This document shows, in pieces, positions 1 to 64,000 of a stretch of DNA of 64,000 nt; the first letter of the stretch is position 1; each line of letters opens with the position of its first letter. The notes below the pieces were generated by a model. It saw only the letters and a program-made list of their open reading frames with translations. It did no database searches and had not been told where the DNA came from. Position numbers and translations under genes: made by a program. The stretch is taken from contig JAENYV010000019.1 in assembly GCA_016841605.1 (NCBI GenBank), positions 1 through 64,000 on the forward strand, read 5' to 3'. This stretch comes from Dethiobacter alkaliphilus. Lineage in GTDB: Bacteria > Bacillota > Dethiobacteria > DTU022 > UBA8154.

Positions 1-368
1 CAGGAGGTACTCTTTTTTTCAAACATCATTTTGTTTCATTACAGGAATGCTCCTTTTTAAGAGAATTTAGCAAAGGAAATTGCATCGCCATTCAAAACAG
101 TTTAGCTATTTCACCACCTTTCAAAATTTTTTGAATTTGTTAACTTAAGTATAGCATATTTTCAAATTATTTCAACAATAATTTTCACATTTATAATATT
201 ATTTTAATTTATTTTAACATTTCAACACTTGCTTCTTTTGTTGCCTTGATAGCCAAGGGTTTCCTTTTTGGGCAGTAAATTTCTTAACGATGATTACTCA
301 CAGTTAACATATTGTGCAGGATAAGCTTGAAGAATGGAGCCTATGAGAGGATGAACTGGATGGATTAT
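1..368. other. A/T-rich non-coding stretch, probable leader of a gene left of the window
   Basis: No convincing gene is visible here; the only open frames are tiny. On the minus strand there is a plausible sigma-A promoter (-35 TTGAAA at 175-170, 16-nt spacer, -10 TATACT at 153-148) followed by two ribosome-binding-like purine runs, so a gene transcribed leftward out of the window may start here. The rest is A/T-rich and I see no structured RNA that I recognise. Confidence 0.35.
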
Positions 369-448
369 AAAAAAGCGGAGTTCACACTGTGCCGAAGATC
401 CTCTTTTCATTCTCTATACCTCCGGATCAAACGGTGCATTCTCCGCTT
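369..448 (-). terminator. Terminator-like hairpin after acsA
   Basis: Read on the minus strand, AAGCGGAG (448-441) pairs with CTCCGCTT (380-373) and is followed by a run of T. Inside the arms a CCG/CGG contact continues the helix. It lies 55 nt downstream of the acsA stop, so it probably ends that transcript. The loop is long (about 60 nt), which is unusual for a simple terminator and leaves room for another structured role. Confidence 0.4.
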
Positions 449-503
449 AAAATTTAATCAATTTTTGGGTATATATTAGGCCTATTGACCGCTTTCTTGT
501 CTT

Positions 504-2228
504 TTAATCATCCATTGTGGACAAATCGCCGACCGGTAGGCCCATTTCCTGGGCTTTGAGAACCCGGCGCATAATCTTGCCGCTGCGGGTTTTCGGCAGC
601 TTGTCCCGTATTTCAATTTCTCTTGGTGCGGCATGAGCAGCCAGACCTAATTTAACGAATTGCTTGAGTTCTTTATCGAGCTCCTCGCTCCAAGTGTAAC
701 CAGGAGCCAATGCGATAAAGGCCTTAATGATATTGCCGCGGACTTCATCCGGCTTGCCGATAACTCCTGCCTCTGCCACGGCAGGGTGTTCAACCAGCTT
801 GCTTTCTACTTCAAAGGGACCGACCCTTTCGCCGGCGGTTTTGATCACATCGTCGTTCCGGCCCTGGAACCAGATATACCCGTCTTCATCCATGAAAGCC
901 TGGTCGCCTGAAACATACCAGGGATCGTTTTGGAAATACTCGTTATATTTCTCAGGATTTTTCCAAATTTCTTTCATCATGCCCGGCCAACCTTTTTTTA
1001 AGGACAGGTTGCCCATTTGCATCGGAGGCAGGATGTTTCCGTCATCATCGGTAATAGCGGCTTCCACACCGGGAATCGCCTTGCACATAGAGCCCACCCT
1101 GATTGGTTCGCATGCATAGCAACAGACCATATTGACACCAGTTTCCGTCATGAACCAGGTTTCGTGAATGCGCACGTCAAAAACCCGTTTAGCCCACATA
1201 ATCACTTCAGGGTTTAAGGGTTCGCCTACGCTGGTAATATGCCTTAAAGCGGATAGATTATATTTTTTAGTAACTTCGTCACCGGCAGCCGCCAGCATTC
1301 TAAAAGCGGTGGGAGCGCTGTACCATACAGTAACACCGTATCTTTCCAGTGTGGCATACCAATCGTCGGCGCTAAAGCGGCCGCCCCTGATGATCGTCGC
1401 TTTACCTACAAGCCAGGGGCCCCATACTGAATAGGAAACACCAGTGACCCAGCCCGGATCCGCGGTGCACCAGAAAACATCGTTTTCCTGCACATCGTGG
1501 GAAATTTTCATTGTGAAGTACTGGCCGACCATAATATTGTGCGTATGAAGTACCCCTTTGGGTTTACCGGTGGAACCCGAGGTGTAAAGAAGGAACATCG
1601 GATCATCTCTGGTCAGCCACACCGGCGTAAAATCAGCGGAAGCCTTGGCCATTTCTTTTTCGTAAGAAATTTCGCCGGGCTCCAGGTTATTTTCATCTGC
1701 TCCGATGACGATGACATGCTTCAAATTTGGCAATTCATCTTTTTTGATCCTGCTTTTTTGTCCAACGGTAGTGACAATGGCTACCGCTTCACTGTCCAGC
1801 ATACGGTCTTTAACGGCTTCTTCCATAAAAGCTTCAAAAAGCGGTCCGGCAATTCCACCCATTTTTACAATGCCACCAAAAGCAATGAGCATCTCCGGGC
1901 TCCTTGGAATAAATAGAAATACCCGGTCGCCTTTTTGGATACCCAGACTGGTCAAGATATTAGCAAACTTATTGGTCTGCTCTTTTAGTTCTGCAAAAGT
2001 AACTTTTTCATCTCTTTCCGCGTCGCTATAAAGTATTGCGGCCTCGTTACCCTTATTCTTTTCGTCTACCCAGCGGTCTATAGCTTCGTAGGCGATGTTC
2101 ACTTTTCCGGTAGTATACCAGCTGAATTCCTTTTCAACGTCTTCCCAGGAAAATTTCTTGCAAAATTCTTCATAGTTTTCCATGTTATGTTTACCTGGTG
2201 ACGGCGGTAGTACTTCGTATTTCTCCAT
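504..2228 (-). CDS. acsA: Acetyl-CoA synthetase (AMP-forming), short AcsA type
   Basis: Activates acetate (or a similar short acid) with ATP and CoA to acetyl-CoA, AMP and pyrophosphate, in the cytoplasm. Signatures: the adenylate-forming P-loop YTSGSTGKPKG near residue 215-225, the ETWFMTETG motif, the hinge region SGD...GRNDDVIKTAGERVGP, and the catalytic/acetylatable lysine in PKTRSGK near residue 551. At 574 aa it matches the short Bacillus-type AcsA rather than the 650-aa Acs. The start chosen is ATG at 2228, preceded by GGAGGGGAAAGGA; a GTG 15 nt upstream would lie inside that ribosome binding site. The gene lies 68 nt after a GNAT acetyltransferase gene and probably shares its sigma-54 promoter. 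Substrate preference (acetate, propionate, other) cannot be read from the sequence. Confidence 0.9.
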   Translation of the reverse strand: MEKYEVLPPSPGKHNMENYEEFCKKFSWEDVEKEFSWYTTGKVNIAYEAIDRWVDEKNKGNEAAILYSDAERDEKVTFAELKEQTNKFANILTSLGIQKGDRVFLFIPRSPEMLIAFGGIVKMGGIAGPLFEAFMEEAVKDRMLDSEAVAIVTTVGQKSRIKKDELPNLKHVIVIGADENNLEPGEISYEKEMAKASADFTPVWLTRDDPMFLLYTSGSTGKPKGVLHTHNIMVGQYFTMKISHDVQENDVFWCTADPGWVTGVSYSVWGPWLVGKATIIRGGRFSADDWYATLERYGVTVWYSAPTAFRMLAAAGDEVTKKYNLSALRHITSVGEPLNPEVIMWAKRVFDVRIHETWFMTETGVNMVCCYACEPIRVGSMCKAIPGVEAAITDDDGNILPPMQMGNLSLKKGWPGMMKEIWKNPEKYNEYFQNDPWYVSGDQAFMDEDGYIWFQGRNDDVIKTAGERVGPFEVESKLVEHPAVAEAGVIGKPDEVRGNIIKAFIALAPGYTWSEELDKELKQFVKLGLAAHAAPREIEIRDKLPKTRSGKIMRRVLKAQEMGLPVGDLSTMDD

Positions 2229-2296
2229 TCCTTTCCCCTCCACTTGTTAAAATGTTTTATTGTAAAAAGGCCGTAAAAATTCACCTCCCGGCGGCC

Positions 2297-2929
2297 TTAA
2301 GTTTCTTTTTGCCGAAGTGTCGGCTGTATCCTGGCACGCGGCCGGAAATGGATCGGTACGGCGATGTTATGTACCAGGTTTTTGGCCATCTCCCGGAAAA
2401 TATATTCCATCATTTTAAGTGAATAAGCCTGATTGACCCGATATGGATGATAGAGGATATTAATCCCCGATTTGCTTATCACCGGATGCAAAGAGAAAAA
2501 ATCAAGAGCCACAGGAAGACAACCCTGTTTGAGGAAGAAGGATTTTCTCTTTTCGTAATTTTCTTTTTCGCGGCCTATTTCAAGAACGTGGCCTATGCAA
2601 TGCGGGTAAAGCTCTTTTAAGAAATCCATCATATAGCAGTACAACTGAGAGCCAATACCCCAGTTGCGGTAGTTGTCCAGCACAACCAGGACTTCAATAA
2701 ATCCCACCTGATTCTTGGGAAAATAATAAAATATGGTAAAACCGACCAACTCCCCCAGACAGTCCGCATAAATAATGTGGGCTTTAACTTTATCTTGATT
2801 ATTGGATTGCATTTTGCTTACCAGAGAATGTATTTCCTTAATTGAATAGTGGAAGGTCTTCAAACAATATTCGATTACAGTTTTAAAGTAAAAAGAATCA
2901 AGGTTGCGCAGTTCAAAGCATCTGAACAT
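2297..2929 (-). CDS. GNAT-family N-acetyltransferase next to acsA
   Basis: A 210-aa protein with the acetyl-CoA binding motif of the GNAT fold, seen as NYRNWGIGSQLY around residue 105-115 (R/Q-x-x-G-x-G/A type). It starts at ATG 2929 behind GGGGAGGTGG; a longer TTG-initiated frame has no ribosome binding site. The natural substrate is unknown. Its position directly before acsA recalls the Bacillus acu/acsA arrangement, where the acetyltransferase AcuA (also about 210 aa) switches off AcsA by acetylating its SGK lysine. I cannot see close sequence identity to AcuA, so this functional parallel is inference. It is the first gene after a near-consensus sigma-54 promoter at 2985-3001. Confidence 0.75.
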   Translation of the reverse strand: MFRCFELRNLDSFYFKTVIEYCLKTFHYSIKEIHSLVSKMQSNNQDKVKAHIIYADCLGELVGFTIFYYFPKNQVGFIEVLVVLDNYRNWGIGSQLYCYMMDFLKELYPHCIGHVLEIGREKENYEKRKSFFLKQGCLPVALDFFSLHPVISKSGINILYHPYRVNQAYSLKMMEYIFREMAKNLVHNIAVPIHFRPRARIQPTLRQKET

Positions 2930-2984
2930 ATTTTGCCACCTCCCCACTACCCCCGGTCGGTTCCTCAAGGTCTTTCATTTTATA

Positions 2985-3001
2985 AAGCAATTTGCGTGCC
3001 A
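2985..3001 (-). promoter_or_regulatory. Sigma-54 (-24/-12) promoter of the GNAT-acsA operon
   Basis: On the minus strand the sequence is TGGCACGCAAATTGCTT, an essentially perfect match to the sigma-54 consensus TGGCACG-N4-TTGCW with the invariant GG and GC ten nucleotides apart. Transcription would begin near 2973, leaving a 44-nt leader before the GNAT start codon. The neighbouring upstream gene encodes a sigma-54 activator. Confidence 0.85.
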
Positions 3002-3012
3002 TCGCTACCAGT

Positions 3013-3038
3013 AAAAAAAAAACCCCGTATTCGGGGCA
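3013..3038 (-). terminator. Rho-independent terminator of the sigma-54 activator gene
   Basis: Minus-strand GCCCCG-AATA-CGGGG followed by nine T residues. It lies between the activator gene (ending 3172) and the sigma-54 promoter, so it separates the regulator transcript from its target operon. Confidence 0.85.
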
Positions 3039-3067
3039 TTCTTGTCTTAGTGGCATCTCTATCCGGT

Positions 3068-3105
3068 CTGCAATAGTGTAAATATTAGCCTGCAATATTC
3101 TGCAG
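3068..3105. promoter_or_regulatory. Candidate upstream activator site (repeated CTGCAATA)
   Basis: CTGCAATA occurs twice (3068-3075 and 3090-3097), and the second copy is part of the imperfect palindrome CTGCAATATTCTGCAG (3090-3105). The pair lies about 95-130 nt upstream of the expected sigma-54 start site, the usual distance for enhancer binding sites. The assignment is inference from position and symmetry. Confidence 0.35.
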
Positions 3106-3171
3106 ATAAAATGAAATAAATGACTTTATATGAAATATTTGTATATCAACCTTCTTTAATCAGTTTGATCT

Positions 3172-4929
3172 TCAGGCCAATCCGTGTTTTTCCAGTTTGT
3201 AATACAAACTCCTGACGGCAATACCAAGCAGATGGGCAGCCTTAGTTTTATTACCGTTAGTCTGTTGCAAGGTTTCCATCAAGATGTTTTTTTCTGTTAG
3301 ATCCAATATATTGTTGAGGTTTCCCGTTAAAAGGTTTTCTGTGTGCGACTTAGCAAAATGGTTGTCTGTATTTGCACTAAGTTTGTTTCTTTTCGTGGTA
3401 ATGTATTCCGGCACATGCCGGGGCAAGATTATTTCTTCATTTTTATCCATTTGGATCATTGTCCTGCCCAGTACGTTCTCTAATTCCCTCACATTGCCGG
3501 GCCAGTCATAATTCATCAGTAGCCTAAAAACGGTCGGAGATATTTTAAGTATTTTCCGTTTATACTCGTTTTGCAATTTTTTACATAGATAAGCACCCAA
3601 TAGTGGTATGTCATCTTTGCGGACCCTGAGCGGCGGTACAAAAATAGGGACAACATTTAAGCGGTAATATAAATCTTCACGAAAGGTGCTTTCACTTATG
3701 CGTTGCTCCAGGTTAGCGTTAGTTGCGGCGATTACCCGTACATTTACAGGTATCGGCCGGGTACCACCGACCCGGACAATCTCTTTTTCCTGCAATACTC
3801 TGAGGAGCTTTGCCTGTAAAGCAAGGTTTAATTCACCAATCTCATCTAGAAAAATAGTACCGCCGTTGGCGTCCTCAAAGTACCCTTTTTTACCGCCCCG
3901 GACCGCCCCGGTAAAAGCCCCTTCTTCGTATCCGAACAACTCGCTTTCCAACAACGTCTCCGCTATAGCCGCACAATTGACCCTGACAAAAGGCCCCTTG
4001 CTCCTACCGCTGATATTGTGTATGGCGTGGGCGAATAATTCCTTCCCCGTGCCGCTTTCCCCTCGCAAAAGCACGGTAGCGGGAGTGTCGGAGGCATGCC
4101 GGGCCTGCGATATGGCCGCCTGTATCGGTTCACTTTGGCCGATTATATCATCAAAGGAATATTTGGCCTCTAAATGTCTGATTAGTTTCCTGGCGTTGGC
4201 CAGTTCCTCAGATAGCTGCATAATTTCCGTAATATCATGGATGACTCCGACACTGCCGCGCAGTTTGCCGTCCACAATGACAGGAGCGACATTGACCACA
4301 ACTTCTTTTTTTAAAGGCCCCATTTTCAGCCGGACCCCATGCACCAGTTGCCTGGTTTTCAGCACTTTTAAATGCATGCTTTCTCCTTCTGTCACAGCTA
4401 CGGAAGCAGGCTTATGCAAAACATCCTCTTCTGTGAGACCGGTAATTTTCGTGTAGGCCGAATTAATTAAGATACCGTTTCCTTCTTCATTGACCACCGT
4501 GATGGCGTCTTCGGTGGCGTGAAGAACGGCTTCAAGCAGGGATCTTGTTTCTCTTAATTCAGCTACCTGTTGCTCAAGTCCCTTCGTTCTCGTAATATCG
4601 CACATGATCGCCGCGGCACCGGCAATTTCCTCCTTATGGTTTTTTACCGGGATGCAGCTGGCGATAACAGTAAAATCTCCGATTTGCAATTGTTTATTGA
4701 ACTCAGGAATACCTGTCTGCAATACGGTCTGCAATAGTTGTATCAGGACGCGTACAAGGAAAGTCTCTGACAATGAAGCGCCGACCACGCTTTCCTCTTT
4801 AATACCGGTGATCTTTTCTGCTGCATTGTTAAATATGGTTACCACACTTTTTTTATTTATCGTGATTACGGCATCACTTGAAATTTTAAGAATTGCCTGA
4901 TAGGTCTCATATTTTTGTTTGTCCTGCAC
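3172..4929 (-). CDS. Sigma-54-dependent transcriptional activator (PAS-PAS-AAA+-Fis)
   Basis: A cytoplasmic enhancer-binding protein of about 585 aa. Two PAS sensor domains (about 8-110 and 125-245) precede an AAA+ sigma-54 interaction domain with Walker A GESGTGKE, the sigma-54 contact loop GAFTGA, the Walker B motif GGTIFLDEIGEL and an arginine-finger region, and a C-terminal Fis-type helix-turn-helix (NKTKAAHLLGI...). No receiver domain is present, so it senses a ligand or redox cue through PAS rather than a phosphate. GTG at 4929 is preferred because GAGGTGAGG lies just before it; GTG at 4938 would be inside that site. Its own terminator and then a strong sigma-54 promoter follow, so the GNAT-acsA operon is the likely target. 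Confidence 0.92.
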   Translation of the reverse strand: MQDKQKYETYQAILKISSDAVITINKKSVVTIFNNAAEKITGIKEESVVGASLSETFLVRVLIQLLQTVLQTGIPEFNKQLQIGDFTVIASCIPVKNHKEEIAGAAAIMCDITRTKGLEQQVAELRETRSLLEAVLHATEDAITVVNEEGNGILINSAYTKITGLTEEDVLHKPASVAVTEGESMHLKVLKTRQLVHGVRLKMGPLKKEVVVNVAPVIVDGKLRGSVGVIHDITEIMQLSEELANARKLIRHLEAKYSFDDIIGQSEPIQAAISQARHASDTPATVLLRGESGTGKELFAHAIHNISGRSKGPFVRVNCAAIAETLLESELFGYEEGAFTGAVRGGKKGYFEDANGGTIFLDEIGELNLALQAKLLRVLQEKEIVRVGGTRPIPVNVRVIAATNANLEQRISESTFREDLYYRLNVVPIFVPPLRVRKDDIPLLGAYLCKKLQNEYKRKILKISPTVFRLLMNYDWPGNVRELENVLGRTMIQMDKNEEIILPRHVPEYITTKRNKLSANTDNHFAKSHTENLLTGNLNNILDLTEKNILMETLQQTNGNKTKAAHLLGIAVRSLYYKLEKHGLA

Positions 4930-5137
4930 GGGCCTCACCTCGACATATAAATTCGAGAATTATATGAAAGATCCTGCATGTTTATTTATTACAATTGAAA
5001 TAACTTGCATAAATAGATCCTTTAAATTGGCTAAATCCGTAAAAATATGTAATACGCAGGTCTACAGATTTATCATTCAAGGGAAGAAAGTATAAAAAAC
5101 GATCGGCGGAAAATAATATCAAGGGAGGCTGATATCT
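4930..5137. other. Divergent intergenic region between activator and spoVA-like operon
   Basis: 208 nt of A/T-rich sequence that must contain the promoter of the leftward activator and of the rightward sporulation operon. I looked for a sigma-G promoter and found nothing close to consensus. The ribosome binding site of the first rightward gene (AAGGGAGG) is at the right end. Confidence 0.4.
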
Positions 5138-5341
5138 GTGACCACTGCATCCAAATTAAAGCAAACCCTGGCCGGCCTCAAGGGTGCTCAGGCGACACTA
5201 AAAGAATATGCCGAAAAGGCCCGGCATGATGAGGCTAAAGCAACATTCCGGGGAGCTCACGAAGTGATCGGCGGCATTGTCCAGGGCCTGGAAGGGCGCG
5301 TCAGCCGCATTGAATTTGAAGAGCCCCAATTCAAAGGCTAA
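5138..5341 (+). CDS. DUF1657 small helical protein (first copy)
   Basis: A 67-aa protein of the DUF1657 family, predicted all-helical and soluble, with the typical pattern of a leading helix, the ATLKEYAEKA region, and an ending of EEPQFKG shared with the second copy at 8147. It begins with GTG behind AAGGGAGGCTGATATCT. Its biochemical role is unknown. Members occur in spoVA2mob-type operons of bacilli, which raise spore wet-heat resistance, and this gene opens the equivalent operon here. Confidence 0.8.
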   Translation: MTTASKLKQTLAGLKGAQATLKEYAEKARHDEAKATFRGAHEVIGGIVQGLEGRVSRIEFEEPQFKG

Positions 5342-5399
5342 AGACTGCGAAGTGAATATCCGGGCCTTTCGGCCCTACCAAACTACCAGAGGTGATTTC

Positions 5400-6257
5400 A
5401 TGCCGGGTTGGCTGGATATATTGCTCCGTTCGATCGGTTTGTTTATAGTTGTGTTTGCTCTGACCAGGGCTATGGGCAAGAAACATCCCGCTAAGGTTAC
5501 TCCTTTCCGATTTATCATTTACACTGTCTTGGCCGCGATTACTGCTCTAACCATGCTGAACATGGTTAACCCGGGGGTCGGGCTAACTGCTCTAGCCGTT
5601 TGGTTCTTGCTGCCCTTTGCGGGCGAATACCTAGCCACGCGCAGCAAGTGGGCGCACAACTTGATTTACGGCCGCGAAACCGTGGTCATTCGGCAGGGCA
5701 AAGTCCTCGAAGAAAATTTAAGGCAGGCCCGGGTAAACGGTGAAGAACTGTTAAGTGAACTGCGCAGCAAAAACGTATTTAATCTGGCAGATGTGGAGTT
5801 TGCCGTCCTGGAGCCGACGGGAGACCTGAATGTGCTGCTTAAATCTGAGAAAACATCCGTCACGCCATACGACCTTGGTCGCCAGGTGGCACCCCGGCCG
5901 GAACCGCAAACGGTGATTTTGGACGGAAATATTCTAAATGAACAACTAGCCGCCCTGGGACTGAACAAGCACTGGATCAAAGAGCAGCTGGAAGGGTCCG
6001 GTGTATTGCTGGACAATGTCTTTATCGGACAGGTGGACGCTACCGGAGAACTCTACCTGGATCTTTTTGACGATACTCTCCGGAACCCCAAACCGCAAGT
6101 CAAAGAAATGCTTTTTGCAACCCTGGAAAAGGCCCAGGCATCCCTCACCACCTTCTCACTGGAGACGGAAGACCAAGAAGCTAAAAACATGTACTCTGAA
6201 TACGCCGGCAGGTTACAGGAGCAGCTGGAACAATTAAAACCGCACTTACTGCATTAG
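5400..6257 (+). CDS. DUF421-DUF1657 membrane protein (2Duf/YetF-like)
   Basis: A 285-aa protein with about three N-terminal membrane helices (residues 5-85), then the soluble DUF421 domain (YetF family), and a C-terminal helical tail of about 50 residues. The tail (LEKAQASLTTFSLETEDQEAK) closely matches the core of the DUF1657 protein at 8147 (ASLKTFALETQDQQAK), so the gene is a DUF421-DUF1657 fusion. From memory, the inner-membrane protein called 2Duf in the Bacillus spoVA2mob operon has the same two domains and stabilises the spore membrane against heat and peroxide. The start is ATG at 5400 behind AGAGGTG; the open frame upstream overlaps the previous gene and lacks a ribosome binding site. 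Confidence 0.85.
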   Translation: MPGWLDILLRSIGLFIVVFALTRAMGKKHPAKVTPFRFIIYTVLAAITALTMLNMVNPGVGLTALAVWFLLPFAGEYLATRSKWAHNLIYGRETVVIRQGKVLEENLRQARVNGEELLSELRSKNVFNLADVEFAVLEPTGDLNVLLKSEKTSVTPYDLGRQVAPRPEPQTVILDGNILNEQLAALGLNKHWIKEQLEGSGVLLDNVFIGQVDATGELYLDLFDDTLRNPKPQVKEMLFATLEKAQASLTTFSLETEDQEAKNMYSEYAGRLQEQLEQLKPHLLH

Positions 6258-6271
6258 AAGGAGCTGGAACG

Positions 6272-6751
6272 ATGTCCGACAAGTCGAAGAAAAAATTAAC
6301 CCCGACCCAACAAGAGTACCAGGCTTTTGCCAAGCGGCGAGAGCCCAAACGGCCGGTATTTAAAAACAGTCTCAAGGCCTTTCTGGTAGGAGGAATTATC
6401 TGCACCATCGGCCAGGGATTCCAGTGGTTCTACATGACCTTTTTTGACTTTACTGAAACCACAGCCGGCAATCCTACTGTAGCCACGATGATCATCCTGT
6501 CGGTAATTCTGACCTCACTCGGCGTTTACGACCACATTGCCCAGTGGGCCGGCGGCGGGACTATCGTCCCGGTTACCGGTTTTGCCAACACCCTGGCCTC
6601 AGCGGCGCTTGATCATCGCAGCGAAGGATTTGTTTTGGGGGTGGGGGGAAATATGTTTAAAATAGCCGGTCCTGTGATTACCTATGGCGTTTTTTCCGCT
6701 TTCATCATCGGCTTAATCGCGGTTGCGCTCAAAGCGTTGGGTGGGATGTAA
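6272..6751 (+). CDS. spoVAC: Stage V sporulation protein AC
   Basis: A 159-aa membrane protein of the SpoVAC family, a component of the inner-spore-membrane channel that imports dipicolinic acid into the forespore and releases it on germination. Visible features: a basic cytoplasmic N-terminus ending in KRREPKRPV, the conserved LVGGIICTIGQ helix, and the VTGFANTLASAALDHRSEGFVLGVG segment typical of SpoVAC/AE. A strong ribosome binding site (AAGGAGCTGG) precedes the ATG. The stop overlaps the ribosome binding region of spoVAD, indicating translational coupling. Confidence 0.93.
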   Translation: MSDKSKKKLTPTQQEYQAFAKRREPKRPVFKNSLKAFLVGGIICTIGQGFQWFYMTFFDFTETTAGNPTVATMIILSVILTSLGVYDHIAQWAGGGTIVPVTGFANTLASAALDHRSEGFVLGVGGNMFKIAGPVITYGVFSAFIIGLIAVALKALGGM

Positions 6752-6752
6752 A

Positions 6753-7766
6753 ATGCTGCAGGGACATCAAAGCTGGGTATTCCAATCCAGGCCTGTTATT
6801 CTGGCTTCGGCTGCTGTGGGCGGACCCTTCGAAGCCAAAGGGGCCCTGGCAGATGATTTTGACCTTTTGCACGACGATCTCCGGATGGGCCAGGACAGCT
6901 ACGAGAAGGCGGAAAAGAAACTCCTTGAAGACGCCTGCAACAAAGCCATCGAAAAAGCAGGGAAAAAGAAGGAAGATGTACAGTTCTTCTTGAGCGGGGA
7001 TCTGATCAATCAGATTATCTCCAGCAGCTTTACCGCCCGGACCCTTGCCATCCCCTATTTGGGGATCTTCGGGGCCTGCTCATGCTCCATGGAGGGGCTG
7101 GCCCTGGCAGCGCTGCTGGTGGATAGCCAATCTGCCGAACTGGTCCTGGCTGCTACATCGAGCCACAACAGCGCTGTAGAGAAGCAATTCCGCTATCCCA
7201 CCGAGTACGGCTCACAGAAGCCCCCTACCGCCCAGTGGACAGTTACAGGAGCGGGGGCTGCCCTGTTAGGGCAAGAGGGAAATGGACTGCGGGTTACTGC
7301 TGCCACCATCGGACGTGTAGTGGATATGGGTTTATCGGACCCGTTCAACATGGGTGGGGCTATGGCCCCGGCAGCAGTAGATACCATCCAGGCCCATTTC
7401 CGGGACTTGGGCAGCGACCCTTCCCATTATGACCTGATCGCTACCGGCGATCTGGGCCAGGTTGGACACCAGTTGGCGTCAGACCTGCTAAAGAAGCATG
7501 GCATCGAAATGCCGGATGAAAAGTTTACAGACTGTGGAAAACTCATCTACACCAGAAAGCAGCCGGTCATCGCCGGAGGCAGCGGATGCGCCTGCTCGGC
7601 CGTGGTTACCTATGGGCATCTATTCAACCGCATGTATCGTGGTGAGCTGAATAAAATCCTGGTAGTAGCGACAGGAGCTCTGCTCTCCCCCCTTTCTTTT
7701 CAGCAAAAAGAGAGCATCCCTAGTATTGCTCATGCCGTAGTTATTGAAAAAGAGGAGCGTGAATAA
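6753..7766 (+). CDS. spoVAD: Stage V sporulation protein AD
   Basis: A 337-aa protein of the SpoVAD family, which has a thiolase-like fold and binds dipicolinic acid on the spore inner membrane. Recognised by the opening GHQSWVFQSRPVILASAAVGG, the GIFGACSCSMEGLALAA segment where thiolases carry the catalytic cysteine, and GSGCACSAVVTYGHLF near the C-terminus. ATG at 6753 begins one base after the spoVAC stop; a longer frame would overlap spoVAC. SpoVAD and SpoVAE/SpoVAC act as one channel complex. Confidence 0.95.
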   Translation: MLQGHQSWVFQSRPVILASAAVGGPFEAKGALADDFDLLHDDLRMGQDSYEKAEKKLLEDACNKAIEKAGKKKEDVQFFLSGDLINQIISSSFTARTLAIPYLGIFGACSCSMEGLALAALLVDSQSAELVLAATSSHNSAVEKQFRYPTEYGSQKPPTAQWTVTGAGAALLGQEGNGLRVTAATIGRVVDMGLSDPFNMGGAMAPAAVDTIQAHFRDLGSDPSHYDLIATGDLGQVGHQLASDLLKKHGIEMPDEKFTDCGKLIYTRKQPVIAGGSGCACSAVVTYGHLFNRMYRGELNKILVVATGALLSPLSFQQKESIPSIAHAVVIEKEERE

Positions 7767-8120
7767 GTGCAGCAATTTATTTTTGCCTTCCTGATCGGCG
7801 GAGCCATCTGCGTAATCGGACAGCTGTTAATGGACGTGTTTAAATTTACCCCGGCTCATATGACGGTAACCCTTGTAGTTTCCGGAGCCATACTAGGAGG
7901 CCTGGGGCTCTATGAACCCCTGATCAAGTTTGCCGGGGCGGGGGCCTCGGTTCCTATCAGCAGCTTCGGCAACTCCCTGGTTAAAGGGGCACTGACGGAA
8001 GCGGAAAGAACCGGTCTGGTGGGGGTACTTACCGGTATCTTCGAAGTGACCAGCGCAGGCATCTCCTCAGCAATTATTTTTGCCTTTCTCGCATCCCTGA
8101 TATTTAAACCAAAAGGTTAA
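7767..8120 (+). CDS. spoVAE: Stage V sporulation protein AE (SpoVAEb)
   Basis: A 117-aa membrane protein with three or four hydrophobic helices and the conserved GGAICVIGQLLMD and SSFGNSLVKGAL motifs of the SpoVAC/SpoVAEb family. It starts with GTG immediately after the spoVAD stop (AGAGGAGCGTGAATAA-GTG), so translation is coupled. It is part of the dipicolinate channel with SpoVAC and SpoVAD. Confidence 0.93.
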   Translation: MQQFIFAFLIGGAICVIGQLLMDVFKFTPAHMTVTLVVSGAILGGLGLYEPLIKFAGAGASVPISSFGNSLVKGALTEAERTGLVGVLTGIFEVTSAGISSAIIFAFLASLIFKPKG

Positions 8121-8146
8121 TTTTTGAGTGCAAAGGAGGTGAAAAA

Positions 8147-8347
8147 ATGACCGTAGGTACACAGTTGGAGCAGTGTATCGCCAGCATAGAAAGCGCCACC
8201 GCCAGCTTGAAAACCTTTGCTCTGGAAACCCAGGACCAGCAGGCCAAGCAGACTTTCCAGCAACTAACCCAAACTATGGAAGGCGTTCTCCAAACTTTAA
8301 ACGAACGCCGGCAATATATTAAGCAGCAGGAACCCCAGTTCCGCTAG
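8147..8347 (+). CDS. DUF1657 small helical protein (second copy)
   Basis: A 66-aa DUF1657 protein, predicted helical, with the core ASLKTFALETQDQQAK and the ending QEPQFR that echoes the EEPQFKG ending of the copy at 5138. The ribosome binding site AAAGGAGGTGAAAAA is excellent. It closes the operon. Function unknown; the operon context points to spore membrane or coat properties. Confidence 0.8.
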   Translation: MTVGTQLEQCIASIESATASLKTFALETQDQQAKQTFQQLTQTMEGVLQTLNERRQYIKQQEPQFR

Positions 8348-8448
8348 CAGTAATATCGGGCAGTGTAACACTATAGCGAAAATTTGCCTATTTTGTTACA
8401 TCACTTTCCCTTTGCTTTCGCATACGCAAGACACTCGGGTGAAGCGCT

Positions 8449-8645
8449 GGGTAAGGTGCGACTTTTTCGCTGTGCAAAGTCGCGCGAAGCGAAAACCGAA
8501 AGCTTACCCTGCAGACAGGACGTCTGTACCCGGCAAGCTGCCATGAAGGGCAGTTTGCCGGGTAGGTAAGTGAAGGGCTTAGAAGAGCCGCAGGACTTAC
8601 AGACAGAAAACGGGGATCACCGGTCCGGCTCAGCTTTGCCCGAGC
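8449..8645. ncRNA. Candidate structured RNA: nested hairpins downstream of the spoVA-like operon
   Basis: A chain of helices fills an otherwise gene-free gap. GGGTAAG (8449-8455) pairs with CTTACCC (8503-8509) around GCGACTTT/AAAGTCGC (8458-8465/8476-8483). Then a 16-bp hairpin spans 8527-8564 with a 6-nt loop, and GTAAGT (8566-8571) pairs with ACTTAC (8595-8600) around GGCT/AGCC. GTCTGTA (8522-8528) could also close over these by pairing with TACAGAC (8598-8604). GCTC/GAGC forms one more stem near 8628-8645. There is no U-tract, so this is not a plain terminator. Strand and function are unknown, and I do not recognise a known RNA family. Confidence 0.45.
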
Positions 8646-8687
8646 GCCCGCTAAACCATCCTCAAGGTACTACTTTCCGCTGTAGAG

Positions 8688-9704
8688 TTAATTATAATTG
8701 TTTATTTTGATAAAGGTATTTTTGTCGCAAATCACATACAGCTCCGCTTGTTCTGAAATATTCTCATCTAATTTTCGATTTATATCCAAATAATTACCGT
8801 CTGCGATTAGAGTGGCGCCTTGCCGTAAAAGTTCGTTAAATGCATCTCTGTAAGTTTTCCAATCAGGGTGTTTTTTAATTTTATGTAAGTCTTCTCCAAC
8901 TCGGCTGCTGAGCAGCTGACGAAAAATATTTGTCACCCCGTTAAAGTAGATAGTGCGAACCGCCAATCGTGAAATCATACCGTGAGATAGAATGAATTCA
9001 TCCACATTAATATGTTCAAAATTTTTAATATTCCGTTCCGACATAATTTCAACATTTGTGTGCACGTGCGGAGCCAGTCTGCTTACTGATGTAGCAATAA
9101 GAAGCGTTTTCCCGTCAATTAATCCCGGATCTGTAATTGTGTCTTTAGCAAATATAATAACGGATTTTGCTTTGGTTACATTGGCTTGCAATAACGTTTC
9201 CTCATCCGCTGAATCACCACTTATATAATGTACTCGTTCCGAAAAAAACGGAGTTTCCTCTAAATCATCAATGATAACAATATCTATTTTGGGGTCGGTT
9301 TCCAGTATTTCTTCAATTGCAAATTTGGCTTTATTGTTCCATCCAATCAAGATGATATGACGTTCTCCATAATATTTCACTGCCCCCTTTAACCTCCTTA
9401 AACGATATAAAGAAAATCCGTCAACGACTTTACCAATCACAATACCGATTAGACCGATTCCGACCATGTATATTAAAAGTGCAAAACATTTGCCTTCCAC
9501 AGTAACGGGGAAAAAGTCGCCGTAACCTACAGTTGTAACCGTCGTCATTACCCACCAAAATCCATTAAAATAAGAGCCAAAGGTTACAGGCTCTAAAACA
9601 CAAATAATGATCGTACTAATAAAAATAAAAACCAGTGCAAACAAGAACAACAACCAGTTATTAATTCTTATTGAAAACGAAATAAGCTTTTTGATGACAT
9701 ACAC
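8688..9704 (-). CDS. Potassium channel with RCK/TrkA-N domain
   Basis: A 338-aa two-transmembrane K+ channel of the MthK/YugO type. TM1 is about residues 16-40, the pore helix and selectivity filter TTVGYGD about 56-65, TM2 about 74-95, then an RCK (TrkA-N) Rossmann domain beginning HIILIGWNNKA (a somewhat altered GxGxxG nucleotide motif) and a C-terminal extension. It would conduct K+ across the cell membrane under control of a ligand of the RCK domain. The start is GTG at 9704 behind AAGAAGGGATG. Confidence 0.92.
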   Translation of the reverse strand: MYVIKKLISFSIRINNWLLFLFALVFIFISTIIICVLEPVTFGSYFNGFWWVMTTVTTVGYGDFFPVTVEGKCFALLIYMVGIGLIGIVIGKVVDGFSLYRLRRLKGAVKYYGERHIILIGWNNKAKFAIEEILETDPKIDIVIIDDLEETPFFSERVHYISGDSADEETLLQANVTKAKSVIIFAKDTITDPGLIDGKTLLIATSVSRLAPHVHTNVEIMSERNIKNFEHINVDEFILSHGMISRLAVRTIYFNGVTNIFRQLLSSRVGEDLHKIKKHPDWKTYRDAFNELLRQGATLIADGNYLDINRKLDENISEQAELYVICDKNTFIKINNYN

Positions 9705-9770
9705 TTTAGAGCATCCCTTCTTTGTGCAATAAAAGCGACCGCTTAAAATCCGCTTTCTTCCATTGCCGGT

Positions 9771-10475
9771 CTAAACAACGGTTAGACGCTTCATACGGAC
9801 AAACAAACCGTTCAGATAACCGATATCCTTGAGTTTATTGGGGTCCCGCATACCGTTACAATTTATGAGATAACTTTTTCCGTATCCTTGACCATAGACA
9901 TTATGCAAATCAACAATAATTCCGATGATAGAAAGGCTCCCATCTTCTACAAGCCGAGCTACGAAAGTATTCCCAAGCAGGTATTTCACCTGCATATCAA
10001 CATTTAATTCGGCTAACTGTGTATATTTAACGATGGGCTCCCCATTTAATGTTTGAGAACTGCTCAGGATTTCATTTAATGATCTGTTTACACAGTCCAA
10101 TTCCCTAACGATGGCTTCGGGCTCCGTTGAATAATCGGAACCGGCAGCCTTGAGGGCACCGCAATCACTATGCCCGGCTACTATCATTAAAGGCGTACGC
10201 AGATGTAACAATCCGTATAAAAGAGAACCTTCACTTGTTTTTACCTGGTTCCCAATATTTTCCACAGTAAAGATGCGATTAAAACTCTGCCCGAAAACAT
10301 TTTCCGGAACTCTGGAATCTGAACAGGTCAAAAGAGTTACAAAAGGCTGCTGGCCAAAATTAGTCTTTTGCAGAGAATCAAGAGGAAAACTACTCTCAAA
10401 AGCGACCATGGCATCCTTAATACTTTTAATAATGGCAATCATATCAACATTTGCTCCTTCCGTAAATTGAGACAC
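9771..10475 (-). CDS. Beta-class carbonic anhydrase
   Basis: A 234-aa enzyme interconverting CO2 and bicarbonate. The zinc site is visible: LLTCSDSR (Cys, with the Asp-Arg dyad) and AGHSDCGALKA (His and Cys). Residues between them (FTVENIGNQV) fit the family. It starts with GTG behind ACGGAGGTGTCTTT. It follows the K+ channel on the same strand but is separated by its own leader, so co-transcription is possible rather than shown. An acetyl-CoA-pathway or carboxylating anaerobe would use it to balance bicarbonate. Confidence 0.9.
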   Translation of the reverse strand: MSQFTEGANVDMIAIIKSIKDAMVAFESSFPLDSLQKTNFGQQPFVTLLTCSDSRVPENVFGQSFNRIFTVENIGNQVKTSEGSLLYGLLHLRTPLMIVAGHSDCGALKAAGSDYSTEPEAIVRELDCVNRSLNEILSSSQTLNGEPIVKYTQLAELNVDMQVKYLLGNTFVARLVEDGSLSIIGIIVDLHNVYGQGYGKSYLINCNGMRDPNKLKDIGYLNGLFVRMKRLTVV

Positions 10476-10561
10476 AAAGACACCTCCGTTAAAATAGTTC
10501 CCTTTGCAAAATTTAAAACGATCAAAATATAACGTTAATTATGAATTTACATATATTATAA

Positions 10562-12637
10562 TCAAGGAAGTAAAGCTTGCCAAGGCTTATCAGTAAAAGT
10601 AAAACCGTTAACAACTAAATATGCTTTATTACCCTTCTCATTATAGAAAAGAGAATCACAGCAAAGCCGCGTCAGGGCAATACCGCGACCCCTTTCCTTT
10701 AGCCCGTCAAGCTCAAGGGGAACAAATATTTTTTCTTTCCAGTCAAATCCCTCTCCCTGATCTTCCACTGTAGCAAAAAGATAGTCATCCGTAACAACAA
10801 GCACTACAGAAACGAACTTCTCCCGATTAAATTTATTTCCATGCTCAATGGCGTTGGCAACCAGTTCATGTAGGGGGCTTAATAAAGAGTCCCCTTTTCT
10901 ATGGTTTAAGAGCATAAAAATTCGTTCAAAAAAATGCTCTATCTCTGCAAAGCGGCTTTCCAACTTAAAGCGATATTCTTTTTTGTTGATGGGATCTACC
11001 TGTAAAACCAGGATGGTAATATCGTCATCGCCCTGCAGACAGCCATTATTAAATCGTTGGAAATCCTTGTTGACAGCCTGGACAATAATATCCGGAGGCA
11101 AACGGCTGTTTTCATAGAAAATTCTTTTCAGTCTGTCGGCATACATAACATCGTTAACAGTCTGCTCGGTCAGACCATCTGTGCTGAATAATATTGTGGA
11201 GCCGGGTGTAAGCGAGATCCTGTTTTCTTCAAATTCGAATAGGTTCGCAGAAACAGCGGATGTTATCGGTAATCCTCTTACTTGCAGCATCGATTTTTTA
11301 TTTCCGGTTATCTGATAAACAAGCGGCGTATTCTGAAATCCGGCACCTGAATAGCTGAATTCAAAGGTTTCCAGGTCCAGCACAGAAATAAAAATGCTGA
11401 TAAAGCAATCGTTAGGATAATTTTCCTTATTATATTGCTCGGAGAGAAATTGCAATATTTTTTTGAGACTAAAATTTTTTTCCGGTGAAAGAGCCAGGTA
11501 ACCGTTAATTGTATTTTTGACAAAAACGTTCAGCATGGCCCCATCCATACCGTGACCTGAAACGTCGGAAAGATAAATAATAAGTTTATTACCTACTTGC
11601 ACCACATCGTAAAAGTCGCCGCCCAACTTTTGAGCAGTCTGGTAGTGCGCGGCGATAGAGATGCCTTTAGCAGTAGGAAGGGTTTTAGGCAATATTCTTT
11701 CATGAAATTCTCTGGCCTTTTCAACAGCTTCGTTTAACTGGTGATAGAGTCTCCCCAATTCCGAGGCATTATCCTTAATCTTTTTCTCAGACTCTTTACG
11801 CTCTGTTATATCACGTAACGTTTCGATCGCCCCAAAAATTTCCCCGGACACATTACGCAGTCTGGAAGCGGAAGCCAATAAATATGCGCCCCTGCCTCCG
11901 TAGATATTTGGAACATAAACTTCTGCATGAAGCGTATCACCGCTCCATTGAATAATCTCGTAATTTTCAATGTGTCTAGCAAATTTACCGGCAGGCATGA
12001 GAAGCAGATCAAGTAAAACAGGCCTGCGTTTATTGTAGAAAGGCAAGGCATACTCATAATTACCCCTGCCCATAATCTGCGCCTTAGGTATTAGGGTCAT
12101 TTTTTCCATAGCCCTGTTCCAGGCAATAACCCTGCCTTCTCTGCTAATTACTAAGGTAGCATCCGGCAAAAAGTCAATAATTTCCTCCAAGCGCTTATGT
12201 GCGTCCTGCAACTTCTTTTCTGTACTAATGCGTTCGGTAATATCTTCAAGAACCGCAATGCCGCCAACAATTTCTCCCACTTCCGATACAATGGGTGCAA
12301 ACAATTCTCTGATCGGTGTCACTTTTGATGACGTTAATGCATGATGATATTCCCCTTCAAATTTCACCATTTCCCCTCGAAGCATCCTTTTTACTGCATC
12401 GACGATTCTCTTATCGGACATCTTAAGCATATCAAAGCCAATAAGCGTTTTTCTGGGAGACCCGATAATACGTACAAAATTATCATTACAATCAGTTATG
12501 ACACCCTTATTATCAATATGGACAATGCCAAACGGAGAATGTTCAAAAATTAAACGATATTTTTCCGAAGACATTTCCAGTGCCTTCTTTTCATTTTTAA
12601 ACTGAGCTTCGGTTTTTCTTTCAAACCTCTTCGACAT
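10562..12637 (-). CDS. PAS-PAS-SpoIIE phosphatase with C-terminal anti-sigma-type kinase domain
   Basis: A 691-aa signalling protein. Two PAS domains (about 15-135 and 150-275) and a coiled-coil linker lead to a PP2C/SpoIIE serine phosphatase (about 310-525: QKLGGDFYDV, LSDVSGHGMDGA, STDGLTE, GDDDITILVL). A HATPase domain like RsbW/SpoIIAB follows (about 560-690: ELVANAIEHGN, VEDQGEGFDW, GRGIALTRL). It thus joins the phosphatase and the kinase of a partner-switching pathway in one chain. No STAS antagonist or sigma factor is adjacent. ATG 12637 is chosen because AAGGAGGAGCG lies just upstream. No membrane segment was seen, so it is cytoplasmic. Confidence 0.9.
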   Translation of the reverse strand: MSKRFERKTEAQFKNEKKALEMSSEKYRLIFEHSPFGIVHIDNKGVITDCNDNFVRIIGSPRKTLIGFDMLKMSDKRIVDAVKRMLRGEMVKFEGEYHHALTSSKVTPIRELFAPIVSEVGEIVGGIAVLEDITERISTEKKLQDAHKRLEEIIDFLPDATLVISREGRVIAWNRAMEKMTLIPKAQIMGRGNYEYALPFYNKRRPVLLDLLLMPAGKFARHIENYEIIQWSGDTLHAEVYVPNIYGGRGAYLLASASRLRNVSGEIFGAIETLRDITERKESEKKIKDNASELGRLYHQLNEAVEKAREFHERILPKTLPTAKGISIAAHYQTAQKLGGDFYDVVQVGNKLIIYLSDVSGHGMDGAMLNVFVKNTINGYLALSPEKNFSLKKILQFLSEQYNKENYPNDCFISIFISVLDLETFEFSYSGAGFQNTPLVYQITGNKKSMLQVRGLPITSAVSANLFEFEENRISLTPGSTILFSTDGLTEQTVNDVMYADRLKRIFYENSRLPPDIIVQAVNKDFQRFNNGCLQGDDDITILVLQVDPINKKEYRFKLESRFAEIEHFFERIFMLLNHRKGDSLLSPLHELVANAIEHGNKFNREKFVSVVLVVTDDYLFATVEDQGEGFDWKEKIFVPLELDGLKERGRGIALTRLCCDSLFYNEKGNKAYLVVNGFTFTDKPWQALLP

Positions 12638-12824
12638 AAACGCTCCTCCTTGGTACCCAAAATAAATATTAGACAAAATTCCCTATTTTTCGTCATAATC
12701 CTTTTTGGCAATGGCTACCAATTCTCGGAATATATTTATATACTTTTAAATTGGGCAAGAAACCGTTATAATTAAATTTTGGATTTGAAAATCTTTATTT
12801 TTTAGAATAACAGATTGGAGATGG

Positions 12825-13913
12825 ATGAATATGCAAATCGGGTTAGTGGGACTTCCTCTATCCGGCAAAACAACTTTTTTTAACCTTTTAACCGGAGCCG
12901 AAGAAGAAACCGGCTTAACTAGTAGAGGAGAAGTCTATACCGGCACGGCTGTTGTCCCGGATAAGCGCATAGATTTTTTAACCGGTATGTTTAAACCAAA
13001 GAAAAAAACTTTTGCCCGGATTCAGTTTAAGGATATTCCCGGCGTACGTTCCCAAAACGGTGTGACGACAAGCCTGGCCGGCAAGTACCTGGACGAAGTG
13101 CGCTCGGCTGATTTATTAGTGCAAATAATACGTGCCTTTGACTCGGAACTTGTTTCTTCCGTAGCCAGTGAACCTGATCCCTACAAAGAGTTATCCGCTT
13201 TCCAAACCGAGCTTCTGTTGGCAGATATGGCTGCTGTGGAAAACCGCATGGAGAGACTGAAAGAAGCCCGCAAACCGCCCAAGGATCTTTCCCTCCAGTT
13301 GGCTGTTTTTCAACGTATTCTTGATGCTCTGGAAAACGAACAACCTCTGAGTAACCTGGTTTTTAACGACACTGAGCAGGAAATTCTTGCCGGTCAAAAC
13401 TTCTTAACGGAAAAACCGTTCATCTATGTTGTCAATATTGACGAAAACCAATTAAACAGTAAAAACTATCCCGGGAAAGAAAAAATCATGGATTATGCCG
13501 GGGCAAGGGATATACCGCTCCTGGAAGTATGTACCGGACTTGAGCTGGAAATCAGCAGACTTCTTCCGGAAGATCGCGCTGATTTTCTGCAGGACCTGAA
13601 CCTTGAAGAGTCGGGCCTGAGCAGTCTTGCCCGGGCTGCATACAGTAAGTTGGGTTTAATTTCCTTTTTTACTGTGGGCGAAGATGAAGTAAAAGCATGG
13701 ACTATTCGTAAGGGAATAACGGCACGGAAAGCGGCAGGAAAGATACATTCAGACCTGGAACGCGGTTTTATTCGGGCTGAAGTTTTTCATTACGAGGACC
13801 TCGTTAAACTGGGCAGTGTTGCCGGTCTCCGGGATAAAGGCCTTTTTCGCCTGGAGGGAAAAGATTACCTTGTTAAAGACGGAGATATTATGTCGATCCG
13901 TTTTAATATTTAA
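12825..13913 (+). CDS. ychF: YchF/Obg-type nucleotide-binding protein
   Basis: A 362-aa P-loop NTPase of the YchF (DUF933) family, ribosome-associated and ATP-preferring in characterised members. Motifs: G1 GLPLSGKTT, G3 FKDIPG, a G4-like VVNIDEN, and a C-terminal TGS-like domain (FFTVGEDEVKAWTIRKGITARKAAGKIH). The last residues (DKGLFRLEGKDYLVKDGDIMSIRFN) match the family end. ATG at 12825 follows GATTGGAGATGG; ATG at 12831 is an equally possible start. A TATAAT -10 element is at 12767-12772. Confidence 0.88.
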   Translation: MNMQIGLVGLPLSGKTTFFNLLTGAEEETGLTSRGEVYTGTAVVPDKRIDFLTGMFKPKKKTFARIQFKDIPGVRSQNGVTTSLAGKYLDEVRSADLLVQIIRAFDSELVSSVASEPDPYKELSAFQTELLLADMAAVENRMERLKEARKPPKDLSLQLAVFQRILDALENEQPLSNLVFNDTEQEILAGQNFLTEKPFIYVVNIDENQLNSKNYPGKEKIMDYAGARDIPLLEVCTGLELEISRLLPEDRADFLQDLNLEESGLSSLARAAYSKLGLISFFTVGEDEVKAWTIRKGITARKAAGKIHSDLERGFIRAEVFHYEDLVKLGSVAGLRDKGLFRLEGKDYLVKDGDIMSIRFNI

Positions 13914-14016
13914 TCTGCTGTTTTTACTTATCATCTTGACCATCCCTTACCAATATTTTTCCCGGTTCCGGAGTCGACCGGAACGGCCATATTATATCAA
14001 ACTTATCTGACAATGT

Positions 14017-14097
14017 CTTCAGGAATCAGATGTGGAAATCGAGGGTACTTTGCAAGAAGATAAACCGTTACCCCATTCCTGCTCCTGATTCCTGAAG
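14017..14097. repeat. 81-nt inverted repeat between convergent genes
   Basis: CTTCAGGAATCAG (14017-14029) and CTGATTCCTGAAG (14085-14097) are perfect 13-bp inverted arms, with a GGGTA/TACCC pair nested inside. It sits between the 3' ends of ychF and the leftward aminotransferase gene. It could act as a terminator on either strand, although there is no T-run. Confidence 0.6.
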
Positions 14098-14122
14098 ATT
14101 GCACAAAATGTACTTTGCTCCC

Positions 14123-15316
14123 CTAGCGAACGGCATAAATGGTTCTTTGTTTTTTGACATGGCGTTCAAGAAATTTTTCCATTCTGTTCAGGGCTTCGGT
14201 AATTTGTTCCACGGAGGCAGCGTACGAACAGCGGATATAACCCTCTCCGCACCGGCCGAAGGCATCCCCGGGAACAACGGCTACTTTTTCTTCATTGAGG
14301 AGCGTCTCGCAAAATTCCTGGGAACTCATACCGGTAAATTTAACTGAGGGAAAAGCGTAAAATGCCCCTTTTGGTTCAAAACAGGGAAGCCCGATCTGTC
14401 TTAAACCGTTGACAATTAAACTGCGCCGCCGGTCATATTGGCCGGCCATTTTCTTTACTTCTCCCACTCCGTTTTTCAGGGCTTCAATAGCCGCCATCTG
14501 TCCCATTATCGGGGCGCACATAATCGTATACTGATGTATTTTCAACATGGCAACGGCAATATCTTCAGGAGCGGCAGCATAACCTACTCGCCATCCTGTC
14601 ATGGCAAAAGACTTGGAAAAACCGTTTACAAGAACCGTGCGTTCCTTCATTCGCGGTAGAGAGGCAAAAGAAACATGTTCCCCGTCATATGTCAATTCGC
14701 TGTAAATTTCATCCGCGATGACCAGCAAATCATATTTTTCTGCGATCCCGGCAATAGCCTGCAGCTCTTTTTCGGTCATAACGGCACCAGTCGGATTATT
14801 AGGATAGCACATAAGCAGGACCTTGCTTCTGGGAGTTATGGCTTTCTCCAGGTCTTCCGGTCTCAATTTGAAATGGTCGGCTTCTCTGGTCGCAACTGTT
14901 TTTACAACACCCCCCGCCATAACGGTACAGGGCTTATATGCGACAAAACAGGGTTCCGGAATAATGACCTCGTCTCCGGGTTCAAGAACAGAGCGCAGGG
15001 CAATATCGATAGCCTCGCTGGCACCTACGGTCACAACGATCTCCCTGGAATAATCGTACTGCAAATTGAATCTCTTCAAGAGGTAACCGGTTATTTCTCT
15101 CCGCAGTTCTTCCAAACCGCAATTGGAAGTATAATTGGTATAACCCTTTTCCAGAGAATAAACACTAGCTTCACAGATATGCCAGGGGGTTATAAAATCC
15201 GGTTCTCCCACTCCTAAAGAAATAACCCCTTTTATACCGCTGGCCAGGTCAAAAAATTTTCGTATACCGGAAAAAGGCATTTCTTTGATGTTTTTTTTCA
15301 CAAACGACCTGCTCAT
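14123..15316 (-). CDS. PLP-dependent class I/II aminotransferase
   Basis: A 397-aa fold-type I aminotransferase (aspartate/aromatic aminotransferase-like, PatA type). Landmarks: LGVGEPDF near the N-terminus, YPNNPTGA with the PLP-contacting Asn, VIADEIYSEL with the Asp that holds the pyridine nitrogen, SKSFAMTGWRVGY with the Schiff-base lysine, and the carboxylate-binding arginine in GYIRCSYA. The amino donor is not defined by sequence. Its ATG overlaps the stop of the upstream Lrp gene by four bases (ATGA), so both are translated from the same T-box-controlled message. Confidence 0.92.
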   Translation of the reverse strand: MSRSFVKKNIKEMPFSGIRKFFDLASGIKGVISLGVGEPDFITPWHICEASVYSLEKGYTNYTSNCGLEELRREITGYLLKRFNLQYDYSREIVVTVGASEAIDIALRSVLEPGDEVIIPEPCFVAYKPCTVMAGGVVKTVATREADHFKLRPEDLEKAITPRSKVLLMCYPNNPTGAVMTEKELQAIAGIAEKYDLLVIADEIYSELTYDGEHVSFASLPRMKERTVLVNGFSKSFAMTGWRVGYAAAPEDIAVAMLKIHQYTIMCAPIMGQMAAIEALKNGVGEVKKMAGQYDRRRSLIVNGLRQIGLPCFEPKGAFYAFPSVKFTGMSSQEFCETLLNEEKVAVVPGDAFGRCGEGYIRCSYAASVEQITEALNRMEKFLERHVKKQRTIYAVR

Positions 15317-15807
15317 GGGGTTATCACCAGCCTGTGATCTTTTTTATCATCATTAAAAACAATACCGTTTTGTTTATACTTCTTTAAAACAAAATGGGTC
15401 GCTGTGCTCTGCACATTTTCCATGGTCGCCAGTTTCTCCGAGACAAAAAAGGCTACCTGCTTCAAAGATGTTCCCTCGACCATAACTGAAAGATCATATC
15501 CCCCAGACATAAGGTAAACACTTGTTACTTCGGGAAAACGGCAGATTCTTTCAGCGATAACATCAAAACCCACATCCCGCTGGGGAGTCATTTGGACGTC
15601 GATAATCGCGGTAACGTTATCGTTATTGCCTGTTTTTTCCCAGTCTATCAGTGTTACATAACCCAGGATAATCTTAACATCCTCCAGCTCCTTGATTATG
15701 TTTTTGACTTCATTCTCCGGTAAATCCAACATCGTAGCCAAAGTACAGGTTGTAATCCTGTGATTTTGCTCCAAAGCCTGTAGAAGCCTTACCTTAATAT
15801 CATCCAT
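15313..15807 (-). CDS. Lrp/AsnC-family transcriptional regulator
   Basis: A 164-aa feast/famine regulator with an N-terminal winged helix (about 5-60) and a C-terminal RAM/AsnC ligand-binding domain (about 70-150) that usually binds an amino acid and forms octamers. The start is ATG at 15807 with AAGGAG eight bases upstream; a GTG nine bases further up would sit within that site. It lies directly downstream of a T-box leader and is coupled to an aminotransferase, so it probably senses the substrate or product of that enzyme. Confidence 0.9.
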   Translation of the reverse strand: MDDIKVRLLQALEQNHRITTCTLATMLDLPENEVKNIIKELEDVKIILGYVTLIDWEKTGNNDNVTAIIDVQMTPQRDVGFDVIAERICRFPEVTSVYLMSGGYDLSVMVEGTSLKQVAFFVSEKLATMENVQSTATHFVLKKYKQNGIVFNDDKKDHRLVITP

Positions 15808-15837
15808 CACCTTCACTCCTTACTTCCCTTAAGAAGA

Positions 15838-16106
15838 TTCAAAAAAAAAGCTCCCGTCCTCCTCTAAAGGGACGAGAGATTTCCCGCGGTACCACCCTAA
15901 TTGATCCGGCACAGTGCCGAATCCGCTCGTTCAGTAAACAGCAACTTAAGTAACGGTAAGTAACCGTGGCGACATACTTATCGGTTTCAATCGCCCTCTC
16001 AGGGATGGCTTTCATTTTGCAGCACCTACCGCCTCGCACCAGCCGGCAGCTCTCTTTAAAGTTGCTGCAAATTACTCTTCCCATCATTGATTTTTAATGT
16101 AATTAA
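15838..16106 (-). promoter_or_regulatory. T-box riboswitch leader of the Lrp-aminotransferase operon
   Basis: On the minus strand the canonical T-box AGGGTGGTACCGCGG is present at about 15898-15884. It is followed by a terminator stem (CTCTCGTCC / GGACGGGAG) and nine T residues. Stem I is bounded by GATGG (near 16084) and CCATC (near 16004), with an AGAGTA loop-E segment on its 5' side and GCAGCA/TGCTGC pairing. The AAAATGAAAG segment on the 3' side of stem I should contain the specifier; AUG (Met) is my best reading but AAA is not excluded. The leader reads uncharged tRNA and permits transcription of the two genes. Confidence 0.92.
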
Positions 16107-16111
16107 GCTTA

Positions 16112-16141
16112 AGTCTACCATAAGACAAGCTTTCAGGTCAA
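16112..16141 (-). promoter_or_regulatory. Sigma-A promoter of the T-box operon
   Basis: Minus-strand -35 TTGACC (16141-16136), 18-nt spacer and -10 TAGACT (16117-16112), placing the start of transcription just before T-box stem I. Confidence 0.5.
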
Positions 16142-16378
16142 CAACGATTTTTATTAAACATTAAATAAGCAATTTTTTATAAACGTTAAGATATTATAAT
16201 AACGCCGGTGGGCATGCTCTCCTTTGTTTTAATTTTACCTTTATTTAACATGCTGTTAACCTCCTTCTAAACTTGAAATAACATGAACTTGCTATAATGA
16301 TATAACTTGTTCAAGGCTTCACGAAAGGAATTACTACTTTTAAATATTAACAAGAAATATTTTAGTGAGGTGAAGTTA

Positions 16379-17281
16379 TTGTTTAGCCAATTTTTTGGTA
16401 ACTATTTGCTAGGGAAAAATTTGTTAACAACAGAACAATTAAAAGATGCCTTGAGCTACCAGAGAAAGGTTCACGTTAAGTTGGGAGTTTTGGCTATTGA
16501 TGCCAAACTCATGACGCCGGACCAGGTAGACAAAGTGCACAATCTTCAGACCAGGGTGGACAAGCGTTTCGGAGAGCTGGCCGTATTGCAGGGTTATCTA
16601 ACAGCCGGGCAGCTTGAAGAGCTTCTGAGCAAGCAAAATAAGGGGCATCTTTTACTGAGTCAGGCTCTAATTGACAGGGGTTATTTTACTTATGAGCAGG
16701 TAGAAAAAACATTGGAAGCATATAAGCATGACACCGGGTTTAGTGATGAATATTTCGAGGCTTTAAAAAATGAAGACATTGATGCAGTTGTTCCGTTCTT
16801 ATTGAGAGTGGATGAAGAGGATAACGCGGACATTTTTTGCGATAGTTTTCTTTTGTTTTTAAAAAATGTTATTCGCTTTATCGATCCGGAAGTCAGGTTT
16901 GACGTTGCAGAAAAAATACATTCTTACGAGTTCAAGTGGTTGGCTTACCAGCTTAAAACCGGCAAATATGATTTGTTTACAGGTTTCTCGGGGGATGAGC
17001 CTTCTATGGCTGCCTTTGCCGGTCGCTTCGCCGGAGAACAACTAAATTGCATGGATGAATTGGCCAGCGATGCAGTTGGCGAGTTCATGAACTACTATTG
17101 CGGATTGCTCCTCTCCAAGTTATCCAATGATAATCTTGACCTTGAGATATTGCCGCAAGTTGTTGTCCAGGATAAAAAGCTCCATACATCAGGAAATCTC
17201 TATAAAGTACCTTTTTACCTGCCTTTCGGAAAGTATGATTTCCTTGTCTGCGAAGGGCACCCGCAAATAGATGAAAAATAA
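16379..17281 (+). CDS. CheX-like phosphatase with N-terminal helical repeat domain
   Basis: A protein of about 300 aa. The first 110 residues carry two or three helical repeats (LLGKNLLTTEQLKDALSYQ..., LLSQALIDRGYFTYEQVEKTL) like the N-terminal domain of type II secretion/pilus ATPases. The C-terminal half resembles CheC/CheX phosphatases and keeps the E-x-x-N signature (EFMN) followed by GLLLSKLS. CheX dephosphorylates CheY-P, and the next gene is a CheY. The start is TTG at 16379 behind GTGAGGTGAAG; the longer open frame upstream has no ribosome binding site. The assignment of the N-terminal domain is by pattern only. Confidence 0.7.
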   Translation: MFSQFFGNYLLGKNLLTTEQLKDALSYQRKVHVKLGVLAIDAKLMTPDQVDKVHNLQTRVDKRFGELAVLQGYLTAGQLEELLSKQNKGHLLLSQALIDRGYFTYEQVEKTLEAYKHDTGFSDEYFEALKNEDIDAVVPFLLRVDEEDNADIFCDSFLLFLKNVIRFIDPEVRFDVAEKIHSYEFKWLAYQLKTGKYDLFTGFSGDEPSMAAFAGRFAGEQLNCMDELASDAVGEFMNYYCGLLLSKLSNDNLDLEILPQVVVQDKKLHTSGNLYKVPFYLPFGKYDFLVCEGHPQIDEK

Positions 17282-17301
17282 CCGACCAGGGAGGTTAGAA
17301 A

Positions 17302-17679
17302 ATGTCAAAGGTCTTAATTGTCGATGATTCAATTATGTCAAGGAACTTGTTGAAAAATCTTTTACTGGAGGCCGGACATAATGTGGTGGGCGAGGCAGTT
17401 GACGGAGAAAAGGGATTTAAAATGTATCTAGAACTGAAACCCGATGTGGTTACCATGGATATTACCATGCCTAATATGAACGGGATCGATTCCTTGAAGA
17501 AAATTATTAAGCACGATCCCCGGGCCAAAGTCATCATGATTACCGCTCTGGGTCAGGCCAATAAAATACTTGAGGCGCTGAGCAACGGTGCGAAAAATTA
17601 CGTGACAAAACCATTTGAGAGTAAAAAAGTTTTAACCGCAATTAATGAAGTGTTGGAAGAAGCCGGGTATTTTGTTTAA
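17302..17679 (+). CDS. cheY: CheY-type response regulator
   Basis: A 125-aa stand-alone receiver domain. The acidic pair is in VDDS, the phospho-acceptor Asp in TMDITMP (residue about 53), the conserved Thr in MITALG and Lys in TKPF. There is no output domain, so it acts by binding a partner. The gene follows the CheX-like gene by 20 nt, and a CheA-like kinase and MCP come next, which suggests one signalling unit. Confidence 0.95.
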   Translation: MSKVLIVDDSIMSRNLLKNLLLEAGHNVVGEAVDGEKGFKMYLELKPDVVTMDITMPNMNGIDSLKKIIKHDPRAKVIMITALGQANKILEALSNGAKNYVTKPFESKKVLTAINEVLEEAGYFV

Positions 17680-17759
17680 AATCGAAAACTGTCTTATCTC
17701 CCAACTGCTGTTTTGGCTGGATGATTAAAAGCAGACCAATTCGGAGGAGGTGTCCTTTT

Positions 17760-19748
17760 GTGCAAGATAATATGGAATCTTTAATACAAGAGGTGCCAAC
17801 CTGTCATCTAAATGAACACGGCAATAAAGTTTTTAGACTTTTTGAAAAGGAAAAGGACCTTGAGGGTATCGTTGTTTTAAACGAAGAAGCAGCGGCGGCA
17901 GGACTGATCATGCGAACGAATTTCTACCAAAAAATAGGCAAGCAATTCGGCAGAGAAATTTACCTGAACCGCCCCTTAGAGCTGGTTATGAACAAAAATA
18001 TTTTGATGGCGGATAAAGAGGCAGGCCTGGCTGAAATCGGCATCTTGGCTATGAATAGAGATCAGGAAAGCCGTTACGATTTTATTCTGGTTTCAGATAA
18101 GGGACGATACGCCGGAGTAGTCAGTATCAGCCTCTTTCTTACCGAGCTTTCCAGGAGAAGAGAAATTGAACGTGAAAGAGAAATATATTTACTGAAAGAG
18201 CAGCAGGAAATCTTGAAAAAAGCCAATGAAGCGGAAATTAAGCACAGAAAAATCATGGAGGAAAAAAACGGCGAACTCAAAGAAAAGAACAACTCTATCA
18301 AGAACTTGCTGGACAATGCCGGGCAGGGGTTTTTGTCCTTTGATAGCAGCTTAGTTGTATACAATGAATACAGCAAAGAATGTCTAAAATTTTTCGGATG
18401 TGATATCGGCGGGAAAAATTTCTTAGACCTGATCCGCGCGCATATAAGCAGCGAATTGCTGGAAACAATTTCTCTTGTATTACAAAAGCTTTTCCCGGCT
18501 AAAAGTCCGCTGGAACAGAAAGTTTACCTCTCTCTTTTACCGGAAGAGATTATCATTAACTCCAGAAATACTACAATTGAATACAAGGTTATTCCTCACC
18601 ATTGCGATCAAACCATGAAAAAAGTCATGCTCATCCTGACCGATATCACAGAGAAAAAAGAACTGGAAATACTGATGGAAGAAGAAAAAAATAACCTGAA
18701 AATGATCTTAAAAGCAGTTTCCGCATATTCGGATCTAAGTTCCGGCATTGAGGCTTTCACACATTATACTTCTCTCAAAGCACGGGAAATACACAACAAC
18801 ACGCAAAAAACAGATGAGCTTCTGTCTGAAATATTTCGAGACATTCATACTTTCAAGGGTGATTTTGGACAACTCTACTTTGCCCATACGGTAAAACAGC
18901 TGCATGAACTGGAAGAACGGATCTCGGCAATGGCCGACCGGATAGAAGAGATATCCGACAAGGAACTGCTGGATTTTCTCTCCGGTGTAGATGCCCTCTC
19001 CATTTTAGAGAAAGATATGCAGGCTGTCAGAGACAAGCTGGGACCTGATTTCTTTGACAAGAGCGAAACGTTCGTCATCAGCAGGGAGAGTATTTTCGAA
19101 CTGGAAACAAAAGTGCAAGAGCTCTTCATGCCCCGGGAACAAGAAGAGCTCTTGCCTCTAATTCGAAAACTGCGTTATACAAATTTTAAAGAGATGCTCA
19201 GACAATACGATCCTTACCTGCAAAATCTGGCCTCCAGGCTGGAGAAAAATCTTGAACCCATGCATATTACAGGACCTGATATCTATGTGGATAAAAGCAC
19301 CTACCAGCAATTTATCAAATCACTTGTCCATGTTTTTCGCAACATTGTGGATCATGGTCTGGAGCAAAGTGACGAACGGCTGGAAGCCGGCAAACCGGTC
19401 GACGGCAAACTGGAATGCTGTCTCGAATTAATTGATGATAAAAAAATATCGCTGGTTATCAGCGACGACGGTCATGGTATAGACCTTGATATCATCAGGA
19501 AAAAAGCTGTGGAGAGAAATATTTACAGCGCCAAAAAGGTAAAAAACCTGACCGAAAAACAGTTGCTTGAGATTGTCTTCCTGGACCGTTTTTCGACCAA
19601 AGATAGCGTCAGCCTCGTTTCCGGTAGAGGGGTCGGACTGGCAGCCGTTAAATCCGAAGTTGTAAAACTAGGCGGCGAAATCAGCGTTAAAACCGCTCCC
19701 GGGAAAGGAACAGAAATAGATATCTTACTCCCTTTGCTTGAGGTTTAA
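17760..19748 (+). CDS. CheA-like histidine kinase with N-terminal CBS-like and PAS domains
   Basis: A 662-aa kinase. Order: a CBS-like sensory region (about 1-130), a strongly charged coiled coil (about 135-185), a PAS domain (about 190-300), an Hpt-like helix bundle with phospho-acceptor His in RDIHTFKGDFG (about 361), and a CheA-type HATPase (FRNIVDHGLEQ, SDDGHGI, GRGVGLAAV). It ends after the ATPase, so the CheW-like P5 domain of true CheA is absent. It starts with GTG behind GGAGGAGGTG. It probably phosphorylates the adjacent CheY, but the way it couples to the neighbouring MCP is unclear. Confidence 0.85.
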   Translation: MQDNMESLIQEVPTCHLNEHGNKVFRLFEKEKDLEGIVVLNEEAAAAGLIMRTNFYQKIGKQFGREIYLNRPLELVMNKNILMADKEAGLAEIGILAMNRDQESRYDFILVSDKGRYAGVVSISLFLTELSRRREIEREREIYLLKEQQEILKKANEAEIKHRKIMEEKNGELKEKNNSIKNLLDNAGQGFLSFDSSLVVYNEYSKECLKFFGCDIGGKNFLDLIRAHISSELLETISLVLQKLFPAKSPLEQKVYLSLLPEEIIINSRNTTIEYKVIPHHCDQTMKKVMLILTDITEKKELEILMEEEKNNLKMILKAVSAYSDLSSGIEAFTHYTSLKAREIHNNTQKTDELLSEIFRDIHTFKGDFGQLYFAHTVKQLHELEERISAMADRIEEISDKELLDFLSGVDALSILEKDMQAVRDKLGPDFFDKSETFVISRESIFELETKVQELFMPREQEELLPLIRKLRYTNFKEMLRQYDPYLQNLASRLEKNLEPMHITGPDIYVDKSTYQQFIKSLVHVFRNIVDHGLEQSDERLEAGKPVDGKLECCLELIDDKKISLVISDDGHGIDLDIIRKKAVERNIYSAKKVKNLTEKQLLEIVFLDRFSTKDSVSLVSGRGVGLAAVKSEVVKLGGEISVKTAPGKGTEIDILLPLLEV

Positions 19749-19786
19749 ATAATAAGATAAAACAAAGGTTAAAGGAGGATAAGATC

Positions 19787-21751
19787 ATGTGGAAAAAACT
19801 AAGCCTTGGGCATAAGCTTATTTTTCTTTTTCTATTCATCGGGCTGCTCCCGGCCCTGGGTATCGGTCTGCCGGCGTACCAGAATGCAGCACGAAATATC
19901 CGGGAAGAGGTCTATAAAACCATGGATCTGCATGCAGCCTTGCTTGAATATGAATTTACCGAATTTTTTGCTCAACAGGAAAGTAATGCCCGTATACTGG
20001 CCACAACAAGGGACGTGTATGAAGGTCTGGCTCTCCTGGAAGAAACCGATGGAGACACAACCGCCTTTGCCTGGCTGGAAAAAAGCAGCCCCATGGACCG
20101 ATTGGCCTCTTCCATGAAAGAAGAATACGGCTACGAACTTATTTTTATCACAACAAATGACGGTACAATCGTCTCCAGCACGAATGGAAACATCCTCAAC
20201 ATTAATCTCTCCCGAATAAGTTCTGTTGAAGAAGCACTGAGGGGAAAAACAAGCTGGTCCCCCTTTTTTTTCTCCGATATTACACAGAACAATGCTCTGG
20301 TTGTTTCCAGCCCTGTCAGTAAAGGGGGCCAAGGGGGAGAGATAATCGGTACTGTCAACTTTCTCCTGAACCAGGACGCTATTGACCAAATTGTTCACTG
20401 GGGACCGGAAGAATTTAGAGAATCTGCCGATGCTTATCTCATAGATGACAGGGGCCTGCTGCTCAGCAACACTCTTCTTGGTGATTATCAAGAGGGAGCA
20501 GCCCTACAAAAAATAATCGAAACAGAGGCTGTGGAGCATTATCAAAACTTGCTGGAAAAGAGCAAGACACAGCCCGGCCATCTGCATATGCAGGATCAAT
20601 ATATGGATTACCGGGGCATTGCCGTCCTCGGACAAATTGAGCTGACTCAACTTGGTGGAACCCCGGCAGGCTTGATCTTAGAAATTGACGTAAAGGAGGC
20701 CATGGCCGGAGTCATACGCCTGAAGAATCTGATGCTTGGTATTTCAGCCGGATCGCTTGCCTTGATATTCATAACGGCATTCTCCTTCTCCGGCAGTATA
20801 ACCAAACCCCTCCGTAAAGTAGCGGCTCGCCTGCAGGAGATAGCCGGGAAAGGCGGTGATCTAACCCTGGAAATATCAGTCGATAGTCAGGACGAACTGG
20901 GAGAGCTAGGGATGTCGGTAAACAAGATGATCGCCAATGTAAGGGAAATTGTGCAGCAATCAATAGAAACGGCCAAGATCGTCAGCCGTTCCTGCGATGC
21001 TCTCTACGCTTCTGTCAATTCAACTTCATCTGCGCTGGAACAAGTGGCAGCCGGCTCGAATGAATTTGCCACGGGTACTCAGGATCTTAATGACAGAACC
21101 AGAGAAATAGCAGAGATTTCACAAAGGATATACCATCATTCAGAGGAAGGAAGAGACTCCATTAAGGCGACAGCAAGTCAAATGGACAATATTTATGAAC
21201 AGGTGGAACTGCTCAATAATGTTATTATTAAGCTGGGGAAAAGTTCACAGGAAATCGGCCTTGCCAACAAATTAATAACAGACGTATCTGCCCAGACCGG
21301 TTTGCTGGCTTTGAATGCAGCTATTGAAGCGGCACGAGCCGGAGAACAAGGACGGGGGTTTACCGTAGTATCGGAAGAGGTGCGCAAACTTTCAGAAGAA
21401 GCAACCCGGACGGCAGGAACCATTGCTGAGCTGGTTAAGGAAATCCAGGAAACGACAGGACATGCTGTCGATAGTACGGCTTCAGCCGTCAGAGATGTAA
21501 AAGCCGGTTCCGAAGCCATGTTGAACAGCGGCCGGATTTTCCTTTCAATCTTTCAAAGTGTCGAACGGATGTCGGAAAGAATGAAGGAGATGGCTGCAAC
21601 GACAGAGCAACTTGCCGCAGGCAGTCAGGAAATATCAGCCTCAACCCAGGAACAAACATCCATTATGGAAGAGATCAATGCCACCGCGGAACAATTGCGT
21701 CTGATCTCCAATGAGCTGACGGAAAACCTGGGGCGCTTTCGAATCGCATAA
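19787..21751 (+). CDS. Methyl-accepting chemotaxis protein with dCache-like sensor
   Basis: A 654-aa membrane receptor. TM1 is about residues 10-30, a large extracytoplasmic dCache-like sensor about 35-310, TM2 about 312-335, a HAMP domain about 337-390, and a cytoplasmic signalling helix bundle with the hairpin tip GLLALNAAIEAARAGEQGRGF. It detects an external ligand and passes the signal to a kinase. It is the last gene of the CheX-CheY-CheA-like cluster, with a 38-nt gap and AAAGGAGGATAAG before the ATG. Confidence 0.93.
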   Translation: MWKKLSLGHKLIFLFLFIGLLPALGIGLPAYQNAARNIREEVYKTMDLHAALLEYEFTEFFAQQESNARILATTRDVYEGLALLEETDGDTTAFAWLEKSSPMDRLASSMKEEYGYELIFITTNDGTIVSSTNGNILNINLSRISSVEEALRGKTSWSPFFFSDITQNNALVVSSPVSKGGQGGEIIGTVNFLLNQDAIDQIVHWGPEEFRESADAYLIDDRGLLLSNTLLGDYQEGAALQKIIETEAVEHYQNLLEKSKTQPGHLHMQDQYMDYRGIAVLGQIELTQLGGTPAGLILEIDVKEAMAGVIRLKNLMLGISAGSLALIFITAFSFSGSITKPLRKVAARLQEIAGKGGDLTLEISVDSQDELGELGMSVNKMIANVREIVQQSIETAKIVSRSCDALYASVNSTSSALEQVAAGSNEFATGTQDLNDRTREIAEISQRIYHHSEEGRDSIKATASQMDNIYEQVELLNNVIIKLGKSSQEIGLANKLITDVSAQTGLLALNAAIEAARAGEQGRGFTVVSEEVRKLSEEATRTAGTIAELVKEIQETTGHAVDSTASAVRDVKAGSEAMLNSGRIFLSIFQSVERMSERMKEMAATTEQLAAGSQEISASTQEQTSIMEEINATAEQLRLISNELTENLGRFRIA

Positions 21752-21763
21752 ATAAATAATAGG

Positions 21764-21806
21764 AAACAAAGGGTAGTTCAAACAGCTTGCGAGATACCCT
21801 TTGTTA
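21764..21806 (+). terminator. Hairpin after the MCP gene
   Basis: AACAAAGGGTA pairs with TACCCTTTGTT across a 19-nt loop, 13 nt after the MCP stop. The T-run is poor, but position and stem strength fit a terminator of the rightward cluster. Confidence 0.6.
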
Positions 21807-21816
21807 TCATAAAAGC

Positions 21817-21854
21817 AAAACCCCGGGGAAAAGAATTTAGGCTCTTCCGGGGTT
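21817..21854 (-). terminator. Terminator-like hairpin of the nadABC operon
   Basis: Minus strand: AACCCCGG and CCGGGGTT arms followed by TTGCTTTT, downstream of nadC. With the previous hairpin it separates the two convergent operons. Confidence 0.6.
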
Positions 21855-21940
21855 AATTCCCTGTGTCACCATCATATCAGGACATTATTATCGTTAATTT
21901 TTACATCGTCAGACATAATAGACCGTTTTTAAGCTCACCC

Positions 21941-22768
21941 TCAGACTAATTGCAATGACAAATCCAGGGCATGTCTGGCGGTGGTTAAATAACCGAGAGA
22001 AATTAAATCCACCCCGGTAGCAGCCACTTCGCTTAATCTTTCACCCGTAATACCTCCGGAAGCTTCAACCAGCGCACTTCCTTCGATCAGTTTTACCGCC
22101 TCAACCATCCTATTTGTCGTCATATTATCCAGCATAATAATATCAACACCGCAGTCCACTGCTTCCCTGACCTGCTCAAGCGTAGCCGCTTCCACCTCAA
22201 TCTTTACTGTAAAACCGCAGTGCTGCCTGACCCGGAATACAGCTTCAGTAAGGGAGCCCGCTCCTTTAATATGATTATCCTTAATCAGCACCATATCAGC
22301 AAGGTTAAAACGGTGGTTTACCCCTCCGCCAATGCGGACGGCATACTTCTCCAGGATACGCAGGCCCGGGGTTGTCTTGCGCGTATCGGTAATTTTGGTA
22401 CCGGTATGTCTTATACTGTCTACCGCGGCCCTTGTGGTAGTGGCAATCCCGGACATTCTCTGCAAAAAATTGAGAGCAACCCGTTCACCCATCAGAATCC
22501 CTTTGACTGGTCCCTTCAGGCGGGCAATGCAGTTACCGGTTTGAATAATTTCACCATCCTGAAAAAATGTTAAAAAATCAATCTGCTCATTAACCTGGGC
22601 AAATACTTCTTTGGCAACCATTAAACCAGCCAAGACGCCTCTCTCCTTGGCTACAATGACCGCTTCCCCTTCTTCCGCGTCAAAAATACTGCTCGTGGTC
22701 AAATCTCCAAAACCAAGGTCTTCGGCTAAAGCCCGGGCCACAATATCTTTATATAATAACCGGTGCAA
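21941..22768 (-). CDS. nadC: Nicotinate-nucleotide pyrophosphorylase (quinolinate phosphoribosyltransferase)
   Basis: Converts quinolinate and PRPP to nicotinate mononucleotide, the step joining de novo synthesis to the NAD pathway. The 275-aa protein shows family motifs: EDLGFGDLTT at the N-terminus, LNFLQRMSGIATTT, TRKTTPGLR, and VEASGGI near the phosphate site. It is the third gene of the nadA-nadB-nadC operon, 62 nt after nadB. Confidence 0.96.
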   Translation of the reverse strand: MHRLLYKDIVARALAEDLGFGDLTTSSIFDAEEGEAVIVAKERGVLAGLMVAKEVFAQVNEQIDFLTFFQDGEIIQTGNCIARLKGPVKGILMGERVALNFLQRMSGIATTTRAAVDSIRHTGTKITDTRKTTPGLRILEKYAVRIGGGVNHRFNLADMVLIKDNHIKGAGSLTEAVFRVRQHCGFTVKIEVEAATLEQVREAVDCGVDIIMLDNMTTNRMVEAVKLIEGSALVEASGGITGERLSEVAATGVDLISLGYLTTARHALDLSLQLV

Positions 22769-22830
22769 ACCAAGTTTCCTCCTTTACTATCCGTTACTTA
22801 CTTTCCGTCAACTCCCACACGGCAAACCGC

Positions 22831-24399
22831 CTATTTTACCGAAGTGCAGAGGTGGCGCAACCGCCAGGCCTCGTTCGGCTGAGGATAATCAACCCGGTAA
22901 TGACAGCCGCGGCTTTCGGTGCGCAGAAGTGCACTATTCACAATCAGACCGGCCACAAGAAAAAGATTCTTCAATTCCCAGGTAGGCCGGTCTTCCGGCA
23001 GGGCCTCCGGCAGAAAGTCCTGCTGCCTGATGAAACGCCGGACCCCCAGCAGACCTTTTTCCCCCCGGAGAATACCGGCATTGCTGAACATCAGGGAGCG
23101 AAGTTCATCCTGCTGTTTCCTGGCGAAATCCGATTGTAAGGAAATGCTTTTACTTTTATGTTGAAAGGTACCGTTTCTTTGCTGCAGGCTTCCGAAAAGT
23201 GCTTTTCCACTTTTTTCAATTTGCCGGACGACACGCTCTGCGAAGACAAGACTCTCCAAAAGAGAGTTGCTGGCCAGACGGTTGGCCCCATGCACTCCGG
23301 TACAGGCAACCTCACCGCAGGCATAAAGACCGGTCAGATTTGTCTCGCCAAAAAGACCGGTTTGCACGCCACCGACGGCATAATGTGCCGCGGGCATCAC
23401 CGGCAGCCAATCCTCCGCGGGGTCCAAACCGTGCTCCCTGGTCATGCTGCATATTGTCGGAAAACGTTTGGCAAGGAAAACGGGATCCTTAAAGGTAATA
23501 TCAAGATAAACAAAACTGCTTCCATCTTTTTTCATCTGATCGACAATTGCTCGGGAAACTACATCGCGCGGACCTAATTCAGCCATTTCGTGATATTCAG
23601 GCATAAACCTTTTACCGTGACAATTGCGGAGCAAAGCTCCTTCACCGCGCACTGCTTCGGAAATAAGAATAATATCACCCTGCGGACTCTGAAAGACAGT
23701 AGGATGAAACTGAATAAACTCCATATCGGCAACTTCTGCGCCGGCACGATAGGCCATGGCTACACCGTCACCTGTAGCCACCGCCGGGTTTGTTGTACAG
23801 GAGAAAACCCGTCCCAAGCCGCCCGTGGCAAGAATGACCGATCCCGCGAAATACACTTCTCCCGTTAAAGTTCGCACACCAATGACCGCCCCGTCCGCGG
23901 TAACCAAATCCGTAACAAACGTATACTCCCGGACATCAATCGCTCTGTTGGAAAAAAGGTTTTTTTTCAATGTTTCATGCAAAATTCGTCCGGTCGCATC
24001 ACCACCGGCATAGACAATACGGTTTTTACTATGCGCCCCTTCTCTGGTCATGGCCAGCCGCCCGTCAACCCGTTCAAAAGGCATGCTCATCTCCAGGAGT
24101 TCCTTGATGCGCTGCGGTCCCTCCTCAACCATCACTTTAACAGCCTCAGGTTTACACAAACCTCCCCCGGCCAGGAGAGTATCTTCCATGTGCTCCTTTG
24201 GACTGTCGTTTTCACCGATGGCTGCAGCAATCCCGCCCTGGGCAAGCCAGGTGTTGGTATGATACGGGGCGTCTTTGGTTACCAGGCAGACACGGGCAAA
24301 GCGTGCCGCTTTAATAGCTGCGAACATACCGGCAATACCGCTTCCGACAACAATTACATCATACTCATAACAGGGTTGTTTTCCTTGAACGTTTATCAT
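22831..24399 (-). CDS. nadB: L-aspartate oxidase
   Basis: A flavoprotein of about 522 aa that oxidises L-aspartate to iminoaspartate, the substrate of NadA. Motifs: the FAD dinucleotide fold VIVVGSGIAGMFAA, WLAQGGIAAAIG, the catalytic HSKNRIVYAGGDATGRILHE region, and GEVACTGVHGANRLASNSLLE. ATG 24399 is preferred (AAAGGGATCTGC upstream); the longer frame overlaps nadA. In an anaerobe fumarate is the likely electron acceptor, which is an inference. Confidence 0.96.
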   Translation of the reverse strand: MINVQGKQPCYEYDVIVVGSGIAGMFAAIKAARFARVCLVTKDAPYHTNTWLAQGGIAAAIGENDSPKEHMEDTLLAGGGLCKPEAVKVMVEEGPQRIKELLEMSMPFERVDGRLAMTREGAHSKNRIVYAGGDATGRILHETLKKNLFSNRAIDVREYTFVTDLVTADGAVIGVRTLTGEVYFAGSVILATGGLGRVFSCTTNPAVATGDGVAMAYRAGAEVADMEFIQFHPTVFQSPQGDIILISEAVRGEGALLRNCHGKRFMPEYHEMAELGPRDVVSRAIVDQMKKDGSSFVYLDITFKDPVFLAKRFPTICSMTREHGLDPAEDWLPVMPAAHYAVGGVQTGLFGETNLTGLYACGEVACTGVHGANRLASNSLLESLVFAERVVRQIEKSGKALFGSLQQRNGTFQHKSKSISLQSDFARKQQDELRSLMFSNAGILRGEKGLLGVRRFIRQQDFLPEALPEDRPTWELKNLFLVAGLIVNSALLRTESRGCHYRVDYPQPNEAWRLRHLCTSVK

Positions 24400-24412
24400 A
24401 AAGCAGATCCCT

Positions 24413-25327
24413 TTAGACAACAGCAAGCATGCGTTCAAGAGGCCTGCGAGCCAAATCGCGAATTGGTAAAGGAACAGTAATACGCGGCTGCATCGTCTCC
24501 AATGCTTTGCTTACTTTGTCAAGATTGGTAAACTTCATACTCGGACATATTAACCCCTGGGAAAGCAGAAAAAATTGCTTATCGGGATTTTCTTTTTCCA
24601 GGCGGTGAATCAGGCCCATCTCCGTCCCTACAATTATTTTTTTGCAGCTTGTCTCACGGGCAAATTTTATCATGCCTCCGGTTGAAAAAGCGTAATCAGC
24701 TGCCTTGACCACCTCCGGACGACATTCCGGGTGAACAATGACAACAGCATCCGGATGTGTTTCCCTGGCATTAGTGATGTGCTGGGGACCAACACAGTGA
24801 TGGGTCTCACAGCAACCTTCCCAGAGAATAAGACGTTTTTTCGTCTTGTCTGCAATAAAGCTGCCAAGATTCATATCCGGGACAAAAAGAATCTCATCTT
24901 CATCAAGGGAATTAACCACACGCAGAGCGTTGGATGAAGTTACGCAAATATCGCTCTCCGCCTTCACAACGGCAGGAGAATTAATATAGGTAACAACCGC
25001 TGCATCCTTATGTTGTGCTTTCTTTTCCCGCAGCGATTCCACTGTGATCGTATCGGCAAGGGAACAACCGGCCAGGATTTCGGGAAGCAGGACGATCTTC
25101 TCCGGAGCTAAAATCGCTGCCGTTTCAGCCATAAAATAGACCCCGCAAAAGACAATCACATCGGCATCGGATCGGGAGGCAATTTGACTAAGTTCAAATG
25201 AATCACCCACAAAATCGGCAACATCCTGAACCTCTCCGATCTGGTAATTGTGAGCCAGAATAACTGCATTGCGCAGCCTTTTTAATTCCTGAATCCTTTC
25301 AAACATTGCTTTTTTTTCCTCTTCCAT
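24413..25327 (-). CDS. nadA: Quinolinate synthase
   Basis: Condenses iminoaspartate and dihydroxyacetone phosphate to quinolinate with a [4Fe-4S] cluster. The three cluster cysteines are visible in AGCSLAD (about 87), EGCCETHHC (about 170) and GLICPSMK (about 264). The ILAHNYQ motif opens the protein. At 304 aa it has the usual length. It is the first gene of nadABC and has its own sigma-A promoter overlapped by a candidate NiaR operator. Confidence 0.97.
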   Translation of the reverse strand: MEEEKKAMFERIQELKRLRNAVILAHNYQIGEVQDVADFVGDSFELSQIASRSDADVIVFCGVYFMAETAAILAPEKIVLLPEILAGCSLADTITVESLREKKAQHKDAAVVTYINSPAVVKAESDICVTSSNALRVVNSLDEDEILFVPDMNLGSFIADKTKKRLILWEGCCETHHCVGPQHITNARETHPDAVVIVHPECRPEVVKAADYAFSTGGMIKFARETSCKKIIVGTEMGLIHRLEKENPDKQFFLLSQGLICPSMKFTNLDKVSKALETMQPRITVPLPIRDLARRPLERMLAVV

Positions 25328-25360
25328 GTTACCTACATCCTTTACCTGTTTGTTGCTTAA

Positions 25361-25400
25361 ATTATGCCACTGCCCTGCTGTCTTGTCAATTGTAAAGACA
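25361..25400 (-). promoter_or_regulatory. nadA promoter with overlapping candidate NiaR operator
   Basis: Minus strand: -35 TTGACA (25389-25384), 17-nt spacer, -10 CATAAT (25366-25361). The inverted repeat TGTCTT/AAGACA (25379-25384 and 25395-25400) covers the -35 box. TGTAAAGACA is shared with the element in front of niaR at 25967. Placement over the -35 box fits repression. Confidence 0.7.
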
Positions 25401-25409
25401 TCGAAAGGT

Positions 25410-25925
25410 TTATTTAATAAGATAACCGGCCCTATCCAGAGCTGTTACTATTTCTTGTATTTTTTTCTGATCCCGCGCCTCCAGAGTATGCAGATGAATC
25501 CCTCCGGTTAAAGCTAAAAGTGGGTTTGCTTCTGTTTTATCTAACGATTCCAAAAAAAGATTTAGATCAAGGCGGCTGCTTATCATCAAATTGCCACGTA
25601 ATTCCCCGTAAATAGGATGTTCGACAATAACATCAAGAATGCGGCCACCGTATTCCACAACAATACCCAGCTCATCTTGAATCTGCTTGCGGGTATGCCT
25701 GCAGGCAACCACAGAACGCACCCAGGTTTCCTGCGGCGGTAAAGTAAGAAGATACCCTTGTAGAGAAGCGAATATCTGCTCTCCGGAAGCTCTTAGGATG
25801 GCAATATCCTGAACAATAACCTGCCGGCTGACTTGAAAATACTTGGCCAGTTCAGCTCCTGTCAGCGGTTTTGATGCTTTGCGTAAAAGATTTAAAAGCT
25901 CGGTGCGCCTCTTCTCTGTTTCCAT
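25410..25925 (-). CDS. niaR: Niacin-responsive transcriptional repressor NiaR
   Basis: A 171-aa repressor with an N-terminal winged helix (HTH-11 type, about 5-60) and a C-terminal 3H domain named for its histidines, seen here in ACRHTRKQ, VEHPIYG and GGIHLHT. Niacin or nicotinate binding enhances operator binding in characterised NiaR proteins, shutting off de novo NAD synthesis. It lies just upstream of nadABC, its expected target, and has a matching operator at its own promoter. Confidence 0.93.
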   Translation of the reverse strand: METEKRRTELLNLLRKASKPLTGAELAKYFQVSRQVIVQDIAILRASGEQIFASLQGYLLTLPPQETWVRSVVACRHTRKQIQDELGIVVEYGGRILDVIVEHPIYGELRGNLMISSRLDLNLFLESLDKTEANPLLALTGGIHLHTLEARDQKKIQEIVTALDRAGYLIK

Positions 25926-25966
25926 TATAATTCACTCCTGTATTACTAATCATACCTTTTTCCCTG

Positions 25967-25986
25967 ACAGATGTAAAGACACCTGT
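25967..25986. promoter_or_regulatory. Candidate NiaR operator upstream of niaR
   Basis: An imperfect 20-bp palindrome with ACAG and CTGT ends and TGTAAAGACA in the middle, 42 bp upstream of the niaR start. The TGTAAAGACA core recurs at the nadA promoter. This suggests autoregulation. Confidence 0.6.
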
Positions 25987-26051
25987 TAAGTCCATTTTTA
26001 AGTTTGCAAATAATTCCCTGAGCAATTATAATTTTTGTCAGGGGTGATTTT

Positions 26052-26765
26052 TTGAACACAGCCGAAACCATTAAGAACGAGCTCCGACAATTTATTAACC
26101 CGGAAAAAGCAGCTTTTCTTCCCGGTTTTTTTAAAGCCTACCCAGGAGGTTATGGGGAAGGAGACCTTTTTATTGGCGTAACCGTTCCTCATTTACGCAC
26201 AGTTGCCAAAAAATATTACAAAACTATTTCCCTGGAGGAAACGGAGAACCTTCTACGGGATGCTGTTCACGAATACCGCCTTACATCCCTCTGTATCCTA
26301 ATGTACAAATTCGGCAAGTTGAAAAGAGAAGAAGAGAAAAAACAGATCGTGGATCTTTACCTGAAAAATTTAGACTGTGTGAACAACTGGGACCTGGTGG
26401 ATCTTTCGGCAGATAAAATTCTGGGGGCTTACCTGGAGGATAAAGAAAGAGACCTCTTGTTTGAGTTGGCCGTCTCCGGCAACCTTTGGAAGCAGCGTAT
26501 TGCCATTATCTCTACCTTTCATTATATTCGCAAAGGTTGTTTTGCGGATACCCTGGCCCTGGTAAAGATGCTGCTAAACCACCGGCATGACCTAATACAT
26601 AAAGCTGCGGGGTGGATGCTGAGGGAGATCGGCAAGCGCGATTTTGAGGCTGAATACACCTTTTTACAGGAACATTACCGGGTCATGCCCCGCGTAATGC
26701 TCCGTTATGCCATTGAAAAATTTGACCCGGAACTGCGGGCCGATTTCCTGCAGGGAAAAATCTGA
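26052..26765 (+). CDS. DNA alkylation repair protein, AlkD-like glycosylase
   Basis: A 237-aa all-helical HEAT-like repeat protein of the AlkD family, which removes positively charged alkylated purines (3-methyladenine, 7-methylguanine). Residues matching the AlkD cleft are visible: Trp and Asp in NNWDLVDLS, Arg in WKQRIAIIS, and Trp in AGWMLREIG. It starts with TTG at 26052 behind AGGGGTGATTTT. It is a lone rightward gene and no regulator is adjacent. Confidence 0.9.
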   Translation: MNTAETIKNELRQFINPEKAAFLPGFFKAYPGGYGEGDLFIGVTVPHLRTVAKKYYKTISLEETENLLRDAVHEYRLTSLCILMYKFGKLKREEEKKQIVDLYLKNLDCVNNWDLVDLSADKILGAYLEDKERDLLFELAVSGNLWKQRIAIISTFHYIRKGCFADTLALVKMLLNHRHDLIHKAAGWMLREIGKRDFEAEYTFLQEHYRVMPRVMLRYAIEKFDPELRADFLQGKI

Positions 26766-26788
26766 TCGTGTGATATCTGTAATCTCTC

Positions 26789-26875
26789 GTGGACAAGGGG
26801 ACAGGTTCCTTGTCCACTCTCCCCCTGTCCATTGTGCACTGTGGACGAGGGACCTGTCAACTTGTCCATACCCCT
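26789..26875. repeat. Intergenic hairpin and degenerate GGACAAG-type repeats
   Basis: GTGGACAAGG and CCTTGTCCAC form a perfect 10-bp hairpin around GGACAGGTT (26789-26817). Further degenerate copies of the same words follow (CCCCCTGTCC, GTGGACGAGGGACCTGTC, CTTGTCC). It fills the gap between convergent genes, may act as a terminator, and looks like a dispersed intergenic repeat. Confidence 0.6.
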
Positions 26876-26881
26876 TTCCGG

Positions 26882-27976
26882 TTAGGGAATGATGACAATA
26901 TTCGTTGTAACTAACCTTTCTTTCCCATCGGAAGGGCGGTTTAAAACTTTTCCATTATAATAGAATGTACTGGAACCGCCTCCATCCAAATTATACGCAT
27001 CACGAACGTTAAATTCCAGCAGCTTATCCTGTGCTTCCTCCAAAGTCACGCCCATGCTCCAGCCCTCTCTTCGCCCGTCAATGACGACAAAAAGGAGATC
27101 ATTATTTGTAAAGTGGCCGATCAATGTCCGGGGATGCCTTGTGTTGGCCCATGCAGCCGGAATGGGCTGCTTTTCTCCGTCTTTTAAGAGTGTGGGCAGG
27201 AAGCTGGATCCGTGCAAAACATCAAGTTCCTCAAGCTGTTCTTCCGTCTCAATCCGTCCGCCCACAAGCTGCCCCTGACGATTAAAACCCACAAAACGCA
27301 AATCTTTCTCATATGTGGAGAAAGTCAGTACCTCTCCGTCAATCACCGTAATGCCTAGGGGCAGCAAACCTCCTTCGTGCGCGAAAAAACCTCCCGCATT
27401 CACGGCCAGGACCGCGCTGGTTCGTTTGGCGGCAGAGCTGGTAGTTTCCCCCTTGCTGCCGACCCGGTCTCCCGCGAGGACCATGCGCAGGGCTTTGATA
27501 TTATGTAGCCGCACCTTGGCCATATAACCACGATAGCCCGCTTCTTCCAGAGAATAAACTTTGATGGTGGCATTTTTACCAAAAGTCTGTCCAATGGGAT
27601 CTCCCAGCAAATTGGCCAGCAGATACTCCAGCATGTCGTCCGAGGCGTTTTTTTGAGCAGCAGAGGACTCCATTAACTCCTGTAAATAGGAGTACTGTTG
27701 TTCATAAGCCAGTAACTCGGCACTTGCATCCTGGCGTATTAAGCTGATTAAGCGATGAGATGTTTCGGCCGTCAGCAGGGTTTCCCGGATTGATTCCTGT
27801 AAAGCTCGCAGTTGCCCGCTTGCCAGATCAACTTCTTCCTGAAAAGTATCTTCCTTGATGACCAGATCATCCATCCTTAGTAAAGAAAAAGGCTGCAATT
27901 GTGCGTAAGCGAGACCTAACCCCAAAAAAGGTGCCACAAAAAAAATAATAAAGATATATAATATTTTATAACGCAC
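26882..27976 (-). CDS. Exported phosphodiester glycosidase (NAGPA) family protein
   Basis: A 364-aa protein with an N-terminal signal or anchor segment (about 5-25), a helical region (30-115) and a C-terminal NAGPA/DUF2233 domain. Domain marks include VNAGGFF, the HPRTLIGH segment, FVVIDGRREGWSMGVTLEEA and NLDGGGSSTFYYNGKVLNRPSDG. Relatives uncover or trim glycan phosphodiesters; the substrate here is unknown and probably extracellular. GTG at 27976 overlaps the upstream gene by 11 nt and has GGAGGAAG before it, so translation is coupled to the coiled-coil protein gene. Confidence 0.85.
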   Translation of the reverse strand: MRYKILYIFIIFFVAPFLGLGLAYAQLQPFSLLRMDDLVIKEDTFQEEVDLASGQLRALQESIRETLLTAETSHRLISLIRQDASAELLAYEQQYSYLQELMESSAAQKNASDDMLEYLLANLLGDPIGQTFGKNATIKVYSLEEAGYRGYMAKVRLHNIKALRMVLAGDRVGSKGETTSSAAKRTSAVLAVNAGGFFAHEGGLLPLGITVIDGEVLTFSTYEKDLRFVGFNRQGQLVGGRIETEEQLEELDVLHGSSFLPTLLKDGEKQPIPAAWANTRHPRTLIGHFTNNDLLFVVIDGRREGWSMGVTLEEAQDKLLEFNVRDAYNLDGGGSSTFYYNGKVLNRPSDGKERLVTTNIVIIP

Positions 27977-28403
27977 GGGTGGCTTCCTCCAATTTGCGTA
28001 ATTGTTCTTTTAAAGCAGCAAGTTGCTTGTCCAATTCCGCCATGCGTTCCTGTAAACTCTGACGCGTCTGATCCGTCCCTGTAATCGACTCGCCGGTTAG
28101 CTCCAGCTCTTCCTGGATTAACTGCAGCTCATTTTGAACCTGCTGTATTTCACCTTTGTAGCTATCCAGCTCTTGTTGCAGGAGCTGCATCGTTCCGGCT
28201 ATCTCTTCGCCAATACGCTGATTTTCCAGCATAACTTCGTTAATCCGGTCTGAAATATGTTGTATCCGGTTAAGAGCGTAATAGTACCCCCCACCAACAA
28301 GTCCCACCCACAAAATGATCACGCCGATAATGGAAAAAGTTGTTTTCAGTCTTTTATCCCGCTTTCTTTGTCTGGCTTTCGCTGTAATACCTACTTCATT
28401 CAT
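27966..28403 (-). CDS. Single-pass membrane protein with periplasm-side coiled coil
   Basis: A 145-aa protein: a basic N-terminus (KARQRKRDKRLK), one membrane helix (about 23-43), then a continuous coiled coil rich in Gln, Glu and Leu (50-143). I do not recognise a family. It overlaps the NAGPA-family gene, so it may anchor or space that enzyme at the cell surface, as the enzyme also has an N-terminal helical part. Confidence 0.7.
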   Translation of the reverse strand: MNEVGITAKARQRKRDKRLKTTFSIIGVIILWVGLVGGGYYYALNRIQHISDRINEVMLENQRIGEEIAGTMQLLQQELDSYKGEIQQVQNELQLIQEELELTGESITGTDQTRQSLQERMAELDKQLAALKEQLRKLEEATRAL

Positions 28404-28595
28404 AAAATATCGGCAAGAAATTTATTGCCGTCCTCCCTTCACCATAGTAAGAAACCGGAAACTATACTAATTGTTATTATATCAGAAAAAGGTGACCGGG
28501 AATAATGGCATATTTTACCTAATTATGCGTCTTTACCCATACCGCTAACCATATAAAAAAATTCCGTATAGACCTGAATTTAATTGCTCAAGTAC

Positions 28596-28631
28596 AAAAA
28601 AACGCCCCTCAGTGGTATCCTGAGAAAAGCG
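28596..28631 (-). terminator. Terminator after the superoxide dismutase gene
   Basis: Minus strand: CGC-TTTTCTCAG and CTGAGGGGCG arms (with G-U pairs) followed by seven T residues, 33 nt past the stop codon. Confidence 0.85.
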
Positions 28632-28663
28632 CTTAACCTGTTCGAAAAGAATAATTTAAATAA

Positions 28664-29263
28664 CTATTTTGCAGCAGTTCTAAACTTTTTATTAACATCA
28701 TCCCAATTGACCAGGTTCCACCAGGCTTCAATAAAAGCGGGTCTTTTGTTTTGATACTGCAAATAATAAGCATGTTCCCATACATCAAGGACAAGTAAGG
28801 GAACAGCTCCCCATATGGTTAAGTCCTGATGTTTTTCCGCTGTTAAGATGAGCAGTTTATCAAGTTGTTCATGCCGGCAAAGCAAGACCCAACCGGAACC
28901 TTCAACCAAAGCCGCCGCGCTGGAAAATTGTTTTTTAAAAGTTTCAAAGCTCCCGAAATCTCGAATAATTTGCCGGACAACTGCCTGATCACCATCAGGA
29001 GATCCGCCCTGCGGGGCCATATTCTCCCAAAACAGGGAATGCAGAATATGGCCGGAACCGTGAAAAGCCAATTCTCTTTCCCAATGTTTGATCAGGGCAA
29101 AATTGCCCTCTTCTCTGGCCTCGTTTAATTTTGCTTCCGCATTATTTAATCCGTCCACATACGCTTTATGATGTGCTGTGTGGTGCAATCGCAAAGTTTG
29201 TTCATTGTAGTAAGGCTCCAAAGCAGCATAATTATAGGGTAATGCCGGCAATTCGTGCTTCAT
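28664..29263 (-). CDS. Superoxide dismutase (Fe/Mn type)
   Basis: A 199-aa Fe/Mn superoxide dismutase converting superoxide to peroxide and oxygen. Metal ligands are visible: His in LHHTAHHKAYV, His in HGSGHILHSLFW, and Asp plus His in DVWEHAYYLQYQNKR. There is no signal peptide, so it is cytoplasmic. The start is ATG at 29263 (AGAGGA upstream), giving the classic HELPALPYNYAALEPY opening. Iron versus manganese use cannot be decided. Its presence implies exposure to some oxygen in a lineage that otherwise looks anaerobic. Confidence 0.95.
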   Translation of the reverse strand: MKHELPALPYNYAALEPYYNEQTLRLHHTAHHKAYVDGLNNAEAKLNEAREEGNFALIKHWERELAFHGSGHILHSLFWENMAPQGGSPDGDQAVVRQIIRDFGSFETFKKQFSSAAALVEGSGWVLLCRHEQLDKLLILTAEKHQDLTIWGAVPLLVLDVWEHAYYLQYQNKRPAFIEAWWNLVNWDDVNKKFRTAAK

Positions 29264-29422
29264 TCTTCCACATCCTCTCACCCAAAAAAATAGTCGGTAG
29301 TTAAAAGTCGAAATACCTGAAAGGCTAAAGATATTCTAGACATATCTATTTTAAACAAACCACTTCAATTTTAAAATAATTAGTAACTGCTCAGCTCTTT
29401 GACACAGCAATTTCCCAACATC

Positions 29423-29458
29423 AAAAAGAGAGCAAAGTAAAGCTTTGCCCTCTTTTTT
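29423..29458 (-). terminator. Bidirectional terminator after the NifX-like gene
   Basis: Minus strand GAGGGCAAAG and CTTTGCTCTC arms followed by five T residues. The plus strand also ends in a T-run. Confidence 0.85.
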
Positions 29459-29482
29459 CGGTTTTCTCCTCAATAATTTAAG

Positions 29483-30289
29483 TTAATTATGGCAACCATG
29501 GCCATGCTCATGACCATGCTCATGATCATGGCCTTCACAACCATGATTATGACCCGGTTGTCCTTGCTGACAGAGGCTCTCTCCAATGGCGAGTTTGCCG
29601 GAAAGAAAGTCTTTGACGGCATCTTTAACCGTTCCGGTAACTCCAATGACAGGGAAAATACCCTGCTCTACAAAAAGGTTCTGAGCACGCGGCCCCATCC
29701 CACCGGCGATAACGCAATTGACACCTTTTTCACCCAGAAAACGCGGTAAAAAACCGGGCTGGTGCCCCGGACTGGCAGTTACCGTATTATTAACTTCCTT
29801 GCCGTTTACAATATCTACAATAGTATAGGCCTGACAGCGACCAAAATGCTGGGCTACGTTCTCTCCCTCTGTAGCTATGGCCAGCCTTCCTGAGGTAATA
29901 TAAAAATCTCCCTTCTGCTGATCAGCGGATACCTGTGAATCCGACGGAGCACTCTCAGCCGGGACTGCAGCTAAATTTCCTTTTTCAAACTCTGCTACTG
30001 CTTCTTCCAAAGTAATTTCAGGAAGAGAATAAACTTTAATCCCTGACTCTGCGATAAGATCGGCAGCATTCGGTCCTAAATCACCCGTAAAAAGGACATC
30101 GACATTTTGTTCAATAACCAGCTGGGCGGCTTTTATTCCCGCACCTTTGCCCTCCAGACTGCCGGAATTAGGTATAAAATTCCACTCTTTTGTTTCCGTA
30201 TCATACAGGGCAAAAAACTCACAGCGTCCAAAACGGGGATTGAGAAGCGCGCGAACATTTTCTTCTCCAGTACTGATGGCAATTTTCAT
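29483..30289 (-). CDS. Double NifX/NifB-like domain protein with His-rich tail
   Basis: A 268-aa protein with two dinitrogenase iron-molybdenum cofactor (NifX/NifY, COG1433) domains, about 1-105 and 130-240. Each has the FGRC motif: NPRFGRCEFFALYD and AQHFGRCQAYTIVD. The C-terminus is a 22-residue metal-binding tail with nine His and two Cys in alternating H-x-H order. Such proteins carry iron-sulfur or iron-molybdenum clusters, but no nitrogenase genes are nearby. The start is ATG at 30289 (GGAGG nine bases upstream); a TTG six bases earlier is less likely. A promoter with two GGGCATATG operators lies upstream. Confidence 0.88.
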   Translation of the reverse strand: MKIAISTGEENVRALLNPRFGRCEFFALYDTETKEWNFIPNSGSLEGKGAGIKAAQLVIEQNVDVLFTGDLGPNAADLIAESGIKVYSLPEITLEEAVAEFEKGNLAAVPAESAPSDSQVSADQQKGDFYITSGRLAIATEGENVAQHFGRCQAYTIVDIVNGKEVNNTVTASPGHQPGFLPRFLGEKGVNCVIAGGMGPRAQNLFVEQGIFPVIGVTGTVKDAVKDFLSGKLAIGESLCQQGQPGHNHGCEGHDHEHGHEHGHGCHN

Positions 30290-30373
30290 TTTCAAAAACC
30301 TCCTATTTTAAATGTAAACATTACTATTACAGCAAGCCGAATAACTTTACAGGGGCAGCTTTTTCTGACAACC

Positions 30374-30402
30374 TTGGATAGACGTCTTAAATCTGCTATA
30401 AT
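30374..30402 (+). promoter_or_regulatory. Possible rightward promoter divergent from the NifX-like gene
   Basis: TTGGAT (30374-30379), 17-nt spacer, TATAAT (30397-30402). No rightward gene follows before the hairpin at 30603-30637, so any product would be a short RNA of about 230 nt. Confidence 0.35.
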
Positions 30403-30424
30403 GATTATGCCTTATTATTTTTTT

Positions 30425-30481
30425 ATGGGCATATGCTCATTAGTCTTTAATAATCATAAATAAATAACGGGCATATGTCAA
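30425..30481 (-). promoter_or_regulatory. Promoter of the NifX-like gene with two GGGCATATG operators
   Basis: Minus strand: -35 TTGACA (30481-30476), 17-nt spacer, -10 TATGAT (30458-30453). Two copies of a palindromic word flank the -10 box: ATGGGCATATGCTCAT (30425-30440) and ACGGGCATATGTCA (30467-30480), the second overlapping the -35. Similar GGGCATATGCCC palindromes are, as I recall, found before other COG1433 genes, so these are probably repressor sites. Confidence 0.65.
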
Positions 30482-30602
30482 CTTTTTTTTATTAAAACCT
30501 CTTTAAATGAAAGGGTAAGCAAAACCCGTGCCCAGAAAACCAAAATGGCGCAGAATGGCTAAATAAAGAAAACTCTGAAACTTGTTTTCCGGGTAAAATG
30601 AA

Positions 30603-30637
30603 TCCCGTACCACTTTGGTTGTGATACGGGACTTTTT
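30603..30637 (+). terminator. Rightward terminator-like hairpin
   Basis: CCCGTA-C-CAC / GTG-A-TACGGG arms with a 7-nt loop followed by ACTTTTTT on the plus strand. It may also help end the leftward ykuS-like gene, whose stop is adjacent, but the T-run favours the plus strand. Confidence 0.55.
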
Positions 30638-30642
30638 TCCCG

Positions 30643-30894
30643 TTACTTAAACCTATCCTTAATTTCCACATAAATTTCTTCAGCGGTTCGCCCTTCTGCA
30701 TTTATGACCGGAATTGCTGCCTGAAGATCATCCATACCGAGAAAATTTTTGTCCCCTCCGGATATGACAATAGCCGACACTTCTCCGGGCAGTCGGGCAA
30801 AATTTTTATTCTCAAAATCAATGACTTCCATCCCTTCTTCCCGTAAGTATTCTTGAATATTGGAAAGCATCGGGCTAACTGCAACTTTTACCAT
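30643..30894 (-). CDS. UPF0180/YkuS-family protein
   Basis: An 83-aa protein matching the YkuS (UPF0180) family along its length: VKVAVSPMLSNIQEYLREEG at the start, a GGDKNFLGMDDLQ centre, and PVINAEGRTAEEIYVEI at the end. Function unknown. It has AAGGAG before the ATG and stands alone between the NifX-like gene and the GH26-type gene. Confidence 0.85.
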   Translation of the reverse strand: MVKVAVSPMLSNIQEYLREEGMEVIDFENKNFARLPGEVSAIVISGGDKNFLGMDDLQAAIPVINAEGRTAEEIYVEIKDRFK

Positions 30895-30938
30895 TTTTCA
30901 TACTCCTTGTTTTTTTTTATTTTACCCGGAAGATGCAG

Positions 30939-32303
30939 TTATATTCCCGGTGAAATTAGATCCGGATTTCCGTCTTTAAAGAAAAGACCATAACCCAGCG
31001 CTGTTGAGAAATCTTTGAGCGGAAGGTAGGTAATTTCCCGGTAGAGCAGAGGATGCAGCCCGGTTTTCACTATCTCCCCGTTTATGGAGACAGCATTCTC
31101 TCCCAACTTCATCTCCCATTGGCCCAATCCGACCTTCCCTCCTCCCAGCCAGACGAGCGGTTTACCCAGAACTCCGGCCAGGTCGCGAGCGCTGACATAA
31201 ATTTCATCCTCACTGATGATTGGTCTATACTTAAATGAAAGGCTCCTTCCATTTATCTCAATGTGCAGGTTTACATTATCCTTGATCGCCGGCAAATAAA
31301 AGTCATCCCGGATTACTCCCCGATAAGTCTCTAAAATTTCCTCTTTACGGCTGACGGAATAGTCCCGGATACGCCTCCCTGCGGGTGCGGTTTCAAGAAT
31401 ATTGGCATCAAAATAATATATTGCCTTGACACGCGGTCTTTCTTCCATGATACCCTCGTACATACGCCTGATCATCTCCTTGGCGAAATCGCTGTAATCC
31501 CTTCCGTCGGCCACGGTATAATTGACGGCAGCCCACTCGGATATGTGGATGGGCTTGCGCTTACTAAAATTTTCGTAGACAAACTCCAACAATTCAATGG
31601 GGTCCTTTACCGTCGAAGGAGTCTTTGGGTTACCGTTGTAATAAATAACACTATAGATATTCACTCCCACCCAATCCACATACTCATCTCCCGGGTAATA
31701 GTGAAGAATGTTACTCTGGGGACTGGTGAAAACAGTCCAGACCATCGCTACGTTAGGGGCTTCTTCCTGCATTACTCGGTAGACCAGCTTCCATTTCTCT
31801 ATATATTGCTGCGGATTACCGGTGTAGGCACACCAGGCTCCATTCATCTCAGAAGCAAAACGCAAAAAAATGGGTATACCGGTCTCCCCGGCAAGGCGTG
31901 CAAACCCGCGCAGATACTCATCATCCTGTACCTGCTCCAGACCTTTGTTCGGCTCTAAGGCAATCTGGGGAACCGCACCTGCTGCAACGAGTTCCTCAAC
32001 CCACTTGTCAGGGAAAGGTTGTCCATAACTCACATAACGAAAAAAGGTTGCATGATCCTTTCCTATTCTTTCATTAAAAGTGTTTACTTTGCGGTCAATC
32101 CAGTAAGCCTGATCTATGTAAGCTCCCAGATAAGTCCCTTGAAGGGGTTCATATTTGGCGTTGGTATAACCGAGCAAATCTTCCTCTGTTAGAGATGCGG
32201 CAGATGCCGAAGAAAACATGACAGCAAAAAGAATAAGGATTAGAGGGAAGGTAAATAACCTGCCACAAAACTTTTTAAACCCTCGCTTAAAAAAAAATGA
32301 CAT
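30939..32303 (-). CDS. Secreted GH26-type glycoside hydrolase with C-terminal stalk domain
   Basis: A 454-aa exported protein. A signal peptide (about 1-35, ending SSASA) precedes a glycosidase barrel with GH26 features: the proposed acid/base Glu in RFASEMNGAW (about residue 152) and the nucleophile Glu in HISEWAAV (about 256). Substrates of the family are beta-mannans and related glucans; the true substrate is unknown. The last 100 residues resemble the copper amine oxidase N-terminal-like stalk domain common on clostridial cell-surface proteins. The start is ATG at 32303 behind AAGGAGGATGAGAGC; the longer frame lacks a signal peptide at its N-terminus. Confidence 0.8.
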   Translation of the reverse strand: MSFFFKRGFKKFCGRLFTFPLILILFAVMFSSASAASLTEEDLLGYTNAKYEPLQGTYLGAYIDQAYWIDRKVNTFNERIGKDHATFFRYVSYGQPFPDKWVEELVAAGAVPQIALEPNKGLEQVQDDEYLRGFARLAGETGIPIFLRFASEMNGAWCAYTGNPQQYIEKWKLVYRVMQEEAPNVAMVWTVFTSPQSNILHYYPGDEYVDWVGVNIYSVIYYNGNPKTPSTVKDPIELLEFVYENFSKRKPIHISEWAAVNYTVADGRDYSDFAKEMIRRMYEGIMEERPRVKAIYYFDANILETAPAGRRIRDYSVSRKEEILETYRGVIRDDFYLPAIKDNVNLHIEINGRSLSFKYRPIISEDEIYVSARDLAGVLGKPLVWLGGGKVGLGQWEMKLGENAVSINGEIVKTGLHPLLYREITYLPLKDFSTALGYGLFFKDGNPDLISPGI

Positions 32304-32480
32304 GCTCTCATCCTCCTTGAATTGACAACTCAACACTATTTTCCCATGTAAAGAAATAAAAGCCAAAGATCTACTACACATTTACTTAGACGTCTTTTCA
32401 TGAAGAAAGTTTCATTTTGCTGGGCTATATGTTAAAATATAATATATTAGAGTATATTTTAATCGGATGGGATGACAATA

Positions 32481-33512
32481 ATGATTGAAAAAATTTTACC
32501 GGGAATCTTTAGAATTGAGTTACCCTTGCCGGATAGTCAGCTGCAAACAGTCAATTGCTATCTGCTGAGAGGAAAAGAACGCGACCTGCTCGTCGATTCG
32601 GGGATAAATAAGGAAGAGTGTAAAACAGCTTTAATCGAAGCACTTCAAGAATTGGATACAAATATGGAAAGAACCGATTTTTTTATTACACACCTTCACG
32701 AAGACCATTTCGGCCTTGCTCCCGTCATAGCTTCAAACGTTTCCACCATATATCTTAACTTCCCTGAAGCGTTCTTCTGGAGGGACCCGGAGAAATGGAA
32801 AAGAGGCTTCATCCATGGTAAAAAACTTGGGTTTCCCACAGAAGAACTTCAAAGCTTTATCAGTGATACACCGGACTTTTTAAAAAGACTCCCCCTGGAA
32901 GAAATTAAAATAGCGGTGGAGTCATATGAGAAAAATACTCCCCCTAAAAAAGGGCGTTTTCAAATAATTGAGGATGGCGAAACGCTAAATGTGGGAGATT
33001 ATTCCTTCAGATGCCTGATGACACCCGGGCATTCCAGCGGACATATTTGTCTCTATGAACCGCAGAAAAATCTTCTCTTCTGTGGTGACCATATTCTGGA
33101 AACAATTACACCGGCCATTTTTCTCTGGTCAGGAGAAAATGGAAACCCTCTCAGTGAATATTTAAGCAGCCTCGACCGGGTCTTTAACATGGAAATTAAG
33201 ATGCTTTTACCGGGACATCGCAGCACCTTCCAGGACTACCGGGGCCGCATAGCCGAGATAAAAGAACACCATTGCCAAAGGGAACGGGAAATAGCCTCTG
33301 TCCTCGACATTAACGGAAAAACTCCCTATGAAATTGCTTCCAAAGTTAGCTGGAATATCCCTTTGCCCTGGGAACAATTTTCTGTCGAATTAAGGTGGAT
33401 GGCGATGGCAGAAACACTGGCACATTTAAAATACATGGAGAATAAGGGAGATGTAAGAAGTAAACTTCAGGATAACGAGTTAGAACTTTATTTTCCCGTC
33501 GAAAAAGGATAG
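32481..33512 (+). CDS. Metallo-beta-lactamase-fold hydrolase
   Basis: A 343-aa MBL-fold hydrolase with the metal motif THLHEDHFG, downstream ligands in TPGHSSGH and FCGDHIL, and the last His in LLPGHRS. The long C-terminal part (from about 250) is helical, as in LACTB2-like and glyoxalase II-like enzymes. The substrate is unknown. ATG at 32481 is preferred over ATG at 32472 because of the spacing to GGATGGGATG. Confidence 0.85.
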   Translation: MIEKILPGIFRIELPLPDSQLQTVNCYLLRGKERDLLVDSGINKEECKTALIEALQELDTNMERTDFFITHLHEDHFGLAPVIASNVSTIYLNFPEAFFWRDPEKWKRGFIHGKKLGFPTEELQSFISDTPDFLKRLPLEEIKIAVESYEKNTPPKKGRFQIIEDGETLNVGDYSFRCLMTPGHSSGHICLYEPQKNLLFCGDHILETITPAIFLWSGENGNPLSEYLSSLDRVFNMEIKMLLPGHRSTFQDYRGRIAEIKEHHCQREREIASVLDINGKTPYEIASKVSWNIPLPWEQFSVELRWMAMAETLAHLKYMENKGDVRSKLQDNELELYFPVEKG

Positions 33513-33569
33513 ATATAGAGTTCAATTATAGTCTTTCACCAACTACCCTTATAAATATATTTTCTTATC

Positions 33570-34097
33570 TTAATCATAAATATTTTCTAGAATATATCTT
33601 AACGTTAATTCCACATTTTCCCCATTAAAAGTTTTACCTGAAAAAATCTTTCCTTCCTGAGAAGCTGCATACTTTTTTATAGAATCCGACTTAATTAAAT
33701 TTAAATACTCCATAGCTACAGCTACATTTGAATTTGAAAAAGCATGGTCGTCAACTAAATTTTCTCTCTTCATTCCTTTTATTACCGAAAAATTCATTAT
33801 TATTGCCTCACATAGTTTCTCTTTATCACTTTTCACTGGTTCTAGATTCAAAACTTCTCTTAATGATAGACTTACAGATTCATCATTAAATGCTGCTCCA
33901 AAGAAAATAATACCTTCCTTCTGGCTTGCAAAGTTTTTCATATCATCATCTTCTATCAATTCCATGTACTCCATAGCTACAGCTAATTTTGAGCTAGTTA
34001 ATACATCACTAGACTTTAACTCAGATAACACCATTTTTTCTTCCTCTAAAAAATTTTTAATAACTGCTTCACACAACTGCTTCTTTGTTATTTCCAA
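33570..34097 (-). CDS. Unknown protein made of two tandem repeats
   Basis: A 175-aa protein that I do not recognise. It consists of two similar halves of about 80 residues: each begins with K-LCEAxIxNF, contains SSKLAVAMEYMELI or NSNVAVAMEYLNLI, then EGIIFFGAAFNDESVSLSLREVL or EGKIFSGKTFNGENVELTLRYIL. This shows an internal duplication. It is acidic, has no membrane segment, and starts with TTG behind GAGGAGG. Its DNA is more A/T-rich than its neighbours, which may indicate transfer. Confidence 0.7.
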   Translation of the reverse strand: MEITKKQLCEAVIKNFLEEEKMVLSELKSSDVLTSSKLAVAMEYMELIEDDDMKNFASQKEGIIFFGAAFNDESVSLSLREVLNLEPVKSDKEKLCEAIIMNFSVIKGMKRENLVDDHAFSNSNVAVAMEYLNLIKSDSIKKYAASQEGKIFSGKTFNGENVELTLRYILENIYD

Positions 34098-34266
34098 TTT
34101 ATTTCCTCCTCATTTTATATAATCGCCCTTTCAAATAGCCAACAGGCTGTGCATTAACTAACATCATTATCCTCCAAATATATTGTCATCTAAAAAGTAT
34201 TCTACTTAAAGGAGCATTTTTCCTTCCGTATATGCATTATCTGTAACGGAGATATAAAAAAAGCAT
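34098..34266. other. A/T-rich intergenic region
   Basis: Between the unknown repeat protein gene and the LiaF-like gene. I see no gene or clear promoter. Confidence 0.4.
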
Positions 34267-34980
34267 TTACTGTTTTCCCTTAACATCTACACCTCCCATG
34301 GCTGCCAGGGCAAAAATCCTGATCACTCGCTCCGCATCTTGACGTCCCTGTTCCGCTGTCTCAGAAACAAAAATTCCTCCGTTGCTTCTGCCGAGAAAAT
34401 CAATTCCTCCCAGAATTGCTGTTCCCCGGCAGATAACTGTTAAATTTTCAGGGACAATGATGTCAATGCCGCCCATCACCGCGGTACAGTTCAAGAAATA
34501 TTCCCCCGGCTCTACCTGCGCCTGGCGCAAGTCCAGGGTAACACCGCCCATAATAGCCCAATAATTCCCATTTTCCAGCTTCCAGGAATGCCTGCTCCGG
34601 TCAAGGGCTCCCATAAAAGCCCAGTTGCTTTTCTCCTGCCACTTAGGCCCCCGCAGAAAACTTATCCCCAATAAAATGAGGACGATAGGCCAGAATGCTT
34701 TCCAAAGCAAACGATAATTAAAGTCTATCAAGTCCAGTTTTTCCCCCAGCAGCAAAAACCCCAGGATAATAAGTATGCCGCCGGATAAATAAGCGCCCCC
34801 GTTTTTCCGCTGCAAAACCCGTATCCCTATAATTACCAAAATAAGAGGCCAATATTTGCGAATCAGTTCGCCGGAATTTACATCGGCAATACCCATATTA
34901 TCCAGAAGGATAATCATTCCCAGAATAATAACCACCAGTCCCAACCACCAGTTATTTCGGTATTTGTTCATAAATACCAC
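34267..34980 (-). CDS. LiaF-like membrane protein
   Basis: A 237-aa protein with four membrane helices in two pairs (about 12-60 and 65-108, the DUF5668-type repeat LLVIILGMIILLDN... and GGILIILGFLLLGEK) and a C-terminal beta-rich domain with repeated GGID/GGVD motifs, as in LiaF. LiaF restrains cell-envelope stress kinases, but no LiaRS pair is adjacent. GTG at 34980 is preceded by AAGGGGAAAGA; ATG nine bases downstream is an alternative. Confidence 0.8.
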   Translation of the reverse strand: MVFMNKYRNNWWLGLVVIILGMIILLDNMGIADVNSGELIRKYWPLILVIIGIRVLQRKNGGAYLSGGILIILGFLLLGEKLDLIDFNYRLLWKAFWPIVLILLGISFLRGPKWQEKSNWAFMGALDRSRHSWKLENGNYWAIMGGVTLDLRQAQVEPGEYFLNCTAVMGGIDIIVPENLTVICRGTAILGGIDFLGRSNGGIFVSETAEQGRQDAERVIRIFALAAMGGVDVKGKQ

Positions 34981-35001
34981 TCTTTCCCCTTCATTAACAA
35001 A

Positions 35002-36288
35002 TTAACTTCTAAGGTAATTTAGGGCAAGTTTTTCGAAAAAAGATGCCTTAAAATGCAGGCTCGCCACATCTATCCGCTCATTTTTCCCGTGAACCGTCGT
35101 CCAGATCTCCCGATCAAAACCTTCGGCCATATGTCCAATCCCATAGGAAGGAATCCCCGCCTCCCGGAGAAAGCGCGAATCCGTCGCCCCGGTGAAGATA
35201 CCGGGAAGACAGAGCACTTCCTTACCCGCAACCTCCCGGGTTGCCTCAACAATAGCCCGGTAATGCTCGGTTTGGGAAGAGGAAAAAGTGGGAGCATGAT
35301 AATTTGACAGATCAATACTGATCTCCTCCCCGATTTGCCGGCGAAGCTCACTCAATACGTTCTCCCGATCCTGCCCGGGAAGGATACGGATATCGATATC
35401 TGCAGTACATATGTCGGGAACAACATTAATCTTGCTTCCACCCTGCACCACATTGGGAGAAATAGTCATCCGGGTCATGGCGCGCAGTGTCTCCACAAAG
35501 CTCTTGTTTGTAAAATGCTCCAGCAGAGCATCTAAATTGTTCTCATCAACAGTAAGATCCAGACCCACAAGCGTGGCCAGCTCCTGCATCATGTATTTGA
35601 CCTCAGGGATTAAGGTAACCTGCGGCTGGTAAGCAGCCAGACTGTGTAAAGCACGGACCATTTTAATCACCGCGTTTTCTCCCAGCGAGGGAACAGACCC
35701 ATGGCAGGAGACACCTTCCGCTGTCAGCCTGCTCCAGGCGGTGCCCTTCTCTCCTGTCTGGATAAAAAAAACGGTTTGCCCATTCAGGTCCAGAGGCTCT
35801 TCCCCTCCCTCGTTAACGGCGAAATCAGCCCGAAGTTTCTCAGGAACATGCTCCAAAAGGTGTTTAACACCGAGGGAGCCACCCCGTTCCTCGTCGGCAG
35901 TAGCAGCAAAAATCAAAGTACCGTTCAGGGGGACTTTTTCCCGCACAAGCTTTAAAAAAGCATAGGCCTCGGCAGCAACCAGCCCTTTGCAGTCCAGAGC
36001 GCCCCGTCCCAAAACCATCCCTTCGCGGATCTCCCCTCCAAAGGGGTCAAAATCCCACCCATCTCCGACCGGGACCACGTCAAGATGAGAAAGAAAGAGC
36101 AGGCTTTTGGAACCGCTGCCCGTTCGGGCAATAAAATTACCCCGGCCTCTTTCCGTCTCCACAATCTCACCGGGCACTCCGGCTTGATTAAAAAGATCCT
36201 GTAAATAAAGTGCCGCAGCTATCTCGTTGCCCGGAGGGTTTACAGTATTTATCCTGATTAAATCGGAGAGAATCTGTTCCAGGTTCAA
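35002..36288 (-). CDS. M20-family metallopeptidase/deacylase (ArgE/DapE type)
   Basis: A 428-aa di-zinc amidohydrolase. Motifs: LLFLSHLDVVPVGD with the first His/Asp ligands, GRGALDCKG with the bridging Asp, and ADEERGG with the catalytic Glu pair. The dimerisation insert lies around residues 185-310, and a C-terminal His is in WTTVHGKNERI. Function in the family ranges from succinyl-DAP and acetyl-ornithine deacylation to dipeptidase activity. The start is most likely TTG at 36288, nine bases after GAGGAGG; ATG at 36297 abuts that site directly. Confidence 0.85.
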   Translation of the reverse strand: MNLEQILSDLIRINTVNPPGNEIAAALYLQDLFNQAGVPGEIVETERGRGNFIARTGSGSKSLLFLSHLDVVPVGDGWDFDPFGGEIREGMVLGRGALDCKGLVAAEAYAFLKLVREKVPLNGTLIFAATADEERGGSLGVKHLLEHVPEKLRADFAVNEGGEEPLDLNGQTVFFIQTGEKGTAWSRLTAEGVSCHGSVPSLGENAVIKMVRALHSLAAYQPQVTLIPEVKYMMQELATLVGLDLTVDENNLDALLEHFTNKSFVETLRAMTRMTISPNVVQGGSKINVVPDICTADIDIRILPGQDRENVLSELRRQIGEEISIDLSNYHAPTFSSSQTEHYRAIVEATREVAGKEVLCLPGIFTGATDSRFLREAGIPSYGIGHMAEGFDREIWTTVHGKNERIDVASLHFKASFFEKLALNYLRS

Positions 36289-36360
36289 TCTTATCATCCT
36301 CCTCACCGTAAATTACTAATTGCTCCATTACCTTAGTGTTTTCCATTAGACCTGAAAAAA

Positions 36361-36999
36361 TCAGAGCTTTTTTTTAAAACAACCGGCAAAAAACTCCGCT
36401 ACCATCTTACCTACCTGTTCTTCAAATCCCCACCAAAAGTGGTCGGCTCCCTCAACAATTCTTATCTCACCCGGTTCCTCGGCTTTGTTTACTTCCTGCA
36501 AAATTGGCCCGGTGGGAACCAGTTCATCTTTCGTGCCACTGATCATGATCTTTGGTTTGGTACATCCTTTAAGTATGTCCCTGGACATTACCGGAGATAT
36601 CCCGGCCAGTGCCCGGGCCGCATCTTCCTGAACGCCGACGGAAAGGGCTATCATACCACCAAAAGAATAACCTCCCATCCCTATCCGGCGAGAGTCAATC
36701 TCGTCTCTCTCCAAAAGAAATTTCAGACACTCGCGCGCATCTTCCTGCTCGCCAATCCCATTGTCAAAAGCCCCCTCGCTCAGGCCCACCCCACGGAAAT
36801 TAAAACGTAGGACAGCAAATCCTTCCTGAACCAGTGCCCTGCTGACAGCCACAATAACATTATTATCCATATTCCCACCATATAATGGATTTGGATGGCA
36901 GAGAAGCACCGCAGGAAAAGGCGGGGACAAATCCGGAAGATCCAGGCATCCCTCAAGGGTCAAACCTCTGCCGGGAATAAATACCTCAATTATCGGCAT
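36361..36999 (-). CDS. Alpha/beta hydrolase
   Basis: A 212-aa serine hydrolase with the oxyanion region LLCHPNPLYGG, nucleophile Ser in GGYSFGG, catalytic Asp in SGTKDELVP and His in GADHFWWG. The HPNPxxGG motif is typical of the small DUF-like branch near dienelactone hydrolases. Substrate unknown. It lies 72 nt upstream of the M20 peptidase on the same strand. Confidence 0.85.
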   Translation of the reverse strand: MPIIEVFIPGRGLTLEGCLDLPDLSPPFPAVLLCHPNPLYGGNMDNNVIVAVSRALVQEGFAVLRFNFRGVGLSEGAFDNGIGEQEDARECLKFLLERDEIDSRRIGMGGYSFGGMIALSVGVQEDAARALAGISPVMSRDILKGCTKPKIMISGTKDELVPTGPILQEVNKAEEPGEIRIVEGADHFWWGFEEQVGKMVAEFFAGCFKKKL

Positions 37000-37133
37000 C
37001 GAACACTTTCCCTCCCCAAAAAATTTCTTGTTTAAATTGTAGTTGCAGTTAAAATTTGTTAAGTAAATTCGTTAAGTATTGCAGTATCTCCTGCAGATAA
37101 GTCCCTTTATTTTGGTAATTCTGTACAAAAAAA

Positions 37134-37207
37134 TGGAGCGGGTGATGGGAATCGAACCCACGCGACTGGCTTGGAAGGCCAGGGCTCTGCCATTGAGCTA
37201 CACCCGC
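37134..37207 (-). tRNA. tRNA-Gly (UCC)
   Basis: A full cloverleaf on the minus strand: acceptor GCGGGTG/CACCCGC, D-arm with AGCTCAATGGCAGAGC, anticodon arm CTGGC-CTTCCAA-GCCAG with anticodon TCC, and T-arm GTGGGTTCGATTCCCAT. The 3' CCA is encoded and is followed by a T-run that may serve as terminator. Confidence 0.97.
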
Positions 37208-37345
37208 ACATCTTTATTAACTTTAAATCATTAATTTAAACGCTATATTATTATAAACCTTTTCAAAGAAAGGTGCAAGCAAAATCCGTAAAATTACTTC
37301 CCCTTACACCTTATAGAAAAAGATTAATTAGATCATTGCCGGGAA

Positions 37346-37422
37346 TGGTCGGGGCGACAGGATTCGAACCTGCGACCTCTTGGTCCCAAACCAAGCGCGC
37401 TACCAAGCTGCGCCACGCCCCG
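37346..37422 (-). tRNA. tRNA-Pro (UGG)
   Basis: A 77-nt cloverleaf on the minus strand: acceptor CGGGGCG/CGCCCCG, D-arm GCGCAGCTTGGTAGCGC, anticodon arm CTTGG-TTTGGGA-CCAAG with anticodon TGG, and T-arm GCAGGTTCGAATCCTGT. CCA is encoded. It is 138 nt upstream of tRNA-Gly in the same direction. Confidence 0.97.
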
Positions 37423-37708
37423 TTACTCTATTATTATGATATTACCACATGCTCGGAAGATTTGCAAGACAGCCCCTCTCAAGCTTACAATAAATAATTA
37501 TATCCTCAAATGCGATAAATTAGCATTATTTACCATAATGCACAAATTAGGAGCATTCACCAAATATTATTCATCTAAACAGGAAAAGGTGCTTTTTTTA
37601 TCGAATAAATTTCTTTACATAAATAAAAAATGTGAAGTAATTTGTAGAAATATTAGTTACCCAGAAAACAAAGGCCCGGGAAAACCACAGAAAGGAGGTT
37701 GAGAACCT

Positions 37709-38041
37709 GTGGATGGAATTCAGGTTATTGAAATATATGATGAATTATTTCAAACATCATGGCATAAAATGGTCTCCATTGTCGGTATACATACAGTAAC
37801 GGTTTTAGTCCAGCGGTCGCTCTGGATTACACGGCAAAAATACGCTGAAGCAGAATTAATACGAATTACGGAGGAAGGCCTCTCCTTTACAAATTTGGAG
37901 CAATTCGATGCAGTCCTTGTCAAAAAAATGCTGGAAGATTTTTTTGCGGCACTGATTGAAATAATGATACGCCTTGTTGGAAAAGAGATGACTGAAAAAA
38001 TAACTGAAGGAATTGATATATTTCTGGCAGAAAAGAGGTAA
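37709..38041 (+). CDS. Small unknown protein coupled to the KaiC-like ATPase
   Basis: A 110-aa protein of unknown family: two helical blocks with a hydrophobic central helix (FFAALIEIMIRLVGKEMTEKI) near the C-terminus. It may bind a partner or the membrane. GTG at 37709 follows AAAGGAGGTTGAG. Its stop overlaps the start of the KaiC-like gene by one base (TAATG), so the two products are made together; an adaptor for the ATPase is a reasonable inference. Confidence 0.7.
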   Translation: MDGIQVIEIYDELFQTSWHKMVSIVGIHTVTVLVQRSLWITRQKYAEAELIRITEEGLSFTNLEQFDAVLVKKMLEDFFAALIEIMIRLVGKEMTEKITEGIDIFLAEKR

Positions 38042-39513
38042 TGTTGAATTTGAAACGTATTTCTACTGGTATTTCCGGACTTGATGACATACTGCTTGGA
38101 GGTATTCCTGAATTTGCTAATATTCTCCTGGCTGGAGCACCGGGTTCGGGGAAGACAATTTTAACACAAAATATTTTATTTAACATAAACAAGACAACAG
38201 GCAGGAATGTAGTCTATTTTACAACCCTGACCGAACCTCAAATCAAAGTAATCCGTTACCAGCAGGAGTTCTCTTTCTTTAATGTTGAAACTTTTATGTA
38301 TTCGGTCATTTTCCAGGATATCGGTTACTTAATAAGGACCAAAGGCCTCAGGGAAGGTCTGGCTGCCATCAATGAAATAGTCATGAAGTACAACCCGGCT
38401 GTCGTTGCCATTGACAGCTTTAAAGCCCTGGCAGGCAACCTGCCGTCTCCCGAACATTTCCGGGAATTTCTGACAGAGTTAAGCATCTACCTGCCCATTT
38501 GGGAGTGCACGGTAATTCTTACCGGTGAATACATGGAGGATGAGCTCAAAAAACAACTGGAAGCAGCAGTAGTGGACGGAATTATTTACCTGTATGGTAT
38601 GGAGGAACATAAACATCAGAAGCGCTACCTGCGCATCATGAAAATGCGCGGCACGAATTTTTTCCAGGGTGAGCATATCCTGAAGATCAGTCAGGCAGGC
38701 GTAAACATCTATCCCCGCTGGAAGCCGGGTCTTCCCGGAGAGACCGCTGTCATCGGCATTGAACGGCAAAAGACGGGTACACCGGGCCTGGACGAGATGT
38801 TAGGGGGAGGACTCCCTTCCGCTACAACGACCCTCATCACCGGTTCCACAGGTACGGGTAAAAGCCTGCTGAGTTTAAAATGGTTAATGGAAGGGGCAAA
38901 GGAACAGGAATTGGGAATACTGGTGACCTTTGAACAGCATCCGGAGCAGGTAATACACAATGCACGTCTCTTTAAATGGGATTTGCGCAGACTAATCGAC
39001 CAAAAGCTGCTGGAGATAATACATGTATCCCCGGTGGAGCTGGATCTAGACTATAATATTTATGAAATTCAAAAACTTGTCCGGGAAAGAAAGGCGAAAA
39101 GACTTGTTTTCGATAGTATCTCATCCTTTGAGATCGGCATGTCCGATAAGTACAAGTACACCGACTACCTCTGGGGGATGACGGATTTCTTTAAAACACT
39201 GGGGGTCTCTGTCCTCCTTATTAATGAGACGCCGGGACTTTTTGATATACAGTCCCTTTCCAAACACGGGGTTTCCTATATTGCCGATAACATTATCTTC
39301 TTGCAGCTTATGCAGGATAACTTTAAGCTTAGTCGCTTTCTCGGTGTTTTAAAAGTACGGGGGGCTCTCTGCTCCGGAGAAATAAAAGAACTTGTGCTCG
39401 GTCTACAGGGTCCGGAAATCGGCACAACAGACTGGAACTCCCGCAATTCAAACCCGGCTGCGCCTCCGGATGCCGGTACAAAAAAAGACAGGAGCACTAG
39501 AGAGTATGATTAA
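38041..39513 (+). CDS. KaiC-like double RecA-domain ATPase
   Basis: A 490-aa protein with two KaiC/RecA ATPase domains (about 5-230 and 240-465). Walker A motifs are GAPGSGKTILTQ and GSTGTGKSLLSL; Walker B motifs are VVAIDSFKAL and RLVFDSISSF. Catalytic-Glu regions are TTLTEPQ and VTFEQHPEQ. No kaiA or kaiB is present. KaiC-like proteins outside cyanobacteria act as signalling or stress ATPases, often with histidine kinases. The gene overlaps the kinase gene behind it by 8 nt. Confidence 0.9.
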   Translation: MLNLKRISTGISGLDDILLGGIPEFANILLAGAPGSGKTILTQNILFNINKTTGRNVVYFTTLTEPQIKVIRYQQEFSFFNVETFMYSVIFQDIGYLIRTKGLREGLAAINEIVMKYNPAVVAIDSFKALAGNLPSPEHFREFLTELSIYLPIWECTVILTGEYMEDELKKQLEAAVVDGIIYLYGMEEHKHQKRYLRIMKMRGTNFFQGEHILKISQAGVNIYPRWKPGLPGETAVIGIERQKTGTPGLDEMLGGGLPSATTTLITGSTGTGKSLLSLKWLMEGAKEQELGILVTFEQHPEQVIHNARLFKWDLRRLIDQKLLEIIHVSPVELDLDYNIYEIQKLVRERKAKRLVFDSISSFEIGMSDKYKYTDYLWGMTDFFKTLGVSVLLINETPGLFDIQSLSKHGVSYIADNIIFLQLMQDNFKLSRFLGVLKVRGALCSGEIKELVLGLQGPEIGTTDWNSRNSNPAAPPDAGTKKDRSTREYD

Positions 39514-42310
39514 CACAATTATTACCCCCAGGTGGGATTCCTTTCAAGATTCTCTTGCCAGGATCCTTGATATGTCCATCGGTCTCGTTTCTGCAGCAGG
39601 AAAACTGATTTCTTTATACAACGCTTTACCTCCGCTCTCGGAAATGAAACGCTACCCAAAACTTCATCTGTCTTACCAGGACTTTTTCCGCAAAATTACC
39701 CGCACAGGCAGCAAGAGCGGAAAGCCCGCAATAATCCATGATCCGCTGGGTCTGCCTGTTGCCGTCATCCAACCTGGGGCAAATGTTTTTATTTTTCTTG
39801 TTGGAGGTTTCGACAATAAGCAAGGTACTCCGCAAATTCCGGAAGACTACGGCATACCGCCGGCGGAAGCAGCCGGCATATCCAAGCGAATCGGAAAAGT
39901 CAGTATGGATGAACTTAAGGCCAAAGCAGCAAGCATTACAGCCATTTACCGGCAAATACTCACCTCTTCTTCCGAAAACCGGGAGCTCGGGCAAAAAATG
40001 ATCCTTTTAACCGCGGTGGAGGAGATCAGTAAGCTGACAGTGGGACTCCTTCATCCGAACAAATTTTCTCTCAGGCAGATCCTGGATCTGGTGGTCAACT
40101 CACTGATCATTCTTTCCGATGCGGAAGGGGCATTCATTTTTATCTGCCGGCGTTCTGTTTGTGATTATTTCTATCGAGGACAGCACCAGGATTTCCAACA
40201 AGCTCTGGGGGAAAAGTGGGGAAGTGCTGCATCAGAGGACCCTGCCTTTCTACAAGATTGGAACGGCACCGAAACGGAAACGGACTATGGCTTAAAACTG
40301 CACCTTTCTTCATTTGCCAAAGAGAATCTCCAGGCCTGCCTGGGTATCATCAACCCCCAGTCGGAGAATATTCAGGACACACTGGAAGCATTCACAAGAC
40401 AGGCCAATATTGTTGCGGAGATATCACTGCTCTATGATTTATTACAGGGGCAGATCGGTTTTCTCCTCAATTCTGTCCGCCATGGCATCATCACAGCCAA
40501 CAATGAAGGCAAAGTCATGGTTCTCAACCGAGCCGGACAAAGTATCTTCAGGCCGCTGGGCATTACTTTAACCGTCGGTCAACCATTGGCAGGGCAGGGA
40601 TTGCCTCTCACCATGGAAACAGCAGTAGAGCAAACCATCTCTCAAGGAAAAGCCCATTTTTTACAAGAGGATCTCATTGAAATTAGTAATCAAAGTTATT
40701 GCTTGAGCTGGGATGTTTCACCGTTAAAATGGGAAAATGGCGATACCGCGGGGGCTATTCTTGTTATTGAGGATATAACAGCTCGCCGGCAATCTGAAAA
40801 AGTCTTACTGCAGAGAGAGCAGGAATTTAAAGCGCTAATCGAAAATGTCCCGGATATTATTTCCCGTTTTGACCGGGACCTGCGCTGCGTCTTTCTTAAT
40901 AGCGCTATTGAAAAACAGTACGGTCTGCCTCACCGCCGTTTTCTCCGGAAACAAATTGAAGAGTTGCCCATCCCGGAAGAAACCACTTTGCTTATCAAAC
41001 AAACCCTGCTAGCCGGTTTCTCTAACGGTGAAGAGATAACAATAAACCTTGAATTTGCCGAAAAGCGTCAGTTTCATTATTTTAGCGCCAAATTCGTCCC
41101 TGAATTTGATGAAAACGGCACAGTGAAATCCATCCTGGTCATCATCCGTAATATTACAGAAATTAAGATGATGGAAAATGAATTAATAAAAGCCGGCACA
41201 CTGGATTCCATCAGCATCCTGGCCGGGGGAATCGCTCATGATTTTAACAATTTCCTGGCTACCATGCTGGGCAATATTACCCTGGCTAAGCTCTATAAGA
41301 ATGAAACCGAGAAAATTTATGAAAAAATGGAAAACATAGAAGCAGCCATCTTGCGGGCCAAAGAACTCTCCCAGCAGCTCTTGATCTTTGCCAAAGAATC
41401 GGAGCCCATTAAAAAGGCGATGGACCTCAAGCAACTGCTTATCGAAAGCACTCGTTTTGCGCTCAGCGGTTCCAGTATCTCCCCGGAATTTTCCTTTGCA
41501 GAGGAGATACTGCCGGTAGAAATTGATGAAGGGCAGATTAACCAGGTTATTAATAATCTTGTGATTAATGCCGTGCAGGCGATGCCGTTAGGGGGAAAAA
41601 TAAAGATAGAGGCCCGGAAAACTGCGCTCAAAAATCAGGGGAAAGAGCACTTTTTACCTTTACCGGACGGAGAATATGTTATGTTTTCCATCTCTGATGA
41701 GGGGTTCGGAATTGACTCAGAAGACCTCTCCAAAATTTTCGAGCCTTTTTTCAGCACCAAAGAAAAAGGAAGCGGCCTGGGGCTGGCCACCTCCTATTCG
41801 ATCATTAAAAAGCACCATGGGCATATCGACGTTCAATCAGAAAAGAATGTGGGGACAACTTTTTCCGTTTATCTACCCGCCACAAACGAAACAGAGCTGA
41901 AAAAATCCGAAAAGGAAACCTTTATTAAAGGAAAAGGGAGGGTACTGCTCATGGATGATGAAGAAGCAATTCGTCAGGCTTCCGGGGAGCTGCTCTCTTT
42001 TTTGGGATATGAAGTGGAATTTGCGGAAGACGGCCTGGAAGCAGTAAAGCTATATCGGAAGGCGATGGCAGCAGGACGTCCATTTAACGCTGTTATACTG
42101 GATTTAACCGTTCCCGGGGGTATGGGAGGTATGGCCGCGATCGAAGAGCTTCTTTCCATGGATCCTAATGTTAAAGCTGTTGTTGCCAGCGGCTATGCCA
42201 ATGACCTGGTGCTGGCCAACTACAAGGATTACGGGTTTAAGTCCATTGCCGTAAAACCCTACAAAATCGAGGTTTTATCCCGCATTATGTACGAATTAAC
42301 AGCAACTTGA
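39506..42310 (+). CDS. Hybrid sensor histidine kinase (GAF-PAS-PAS-HisKA-HATPase-REC)
   Basis: A 934-aa soluble hybrid kinase. The first 120 residues may be a PocR-like sensor, then a GAF domain (about 172-310), two PAS domains (311-428 and 435-553), HisKA with phospho-acceptor His in GGIAHDFNNF (about 577), HATPase (NLVINAVQAMP, DEGFGI, GSGLGLATS) and a C-terminal receiver (LLMDDEE, phospho-Asp in ILDLTVPGG near 864, Lys in VKPYK). No DNA-binding output is adjacent. It starts inside the end of the KaiC-like gene with GGAG upstream, so the two are translationally coupled. Confidence 0.92.
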   Translation: MINTIITPRWDSFQDSLARILDMSIGLVSAAGKLISLYNALPPLSEMKRYPKLHLSYQDFFRKITRTGSKSGKPAIIHDPLGLPVAVIQPGANVFIFLVGGFDNKQGTPQIPEDYGIPPAEAAGISKRIGKVSMDELKAKAASITAIYRQILTSSSENRELGQKMILLTAVEEISKLTVGLLHPNKFSLRQILDLVVNSLIILSDAEGAFIFICRRSVCDYFYRGQHQDFQQALGEKWGSAASEDPAFLQDWNGTETETDYGLKLHLSSFAKENLQACLGIINPQSENIQDTLEAFTRQANIVAEISLLYDLLQGQIGFLLNSVRHGIITANNEGKVMVLNRAGQSIFRPLGITLTVGQPLAGQGLPLTMETAVEQTISQGKAHFLQEDLIEISNQSYCLSWDVSPLKWENGDTAGAILVIEDITARRQSEKVLLQREQEFKALIENVPDIISRFDRDLRCVFLNSAIEKQYGLPHRRFLRKQIEELPIPEETTLLIKQTLLAGFSNGEEITINLEFAEKRQFHYFSAKFVPEFDENGTVKSILVIIRNITEIKMMENELIKAGTLDSISILAGGIAHDFNNFLATMLGNITLAKLYKNETEKIYEKMENIEAAILRAKELSQQLLIFAKESEPIKKAMDLKQLLIESTRFALSGSSISPEFSFAEEILPVEIDEGQINQVINNLVINAVQAMPLGGKIKIEARKTALKNQGKEHFLPLPDGEYVMFSISDEGFGIDSEDLSKIFEPFFSTKEKGSGLGLATSYSIIKKHHGHIDVQSEKNVGTTFSVYLPATNETELKKSEKETFIKGKGRVLLMDDEEAIRQASGELLSFLGYEVEFAEDGLEAVKLYRKAMAAGRPFNAVILDLTVPGGMGGMAAIEELLSMDPNVKAVVASGYANDLVLANYKDYGFKSIAVKPYKIEVLSRIMYELTAT

Positions 42311-42329
42311 AAAAGGGGCTGTTGTACAA

Positions 42330-42405
42330 CGAGCTATAAATGGAAGGAGAGCATCGTTCACCACCGAAAAAAGTAGCTTTGCAACGCTCCCCTAACTATA
42401 GCTCG
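42330..42405. repeat. Inverted repeat after the hybrid kinase gene
   Basis: CGAGCTATA (42330-42338) and TATAGCTCG (42397-42405) enclose a 58-nt interior that contains a further GGAGAGC / GCTCC contact. It lies between convergent genes and could serve as a weak terminator. Confidence 0.5.
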
Positions 42406-42454
42406 CTTTGCTTTCTCTAAATTTAAAACTCAGGGACATCGGCCATATTTAACT

Positions 42455-43801
42455 CTATCCTCTTACTTTCTTCAACCGCAAATCTTTAAACCTCTGAACC
42501 TTTACTTCAGGCCGGAGCAATGTCCCATATTCCTCAAACTCGATGCGGAAGGCAAGATTCGTTTTTAAGCGAAGCTGCCGGGCCAGATTATGCTCTAAGG
42601 CTTCCCTGCTAAGGCTCACTTCCGGACGCTTTTCCACTTTCAGGATCAATACCTCCGCAGCGTCTTCTTCTTTCACTTCAAGAAGGTACTCATCGGCAAG
42701 TTCCGGTGTACTGCGCACGACCTCTTCCACTGAAAGAGGGTTAAATAAAACTCCCTTGATCTTCGTAATATGGTCAGCACGTCCGTGAACGCCGCCTTTG
42801 AGGATCCTGAAGGTGCGGCCGCATTCGCAGGGTTTCCCCCACATGCTGATATCTTTCGTATCAAAGCGAATACAGGGTTGTGCATAGCGGTCAAAAGTAG
42901 TAATAACAATCTTGCCCGGTATATGAAGTTCTTCAATCGGGTCTCCTGTATCGATATCCACCAATTCCACCAGGAAAAAAGCCTCGTTAACATGCAACCC
43001 CCCCGGCTGGGACGTACATTCAAAACCCCAGCCTCCTACCTCGGTTGCCATGGCGTTATCATAAACCTTTGTATTCCAGGCATCTTCCATACGCTTCTTG
43101 GTCAGAGGAATGTTGGCTCCCGGTTCCCCGGCACAGAGAATTTTTTTAATATTTAGTTCCCGCGGATCTATATTAAGTTTCTTCTTACAGGTCTCCGCCA
43201 TTTTAATAATGTAGGATGGAGTTGCCATTATGGCATTGGCTTTAAGCTCTTTGATCTTTAGTAAACGTTCTTCCGTATTCAGTATACCTCCGGGGACAAC
43301 CTCACATCCCACTTTTTCACAGGCATAATGGCTCGCCCAGGAAGCCATAGCCACATTATAGCCGAAAGGAATAAAAACCCGGTCGCTTTTGCGAAAACCC
43401 TGTGCCCAGAGGATATACGCCCATGTTTCAGCCCACCATTCCCAGTCCTGCCAGGTATCCGGCTGGTAAACAGGCTGCCCTGTCGTCCCGCTGGTCTGAT
43501 GATACTCGGTGACATCATCCAGGGGGACACAAAGGCTGTCCCCATACGGCCAAGGATCTTTGGCCTGGGCTTGCCGATAGTCTTCTTTTTGCACGATGGG
43601 CACTCTGGAAATGTCCTCCCACCTTTGCAGATCTTCGGGTTTAAAGCCGGCATCATCGTATAACCGGCGGTACAGCTTTGAATGTAGGTAAGCCCATTCA
43701 ACGATACGCTTAAACTTTTTAAATTGTAAATCTTTCATTTTTTTGGGCGGTAATGTCTCTAAAACCGGGTCCCAGTACTTGTCTGTTTCTTTCTTCGGCA
43801 T
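42455..43801 (-). CDS. Phenylacetate-CoA ligase-like enzyme (PaaK family)
   Basis: A 448-aa AMP-forming ligase of the PaaK family, activating an aryl or other carboxylic acid to its CoA ester. Seen: the nucleotide loop YHQTSGTTGQPVYQ, MATEVGGWGFECT, RFDTKDIS, and the GRADHITKIKG hinge. The CECGRTF segment provides cysteines typical of PaaK-like proteins. The start is ATG at 43801 after AAAGGGGAATC; the longer frame adds a hydrophobic extension not seen in the family. The substrate may be aromatic, but PaaK-like enzymes accept several acids. Confidence 0.9.
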   Translation of the reverse strand: MPKKETDKYWDPVLETLPPKKMKDLQFKKFKRIVEWAYLHSKLYRRLYDDAGFKPEDLQRWEDISRVPIVQKEDYRQAQAKDPWPYGDSLCVPLDDVTEYHQTSGTTGQPVYQPDTWQDWEWWAETWAYILWAQGFRKSDRVFIPFGYNVAMASWASHYACEKVGCEVVPGGILNTEERLLKIKELKANAIMATPSYIIKMAETCKKKLNIDPRELNIKKILCAGEPGANIPLTKKRMEDAWNTKVYDNAMATEVGGWGFECTSQPGGLHVNEAFFLVELVDIDTGDPIEELHIPGKIVITTFDRYAQPCIRFDTKDISMWGKPCECGRTFRILKGGVHGRADHITKIKGVLFNPLSVEEVVRSTPELADEYLLEVKEEDAAEVLILKVEKRPEVSLSREALEHNLARQLRLKTNLAFRIEFEEYGTLLRPEVKVQRFKDLRLKKVRG

Positions 43802-44114
43802 CCAAGATTCCCCTTTCCGCAAGTTATTTTTCTTAATAAATGCCACTATTATTATATGGGAACAAGGGTAAAAAACCGTTAAAATATATGTACAGTATTG
43901 TAAAAAGATTGTAAAAAGTTTAAAACCCCGGAAGGGGTAGTGTTTTTTTGACGTCAAAAAATATTCGCTTTACCCTCTGTCTAACTTCATAAAGTCTTTA
44001 TTGAATTAATTGTCAAACTTATTTTAACATACATCCCCTTAAAAAGCAATGAGAAATAGTCGAACGAAAAATATATTTAAAAAAATAAAAAAACTTTAAG
44101 CATTTGTCTTTAAA
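43802..44114. other. Intergenic region upstream of the PaaK-like gene
   Basis: 313 nt of A/T-rich sequence. CCCC-GGAA-GGGG followed by TAGTGTTTTTTT (about 43925-43948) is a terminator-like hairpin reading rightward, though no rightward gene precedes it directly. No sigma-54 element was found here. Confidence 0.4.
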
Positions 44115-44149
44115 AAAAACGTAAGGCTGTTCTTTAGCCTTACGTTTTT
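44115..44149 (-). terminator. Terminator of the acyl-CoA ligase gene
   Basis: AAAAACGTAAGGCT and AGCCTTACGTTTTT form a perfect 14-bp stem with a 7-nt loop and T-runs on both strands, 18 nt past the ligase stop. Confidence 0.9.
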
Positions 44150-44166
44150 CCCTGAAAGTAAAAAGT

Positions 44167-45681
44167 TTAGTTAAGTTCACGCTTTAAAAGCTTGCCTGTA
44201 GGGGTTTTGGGCAGATCATCTCTTATTTCAATTATTCTCGGCACTTTATAGGCAGCAATATTCTTCTTGCAAAAAGTTTTTAATTCATCTTCATTTATGT
44301 CTGTACCAGGTTTGGGCACAATGAAAGCTTTGGGGATTTCACCTTTTTCAACATCTTTAATCCCGATAACCGCCGCCTCTAAAACCGCAGGATGGGAAAA
44401 AAGCACTTCTTCAATTTCTCTGGGATAAACATTATAGCCTCCACAGATAATCAGATCTTTTTTCCTGTCGACAATAAATATATATTTCTCTTCATTGACA
44501 TAGCCTAAATCTCCGGTAGCAAACCATCCTTCACTAAAAGCCGCTTCCGTGGCCTCCGGCATCTTCCAGTAACCCTTGAACAATCCCGGACCTTTGACCA
44601 TAAACTCGCCGACTTCCCCTGTGGGGACCTCCACACCTTCTTCATTTACTACTTTCAAATCCCAGCTATGGGCAAGCAGTCCGATTGAACCCGCCAGATT
44701 ATGTCCGGCCCTTTCATAAGTAACTGCTGAGCATGTTTCCGTTGCACCATACATTTCACAGTAGTCAACTCCAAAATTTTCTTCTATCTGGGGAATAAAT
44801 TCTGCCGGCATGGCTGCTCCGGCTGATTGGACAAGCCGCAGACTGCTTAAATCATATAATTCCCGATTTTGTTGATAATGGTTTAACATGTAAATATACA
44901 TCGTCGGTACTCCGGCAAAATGTGTTATCTTATACTTTGTGATCATCTCCAAAGCTTTTTCCGGAAAGAAACGGGGCATAATTGCCACGGCAGCGCCCTT
45001 ATACATCGGGCCGAGAACAGTGGTAACAAAAAAGATATGGCAGTAAGGATTGGCACTCAGAAGACTATCCTGATCATTTATATGCAGAAGGTAACAACTG
45101 TTCAGTTCAGCCTGCTGCCAGTAATTATTGTGTGTCAACATGGCGCCTTTCGGGTTTCCGGTAGTACCCGAAGTATAAAGGATAGTTACAACATCGTCGG
45201 GGTCACAATCCGCGAACTCCAAACTACTCTTTTCACCCTTTAACAAATCGGAAAAAAGCAGTGTATTTTCCAGGGCTTTTTCTCCCACAACAATTAATTT
45301 TTTGAGCGATGACAATTGCTCCCTTATCCCGATAACATTTTCCTTTGCTTCTTTTATCGCCGCAACCATTACACAGGCTTCCGCATTGTTGACAATATAA
45401 TTTATCTCGGCAGCTTTATACATGATATTAAACGGGACTGAAGTAGCACCTATTCCGGCAACAGCAAAATAAGTTATTAAATATTCTAAAGAGTTCGGGA
45501 GATATATAGCAACACGGTCCCCTTTTTTTACTCCCAGTTCCAGCAGGGAGTTGCCCATCCTCTTCACCATAAGCTCAAAATTTATCCAGGTTATTTCCTG
45601 GGGATCGGATGACTCAGAGATGATAGCCAATGAGTTCGGAATCCTCCGGGCATTTCTTTCTATTATTTTTGAAATATTCAC
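44167..45681 (-). CDS. Acyl-CoA synthetase (AMP-dependent, fatty/aryl acid ligase family)
   Basis: A 504-aa ANL-superfamily ligase. Motifs: ILYTSGTTGNPKGAML, YGATETCSAVTYE, TGDLGYVNEEKYIFIVDRKKD, GGYNVYPREIEEVL and the catalytic lysine in KTPTGKLLKREL. It activates a medium/long-chain or aryl acid; the chain length preference is not visible. GTG at 45681 follows GGAGGTTAGGTC. It lies directly downstream of an acyl-CoA dehydrogenase and a TRAP transporter, suggesting that imported acid is activated and oxidised in one pathway. Confidence 0.92.
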   Translation of the reverse strand: MNISKIIERNARRIPNSLAIISESSDPQEITWINFELMVKRMGNSLLELGVKKGDRVAIYLPNSLEYLITYFAVAGIGATSVPFNIMYKAAEINYIVNNAEACVMVAAIKEAKENVIGIREQLSSLKKLIVVGEKALENTLLFSDLLKGEKSSLEFADCDPDDVVTILYTSGTTGNPKGAMLTHNNYWQQAELNSCYLLHINDQDSLLSANPYCHIFFVTTVLGPMYKGAAVAIMPRFFPEKALEMITKYKITHFAGVPTMYIYMLNHYQQNRELYDLSSLRLVQSAGAAMPAEFIPQIEENFGVDYCEMYGATETCSAVTYERAGHNLAGSIGLLAHSWDLKVVNEEGVEVPTGEVGEFMVKGPGLFKGYWKMPEATEAAFSEGWFATGDLGYVNEEKYIFIVDRKKDLIICGGYNVYPREIEEVLFSHPAVLEAAVIGIKDVEKGEIPKAFIVPKPGTDINEDELKTFCKKNIAAYKVPRIIEIRDDLPKTPTGKLLKRELN

Positions 45682-45764
45682 GACCTAACCTCCTATGTTA
45701 TTGTAGTCGAGACACTTCATTTTAATTGTCCTTCTTCTGTCGGCCAACTTTTGCAACACAATCT

Positions 45765-46916
45765 CTATTCGCTCAGAATATTAGCTGCGATAACCATGCG
45801 TTGAATCTGGTTGGTTCCTTCTAATATTTGCTGTATTTTGCTATCTCTCATATATTTCTCAACTAAATATTCCCTGGTATATCCATATCCTCCGAAAATT
45901 TGAACCGCATCTGTCGTTACTCTCATGGCCATATCAGTAGCATACAGTTTCGCAAAAGCTGCCTGTTTGGAAAAAGGCTTTCTGTCTTCCCAATATTTAT
46001 CTTTAAGGCAGGAGGCCTGATAGACGAGGTAGCGTGCAGCTTCTATCTCAGTGGCCATATCGGCCAGCATAAACTGGATGGCCTGATTTTTACAGATAGG
46101 ACGGCCAAACTGGACACGTTCCTTGGAATAGGTAACAGCCGCTTCATAAGCAGCCTGCGCTATCCCCACGGAAAGGGCCCCGATACTGGGACGGGCCATA
46201 TCGAGTGTCATCATAGCCAGCTTGATACCCTCTCCTGCTTTGCCGATCAAATTTTCTTGGGGAACGCTGACGTCCTCAAAGATCATTTCCGACGTATCGG
46301 AACAGCGAAGACCCATTTTTTCTTCTTTTTTACCCACAACTACTCCCGGCCTATCTGCTTCTACCATGAATACGGCAGGCTTTTTCTTGTCGCTACCGTC
46401 ATCAACTTTGGCGAAAACCGTGTGGTATTTTGCATATCTGGCATTGGTAATAAAGCATTTTGTGCCATTTATAAGATAATCATTGCCGTCTTTCCTGGCG
46501 ATTGTGGCGATACCGCCGGCATCGGACCCGGCATTGGGTTCCGTCAGGCAAAAAGAAACCAGGCTCCCTTCCTCACAGATTCGGGGAAGGAAGCTTTCCT
46601 TTTGTTCTTCAGACCCGCCTAAGAGAAGAGGATAAAGAGCCAAAGCATTTCCGTTGGCACAGGTTGCCACGCCGGCACAACCTCTGGCGATTTCTTCAAA
46701 AATAATCGAATATGAAAGAGCGTCGACTCCAGGTCCGCCATATTGTTCCGGTATGGATAAATTAAAAAGACCTACTTCATCCATTTTTTTCAAAATAGTA
46801 CTCGGAAATTCTTCATTCTCATCCAGCTCCCTGGATACCGGTATAATTTCCTTTTCCGTAAATTCCCGGGCCATTTTTTTAAAAGATTCCTGTTCACTGG
46901 TCAATTTAAAATCCAT
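45765..46916 (-). CDS. Acyl-CoA dehydrogenase
   Basis: A 383-aa flavoenzyme of the butyryl/acyl-CoA dehydrogenase type, which introduces a double bond at C2-C3 of an acyl-CoA and passes electrons to ETF. Motifs: LTEPNAGSDAGG, the FAD contact TNARYAKYH, the DAVQIFGGYGYTREY segment, and EGTNQIQRM with the catalytic Glu (about 368). ETF genes are not in the window. It begins 76 nt after the TRAP permease gene and is probably in the same transcript. Confidence 0.95.
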   Translation of the reverse strand: MDFKLTSEQESFKKMAREFTEKEIIPVSRELDENEEFPSTILKKMDEVGLFNLSIPEQYGGPGVDALSYSIIFEEIARGCAGVATCANGNALALYPLLLGGSEEQKESFLPRICEEGSLVSFCLTEPNAGSDAGGIATIARKDGNDYLINGTKCFITNARYAKYHTVFAKVDDGSDKKKPAVFMVEADRPGVVVGKKEEKMGLRCSDTSEMIFEDVSVPQENLIGKAGEGIKLAMMTLDMARPSIGALSVGIAQAAYEAAVTYSKERVQFGRPICKNQAIQFMLADMATEIEAARYLVYQASCLKDKYWEDRKPFSKQAAFAKLYATDMAMRVTTDAVQIFGGYGYTREYLVEKYMRDSKIQQILEGTNQIQRMVIAANILSE

Positions 46917-46992
46917 TATTTATTAATTGCCTCCTCTTGATGTTTGCTAACTCCACGAACTTGGCATTTTAATCAGAATAGAAAAATATGAA

Positions 46993-48300
46993 TTAATAAA
47001 ATTTATAAGCTAAAAACGTGGCAATATCCGGAAATAATACCAGAATCACAATGCAAACAATAAAGGCCATTAAAAAGGGCCATATCCCTCGAAAGATTAC
47101 CTCCAGAGACACATCGGGCACAATACCCTTGACAACATATACGCTCATACCTACCGGTGGAGTAATACACGCCATCCCCACAATAAGCACGATAATTACA
47201 CCAAACCAAATGGGATCGTAGCCAAGCGTTGTCGTAACGACAGGATAAAAAATCGGCGTTGTTAATAAAACCAGGGCCATAGCATCAATAAAGCAACCCA
47301 AAATAAGGTACACAAGCATAATTAGCCCCATAACGACAATGGGCGGTAAAAACAATTCACCTGCCAAGTTTGCCAGCTCAAAAGGAATTCTGCTTAAAGA
47401 CATGAATCTTCCAAAAATAACCGCTCCGGCAGTCATGAGCATGATCATGGCTGTCGTTCTCGTTGTATCGTTTAAAGCTCTTTTAAAACCATCCCATTTA
47501 AGTTTCTTCTCCAGAGTTGTCAGCACTAAAACCCCGGCGGCACCGACCCCGGCCGCTTCTGTGGGAGTAAACCAACCGATAAACATACCGCCGATGGAAA
47601 CGATAAAAACAACCATGATTTCCCACAAACCTCCGCCCATGGCTTGCACCCTTTCTTTCCACGATGACTTGGGACCCATGGGTCCGAACTCCGGATGGCG
47701 AAAGGTAGTACTATAAACTGCGGCCATAAGCAAGAGCATAAGAAGGATACCCGGTAAAATTCCGGCTATAAACAATGTTCCGATAGATTGTTCCGCGGCA
47801 ACGCCATAAATGATAAAAAAAATACTGGGCGGAATCATTATACCTATCCCGGAACCTGCGGCTACGCTGGCCGTGGATAAAGATTTTGAATAATTATACT
47901 TTTCCATCTCCGGTATAGCAATAGCGCCGATAGTTGCTGCCGTAGCTGTCACTGAACCGCAGACAGCTCCAAATACTGCACAGGCCATCTGTGTGGAAAT
48001 GGCAAGTCCTCCGGGTAAATGTCCGATTGCTTTATAGGCAAAATTGTAGATTCTGGTTCCAATGCCGGCATAAAAAGCAAAATAACCCATCAACATAAAC
48101 ATGGGAACAACGCTAAGTGAATAAGAAGAAAAGGTTGAAAATATTTCTTGTGTCAGCATCCTGGATGCTGTTGGCAGAGAATTTAAATAGCTGCATCCGG
48201 CAAAACCAACAATAGCCATTGAATAAGCAATCGGCATTCCTAGAACAAGTAATACAAAGAAACAGATTACACCAATTAAGCCTACAACAGCAGCACTCAA
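46993..48300 (-). CDS. dctM: TRAP transporter large permease (DctM)
   Basis: A 435-aa membrane protein with about twelve hydrophobic segments, the DctM/SiaM family. Marks: LLVLGMPIAYSMAIVG, AVCGSVTATAATIGAIAIPEM, GSGIGIMIPPSIFFIIYG and the TPPVGMSVYVVKGI end region. It moves the carboxylate with Na+ or H+ together with DctQ. It starts with TTG two bases after the dctQ stop, behind GAGGAGGATTAAAA. Confidence 0.95.
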   Translation of the reverse strand: MSAAVVGLIGVICFFVLLVLGMPIAYSMAIVGFAGCSYLNSLPTASRMLTQEIFSTFSSYSLSVVPMFMLMGYFAFYAGIGTRIYNFAYKAIGHLPGGLAISTQMACAVFGAVCGSVTATAATIGAIAIPEMEKYNYSKSLSTASVAAGSGIGIMIPPSIFFIIYGVAAEQSIGTLFIAGILPGILLMLLLMAAVYSTTFRHPEFGPMGPKSSWKERVQAMGGGLWEIMVVFIVSIGGMFIGWFTPTEAAGVGAAGVLVLTTLEKKLKWDGFKRALNDTTRTTAMIMLMTAGAVIFGRFMSLSRIPFELANLAGELFLPPIVVMGLIMLVYLILGCFIDAMALVLLTTPIFYPVVTTTLGYDPIWFGVIIVLIVGMACITPPVGMSVYVVKGIVPDVSLEVIFRGIWPFLMAFIVCIVILVLFPDIATFLAYKFY

Positions 48301-48302
48301 TT

Positions 48303-48809
48303 TTAATCCTCCTCTTTTAATGCTCCGATTAGCCCGGTTACTCTATACAAAAGCACCACAGCTAAAACTACGAAACAAAGCGCAATAATGTAAATAAATG
48401 GATAATAAGGAGTTCTCGTTGTTACAGAAAGATCCCCCCTGACAACCATGTCGGCACCGTAATCGAACAATTCCCAGGCAGTAAAGACAAAAAAGGCAGC
48501 AGAAATAATGTTTAAAAAAACAGATATCACTTTTAATGTTTTCTGGGAAAATATCTTTTCAACTATAAAAGTTATAGCAATATGACCGTCTTTAAAGGCA
48601 CAAAAAGCTATGGAAAAAGCTATGGCCAATGCCGTATAGAAGCCCACATATTCAAAAGCTCCTTTAATTGGGGCACTAAAGGCGCACCGTAATATTACAT
48701 TCAGCACAACCAGCACCATTAAGCCAATAAATACCCATCCCGCGATCTTGTCAAAAAAAGCACTTATCGAGTTAACCACACTTGAAAATATTTTCATGCC
48801 ACTACTCAC
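48303..48809 (-). CDS. dctQ: TRAP transporter small permease (DctQ)
   Basis: A 168-aa protein with four membrane helices, the DctQ family. Typical features are the IAGWVFIGLMVLVVLNVILRC first helix and the EYVGFYTALAIAFSIAFCAFKDGHIAI pair. It pairs with DctM. It follows dctP, with a strong hairpin in the gap that may reduce expression of the permeases relative to the binding protein. Confidence 0.92.
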   Translation of the reverse strand: MSSGMKIFSSVVNSISAFFDKIAGWVFIGLMVLVVLNVILRCAFSAPIKGAFEYVGFYTALAIAFSIAFCAFKDGHIAITFIVEKIFSQKTLKVISVFLNIISAAFFVFTAWELFDYGADMVVRGDLSVTTRTPYYPFIYIIALCFVVLAVVLLYRVTGLIGALKEED

Positions 48810-48841
48810 CTCGTTAGCAGGATGCTGAAGCTGAAGATATC

Positions 48842-48874
48842 CGGAGGGTGGGAAAAAGAGATAACCACCCTCCG
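48842..48874 (-). promoter_or_regulatory. Intercistronic hairpin between dctP and dctQ
   Basis: Minus strand CGGAGGGTGG and CCACCCTCCG arms (10 bp, loop about 13 nt), with no T-run after it. Such hairpins protect the 3' end of an upstream message, so excess binding protein relative to permease is likely. Confidence 0.65.
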
Positions 48875-48896
48875 AATTTTAAGTAAATGCTAATAT

Positions 48897-49994
48897 TTAA
48901 CCATACATCTCGTTATATTTATCAGCCAAACGTTTGATCGTCTCAATCACTTCTTTACCGGGAAGACCTTTTTCTTCCATTGACTGGATATATTCATCCT
49001 GCAGGGGCACCAGTTTCTCCATCCACCTGGCAAACTCTTCATCGGATAACTCTATTTCTTCATGGCCATACCCCTCTTTGGCAAATTGTAAACCTTCGGT
49101 GTTTATTTCATCCCAATTGCCGGAAGCTACCTCTGCAAAAATTTGTTCATTTACCTTCAGGATTTTTTCCTGAATGTCTGATGGAAAAGAATTCCATACA
49201 TCCAGGTTCATAGTCACGAAAAAGATCGCGTTGGAAAGAAACGGCGTATAAGTTATATATTTGGTTACCTCGGCCTGCCTGTACGCTTTCAATACTTCCA
49301 AAGGAGCACAGTTGCCCTGCACAATTCCTCTAGATAAAGCTTCATAAGCCTCTACGGCAGTCATGGCGACAGGTACTGCACCTATTGCCTCAATGGCTTT
49401 CACCGGCATACCGAAAGTCCTGATCTCCACATTTTGAATATCTTCTAGGGTGTGAATGGGATTTTTTGTCAAAAGGTGAGACGGACCGGTAGCAGTTGCA
49501 AACATCAATTTTGTATCATTAATTTCCTCAGGCTGCAGTTCCTTTAGTCCTTCCCAGGCAACATAACTGGCAGCTTTAGAGTTTTGGTAGACTGTCCCCG
49601 GTAATTCAAAACCTTCGATGACGGGGAAACGACCGGCATTATACGTAAAAACACTAAACCCTACATCAGCTATACCGGTTGCCACACCTTCATAGACATC
49701 AGCAGCTTTAAGCAATGTTTCTCCAGGATAAGTTACTACGGTAACAAGTCCGTCAGTAGCTTCTTCCACTGCTTTGCCCCATTCCTGTGCAATGCGCGTC
49801 TCTACAGAGTGCACAGCAGGAAAAAAGTGGGCAAATTTTAATTCTACCGGCTCCATGGCAATCCCTTCGTCAGGGCTTCCACCTTCGTTTTGACCTTCAA
49901 CTGCAGATTCTTCATTAGTAGAACAACCAAAAGCAAACAATAAAAGCAGCAAACTGAAAACAATAGCAGCACCCTTTATAAAAGTTTTTGACAT
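48897..49994 (-). CDS. dctP: TRAP transporter substrate-binding lipoprotein (DctP)
   Basis: A 365-aa exported lipoprotein: signal sequence with lipobox LFAFGC at about residue 24, an acidic linker, and a DctP/TAXI-type binding domain. Seen are LKFAHFFPAVHSVETRIAQEW, the substrate-binding Arg region NVEIRTFGMPVKAIEAIGA and the central helix GIVQGNCAPLEVLKAY. The DctP fold binds an organic acid (C4-dicarboxylate, keto acid or aromatic acid). The ligand cannot be told from sequence, but two CoA ligases follow in the cluster. A perfect inverted repeat lies 35-56 nt upstream of the start. Confidence 0.93.
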   Translation of the reverse strand: MSKTFIKGAAIVFSLLLLLFAFGCSTNEESAVEGQNEGGSPDEGIAMEPVELKFAHFFPAVHSVETRIAQEWGKAVEEATDGLVTVVTYPGETLLKAADVYEGVATGIADVGFSVFTYNAGRFPVIEGFELPGTVYQNSKAASYVAWEGLKELQPEEINDTKLMFATATGPSHLLTKNPIHTLEDIQNVEIRTFGMPVKAIEAIGAVPVAMTAVEAYEALSRGIVQGNCAPLEVLKAYRQAEVTKYITYTPFLSNAIFFVTMNLDVWNSFPSDIQEKILKVNEQIFAEVASGNWDEINTEGLQFAKEGYGHEEIELSDEEFARWMEKLVPLQDEYIQSMEEKGLPGKEVIETIKRLADKYNEMYG

Positions 49995-50323
49995 GTTATA
50001 ACCCCCAATTATATTTTGTTAACTCCCTTTTCTGTTAAAATTAACAGAAACAGACATTTCACCACATTTTACGTTTTAATTTAATTAAAATATTGGAACA
50101 GATTTAATATAGAAGTTATCTTATAGGCATTACCTTCTCTTCTCTTCGGGCAAGGCTACTGCAGTGAATAAAAGATTTATAATTATTTGATTTATTAAAA
50201 ATTTATTAATGTATTTATTTAAACGCTATAATATAAAATTCCTTTTCTTTTTAATATAACATTATTTTTTTCTCCATATTTTCCATTAATCACATTGTTC
50301 TGTCTATTAAATTTAAAATCTTC
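49995..50323. other. Promoter region of the TRAP operon
   Basis: About 330 nt of A/T-rich sequence before dctP. It contains the inverted repeat at 50029-50050, and I found no sigma-54 element in it. No gene is visible. Confidence 0.45.
50029..50050. promoter_or_regulatory. Perfect 10-bp-arm inverted repeat upstream of dctP
   Basis: Arms TTTCTGTTAA and TTAACAGAAA separated by AA. Position 35 bp upstream of the dctP start makes an operator plausible. It resembles, but does not match the spacing of, the Rex consensus. Confidence 0.5.
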
Positions 50324-50351
50324 CCGGGCACCGAGTTGCACCGGCACCCAG
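50324..50351 (-). terminator. Terminator-like hairpin after the decayed dehydrogenase
   Basis: Minus strand CTGGGTGCCG and CGGTGCCCGG pair over ten positions (with G-U pairs), followed by GAAGATTTTAAATTT. It would end the thiolase operon transcript. Confidence 0.55.
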
Positions 50352-50690
50352 GTATCCTTTTTCTTATTACGGATAAAATTGAGCTTTCGTTTTAACGTCG
50401 GGGACTACCTTATTTACCATGCCTTATTTTATTAGTACTGGGGCGCCTTCCAGTGCATATCTTTATATTCTTCACAAAAGTATTCTACTACGTATACCGA
50501 TATCGATCCCGCCAAAATCTTGCAGTTCAAAAGCTCCAAATGGGGTAGTTCAGGCCAAATTTTACTGCTTTATCAATATCTTCTATGCCGGCTACTCCTT
50601 TTTCGAGCAGGCGTATGGCTTCGATGTACTGGTCCATCATTACCCGGTTGACGATAAAGTCGGGGTTACTCTGACTTCCGACTCCAGTTA
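50352..50690 (-). pseudogene. Remnant of 3-hydroxyacyl-CoA dehydrogenase (C-terminal domain)
   Basis: Translating the minus strand from about 50694 gives KVTGVGSQSNPDFIVNRVMM, then DQYIEAIRLLEKG and IDKAVKFGLNYP. A +1 frameshift follows near 50542 and the homology continues as GAFELQDFGGIDIGIRS. A second frameshift near 50492 leads to EYFCEEYKDMHWKAPQY and stop codons; VKTKAQFYP matches the family end in yet another frame. This is the complete C-terminal domain of a 3-hydroxybutyryl-CoA dehydrogenase-type enzyme (NAD-dependent beta-oxidation step). The N-terminal NAD-binding domain is missing. The remnant begins at the very stop codon of the DUF35 gene. Confidence 0.85.
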
Positions 50691-51170
50691 CTTTACTTTT
50701 TCAAAAACAAAAAATACTCTTTCGTGCTGTATTACTGCACCTTTTTTACCGTCCGCGGGAACAGGTTCGATGGGGATAACGACCAGTTTGACTTTGTCGC
50801 CTTCTTTCAGTTCACCGGCTTTACAGTTCTGGACGCGGCCGAGATAGGTCAGTTCTCCTCCTAAGTCAACATGGGCATGGATTAAGGGGGCTTGAAAGCC
50901 TAAGGGTACTCCGGCTTCCTGTTCGGCAACTACCAGAACTGTTCCTTCGCTGGGAAGGTCGACCCATTCCATGTTTTCGGAAAGACATTCAGGACAGATG
51001 ATCCGGGGAGGAAAGGAACGAGCCCCGCAGTCTGTGCATTTTGTTGTGGTAAAACGCCCTTCTTTTAAGTTGTCATAGAATTTGTAGACCATGTTGTAGT
51101 TCTTGTCCTGCAGGGGATACATATCCATGCTTACTGCGTATTTACCATTGAGTATGGAGATACCTTCCAT
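50688..51170 (-). CDS. DUF35 zinc-ribbon/OB-fold partner of thiolase
   Basis: A 160-aa protein with an N-terminal rubredoxin-like zinc ribbon (CTDCGARSFPP...CPECLSEN) and a C-terminal OB-fold (about 70-150) of the DUF35 family. Such proteins bind thiolase-like enzymes of the SCP-x/acetoacetyl-CoA type and form an acyl-CoA channel; the overlap of its ATG with the thiolase stop (TAATG) fits a complex. It is immediately followed by the dehydrogenase remnant. Confidence 0.9.
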   Translation of the reverse strand: MEGISILNGKYAVSMDMYPLQDKNYNMVYKFYDNLKEGRFTTTKCTDCGARSFPPRIICPECLSENMEWVDLPSEGTVLVVAEQEAGVPLGFQAPLIHAHVDLGGELTYLGRVQNCKAGELKEGDKVKLVVIPIEPVPADGKKGAVIQHERVFFVFEKVK

Positions 51171-52348
51171 TATATATCCCTCCCGTAAACAAGTACTGTA
51201 TGCGCTGCGCTTAAGCCGCTGAGGTTATGGGTCAGGCCCGTCCTTGCTCCTTCGACCTGCCTGGCGGCGTCACCCCGCAGCTGTTTCATTATTTCGATTC
51301 CCTGCCTTATGCCTGTGCCGCCAAAGGGATGGCCGCAGCTTAGCAGACCCCCGTCGGTGTTGATCGCTACGTCTCCTCCATAGTCGGAACGCCCTTCCTG
51401 GACGAAGAGGCCGCCCTCTCCTTTTTCGCAGAAACCCAGGTCTTCAGATTCGATTATTTCTGAGATGGTAAAGCAGTCATGGGTCTGGGCTACGTCTATA
51501 TCGGAGGGTTTTACTCCGGCTTTGCTGTAGGCCTGGTTCCCGGCTATTTTTAGAGCTTCCCAGGTTGTCATGCTGGGCATGTTGGCGGACATGTTGTTGA
51601 CGGTGGCCTGGCCGACACCTTTAATGTAGACAAGCGGTTTGTCGGTATATTCTTTGGCTTTTTCTTCACAGGCAAGGATTACTGCAGAGGCACCGTCGGT
51701 TACCGGGCAACAGTCAAAGAGTTTCAGAGGTGCGACAACGTGTTTGGCATTTAATGCTTCTTCGAGAGTTATTGCTTTTTGAAATTGTCCCTTGGGGTTG
51801 TTGAGACCGTTGCGCCTGTTCTTTACTGATACCATAGCCAGTTGTTCTTCTGTGGTTCCGTAGAGCTTCATGTGCCGCTGCGCAACCATGGAGAAGAATG
51901 GTGGCGGAAGTCCCAGCCCCTGAGAGCCGTCCCAGTCATGATCACCAGTACCCAGTTCACTGTAGAAAACTTCCCATTTCTGCGGGGTAAAGAGCTTTTC
52001 TCCTCCGGTTATCATGACGACATCTGCTATGCCGCTTTTGATCAGGCCATAGGCCAGGATGATGCCGGAGCTGCCGCTGGCACAGAGCAGTTCAACACGT
52101 GCACAGATGTTTTTCGGCTTAATCCCCAAGTATTCTGCAACGAGAGGAGCCAGGTGCGTCTGGAAACAACTCCGCTCTGTAAAAGCCGAGGCAACAATTA
52201 AACCGTCGACGTCTTTGTTGCTCAGACCAGGGATGTCATTAAAGCAGGCTTTGCCCGCTTCCTGAAACATATCCCTGGCTGAGGCCTGGCGCACCCCCCA
52301 GTGTGACATCCCCCCACCGATAATGCAAACATTTCTTTCCATACGCAA
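51170..52348 (-). CDS. Thiolase family acetyl-CoA acetyltransferase (DUF35-dependent type)
   Basis: A 392-aa thiolase of the SCP-x/archaeal-like branch that works with a DUF35 protein. The nucleophilic Cys is in ELLCASGSSG (about 89) and the His/Cys pair in LLSCGHPFGGTG (about 340). It cleaves a 3-ketoacyl-CoA to acetyl-CoA and a shortened acyl-CoA, or runs in the condensing direction. It starts with ATG at 52348 behind AAAGGAG and is preceded by a sigma-54 promoter at 52579-52595. Confidence 0.92.
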   Translation of the reverse strand: MRMERNVCIIGGGMSHWGVRQASARDMFQEAGKACFNDIPGLSNKDVDGLIVASAFTERSCFQTHLAPLVAEYLGIKPKNICARVELLCASGSSGIILAYGLIKSGIADVVMITGGEKLFTPQKWEVFYSELGTGDHDWDGSQGLGLPPPFFSMVAQRHMKLYGTTEEQLAMVSVKNRRNGLNNPKGQFQKAITLEEALNAKHVVAPLKLFDCCPVTDGASAVILACEEKAKEYTDKPLVYIKGVGQATVNNMSANMPSMTTWEALKIAGNQAYSKAGVKPSDIDVAQTHDCFTISEIIESEDLGFCEKGEGGLFVQEGRSDYGGDVAINTDGGLLSCGHPFGGTGIRQGIEIMKQLRGDAARQVEGARTGLTHNLSGLSAAHTVLVYGRDI

Positions 52349-52578
52349 TTCTCCTTTGTTTTGTAAATATTAAATAAAATAAATTATTTATATTATACTG
52401 CAAGACAACTATTTGCCCATTTCCTAACCTCCTTCTTAATTGCTTAAAAGTCTACAAGAACATCTTCCCACAGGTGCAAGTTACAATAGGTCTTTCTAAA
52501 CTAAACTCTGCCTTTCTAATGACTTAAAAAATAAACGCCGAAAATAATATATTTAATATATTTTCTTTTTTATTTTAA

Positions 52579-52595
52579 ATGCAATACTTATGCCA
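52579..52595 (-). promoter_or_regulatory. Sigma-54 promoter of the thiolase operon
   Basis: Minus strand TGGCATAAGTATTGCAT: GG and GC exactly ten nucleotides apart, matching TGGCAY-N5-TTGCW at all but one conserved position. Transcription would start near 52567, giving a leader of about 220 nt before the thiolase. A sigma-54 activator is encoded divergently at 52908. Confidence 0.75.
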
Positions 52596-52650
52596 TTTTT
52601 ATATTTGTTTAAAAAAAAATTGTATCAAAAAAGTATATTTAAATATTAAT

Positions 52651-52762
52651 GTTACTTTATTACTTATAACATCGAATTTTAAATAATTTCCTTTACCAAA
52701 TATAAAAGTAAAACGGCTACATTAAAAAAAAATTTTATTTTTTAGAAAAAGTAATAAAGTTA
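52651..52762. promoter_or_regulatory. Inverted pair of candidate activator sites
   Basis: GTTACTTTATTACTT (52651-52665) and AAGTAATAAAGTTA (52749-52762) are near-perfect inverted copies about 83 bp apart. They lie roughly 85-195 nt upstream of the expected sigma-54 start and in front of the divergent activator gene. The region is very A/T-rich, so chance similarity is possible. Confidence 0.4.
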
Positions 52763-52907
52763 TCTTAAATGACTATTGTATGACAAATAAACAAATTGTC
52801 CGATTATCAAATATCTTCTTTAAATAGTATCTTTTTTGAGATATAATAATGTTAAGTTAATAATAATGTTCTTTAATTCTTTCATGAACACGTCAGGAGG
52901 GATAAAT

Positions 52908-54281
52908 ATGGTGCTAAATAACGAAGAAGTATTTAAATTATTAAATGATTCTTTTCTGACAATTTTAGACAGAATAAATGAACCAATAATTGTTATTGAT
53001 AATAATGGAGTAGTTATTTATGTCAATAATGCTTACGAGTATCAGGTGGGAATCTCGCGAGAAAAAATTTTATATAGAAATATTAATGATAAATATCCTA
53101 ATGATAAACTTCTTCATGTTCTTAAAACAGGTCAACAAATAAAAGAGGATGAACATTATAATGAAACTCTAGGTTTTGATATTGTTGCAAGCTTTATACC
53201 TTTAAAAGATAATGATGAGAAAATTAAAGGTGTAATCGGGGTCGGTAATACAGGTGCCATTTATAAATTAAATAAGCACCTTAGATCGCTGGTTATCAAA
53301 AAGAATGAAAAAGTAGCCCAAAAAGAAGACAGAACCGACTTGCAATTTTTCAAAAGTATAGTAAGCAAAGATCCTAAGATGCTTAATTGCCTTGGAATTG
53401 CTGCTAATGTTGCTAAAACGGAAGCTTCAGTTATGCTTCGGGGAGAAACAGGTTCGGGGAAAGAATTAATTGCTCAGGGTATACATAAAACAAGCAATAG
53501 AGCAAAATATCCTTTTGTAGAGATAAACTGTTCGGCTATCCCTGAAAACCTTTTAGAATCAGAACTGTTCGGATATAGTTCAGGTGCGTTTACAGGTGCC
53601 AAATCTTCCGGCAAGACTGGAAAGTTCGAAGAAGCACACAATGGAACTTTATTTTTGGATGAAATAGGAGATATATCCTGCAGTACGCAAGTCAAACTAT
53701 TACGTTTTACACAAGAAAGATATATTGAAAAATTGGGCGAAAATAAAAAAATACCCGTCAATGTGCGCATTATTTCGGCAACCAACAGGAATTTAGAACA
53801 AATGGTCCAACAAGGTGAATTTCGTGCAGATTTATATTATCGCCTCTATGTAGTACCTATTTTTATCCCCCCTTTAAGACAAAGATTTGCTGATATTTCC
53901 CTGCTTACTTATCATTTTTTAAACTATTACACCCAAAAATATAAAAAAAATTTAAGAATTACACCTGATACGCTAGAATTTTTGCAGGATTATTCCTGGC
54001 CAGGCAATGTTAGAGAACTAAAAAACGCTATAGAACATGCAGTTATTATGTGCCGAACAAATGAAATTACAAAAGATAATTTACAGCTTAATGTTGCAAG
54101 CGTCCAAGCAAAACCGGAATTTAGCACATTAGATTTAAATCATTCAGTAGAAGAATTGGAGAAAACAATTATTAAAGAAGCGCTTGCCAAAGCACATAAT
54201 AATAAAAGTAAAGCGATTAAATATTTAGGAATCAGTAGAAGCGCTTTTTACGCTAAATTGGAAAAATATAACATAATTTAG
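52908..54281 (+). CDS. Sigma-54-dependent transcriptional activator (PAS-AAA+-Fis)
   Basis: A 457-aa enhancer-binding protein: a single PAS domain (about 14-115), an AAA+ domain with Walker A GETGSGKE, the GAFTGA loop, Walker B NGTLFLDEIGDI, and a Fis-type HTH (NNKSKAIKYLGISRSAFY). ATG at 52908 follows CAGGAGGGATAA; an upstream frame has no ribosome binding site. It is markedly more A/T-rich in codon use than the surrounding genes, possibly from horizontal transfer. Its divergent orientation and the sigma-54 promoter at 52579-52595 make the thiolase operon the likely target. Its 3' end overlaps the convergent rph-rdgB gene by 4 bp. Confidence 0.93.
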   Translation: MVLNNEEVFKLLNDSFLTILDRINEPIIVIDNNGVVIYVNNAYEYQVGISREKILYRNINDKYPNDKLLHVLKTGQQIKEDEHYNETLGFDIVASFIPLKDNDEKIKGVIGVGNTGAIYKLNKHLRSLVIKKNEKVAQKEDRTDLQFFKSIVSKDPKMLNCLGIAANVAKTEASVMLRGETGSGKELIAQGIHKTSNRAKYPFVEINCSAIPENLLESELFGYSSGAFTGAKSSGKTGKFEEAHNGTLFLDEIGDISCSTQVKLLRFTQERYIEKLGENKKIPVNVRIISATNRNLEQMVQQGEFRADLYYRLYVVPIFIPPLRQRFADISLLTYHFLNYYTQKYKKNLRITPDTLEFLQDYSWPGNVRELKNAIEHAVIMCRTNEITKDNLQLNVASVQAKPEFSTLDLNHSVEELEKTIIKEALAKAHNNKSKAIKYLGISRSAFYAKLEKYNII

Positions 54282-55621
54282 TCCTTACAAATCTTCTTTA
54301 ACATTTCCCTGGCTTTCTGTAAAGCTCTTCCCCGGTGGCTGATGCGGTTTTTTGCCTCCAGGTCCATCTCGGCAAAAGTTTTCCCTTCTTCCAGAGAGAA
54401 AAAAAGAGGATCATAGCCAAACCCATGATTTCCCTGTGGAACAGTAAGAATACGCCCCCGGCAGACTCCCTCAACTGTTTGCGTTTTTTCTCCGGGCCTG
54501 GCAAGAGCTATGACACAGACAAAACGTGCTTTTCTCTCGGCAAGAGGAACATCCTCCATCATTTTCAGTAAAAGAGCATTATTTTGTTCGTCTGTTGCCC
54601 CCTCCCCGGCAAAGCGGGCCGAATAGACCCCGGGCTTACCGCCCAGATACTGTACTTCCAATCCGGAATCATCGGCTAAAACCATTTCACCCGTAATTCG
54701 AGAATAAGTTTCCGCCTTGAGAATAGCATTCTCTTTAAATGTGGAACCTGTCTCTTCCACGGAAGAAAGGCAGGAAATATCTCGTAGAGAAAGAATCTCC
54801 AGGGAAAGCGGAGCAAGCATTTTCTTTAGTTCCTTAATTTTACCTTCATTAAAAGAAGCCAGAAGAAGTTTCTTTTTCGGAGATTGAGCTCCTATTTTTG
54901 CGGCAATTTCCCCCAGCGATTCCCGTTGAGCAGATATAAGAAATTCTATCCCCCCCGCAGCCATTTCCAAAAGTTGGTCAAGTTCATCCCGACAAAAAGG
55001 TTTTCTTTCAGCAGTTCCCTGGACCTCAACCAGATGCCCGCCACCGGTCATGACTACATTCAGATCCACCTGTGCCCCGCTGTCTTCCCCGAAAGAAAGG
55101 TCCAGCAGGGCTTCCCCGTCCACAATGCCCGCACTGACTGCCGCAACATAATCCGTTAAAGGAAAGCGGGAAATTTTTTTTTCCTGCAGCAAATAATGGC
55201 ATGCTTCGGCCAATGCGACAAAGGCACCTGTTACCGCTGCTGTTCTGGTCCCTCCGTCAGCCTGCAGTACATCACAGTCCAGCCAAACAGTTCTCTCACC
55301 CAGTGCTTCCAAATCGACCACGGCTCGCAGTGCACGGCCGATAAACCGTTGTATTTCCGAAGTACGCCCGCTAACCCTTCCCCTGGAAGCCTCCCGCACA
55401 TTTCGTTTGTGTGTTGCCCTGGGAAGCAGGGAATACTCTGCCGTAACCCAGCCTCGTTTTTCTCCTTTCATCCACACAGGAACGTTTTCTTCCACAGAAG
55501 CAGCACAAAGTATCTGAGTACTTCCTATTTCTATAAGCACCGATCCCTCTGCATGCTGAAGAAATCCTCTTTTTATATGAACTTTTCTGAGTTCCCCTTT
55601 TCCTCTCTGATAAACCCTCAT
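54278..55621 (-). CDS. Ribonuclease PH fused to RdgB/HAM1 NTP pyrophosphatase
   Basis: A 447-aa bifunctional protein. Residues 1-243 are RNase PH (trims tRNA 3' ends phosphorolytically): WVTAEYSLLPRATH, ASRGRVSGRTSEIQRFIGRALRA and DCDVLQADGGTRTAA. Residues 250-447 are RdgB/HAM1, which removes dITP/XTP from nucleotide pools: LLLASFNEGKIKELK, ADDSGLEVQYLGGKPGVYSAR, and GFGYDPLFF. The fusion occurs in other Firmicutes. ATG at 55621 follows GGAGGGAAAAGAC. The last four bases overlap the convergent activator gene. Confidence 0.95.
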   Translation of the reverse strand: MRVYQRGKGELRKVHIKRGFLQHAEGSVLIEIGSTQILCAASVEENVPVWMKGEKRGWVTAEYSLLPRATHKRNVREASRGRVSGRTSEIQRFIGRALRAVVDLEALGERTVWLDCDVLQADGGTRTAAVTGAFVALAEACHYLLQEKKISRFPLTDYVAAVSAGIVDGEALLDLSFGEDSGAQVDLNVVMTGGGHLVEVQGTAERKPFCRDELDQLLEMAAGGIEFLISAQRESLGEIAAKIGAQSPKKKLLLASFNEGKIKELKKMLAPLSLEILSLRDISCLSSVEETGSTFKENAILKAETYSRITGEMVLADDSGLEVQYLGGKPGVYSARFAGEGATDEQNNALLLKMMEDVPLAERKARFVCVIALARPGEKTQTVEGVCRGRILTVPQGNHGFGYDPLFFSLEEGKTFAEMDLEAKNRISHRGRALQKAREMLKKICKD

Positions 55622-55788
55622 ATGTCTTTTCCCTCCATTTAATGCCAAAATTTTTCCGTCCCATTTGTCAAGTAATTATCCAACTTTTTGCAGGATTATA
55701 GAATCCAATCACGAATTTTTAGTTTAAACTAAGTTTAAATAGTTAAACTGTTTTTAAGTATAAATATTTTCGCGGAGGTGAAACTAAT

Positions 55789-56190
55789 TTGCTCATCAGG
55801 AGAATTTTTGCCTTTTTAATTGACGCTGTTATAGTTGGCCTGTTCGAATTACTCCCTTTTATCGGCGGCCTGATCGGCTTCCTTTATATGCTCTTCAGGG
55901 ATGGTATTACAGACAATGGAAGCATTGGTAAAAAACTACTTAATTTACAGTTAACCACAATAACAGGATTCCGTCCCGCTTTTCAAGAATCAATCCGCAG
56001 AAATTTTATTTTCGCTATTCCTTCCCTGTTTGCCATTATTCCCGTAATCGGCATCTTTATCAGCTTTGTTGTCGGACTTGTTATTTATGTAATAGAACTC
56101 CTGGCAATGTTAAACAGTCCGGACGGGCAACGTCACGGAGACCTCTGGGCGGGCACTATTGTCAGAGAGGCTCCAATATATCACAGATAG
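55789..56190 (+). CDS. RDD family membrane protein
   Basis: A 133-aa protein with two or three membrane helices and the RDD pattern: RRIFAFLIDAVIVGLFELLPF (first helix with the R and D), then GSIGKKLLNLQ and a Phe-rich helix. RDD proteins have been linked to osmolyte or Na+ handling in some bacteria, but the role here is unknown. It starts with TTG behind GCGGAGGTGAAACTAA. Confidence 0.8.
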   Translation: MLIRRIFAFLIDAVIVGLFELLPFIGGLIGFLYMLFRDGITDNGSIGKKLLNLQLTTITGFRPAFQESIRRNFIFAIPSLFAIIPVIGIFISFVVGLVIYVIELLAMLNSPDGQRHGDLWAGTIVREAPIYHR

Positions 56191-56226
56191 CACCCATGTG
56201 AAGCTTCGCTTGTTATTTTTAAGGTG

Positions 56227-56268
56227 TTTTTCCGGCCTGCCGGCACTGCTGACTTCTGCCGTCCGCAT
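56227..56268. repeat. Dispersed intergenic repeat, copy 1
   Basis: TTTTTCCGGCCTGCCGGCAC followed by TGCTGACTTCTGCCGTCCG. It matches the element at 62706-62747 at about 36 of 41 positions, and both lie just past the 3' end of a leftward gene. Confidence 0.7.
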
Positions 56269-57336
56269 TCAAATAAGCAGGTTTACCAAAAGTGCTGACG
56301 GGTCCGCCGGTTCTTGAAAAGAAATTCCGTAAGGGAGCGTCACGGCTTCTCCTTCCACGAGGACCTGTATTTTTTTTACCCCGGGAATAGCTGATAAAGT
56401 AAAAACAATTTGCCGAAAAAGATGTTCTTCTCCGCTAAGACCGCCGCGATAATTGAGGATCTCACGAGAAAAATCCACCACAAGTAAGTCTCCCTCCATA
56501 GAAATTGCCTTTAATGTTGTTCCCGGCGGAATCTCGCTGAAAAGCCCATTGTCACGGCGCGGACCCTGTAAAAGTTCTTCTACGGCCGCCCTGGCCGAAT
56601 TTCTTTCCCCGGTAACAACCCTGGTTACCGGAATGTAAAAAACATGATTATCACCCAAAACATGGCAGAAATAAAGAATTACCTGCTGTGTATCCTTGTA
56701 ATCATCAATACCCTCTGCAACTTCCAGATTTACGCCTCTCTGGTGTGCAAAAAAGCTCTCTCCCGGAGTACCGCCGGGGAAAACACCTGGAACAGTTCCC
56801 TCGACCATAATCTCAACCTCTTCAACAGTAGGAAACTGTAAAAGGGTAAAAACCACGCTATCCAGAACCTCCCTTTCCATCCCCGGATCGTATTCCAGGA
56901 AAGAACCGCTCAGATCCGCCCGGGCTAGCCCGTCCCGAATTGTTAGCCCCAGTACTTCTGTAGTAGGAGATAGAATAGGGATAAGGCCAAAGCGCATTTC
57001 CTGAGCAGGAGTAGGTCCTTCAATAAGTTTTTTTAAGGCAGCCCTTCCGACCCCTTCCGTCCAGGGCATGGCGATAGTTACAGGAACGAGGTACTTTTTA
57101 TTTCCGTCCAAAAAATAAACCTGGAAGTGGAGAGTGCCTTCCGGCAAAACGTCTTTAAGCGATTCTTTTCCGCTCTCCCCGGTATCATCCGGCGGTAAAA
57201 CCTCTTCAACCTCTGTTTTTCCTCTTTCTTGCAATAATTGCGGAACAATATCCTGGAGACACCCCGTCAGCAACAAAAGAAAAGGCAAACAAAATAACAA
57301 CGCCACTAACAATTTACCGCCCCATTTTCCCCTCAT
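56269..57336 (-). CDS. GerMN-domain lipoprotein
   Basis: A 355-aa lipoprotein with signal sequence and lipobox LLLTGC (about residue 26), then two GerMN (GerM/Spore_germination) domains of about 130 residues each: VTIAMPWTEGVGRAALKKLIEGPTP and ITRVVTGERNSARAAVEELLQGP, both followed by AxxDLSGSFL or VVDFSREIL. In sporulating bacteria GerM localises SpoIIIA parts at the forespore; vegetative relatives bind the envelope. The start is ATG 57336 (AAAGGAGAGAAGG). It lies 92 nt after murI. Confidence 0.88.
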   Translation of the reverse strand: MRGKWGGKLLVALLFCLPFLLLLTGCLQDIVPQLLQERGKTEVEEVLPPDDTGESGKESLKDVLPEGTLHFQVYFLDGNKKYLVPVTIAMPWTEGVGRAALKKLIEGPTPAQEMRFGLIPILSPTTEVLGLTIRDGLARADLSGSFLEYDPGMEREVLDSVVFTLLQFPTVEEVEIMVEGTVPGVFPGGTPGESFFAHQRGVNLEVAEGIDDYKDTQQVILYFCHVLGDNHVFYIPVTRVVTGERNSARAAVEELLQGPRRDNGLFSEIPPGTTLKAISMEGDLLVVDFSREILNYRGGLSGEEHLFRQIVFTLSAIPGVKKIQVLVEGEAVTLPYGISFQEPADPSALLVNLLI

Positions 57337-57428
57337 GTCCTTCTCTCCTTTCACCCGAAACCTATTTTTGTATATATATTTATAGCAGGTGAAAGGAAAT
57401 TATGAAAAAAACACGGCTCCGTAAATCA

Positions 57429-58262
57429 CTACTGTTGCTGTTGAATAAGGGGATTATCGGAGTTAAGAATAACCTGGAAAGCTTTTATTCTTTCTCCAAG
57501 CAGCTTCTCTGCCAGTTCTTTAAAAGTCCTGGCCGGTCCACTGACGAAAAAACGGCTTCGTGAATCATTGGTGCCGGAAAGGTTTAATAGTCCTTTTTTC
57601 TCCATGACATCCCTGGTCTCCCGGGCGGTCTCCTCTGCCGAACTGATCAATTGTACCTCCGGCCCCATTACTTCCTGTATAACATCAGCCATTAAGGGGT
57701 AATGCGTACAACCCAGAATAAGAGTATCTATCCCCACATCTTTGAACGGGGAAAGATATTCCTCAGCTACCCGCCGGGCTTCAGGAGTTCCTACCAAATC
57801 ATTTTCCACCAGAAGAACAAAAAGCGGACAAGCTTGACTGTACAGCTCCATTCCTGGAGCCAGCTTACGAAAAACATCCTGATATGCCCCGCTCTCAATT
57901 GTTCCCTGTGTCCCGATTACCCCCACTTTTCCCTTGCGGGTCTGTTTCAGTGCAGCTCTCACACCAGGCTCAATAACGCCTATCAAGGGAAGAACGGTTC
58001 TCTCCTTGTAATATTCCAGGCCAGCCGCTGTCGCAGAATTGCAGGCAATGATCAGGGCTTTAATCTCCTGTGTCTGCAAAAAATCCATGATTTCATAGAC
58101 GAATCTCCTTACCTGTTCATGGGGCCTGGGACCGTAAGGGAACCGTGCAGTATCTCCAAAATAGATAATTTTTTCCCCGGGAAGCTGTTTAAAAATTTCT
58201 TTGACAACAGTTAGCCCTCCGACCCCGGAATCAAACAAAGCAATCGCCTTATGATTCTCCAA
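57429..58262 (-). CDS. murI: Glutamate racemase
   Basis: A 277-aa enzyme making D-glutamate for peptidoglycan. The two catalytic Cys are in ACNSATAAG and LGCTHYPLM; the Asp/Ser pair is in LFDSGVGGLTVVKE. It starts with TTG behind AAAGGAGGCTTTTTT. It is usually in the cytoplasm and precedes the GerMN lipoprotein gene in the same orientation. Confidence 0.97.
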   Translation of the reverse strand: MENHKAIALFDSGVGGLTVVKEIFKQLPGEKIIYFGDTARFPYGPRPHEQVRRFVYEIMDFLQTQEIKALIIACNSATAAGLEYYKERTVLPLIGVIEPGVRAALKQTRKGKVGVIGTQGTIESGAYQDVFRKLAPGMELYSQACPLFVLLVENDLVGTPEARRVAEEYLSPFKDVGIDTLILGCTHYPLMADVIQEVMGPEVQLISSAEETARETRDVMEKKGLLNLSGTNDSRSRFFVSGPARTFKELAEKLLGERIKAFQVILNSDNPLIQQQQ

Positions 58263-58321
58263 AAAAAAGCCTCCTTTTAAACAAAATCGGATTTAGAATT
58301 TAAATGCCCGGAAAAATCTCC

Positions 58322-58846
58322 TTACTTTGCTTTCCGGCGGGGGAAAAATCCTCCGATAATTTTACGCGTATCCATAACAGAGATAAAAGCTCTTTTATCT
58401 TCGCTATCGATCAATCTCATCAGGCGAGGCAAATCTCTCCTTTTTAAAAGAACATAAAGAATGTTATGCTTCCCATCTTTTCCGCAGCCTTCCACCGTTG
58501 TAACACCAAACCCGTTTTCCCTTAATATATCCTGCAACCTGTCATGAAACTCGACGGAAATTATTTGGACATTGACATGCCCCAGGGCAATACGATCTTC
58601 GATCACACTCCCTGTGTAAGTGCCGACGGCAAAACCGGCAGCATAAATAAACAAATTTAGAGGGTTATCCAGGCGGTTGACGACCTGGCTCAGGGCTGTT
58701 ATATAGAGGGCTGCTTCAAAAAAACCGATCATTGCAGCCAGGAAGCTTCGTCCTCTTGTAATCATCAAAATGCGAAATGTTGCCAGAGACATATCCGCAA
58801 CCCTGGCAAAAAAAATAAAGAAACCTATGGCGATATTCAAACCCAC
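58322..58846 (-). CDS. UPF0316/DUF2179 membrane protein
   Basis: A 174-aa protein with three membrane helices (about 5-25, 37-55 and 62-82) and a C-terminal DUF2179 domain (about 100-165). It matches the UPF0316 family: FFARVADMSLATFRILMITRG, GFFEAALYITALSQVV and FAVGTYTGSVIEDRIALG. Function unknown. It starts with GTG; the ribosome binding site is weak. It lies 59 nt upstream of murI. Confidence 0.85.
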   Translation of the reverse strand: MGLNIAIGFFIFFARVADMSLATFRILMITRGRSFLAAMIGFFEAALYITALSQVVNRLDNPLNLFIYAAGFAVGTYTGSVIEDRIALGHVNVQIISVEFHDRLQDILRENGFGVTTVEGCGKDGKHNILYVLLKRRDLPRLMRLIDSEDKRAFISVMDTRKIIGGFFPRRKAK

Positions 58847-59420
58847 TTGTAATTCACCGCTTTCTCTAAAAAACGGAGGTAAGAAGTCTACGTTTTTATT
58901 AGTTATTGTGTTATTATATTTCTAGTATAAAAATGTACTTTTATACCTTTTCTTTAGAACCTCTTTTATTCGCTAGTCAGTGTAACAATTGACTAAAAAT
59001 GTGTCAATAGGGTTGCCGCATATTCCCCACATATTTCCTATTTCCGCTTTTTTCGCCACTATTTGACAAAAGACTAAAATTTTTTTAACGAAAGCTTTAC
59101 AAGGTTTTAATTTTATTATAGCATTTCTTAATTTTGTATGATAGAATGGAATGTAAATTGCAGTCCAGGGGTTTTGAGCAATATTTTTTTAAAAACAGTT
59201 TAATAATATCTTCAAACACACACTCTATTTTAGGCCAGGGGGGGTGTAAACCACTTATACCTTTTTTTCCCGGGCTTTTTGTCCGCTGATTAAAATTCGC
59301 ATTTGGTTCCTTCCGGCTGCTCAAAAGTTATTAAGAAAGCAGCTATCTTCTCCCTAGAGACAAGCATCTTTCCAGCGGTTTCATTATAATGATTTAAACT
59401 ATTTAAAGAGAGGGGTTTGT
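58847..59420. other. 574-nt divergent intergenic region
   Basis: A/T-rich, no gene seen. GTATAAAA and TTTTATAC form an 8-bp inverted repeat at 58925-58946. TTGAC...GTCAA pairs near 58988-59010, and a TATAAT -10 element lies about 30 nt before the por operon. The size and symmetry suggest regulation of the por operon or the leftward genes. Confidence 0.4.
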
Positions 59421-59993
59421 ATGGATAAAGTTGTGGAAATTCGTTGGCACGCCAGGGGAGGCCAGGGTGCGGTAACTGCAGCCAAAACTCTGGCAGAAAT
59501 GTCTCTGACCAAAAATATGTTCTTCCAGGCTTTTCCGGAATACGGACCGGAAAGGATGGGTGCACCCATCCAGTGCTTTAACCGTCTAAGTAAAGATAAA
59601 ATTTCCACTTATTGCGGGATAACCAATCCGCATATTGTCATCGTTGTCGACCATACCCTGTTAGATATTGTAGATATAACCGCGGGTCTTGATGATGATG
59701 GAATTATCATTATTAATACAACACTTCAACCGGAACAAATCCGGACTAAACTAAATATTAACGGAAGGAAACTTTATACAGTTGATGCGACGCACATCTC
59801 ATTGGAAGAATTGCGTAGATTTATGCCGAATGTCCCCATGCTGGGAGCCCTATTAAAGGTAACCGGTTTACTGACAAGGGAAGAAGCCATCGCTTTTCTA
59901 CAGGACTCTTTCGGTAAAAAATTTCCGGCTAAAATCGTGGAAAGCAATATTGTTGCCCTGAAGCGTGCTTTTGAGGAGGTAAAAGGGGAATGA
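59421..59993 (+). CDS. porC: 2-oxoacid:ferredoxin oxidoreductase, gamma subunit
   Basis: A 190-aa gamma subunit of the pyruvate/2-oxoacid:ferredoxin oxidoreductase family: EIRWHARGGQGAVTAAKTLAE at the N-terminus, the FPEYGPERMGAPIQCFNR segment, and a C-terminal SNIVALKRAFEEV. The complex oxidatively decarboxylates a 2-oxoacid to acyl-CoA and reduced ferredoxin. The operon order gamma-delta-alpha-beta is that of thermotogal and clostridial Por. Substrate (pyruvate or branched-chain) is not certain. Confidence 0.93.
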   Translation: MDKVVEIRWHARGGQGAVTAAKTLAEMSLTKNMFFQAFPEYGPERMGAPIQCFNRLSKDKISTYCGITNPHIVIVVDHTLLDIVDITAGLDDDGIIIINTTLQPEQIRTKLNINGRKLYTVDATHISLEELRRFMPNVPMLGALLKVTGLLTREEAIAFLQDSFGKKFPAKIVESNIVALKRAFEEVKGE

Positions 59994-60301
59994 CATGGGA
60001 TATAACTGAAATTCAAAAATGGGATTGGAAAAAACATCCTTTTGGAGGGACTATAAAGGACCCCGGTAATTCTCGCAAATTTAAAACTGGAGGGTGGCGG
60101 GCCTTTCGCCCGGTTAGAGATGAAAACAAGTGCACTCAATGTCTAATCTGCTATGTTTTCTGTCCGGACAGTGCAATTAAAACAAAGGATGATAAAATAA
60201 TTGAAATCGACTACAGTTTTTGTAAAGGCTGTGGAATTTGCGCCCAGGAATGTCCTCTGGATGCCATCCGGATGTGCGATGAAACCAAAGAGCAGAGTTA
60301 A
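59990..60301 (+). CDS. porD: 2-oxoacid:ferredoxin oxidoreductase, delta (ferredoxin) subunit
   Basis: A 103-aa 2x[4Fe-4S] ferredoxin-like subunit with clusters CTQCLICYVFCPDSAI and CKGCGICAQECPLDAI. The ATG overlaps the gamma stop (ATGA). It passes electrons from the catalytic subunits to external ferredoxin. Confidence 0.95.
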   Translation: MTWDITEIQKWDWKKHPFGGTIKDPGNSRKFKTGGWRAFRPVRDENKCTQCLICYVFCPDSAIKTKDDKIIEIDYSFCKGCGICAQECPLDAIRMCDETKEQS

Positions 60302-60380
60302 TAAGTCTTGAAATAAAAATACTTTATGACAATATATTTACTTTTTCAACATCTCTGAAATCGTTAAAAGGAGGACAGAC

Positions 60381-61577
60381 ATGAATTCACTGATAAAAAC
60401 AGCAGCGCTCGTCGGAACCGATGCTGTCGCAGAGGCTATGAGGCAGATAAATCCCGACGTTGTAGCGGCCTATCCGATTACTCCTCAGACCGCTATCGTA
60501 GAAACTTTTTCCCAAATGGTCGCAGACGGACTGGTCAAAACGCAGATGATCGCCGTAGAAAGTGAGCATAGTGCCATGAGTGCTACTATCGGTGCAGCTT
60601 CTTCCGGCATACGCGCCATGACCTGTACTTCCTCCCAGGGTCTGGCACTGATGTGGGAGCTTCTGTATATTGCCTCCGGTCTACGACTGCCTATTGTTAT
60701 GCCCAATGTAAACCGTTCTCTGTCCGCTCCCATCAATATTCACTGTGACCACGGGGATAGTATGGGAGCCAGAGATTCCGGGTGGATACAGTTATTTTCA
60801 GAAAATGCCCAGGAGGCTTACGACAACACCATTCAAGCTATACGCATTGCCGAGCATCCCGATATTCAACTTCCGGTTATGGTCCTTATGGACGGCTTTA
60901 TCATCTCCCATTCAATCGACAGGCTTGATCTCCAGGATGACACAAGCGTCCAAAAATTTATCGGCAGTAGAAACCCGGCTTATTCATTACTGGATTCACA
61001 GAATCCAACCAGTGTCGGCACCTTTGATTCTTTATACGGTTACTTTTTTGAATTTAAACGTCAGCAGGAGGAGGGAATGATAAACGCCCTTAACGTAATT
61101 CAAGAAGTGGGAAATGAATTTGGAACACTTTTTGGACGTTCCTATGGTCTATTCGAAACTGTCGGCATGGAAGATGCCGAATATGCCGTCATCGCGACGG
61201 GCTCGGCAGCCGGGACCATACGCATGGAAGTGGAACATCTGCGCTCCTCAGGAGTTCCTATCGGGATGATCAAGCTGCGCTCTTTCCGGCCTTTTCCCGC
61301 CAAACAGCTGGCGGAGCTTCTTTCCGGTCTTAAAGCTGTTGCTGTTTTTGACCGTTCAGATACTTTTGCCGGTCACATGGGAGGGCCAATCTTTATTGAA
61401 CTGCGTTCCTCTCTCTATGACCTGGAAAAGAAACCACTGACAATTAATTATGTTTACGGCCTGGGTGGTCGAGACCTTTCTGAAAAACTGGTAAAAAAAG
61501 CTGCCGGCGAACTGATGGAAACAGCGCAAAACGGATTTGTTCGCCAAACCGTCAATTATCTTGGTTTACGGGAATAG
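60381..61577 (+). CDS. porA: 2-oxoacid:ferredoxin oxidoreductase, alpha subunit
   Basis: A 398-aa alpha subunit with the pyrimidine-binding and domain I/II features of the family: AYPITPQTAIVETF, the ESEHSAMSATIGAASSGIRAMTCTSSQGLALMWE motif, and the C-terminal domain II (VGMEDAEYAVIATGSAAGTIRM). It binds thiamine diphosphate and CoA together with the beta subunit. An AAAGGAGGACAGAC site precedes the ATG. Confidence 0.96.
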   Translation: MNSLIKTAALVGTDAVAEAMRQINPDVVAAYPITPQTAIVETFSQMVADGLVKTQMIAVESEHSAMSATIGAASSGIRAMTCTSSQGLALMWELLYIASGLRLPIVMPNVNRSLSAPINIHCDHGDSMGARDSGWIQLFSENAQEAYDNTIQAIRIAEHPDIQLPVMVLMDGFIISHSIDRLDLQDDTSVQKFIGSRNPAYSLLDSQNPTSVGTFDSLYGYFFEFKRQQEEGMINALNVIQEVGNEFGTLFGRSYGLFETVGMEDAEYAVIATGSAAGTIRMEVEHLRSSGVPIGMIKLRSFRPFPAKQLAELLSGLKAVAVFDRSDTFAGHMGGPIFIELRSSLYDLEKKPLTINYVYGLGGRDLSEKLVKKAAGELMETAQNGFVRQTVNYLGLRE

Positions 61578-61588
61578 GAGGTGCAAAC

Positions 61589-62515
61589 ATGTCAACAAAA
61601 TTAAAAGATCTGGTCAAAAAACCGCAGATACTATCCGGAGGACACAGGCTTTGTGCAGGTTGTGGAGCACCGATCGCTGTCAGGCAAGTTTTAATGGGCA
61701 TGCCGGATGATATACAATTAGTAGTAGCCTGTCCGACAGGATGTCTGGAAGTATCGACGACAATCTATCCCTATACTTCGTGGAACTGCTCTTATATTCA
61801 CTGCGCCTTTGAAAATGCTGCTGCTACTTTAAGCGGGGTCGAAACTGCGTATCGTTCACTAAAAGAGCAGGACAAGCTAAAAGAAGATTATCGCTTTATC
61901 GCCTTTGGGGGAGACGGGGGAACTTATGATATCGGTTTTCAGGCTCTTTCAGGAGCTCTGGAGAGGGGACATCGCCTTATTTACGTCTGCTACAACAATG
62001 AAGCTTATATGAATACAGGAATTCAGCGCTCAGGTGCAACAATTATGGGAACGTGGACAACAACAAGCCCCCATGGTGATAACAGCTTTGGGAAAAAAGA
62101 AAACCAGAAAAACATGACTGCAATTGCGGCAGCGCATAATATTCCTTATGTTGCCCAGGCCTCCATCAGTCACTGGAAGGACCTGGTTCGCAAGGCCCAA
62201 AAAGCCTTTGCCGCAGACGGCCCTGCCTTTCTCAATGTGCTGTCACCGTGCCACCGGGGCTGGCGTTTTCCCATGGAAAAAACAGTAGAGATGGCCAAGC
62301 TGGCTGTCCAAACCTGTATGTGGCCTCTTTACGAAGTGGAGCAGGGCAAATGGAATCTGACCACCAAGGTCCGCGACAAGAAGCCCATTGAGGAGTATCT
62401 CAAGCCCCAGGGTCGCTTTGGACACCTTTTTAAAAGCAGTCCGGAAGTAATCGCGGCGATCCAGGATAATGTAGACAGGGAATGGGAAAAACTGCTCCGT
62501 TTGTGTGGAGAGTAA
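61589..62515 (+). CDS. porB: 2-oxoacid:ferredoxin oxidoreductase, beta subunit
   Basis: A 308-aa beta subunit binding thiamine diphosphate. Cluster cysteines in LCAGCGAP, the TPP motif GGDGGTYDIGFQALSGAL...YNNEAYMNTG, and a conserved Cys in SPCHRGW. The GATIMGTWTTTSPHGD loop follows the family. It closes the operon and is followed by a strong terminator. Confidence 0.96.
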   Translation: MSTKLKDLVKKPQILSGGHRLCAGCGAPIAVRQVLMGMPDDIQLVVACPTGCLEVSTTIYPYTSWNCSYIHCAFENAAATLSGVETAYRSLKEQDKLKEDYRFIAFGGDGGTYDIGFQALSGALERGHRLIYVCYNNEAYMNTGIQRSGATIMGTWTTTSPHGDNSFGKKENQKNMTAIAAAHNIPYVAQASISHWKDLVRKAQKAFAADGPAFLNVLSPCHRGWRFPMEKTVEMAKLAVQTCMWPLYEVEQGKWNLTTKVRDKKPIEEYLKPQGRFGHLFKSSPEVIAAIQDNVDREWEKLLRLCGE

Positions 62516-62576
62516 GAAGTAATAAACTGACCGAATAAATCAAATAAACCGCAATTGTGTTCTATTGCAACCTTTG

Positions 62577-62622
62577 AAGGAGGTCTTCTTTCCACTGATC
62601 ATGGAAAACAGACCTCCTTTTT
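62577..62622 (+). terminator. Terminator of the por operon
   Basis: AAGGAGGTCT and AGACCTCCTT form a 10-bp stem ending in TTTTT, 62 nt past the beta subunit stop. Confidence 0.9.
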
Positions 62623-62705
62623 AATGTAGACACACATGAAGTATTACTTCACCATCAGATAAACGAAAATAGAAGAACAATGGCAAAAATTTTTTTTTGG
62701 TTAGT

Positions 62706-62747
62706 TTTTTCCGGCCTGCCGGCACTCCTGACTTCTGACCTCCGTAT
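62706..62747. repeat. Dispersed intergenic repeat, copy 2
   Basis: Contains CCGGCCTGCCGGCACTCC and TGACTTCTGACCTCCG, matching the element at 56227-56268. It lies directly after the stop of the leftward prepilin peptidase gene. Confidence 0.7.
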
Positions 62748-62752
62748 TATTA

Positions 62753-63319
62753 TTAGTGTTGAGGAAAAGCAAGAAAACCGCTGAAAAAAGGCAAGAAATA
62801 AACCAGCAAAGCAGCTAAAACCAGCGCCGGTCCATAAGGAATCCGGTGTTTATCGTTCGCTTCACCGGAAAAAACGCCCCGGTCCCTAACAAAGGAGGGG
62901 AGCAAAACCATACAAAAACCGCTGAGAAAGAACATAAGTATTTCCCTAAGCAAAGTTAATAACTTCCCCTGTTTGGCAAGAACAACTGCGGAAAAAAGAC
63001 CGCCAAGGAGCGCTGACAGAAGAAAAACAGGGAAAACAAAGCCAGTACCTTTAAAAAGTCCAATCATCCCCAACAGCTTCACATCACCGGCACCCATCCC
63101 CCCTGCTGCAAAGGGAAAAAACAGCAGTGCAATACCGAGGCTGAACCCGCTGAGGCTGAAAAATATCCCATCGGCTCCTTTGATAAAACAATTCAGGACA
63201 AGTCCTGTGATAATTCCAATCAAGATCACCTTATTATAAATCTTTTTTTTAGTTAAATCGGTATAAAAACAGATAATAAGCAGTAACAGCAAGATTCCAT
63301 CCAATAGATAAGCCGACAT
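62753..63319 (-). CDS. Prepilin peptidase, CpaA/TadV type
   Basis: A 188-aa membrane aspartyl peptidase with about six hydrophobic segments. The two catalytic aspartates are in FYTDLTKKKIYN (about 21) and GAGDVKLL (about 78). It is the short form lacking the N-methyltransferase cysteine domain, like CpaA/TadV of Tad pili. It lies with a DUF192 gene and a TadC-like gene, so it would process Flp/Tad pilins. Confidence 0.9.
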   Translation of the reverse strand: MSAYLLDGILLLLLIICFYTDLTKKKIYNKVILIGIITGLVLNCFIKGADGIFFSLSGFSLGIALLFFPFAAGGMGAGDVKLLGMIGLFKGTGFVFPVFLLSALLGGLFSAVVLAKQGKLLTLLREILMFFLSGFCMVLLPSFVRDRGVFSGEANDKHRIPYGPALVLAALLVYFLPFFSGFLAFPQH

Positions 63320-63345
63320 TTAAAGTCCTCCTCTTCTTTTGGCTG

Positions 63346-63696
63346 TTAGAACCAAAACAGGAGCTCATCCCCGGGAGAAATGTCCTGCTGCAAAAGGGTC
63401 CCCCCGGGGAGCTCCACCGCAAAATGAGACTGCCTAAAATAAGGCGTCATTTTGTTGGGAGGCATACCAATAGCCTTATAGAGAACATGGCTTTCTTTAT
63501 CCAGCAAGATTACATCAAGGGAGTATCGCATGAAAAAAGTGTGCACTCCGCTGCAGGGTTCAATAATGAGGCCTCCACATTCGGGAAATTTTTTAGTGAA
63601 CATCAGGCCCTTCAAACGTTTCAGAAAATGATGCGCTACTTTTAATTCTCCGGCAAGAACCTTTTGTGTTCTCTGATTGTATAGTACTATGCCCAT
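63346..63696 (-). CDS. DUF192 protein
   Basis: A 116-aa DUF192 protein with the family pattern: KRLKGLMFTKKFPECGGLIIEPCSGVHTFFMRYSLDVILLD and AVELPGGTLLQQDISPGDELLFW. No signal peptide is visible. Its function is unknown. Its start codon overlaps the stop of the TadC-like gene, so it is part of the Tad operon here. Confidence 0.85.
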   Translation of the reverse strand: MGIVLYNQRTQKVLAGELKVAHHFLKRLKGLMFTKKFPECGGLIIEPCSGVHTFFMRYSLDVILLDKESHVLYKAIGMPPNKMTPYFRQSHFAVELPGGTLLQQDISPGDELLFWF

Positions 63697-64000
63697 TAGA
63701 AAAAGACCGCCATAATATTTAACACTGCCGGCCCCAGCAGGACAATAAAGATAGCCGGAAAAACAAAAAAGATAAGAGGAATAAGCATTTTAACAGGAGC
63801 TTTCATCGCCTCTTCTTCCGCGCGCTGCTTTCGTTTGAAACGGATTTTCTCCGCTTGCAGGCGCAAGACCCTGCTGAAACTGATACCAAGTTGATCCGCC
63901 TGGACAATTCCCCCGACTAAAGAGGTCATGCTTTGTGAACCCAGCCTTCCTGCCATCTCACGTAAGGCATCCTTACGGCTTTTCCCCATACGTATCTCTT
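63696..64000 (-). CDS. Tad/type II secretion F-domain protein, C-terminal part (TadC-like)
   Basis: Partial: the gene enters from the right edge and the visible 101 codons begin mid-protein (in frame EIRMGKSRKDALREMAGR). The rest (QAEKIRFKRKQRAEEEAMKAPVKMLIPL followed by a hydrophobic tail) matches the C-terminus of TadB/TadC-type inner-membrane platform proteins of Flp pili. A start codon at 63989 exists in the frame but is internal to the conserved region. Confidence 0.85.
   Translation of the reverse strand, partial: EIRMGKSRKDALREMAGRLGSQSMTSLVGGIVQADQLGISFSRVLRLQAEKIRFKRKQRAEEEAMKAPVKMLIPLIFFVFPAIFIVLLGPAVLNIMAVFF

Follow-up and report, generated by a model that had tools for sequence, protein, structure and literature searches.

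A known KaiC system is the cyanobacterial KaiABC clock, which comprises KaiC, KaiB, KaiA, and the kinase SasA. Proteins of the KaiC family are known to form a two-tier ring, and SasA bears a KaiB-like domain. KaiC-like ATPases are also common outside the cyanobacteria, where their roles are largely obscure. Operons combining kaiC with kaiB and a kinase gene are already known, as is the concept of KaiC as a hub: in archaea, the role of signal transduction hubs has been ascribed to KaiC-like ATPases (Makarova et al. 2017, cited in PMC5847659). According to the citing paper, through which this comparison is drawn, such hubs resemble the operon analyzed here in that a KaiC family protein is linked to sensor kinases and receivers, but those described are archaeal.

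The operon is located in a stretch of 64,000 nucleotides of the Dethiobacter alkaliphilus genome, here called the window. It resembles the KaiABC system in that a double-domain KaiC is coupled to a histidine kinase and in that a small partner domain is able to fuse to a kinase. However, neither kaiA nor kaiB adjoins the operon, its small partner is unlike both by profile and has no fold match in the PDB, and its KaiC belongs to a separate clade and lacks the KaiB loop and Thr432. With moderate confidence, we favor the view that the operon encodes a KaiC-based signaling hub in which a helical adaptor would link the state of KaiC to an output enzyme. The genes and the site preceding them are as follows.

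37691 to 37699, plus strand: strong ribosome-binding site of the first gene, AAAGGAGGT, read directly from the sequence
37709 to 38041, plus strand: 110-amino-acid helical small protein with a GTG start, the proposed KaiC adaptor (ORF, conserved family, AlphaFold2)
38041 to 39513, plus strand: 490-amino-acid double-domain KaiC-like ATPase (PF06745 twice; closest solved structures are KaiC)
39506 to 42310, plus strand: 934-amino-acid hybrid sensor histidine kinase (Pfam, motifs)

The first and second genes overlap by 1 nt (TAATG at 38041) and the second and third by 8 nt (39506 to 39513); these overlaps, as well as the three ORFs and their lengths, agree with those given in an earlier note on this DNA. 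The third gene is counted from an internal ATG. A longer version with a TTG start is mechanically possible, and the N terminus conserved among the relatives of this gene starts near the ATG. Genes for tRNA-Gly(tcc) and tRNA-Pro(tgg) lie immediately upstream on the minus strand (37134 to 37207 and 37346 to 37422), and since the gene downstream is also on the opposite strand, the operon is self-contained. Promoter and terminator scans gave nothing clearly above shuffled sequences.

The single small protein sequence had no credible match in Pfam or NCBIfam, and scans of 37 diverse members of its family against Pfam, NCBIfam, and PADLOC also gave no credible match. In the AlphaFold2 model, which was of good confidence (pLDDT 85.6, pTM 0.78), a beta hairpin separates a pair of long helices from a second pair of helices, and a Foldseek comparison of this model with the PDB returned no match with an E value of <1 (best, 2.3). 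Similarity to KaiA and to KaiB was considered and rejected, the hhalign probabilities being 0.4% for the KaiA C-terminal domain and 0.6% for KaiB. When 100 relatives were searched with the single sequence, strong matches were found in eight other genomes and marginal ones in two. A profile search with the small protein as the sole query, and hence unbiased as to KaiC, covered 398 genomes of the phylum; 19 of them had matches, 20 in all, and 18 of these immediately preceded a KaiC gene. The two exceptions were an 87-amino-acid remnant and an extra copy with transposase debris behind it. Chance neighborhood of the genes was rejected on the basis of conservation across many genomes. The search for the gene triplet proposed in the earlier note was thus run, and the triplet proved to be conserved, which disposes of the objection that these genes do not stay together.

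We also collected 80 KaiC loci by scanning one genome per species with a KaiC alignment. They contained 40 small-domain ORFs, of which 37 directly precede KaiC, two directly follow it, and one is fused to it; because the query was KaiC, the set is biased toward KaiC loci and is not an unbiased census. Judging from record names, the family occurs in about ten phyla, including Bacillota, Chloroflexota, Cyanobacteriota, Deinococcota, Myxococcota, Bdellovibrionota, Gemmatimonadota, and Pseudomonadota, and also in a Heimdallarchaeota bin and two candidate phyla, but single phylum placements may reflect contamination because many records are metagenome-assembled genomes (MAGs). Several relatives of the module are likewise MAGs or lie at contig ends. 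At other KaiC loci, a receiver or MerR-receiver gene occupies the upstream place of the small protein. These REC-KaiC and MerR-REC-KaiC pairs, found in Actinomycetota, Chloroflexota, and others, resemble the window operon in that a related double-domain KaiC is immediately preceded by a small regulatory gene, but the partner there is a receiver and not a helical protein.

Two natural fusions were identified in one Bacteriovorax MAG. The small domain forms the N terminus of a 676-amino-acid KaiC (L113), and it is likewise N-terminal in a GAF-HisKA-HATPase kinase encoded by another gene of that MAG (L164). Fusion of one domain to each of two otherwise adjacent proteins is a classical sign of physical linkage, and these fusions therefore point to physical coupling between KaiC and kinases. 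The earlier note had deduced a stoichiometric complex from the gene overlaps, which by themselves are a weak basis for it; the two fusions and the near-obligate adjacency nevertheless make it likely that the small protein, KaiC, and the kinase associate physically.

The second protein contains two PF06745 domains (267 bits), in line with the double-domain KaiC-like ATPase of the earlier note, and both Walker A motifs are present; its nearest solved structures are those of KaiC. The following residues and motifs were located by alignment.

38134 to 38157, plus strand: Walker A motif of the first KaiC domain, GAPGSGKT, residues 32 to 39
38233 to 38235, plus strand: lone catalytic-type glutamate of the first domain, E65, in LTE (canonical, FEE)
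38842 to 38865, plus strand: Walker A motif of the second KaiC domain, GSTGTGKS, residues 268 to 275
38905 to 38913, plus strand: FEQ, residues 289 to 291, in place of the canonical CII EE pair
39274 to 39276, plus strand: Ser412, aligned with the cyanobacterial KaiC phosphosite Ser431; the Thr432 position is Tyr

Most catalytic features are retained in the kinase as well as in the two ATPase domains. Among the KaiCs linked to a small gene, a single glutamate of the FEE pair remains in the first domain of all 37 sequences, whereas the second domain mostly has both; in the window KaiC, the second domain reads FEQ, so hydrolysis there could be weakened. The residue at the Ser431 position is Ser in 29 of these 37 KaiCs, Glu in 7, and Asp in 1, and Thr432 is gone except beside Glu. 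The Glu, resembling a built-in phosphomimetic, is found in a clade formed by L113, L116, L124, L126, L127, L141, and L144. The window KaiC has a 7-residue gap at the KaiB-binding loop of its first domain, and this loop is seven residues shorter in the six small-linked members inspected.

In a KaiC tree of 81 rows constructed by a quick method, linkage to the small gene required 4 changes, compared with a mean of 26.9 when shuffled, and the window KaiC clustered with relatives having the small gene. In one near relative (L075), located at a contig start, the 275 nt preceding KaiC contain no small gene. Two cyanobacterial clock KaiCs formed a separate clade (support, 100) together with a second KaiC of the host genome, encoded on contig C8.

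The third protein was predicted by Pfam to contain two PAS domains, a HATPase domain, and a receiver; HisKA was below the cutoff, with an intact H box. The protein has the H, N, G1, F, and G2 boxes as well as the receiver Asp and Lys, as in a hybrid histidine kinase. The hybrid kinase of the earlier note is confirmed, but a PocR-like sensory domain at the N terminus had been overlooked. The domains are arranged as follows.

39506 to 39985, plus strand: PocR-like N-terminal sensory domain, approximately residues 1 to 160 (homology to PocR of GGDEF-type third genes)
40073 to 40465, plus strand: GAF-like domain, approximately residues 190 to 320 (AlphaFold2 and Foldseek, tandem PAS/GAF proteins; modest confidence)
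40463 to 40780, plus strand: PAS domain 1, weak (Pfam PAS_10)
40841 to 41161, plus strand: PAS domain 2, residues 446 to 552 (PF08448)
41186 to 42307, plus strand: kinase-plus-receiver output cassette, with the phospho-acceptor His578 at 41237 to 41239 (genome comparison, motifs)
41525 to 41884, plus strand: HATPase_c domain (PF02518)
41942 to 42280, plus strand: receiver domain, with the phospho-acceptor Asp866 at 42101 to 42103 (PF00072, motifs)

PF10114 (PocR) is matched by homologous third genes and not directly by the window protein, residues 4 to 211 of which align with the PocR N terminus of the GGDEF-type third genes (25% identity; E value, 7e-9). The AlphaFold2 model of residues 1 to 320 was modest (pLDDT 70.9) and loosely fits a PAS/GAF-type tandem.

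The third genes of the family keep a homologous PocR-like/GAF N terminus, and their outputs vary among histidine kinase, hybrid histidine kinase, and GGDEF. In the closer relatives of the window (L034 and L030), the third gene encodes a kinase and the receiver is in a separate gene; in the Moorella/Desulfofundulus-type clade, it encodes PocR-GAF-GGDEF, and RsbRST, SpoIIE-type, GGDEF-EAL, or HD genes are often close by. At L061, L063, L068, L073, and L035, the KaiC module adjoins an RsbRST stressosome, SpoIIE-type phosphatase, GGDEF-EAL, or GAF-HD genes. Such neighborhoods recall the RsbRST stressosome with GGDEF or SpoIIE-type output; however, no STAS, RsbT, or PP2C gene adjoins the window operon.

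Residues 1 to 425 of the window kinase showed 35 to 36% identity to the L034 and L030 kinases. Residues 561 to 934, however, shared 52 to 55% identity with hybrid kinases encoded at three other places in the host genome (C2, 60436 to 61545; C13, 266861 to 267967; C8, 163974 to 165065) and only 27 to 30% with the sister-operon kinases, so that the output half has probably been replaced by a resident cassette. The earlier note had seen neither this replacement nor the diguanylate cyclase in the third genes of relatives. Sharing of the cassette among hybrid kinases suggests that it has spread within the genome.

One of the three cassette-sharing kinases belongs to a kaiC-kaiB-kaiB-hybrid-kinase operon on contig C8 (163956 to 169226; L009, 1957 to 7227), the KaiC of which is the one clustering with the cyanobacterial clock proteins. 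This operon had also been missed, although the earlier statement that kaiA and kaiB are absent is correct for the surroundings of the window operon; in the host genome, kaiB lies only next to the C8 kaiC. Both operons of the host include a KaiC and a hybrid kinase, the latter with output cassettes that are 52% identical, but the C8 operon has two KaiB proteins in place of the helical protein and the two KaiCs are only distantly related. As their outputs are near-paralogous, cross talk between the two KaiC systems is conceivable.

In the mechanism that we propose, the KaiC-like ATPase probably assembles, by analogy with the family, into a ring of two tiers, the conformation of which would be set by nucleotide and perhaps also by phosphorylation of Ser412. 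The proposed 110-amino-acid adaptor is predicted to bind KaiC and to bridge it and the N-terminal half of the third protein, where the sensory domains lie. The state of KaiC would then modulate the output enzyme; here this is the hybrid histidine kinase, whose own receiver would take up the phosphate. Relatives encode the same putative adaptor-KaiC pair together with either a diguanylate cyclase or a kinase whose receiver is separate. Given its association with KaiC across about ten phyla and its occasional fusions, the small protein is probably an adaptor of general use through which KaiC is connected to signaling enzymes. Gene order and fusions give no direction, and we infer that the signal flows from KaiC to the kinase, so that the gating of the kinase by the ATPase put forward in the earlier note is plausible.

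The reverse flow, in which the sensor kinase or cyclase would be the input that alters KaiC via the small protein and KaiC would act on a further target, is rather unlikely. It would fit the location of the sensory domains on the third protein and the replacement of the small protein by a receiver in other phyla, as if KaiC were the target of a phosphorelay, but a pure input would have no need of the complete outputs that the third protein itself has (receiver, GGDEF). The small protein might instead serve only in the assembly or stability of KaiC, the third gene being cotranscribed without direct contact between the products. Consistent with this, small protein and KaiC are kept together in cyanobacterial and some Bdellovibrionota loci while the third gene is not the same. 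In Acaryochloris and Moorena (L094, L095, L098, and L100), the pair is followed by a gene of ~730 codons which, where checked (L094 and L095), encodes a triple-domain KaiC and no kinase, so the third partner is not fixed; the L094 and L095 genomes additionally carry a normal kaiA-kaiC clock. However, the direct fusion of the small domain to a GAF histidine kinase and the conservation of the N terminus of the third gene through output swaps both speak against a mere stability factor, which we consider improbable.

Least probable of all, and very doubtful, is a timer in which the small protein replaces KaiA and KaiB and drives a phosphorylation cycle of KaiC that times the kinase; timing of the kinase by the ATPase was one of the options in the earlier note. 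A single site at Ser431 has been reported to be sufficient for a circadian period (PMC11832031), and this position is Ser or acidic in all of the small-linked KaiCs. The window KaiC, however, is outside the circadian clade, scored 177.8 bits against the NCBIfam circadian KaiC model (cutoff, 546.25), and has a shortened KaiB loop and only half of the Ser/Thr pair; furthermore, the small protein is unrelated by profile to KaiA or KaiB, neither of which is linked to the operon, and the host, an anaerobe-type member of the Bacillota, presumably has no obvious daily cue. On the tree, the motifs, the model score, and the absence of KaiB, we rejected the clock reading of the window operon, for which the clade, the missing KaiB-binding loop, and the missing phosphosite leave no support.

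Returning to the hub reading, we see an even chance that the small protein represents a third class of dedicated KaiC partner beside KaiA and KaiB, that is, a widespread, undescribed helical adaptor that would couple, in bacteria and in one archaeon or more, non-clock KaiC rings to interchangeable outputs (histidine kinases, diguanylate cyclases, and perhaps stressosomes). Neither the helical partner family nor a module of adaptor, KaiC, and swappable output was found in the literature searched; the main archaeal KaiC paper was outside its scope, and priority therefore cannot be firmly claimed. A small partner that is almost exclusively found beside KaiC, fused to KaiC or a kinase, and upstream of swappable kinase or c-di-GMP outputs offers a testable handle on the roles of KaiC outside the cyanobacteria. 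It also indicates a way in which signaling might make use of a KaiC ring without KaiA or KaiB, which bears on the evolutionary assembly of the clock.

Four Hpt matches were identified in the host genome, one of which is weak and lies in the window at 18801 to 18986, within a 675-amino-acid ORF (17721 to 19748) that follows a CheY-like gene.
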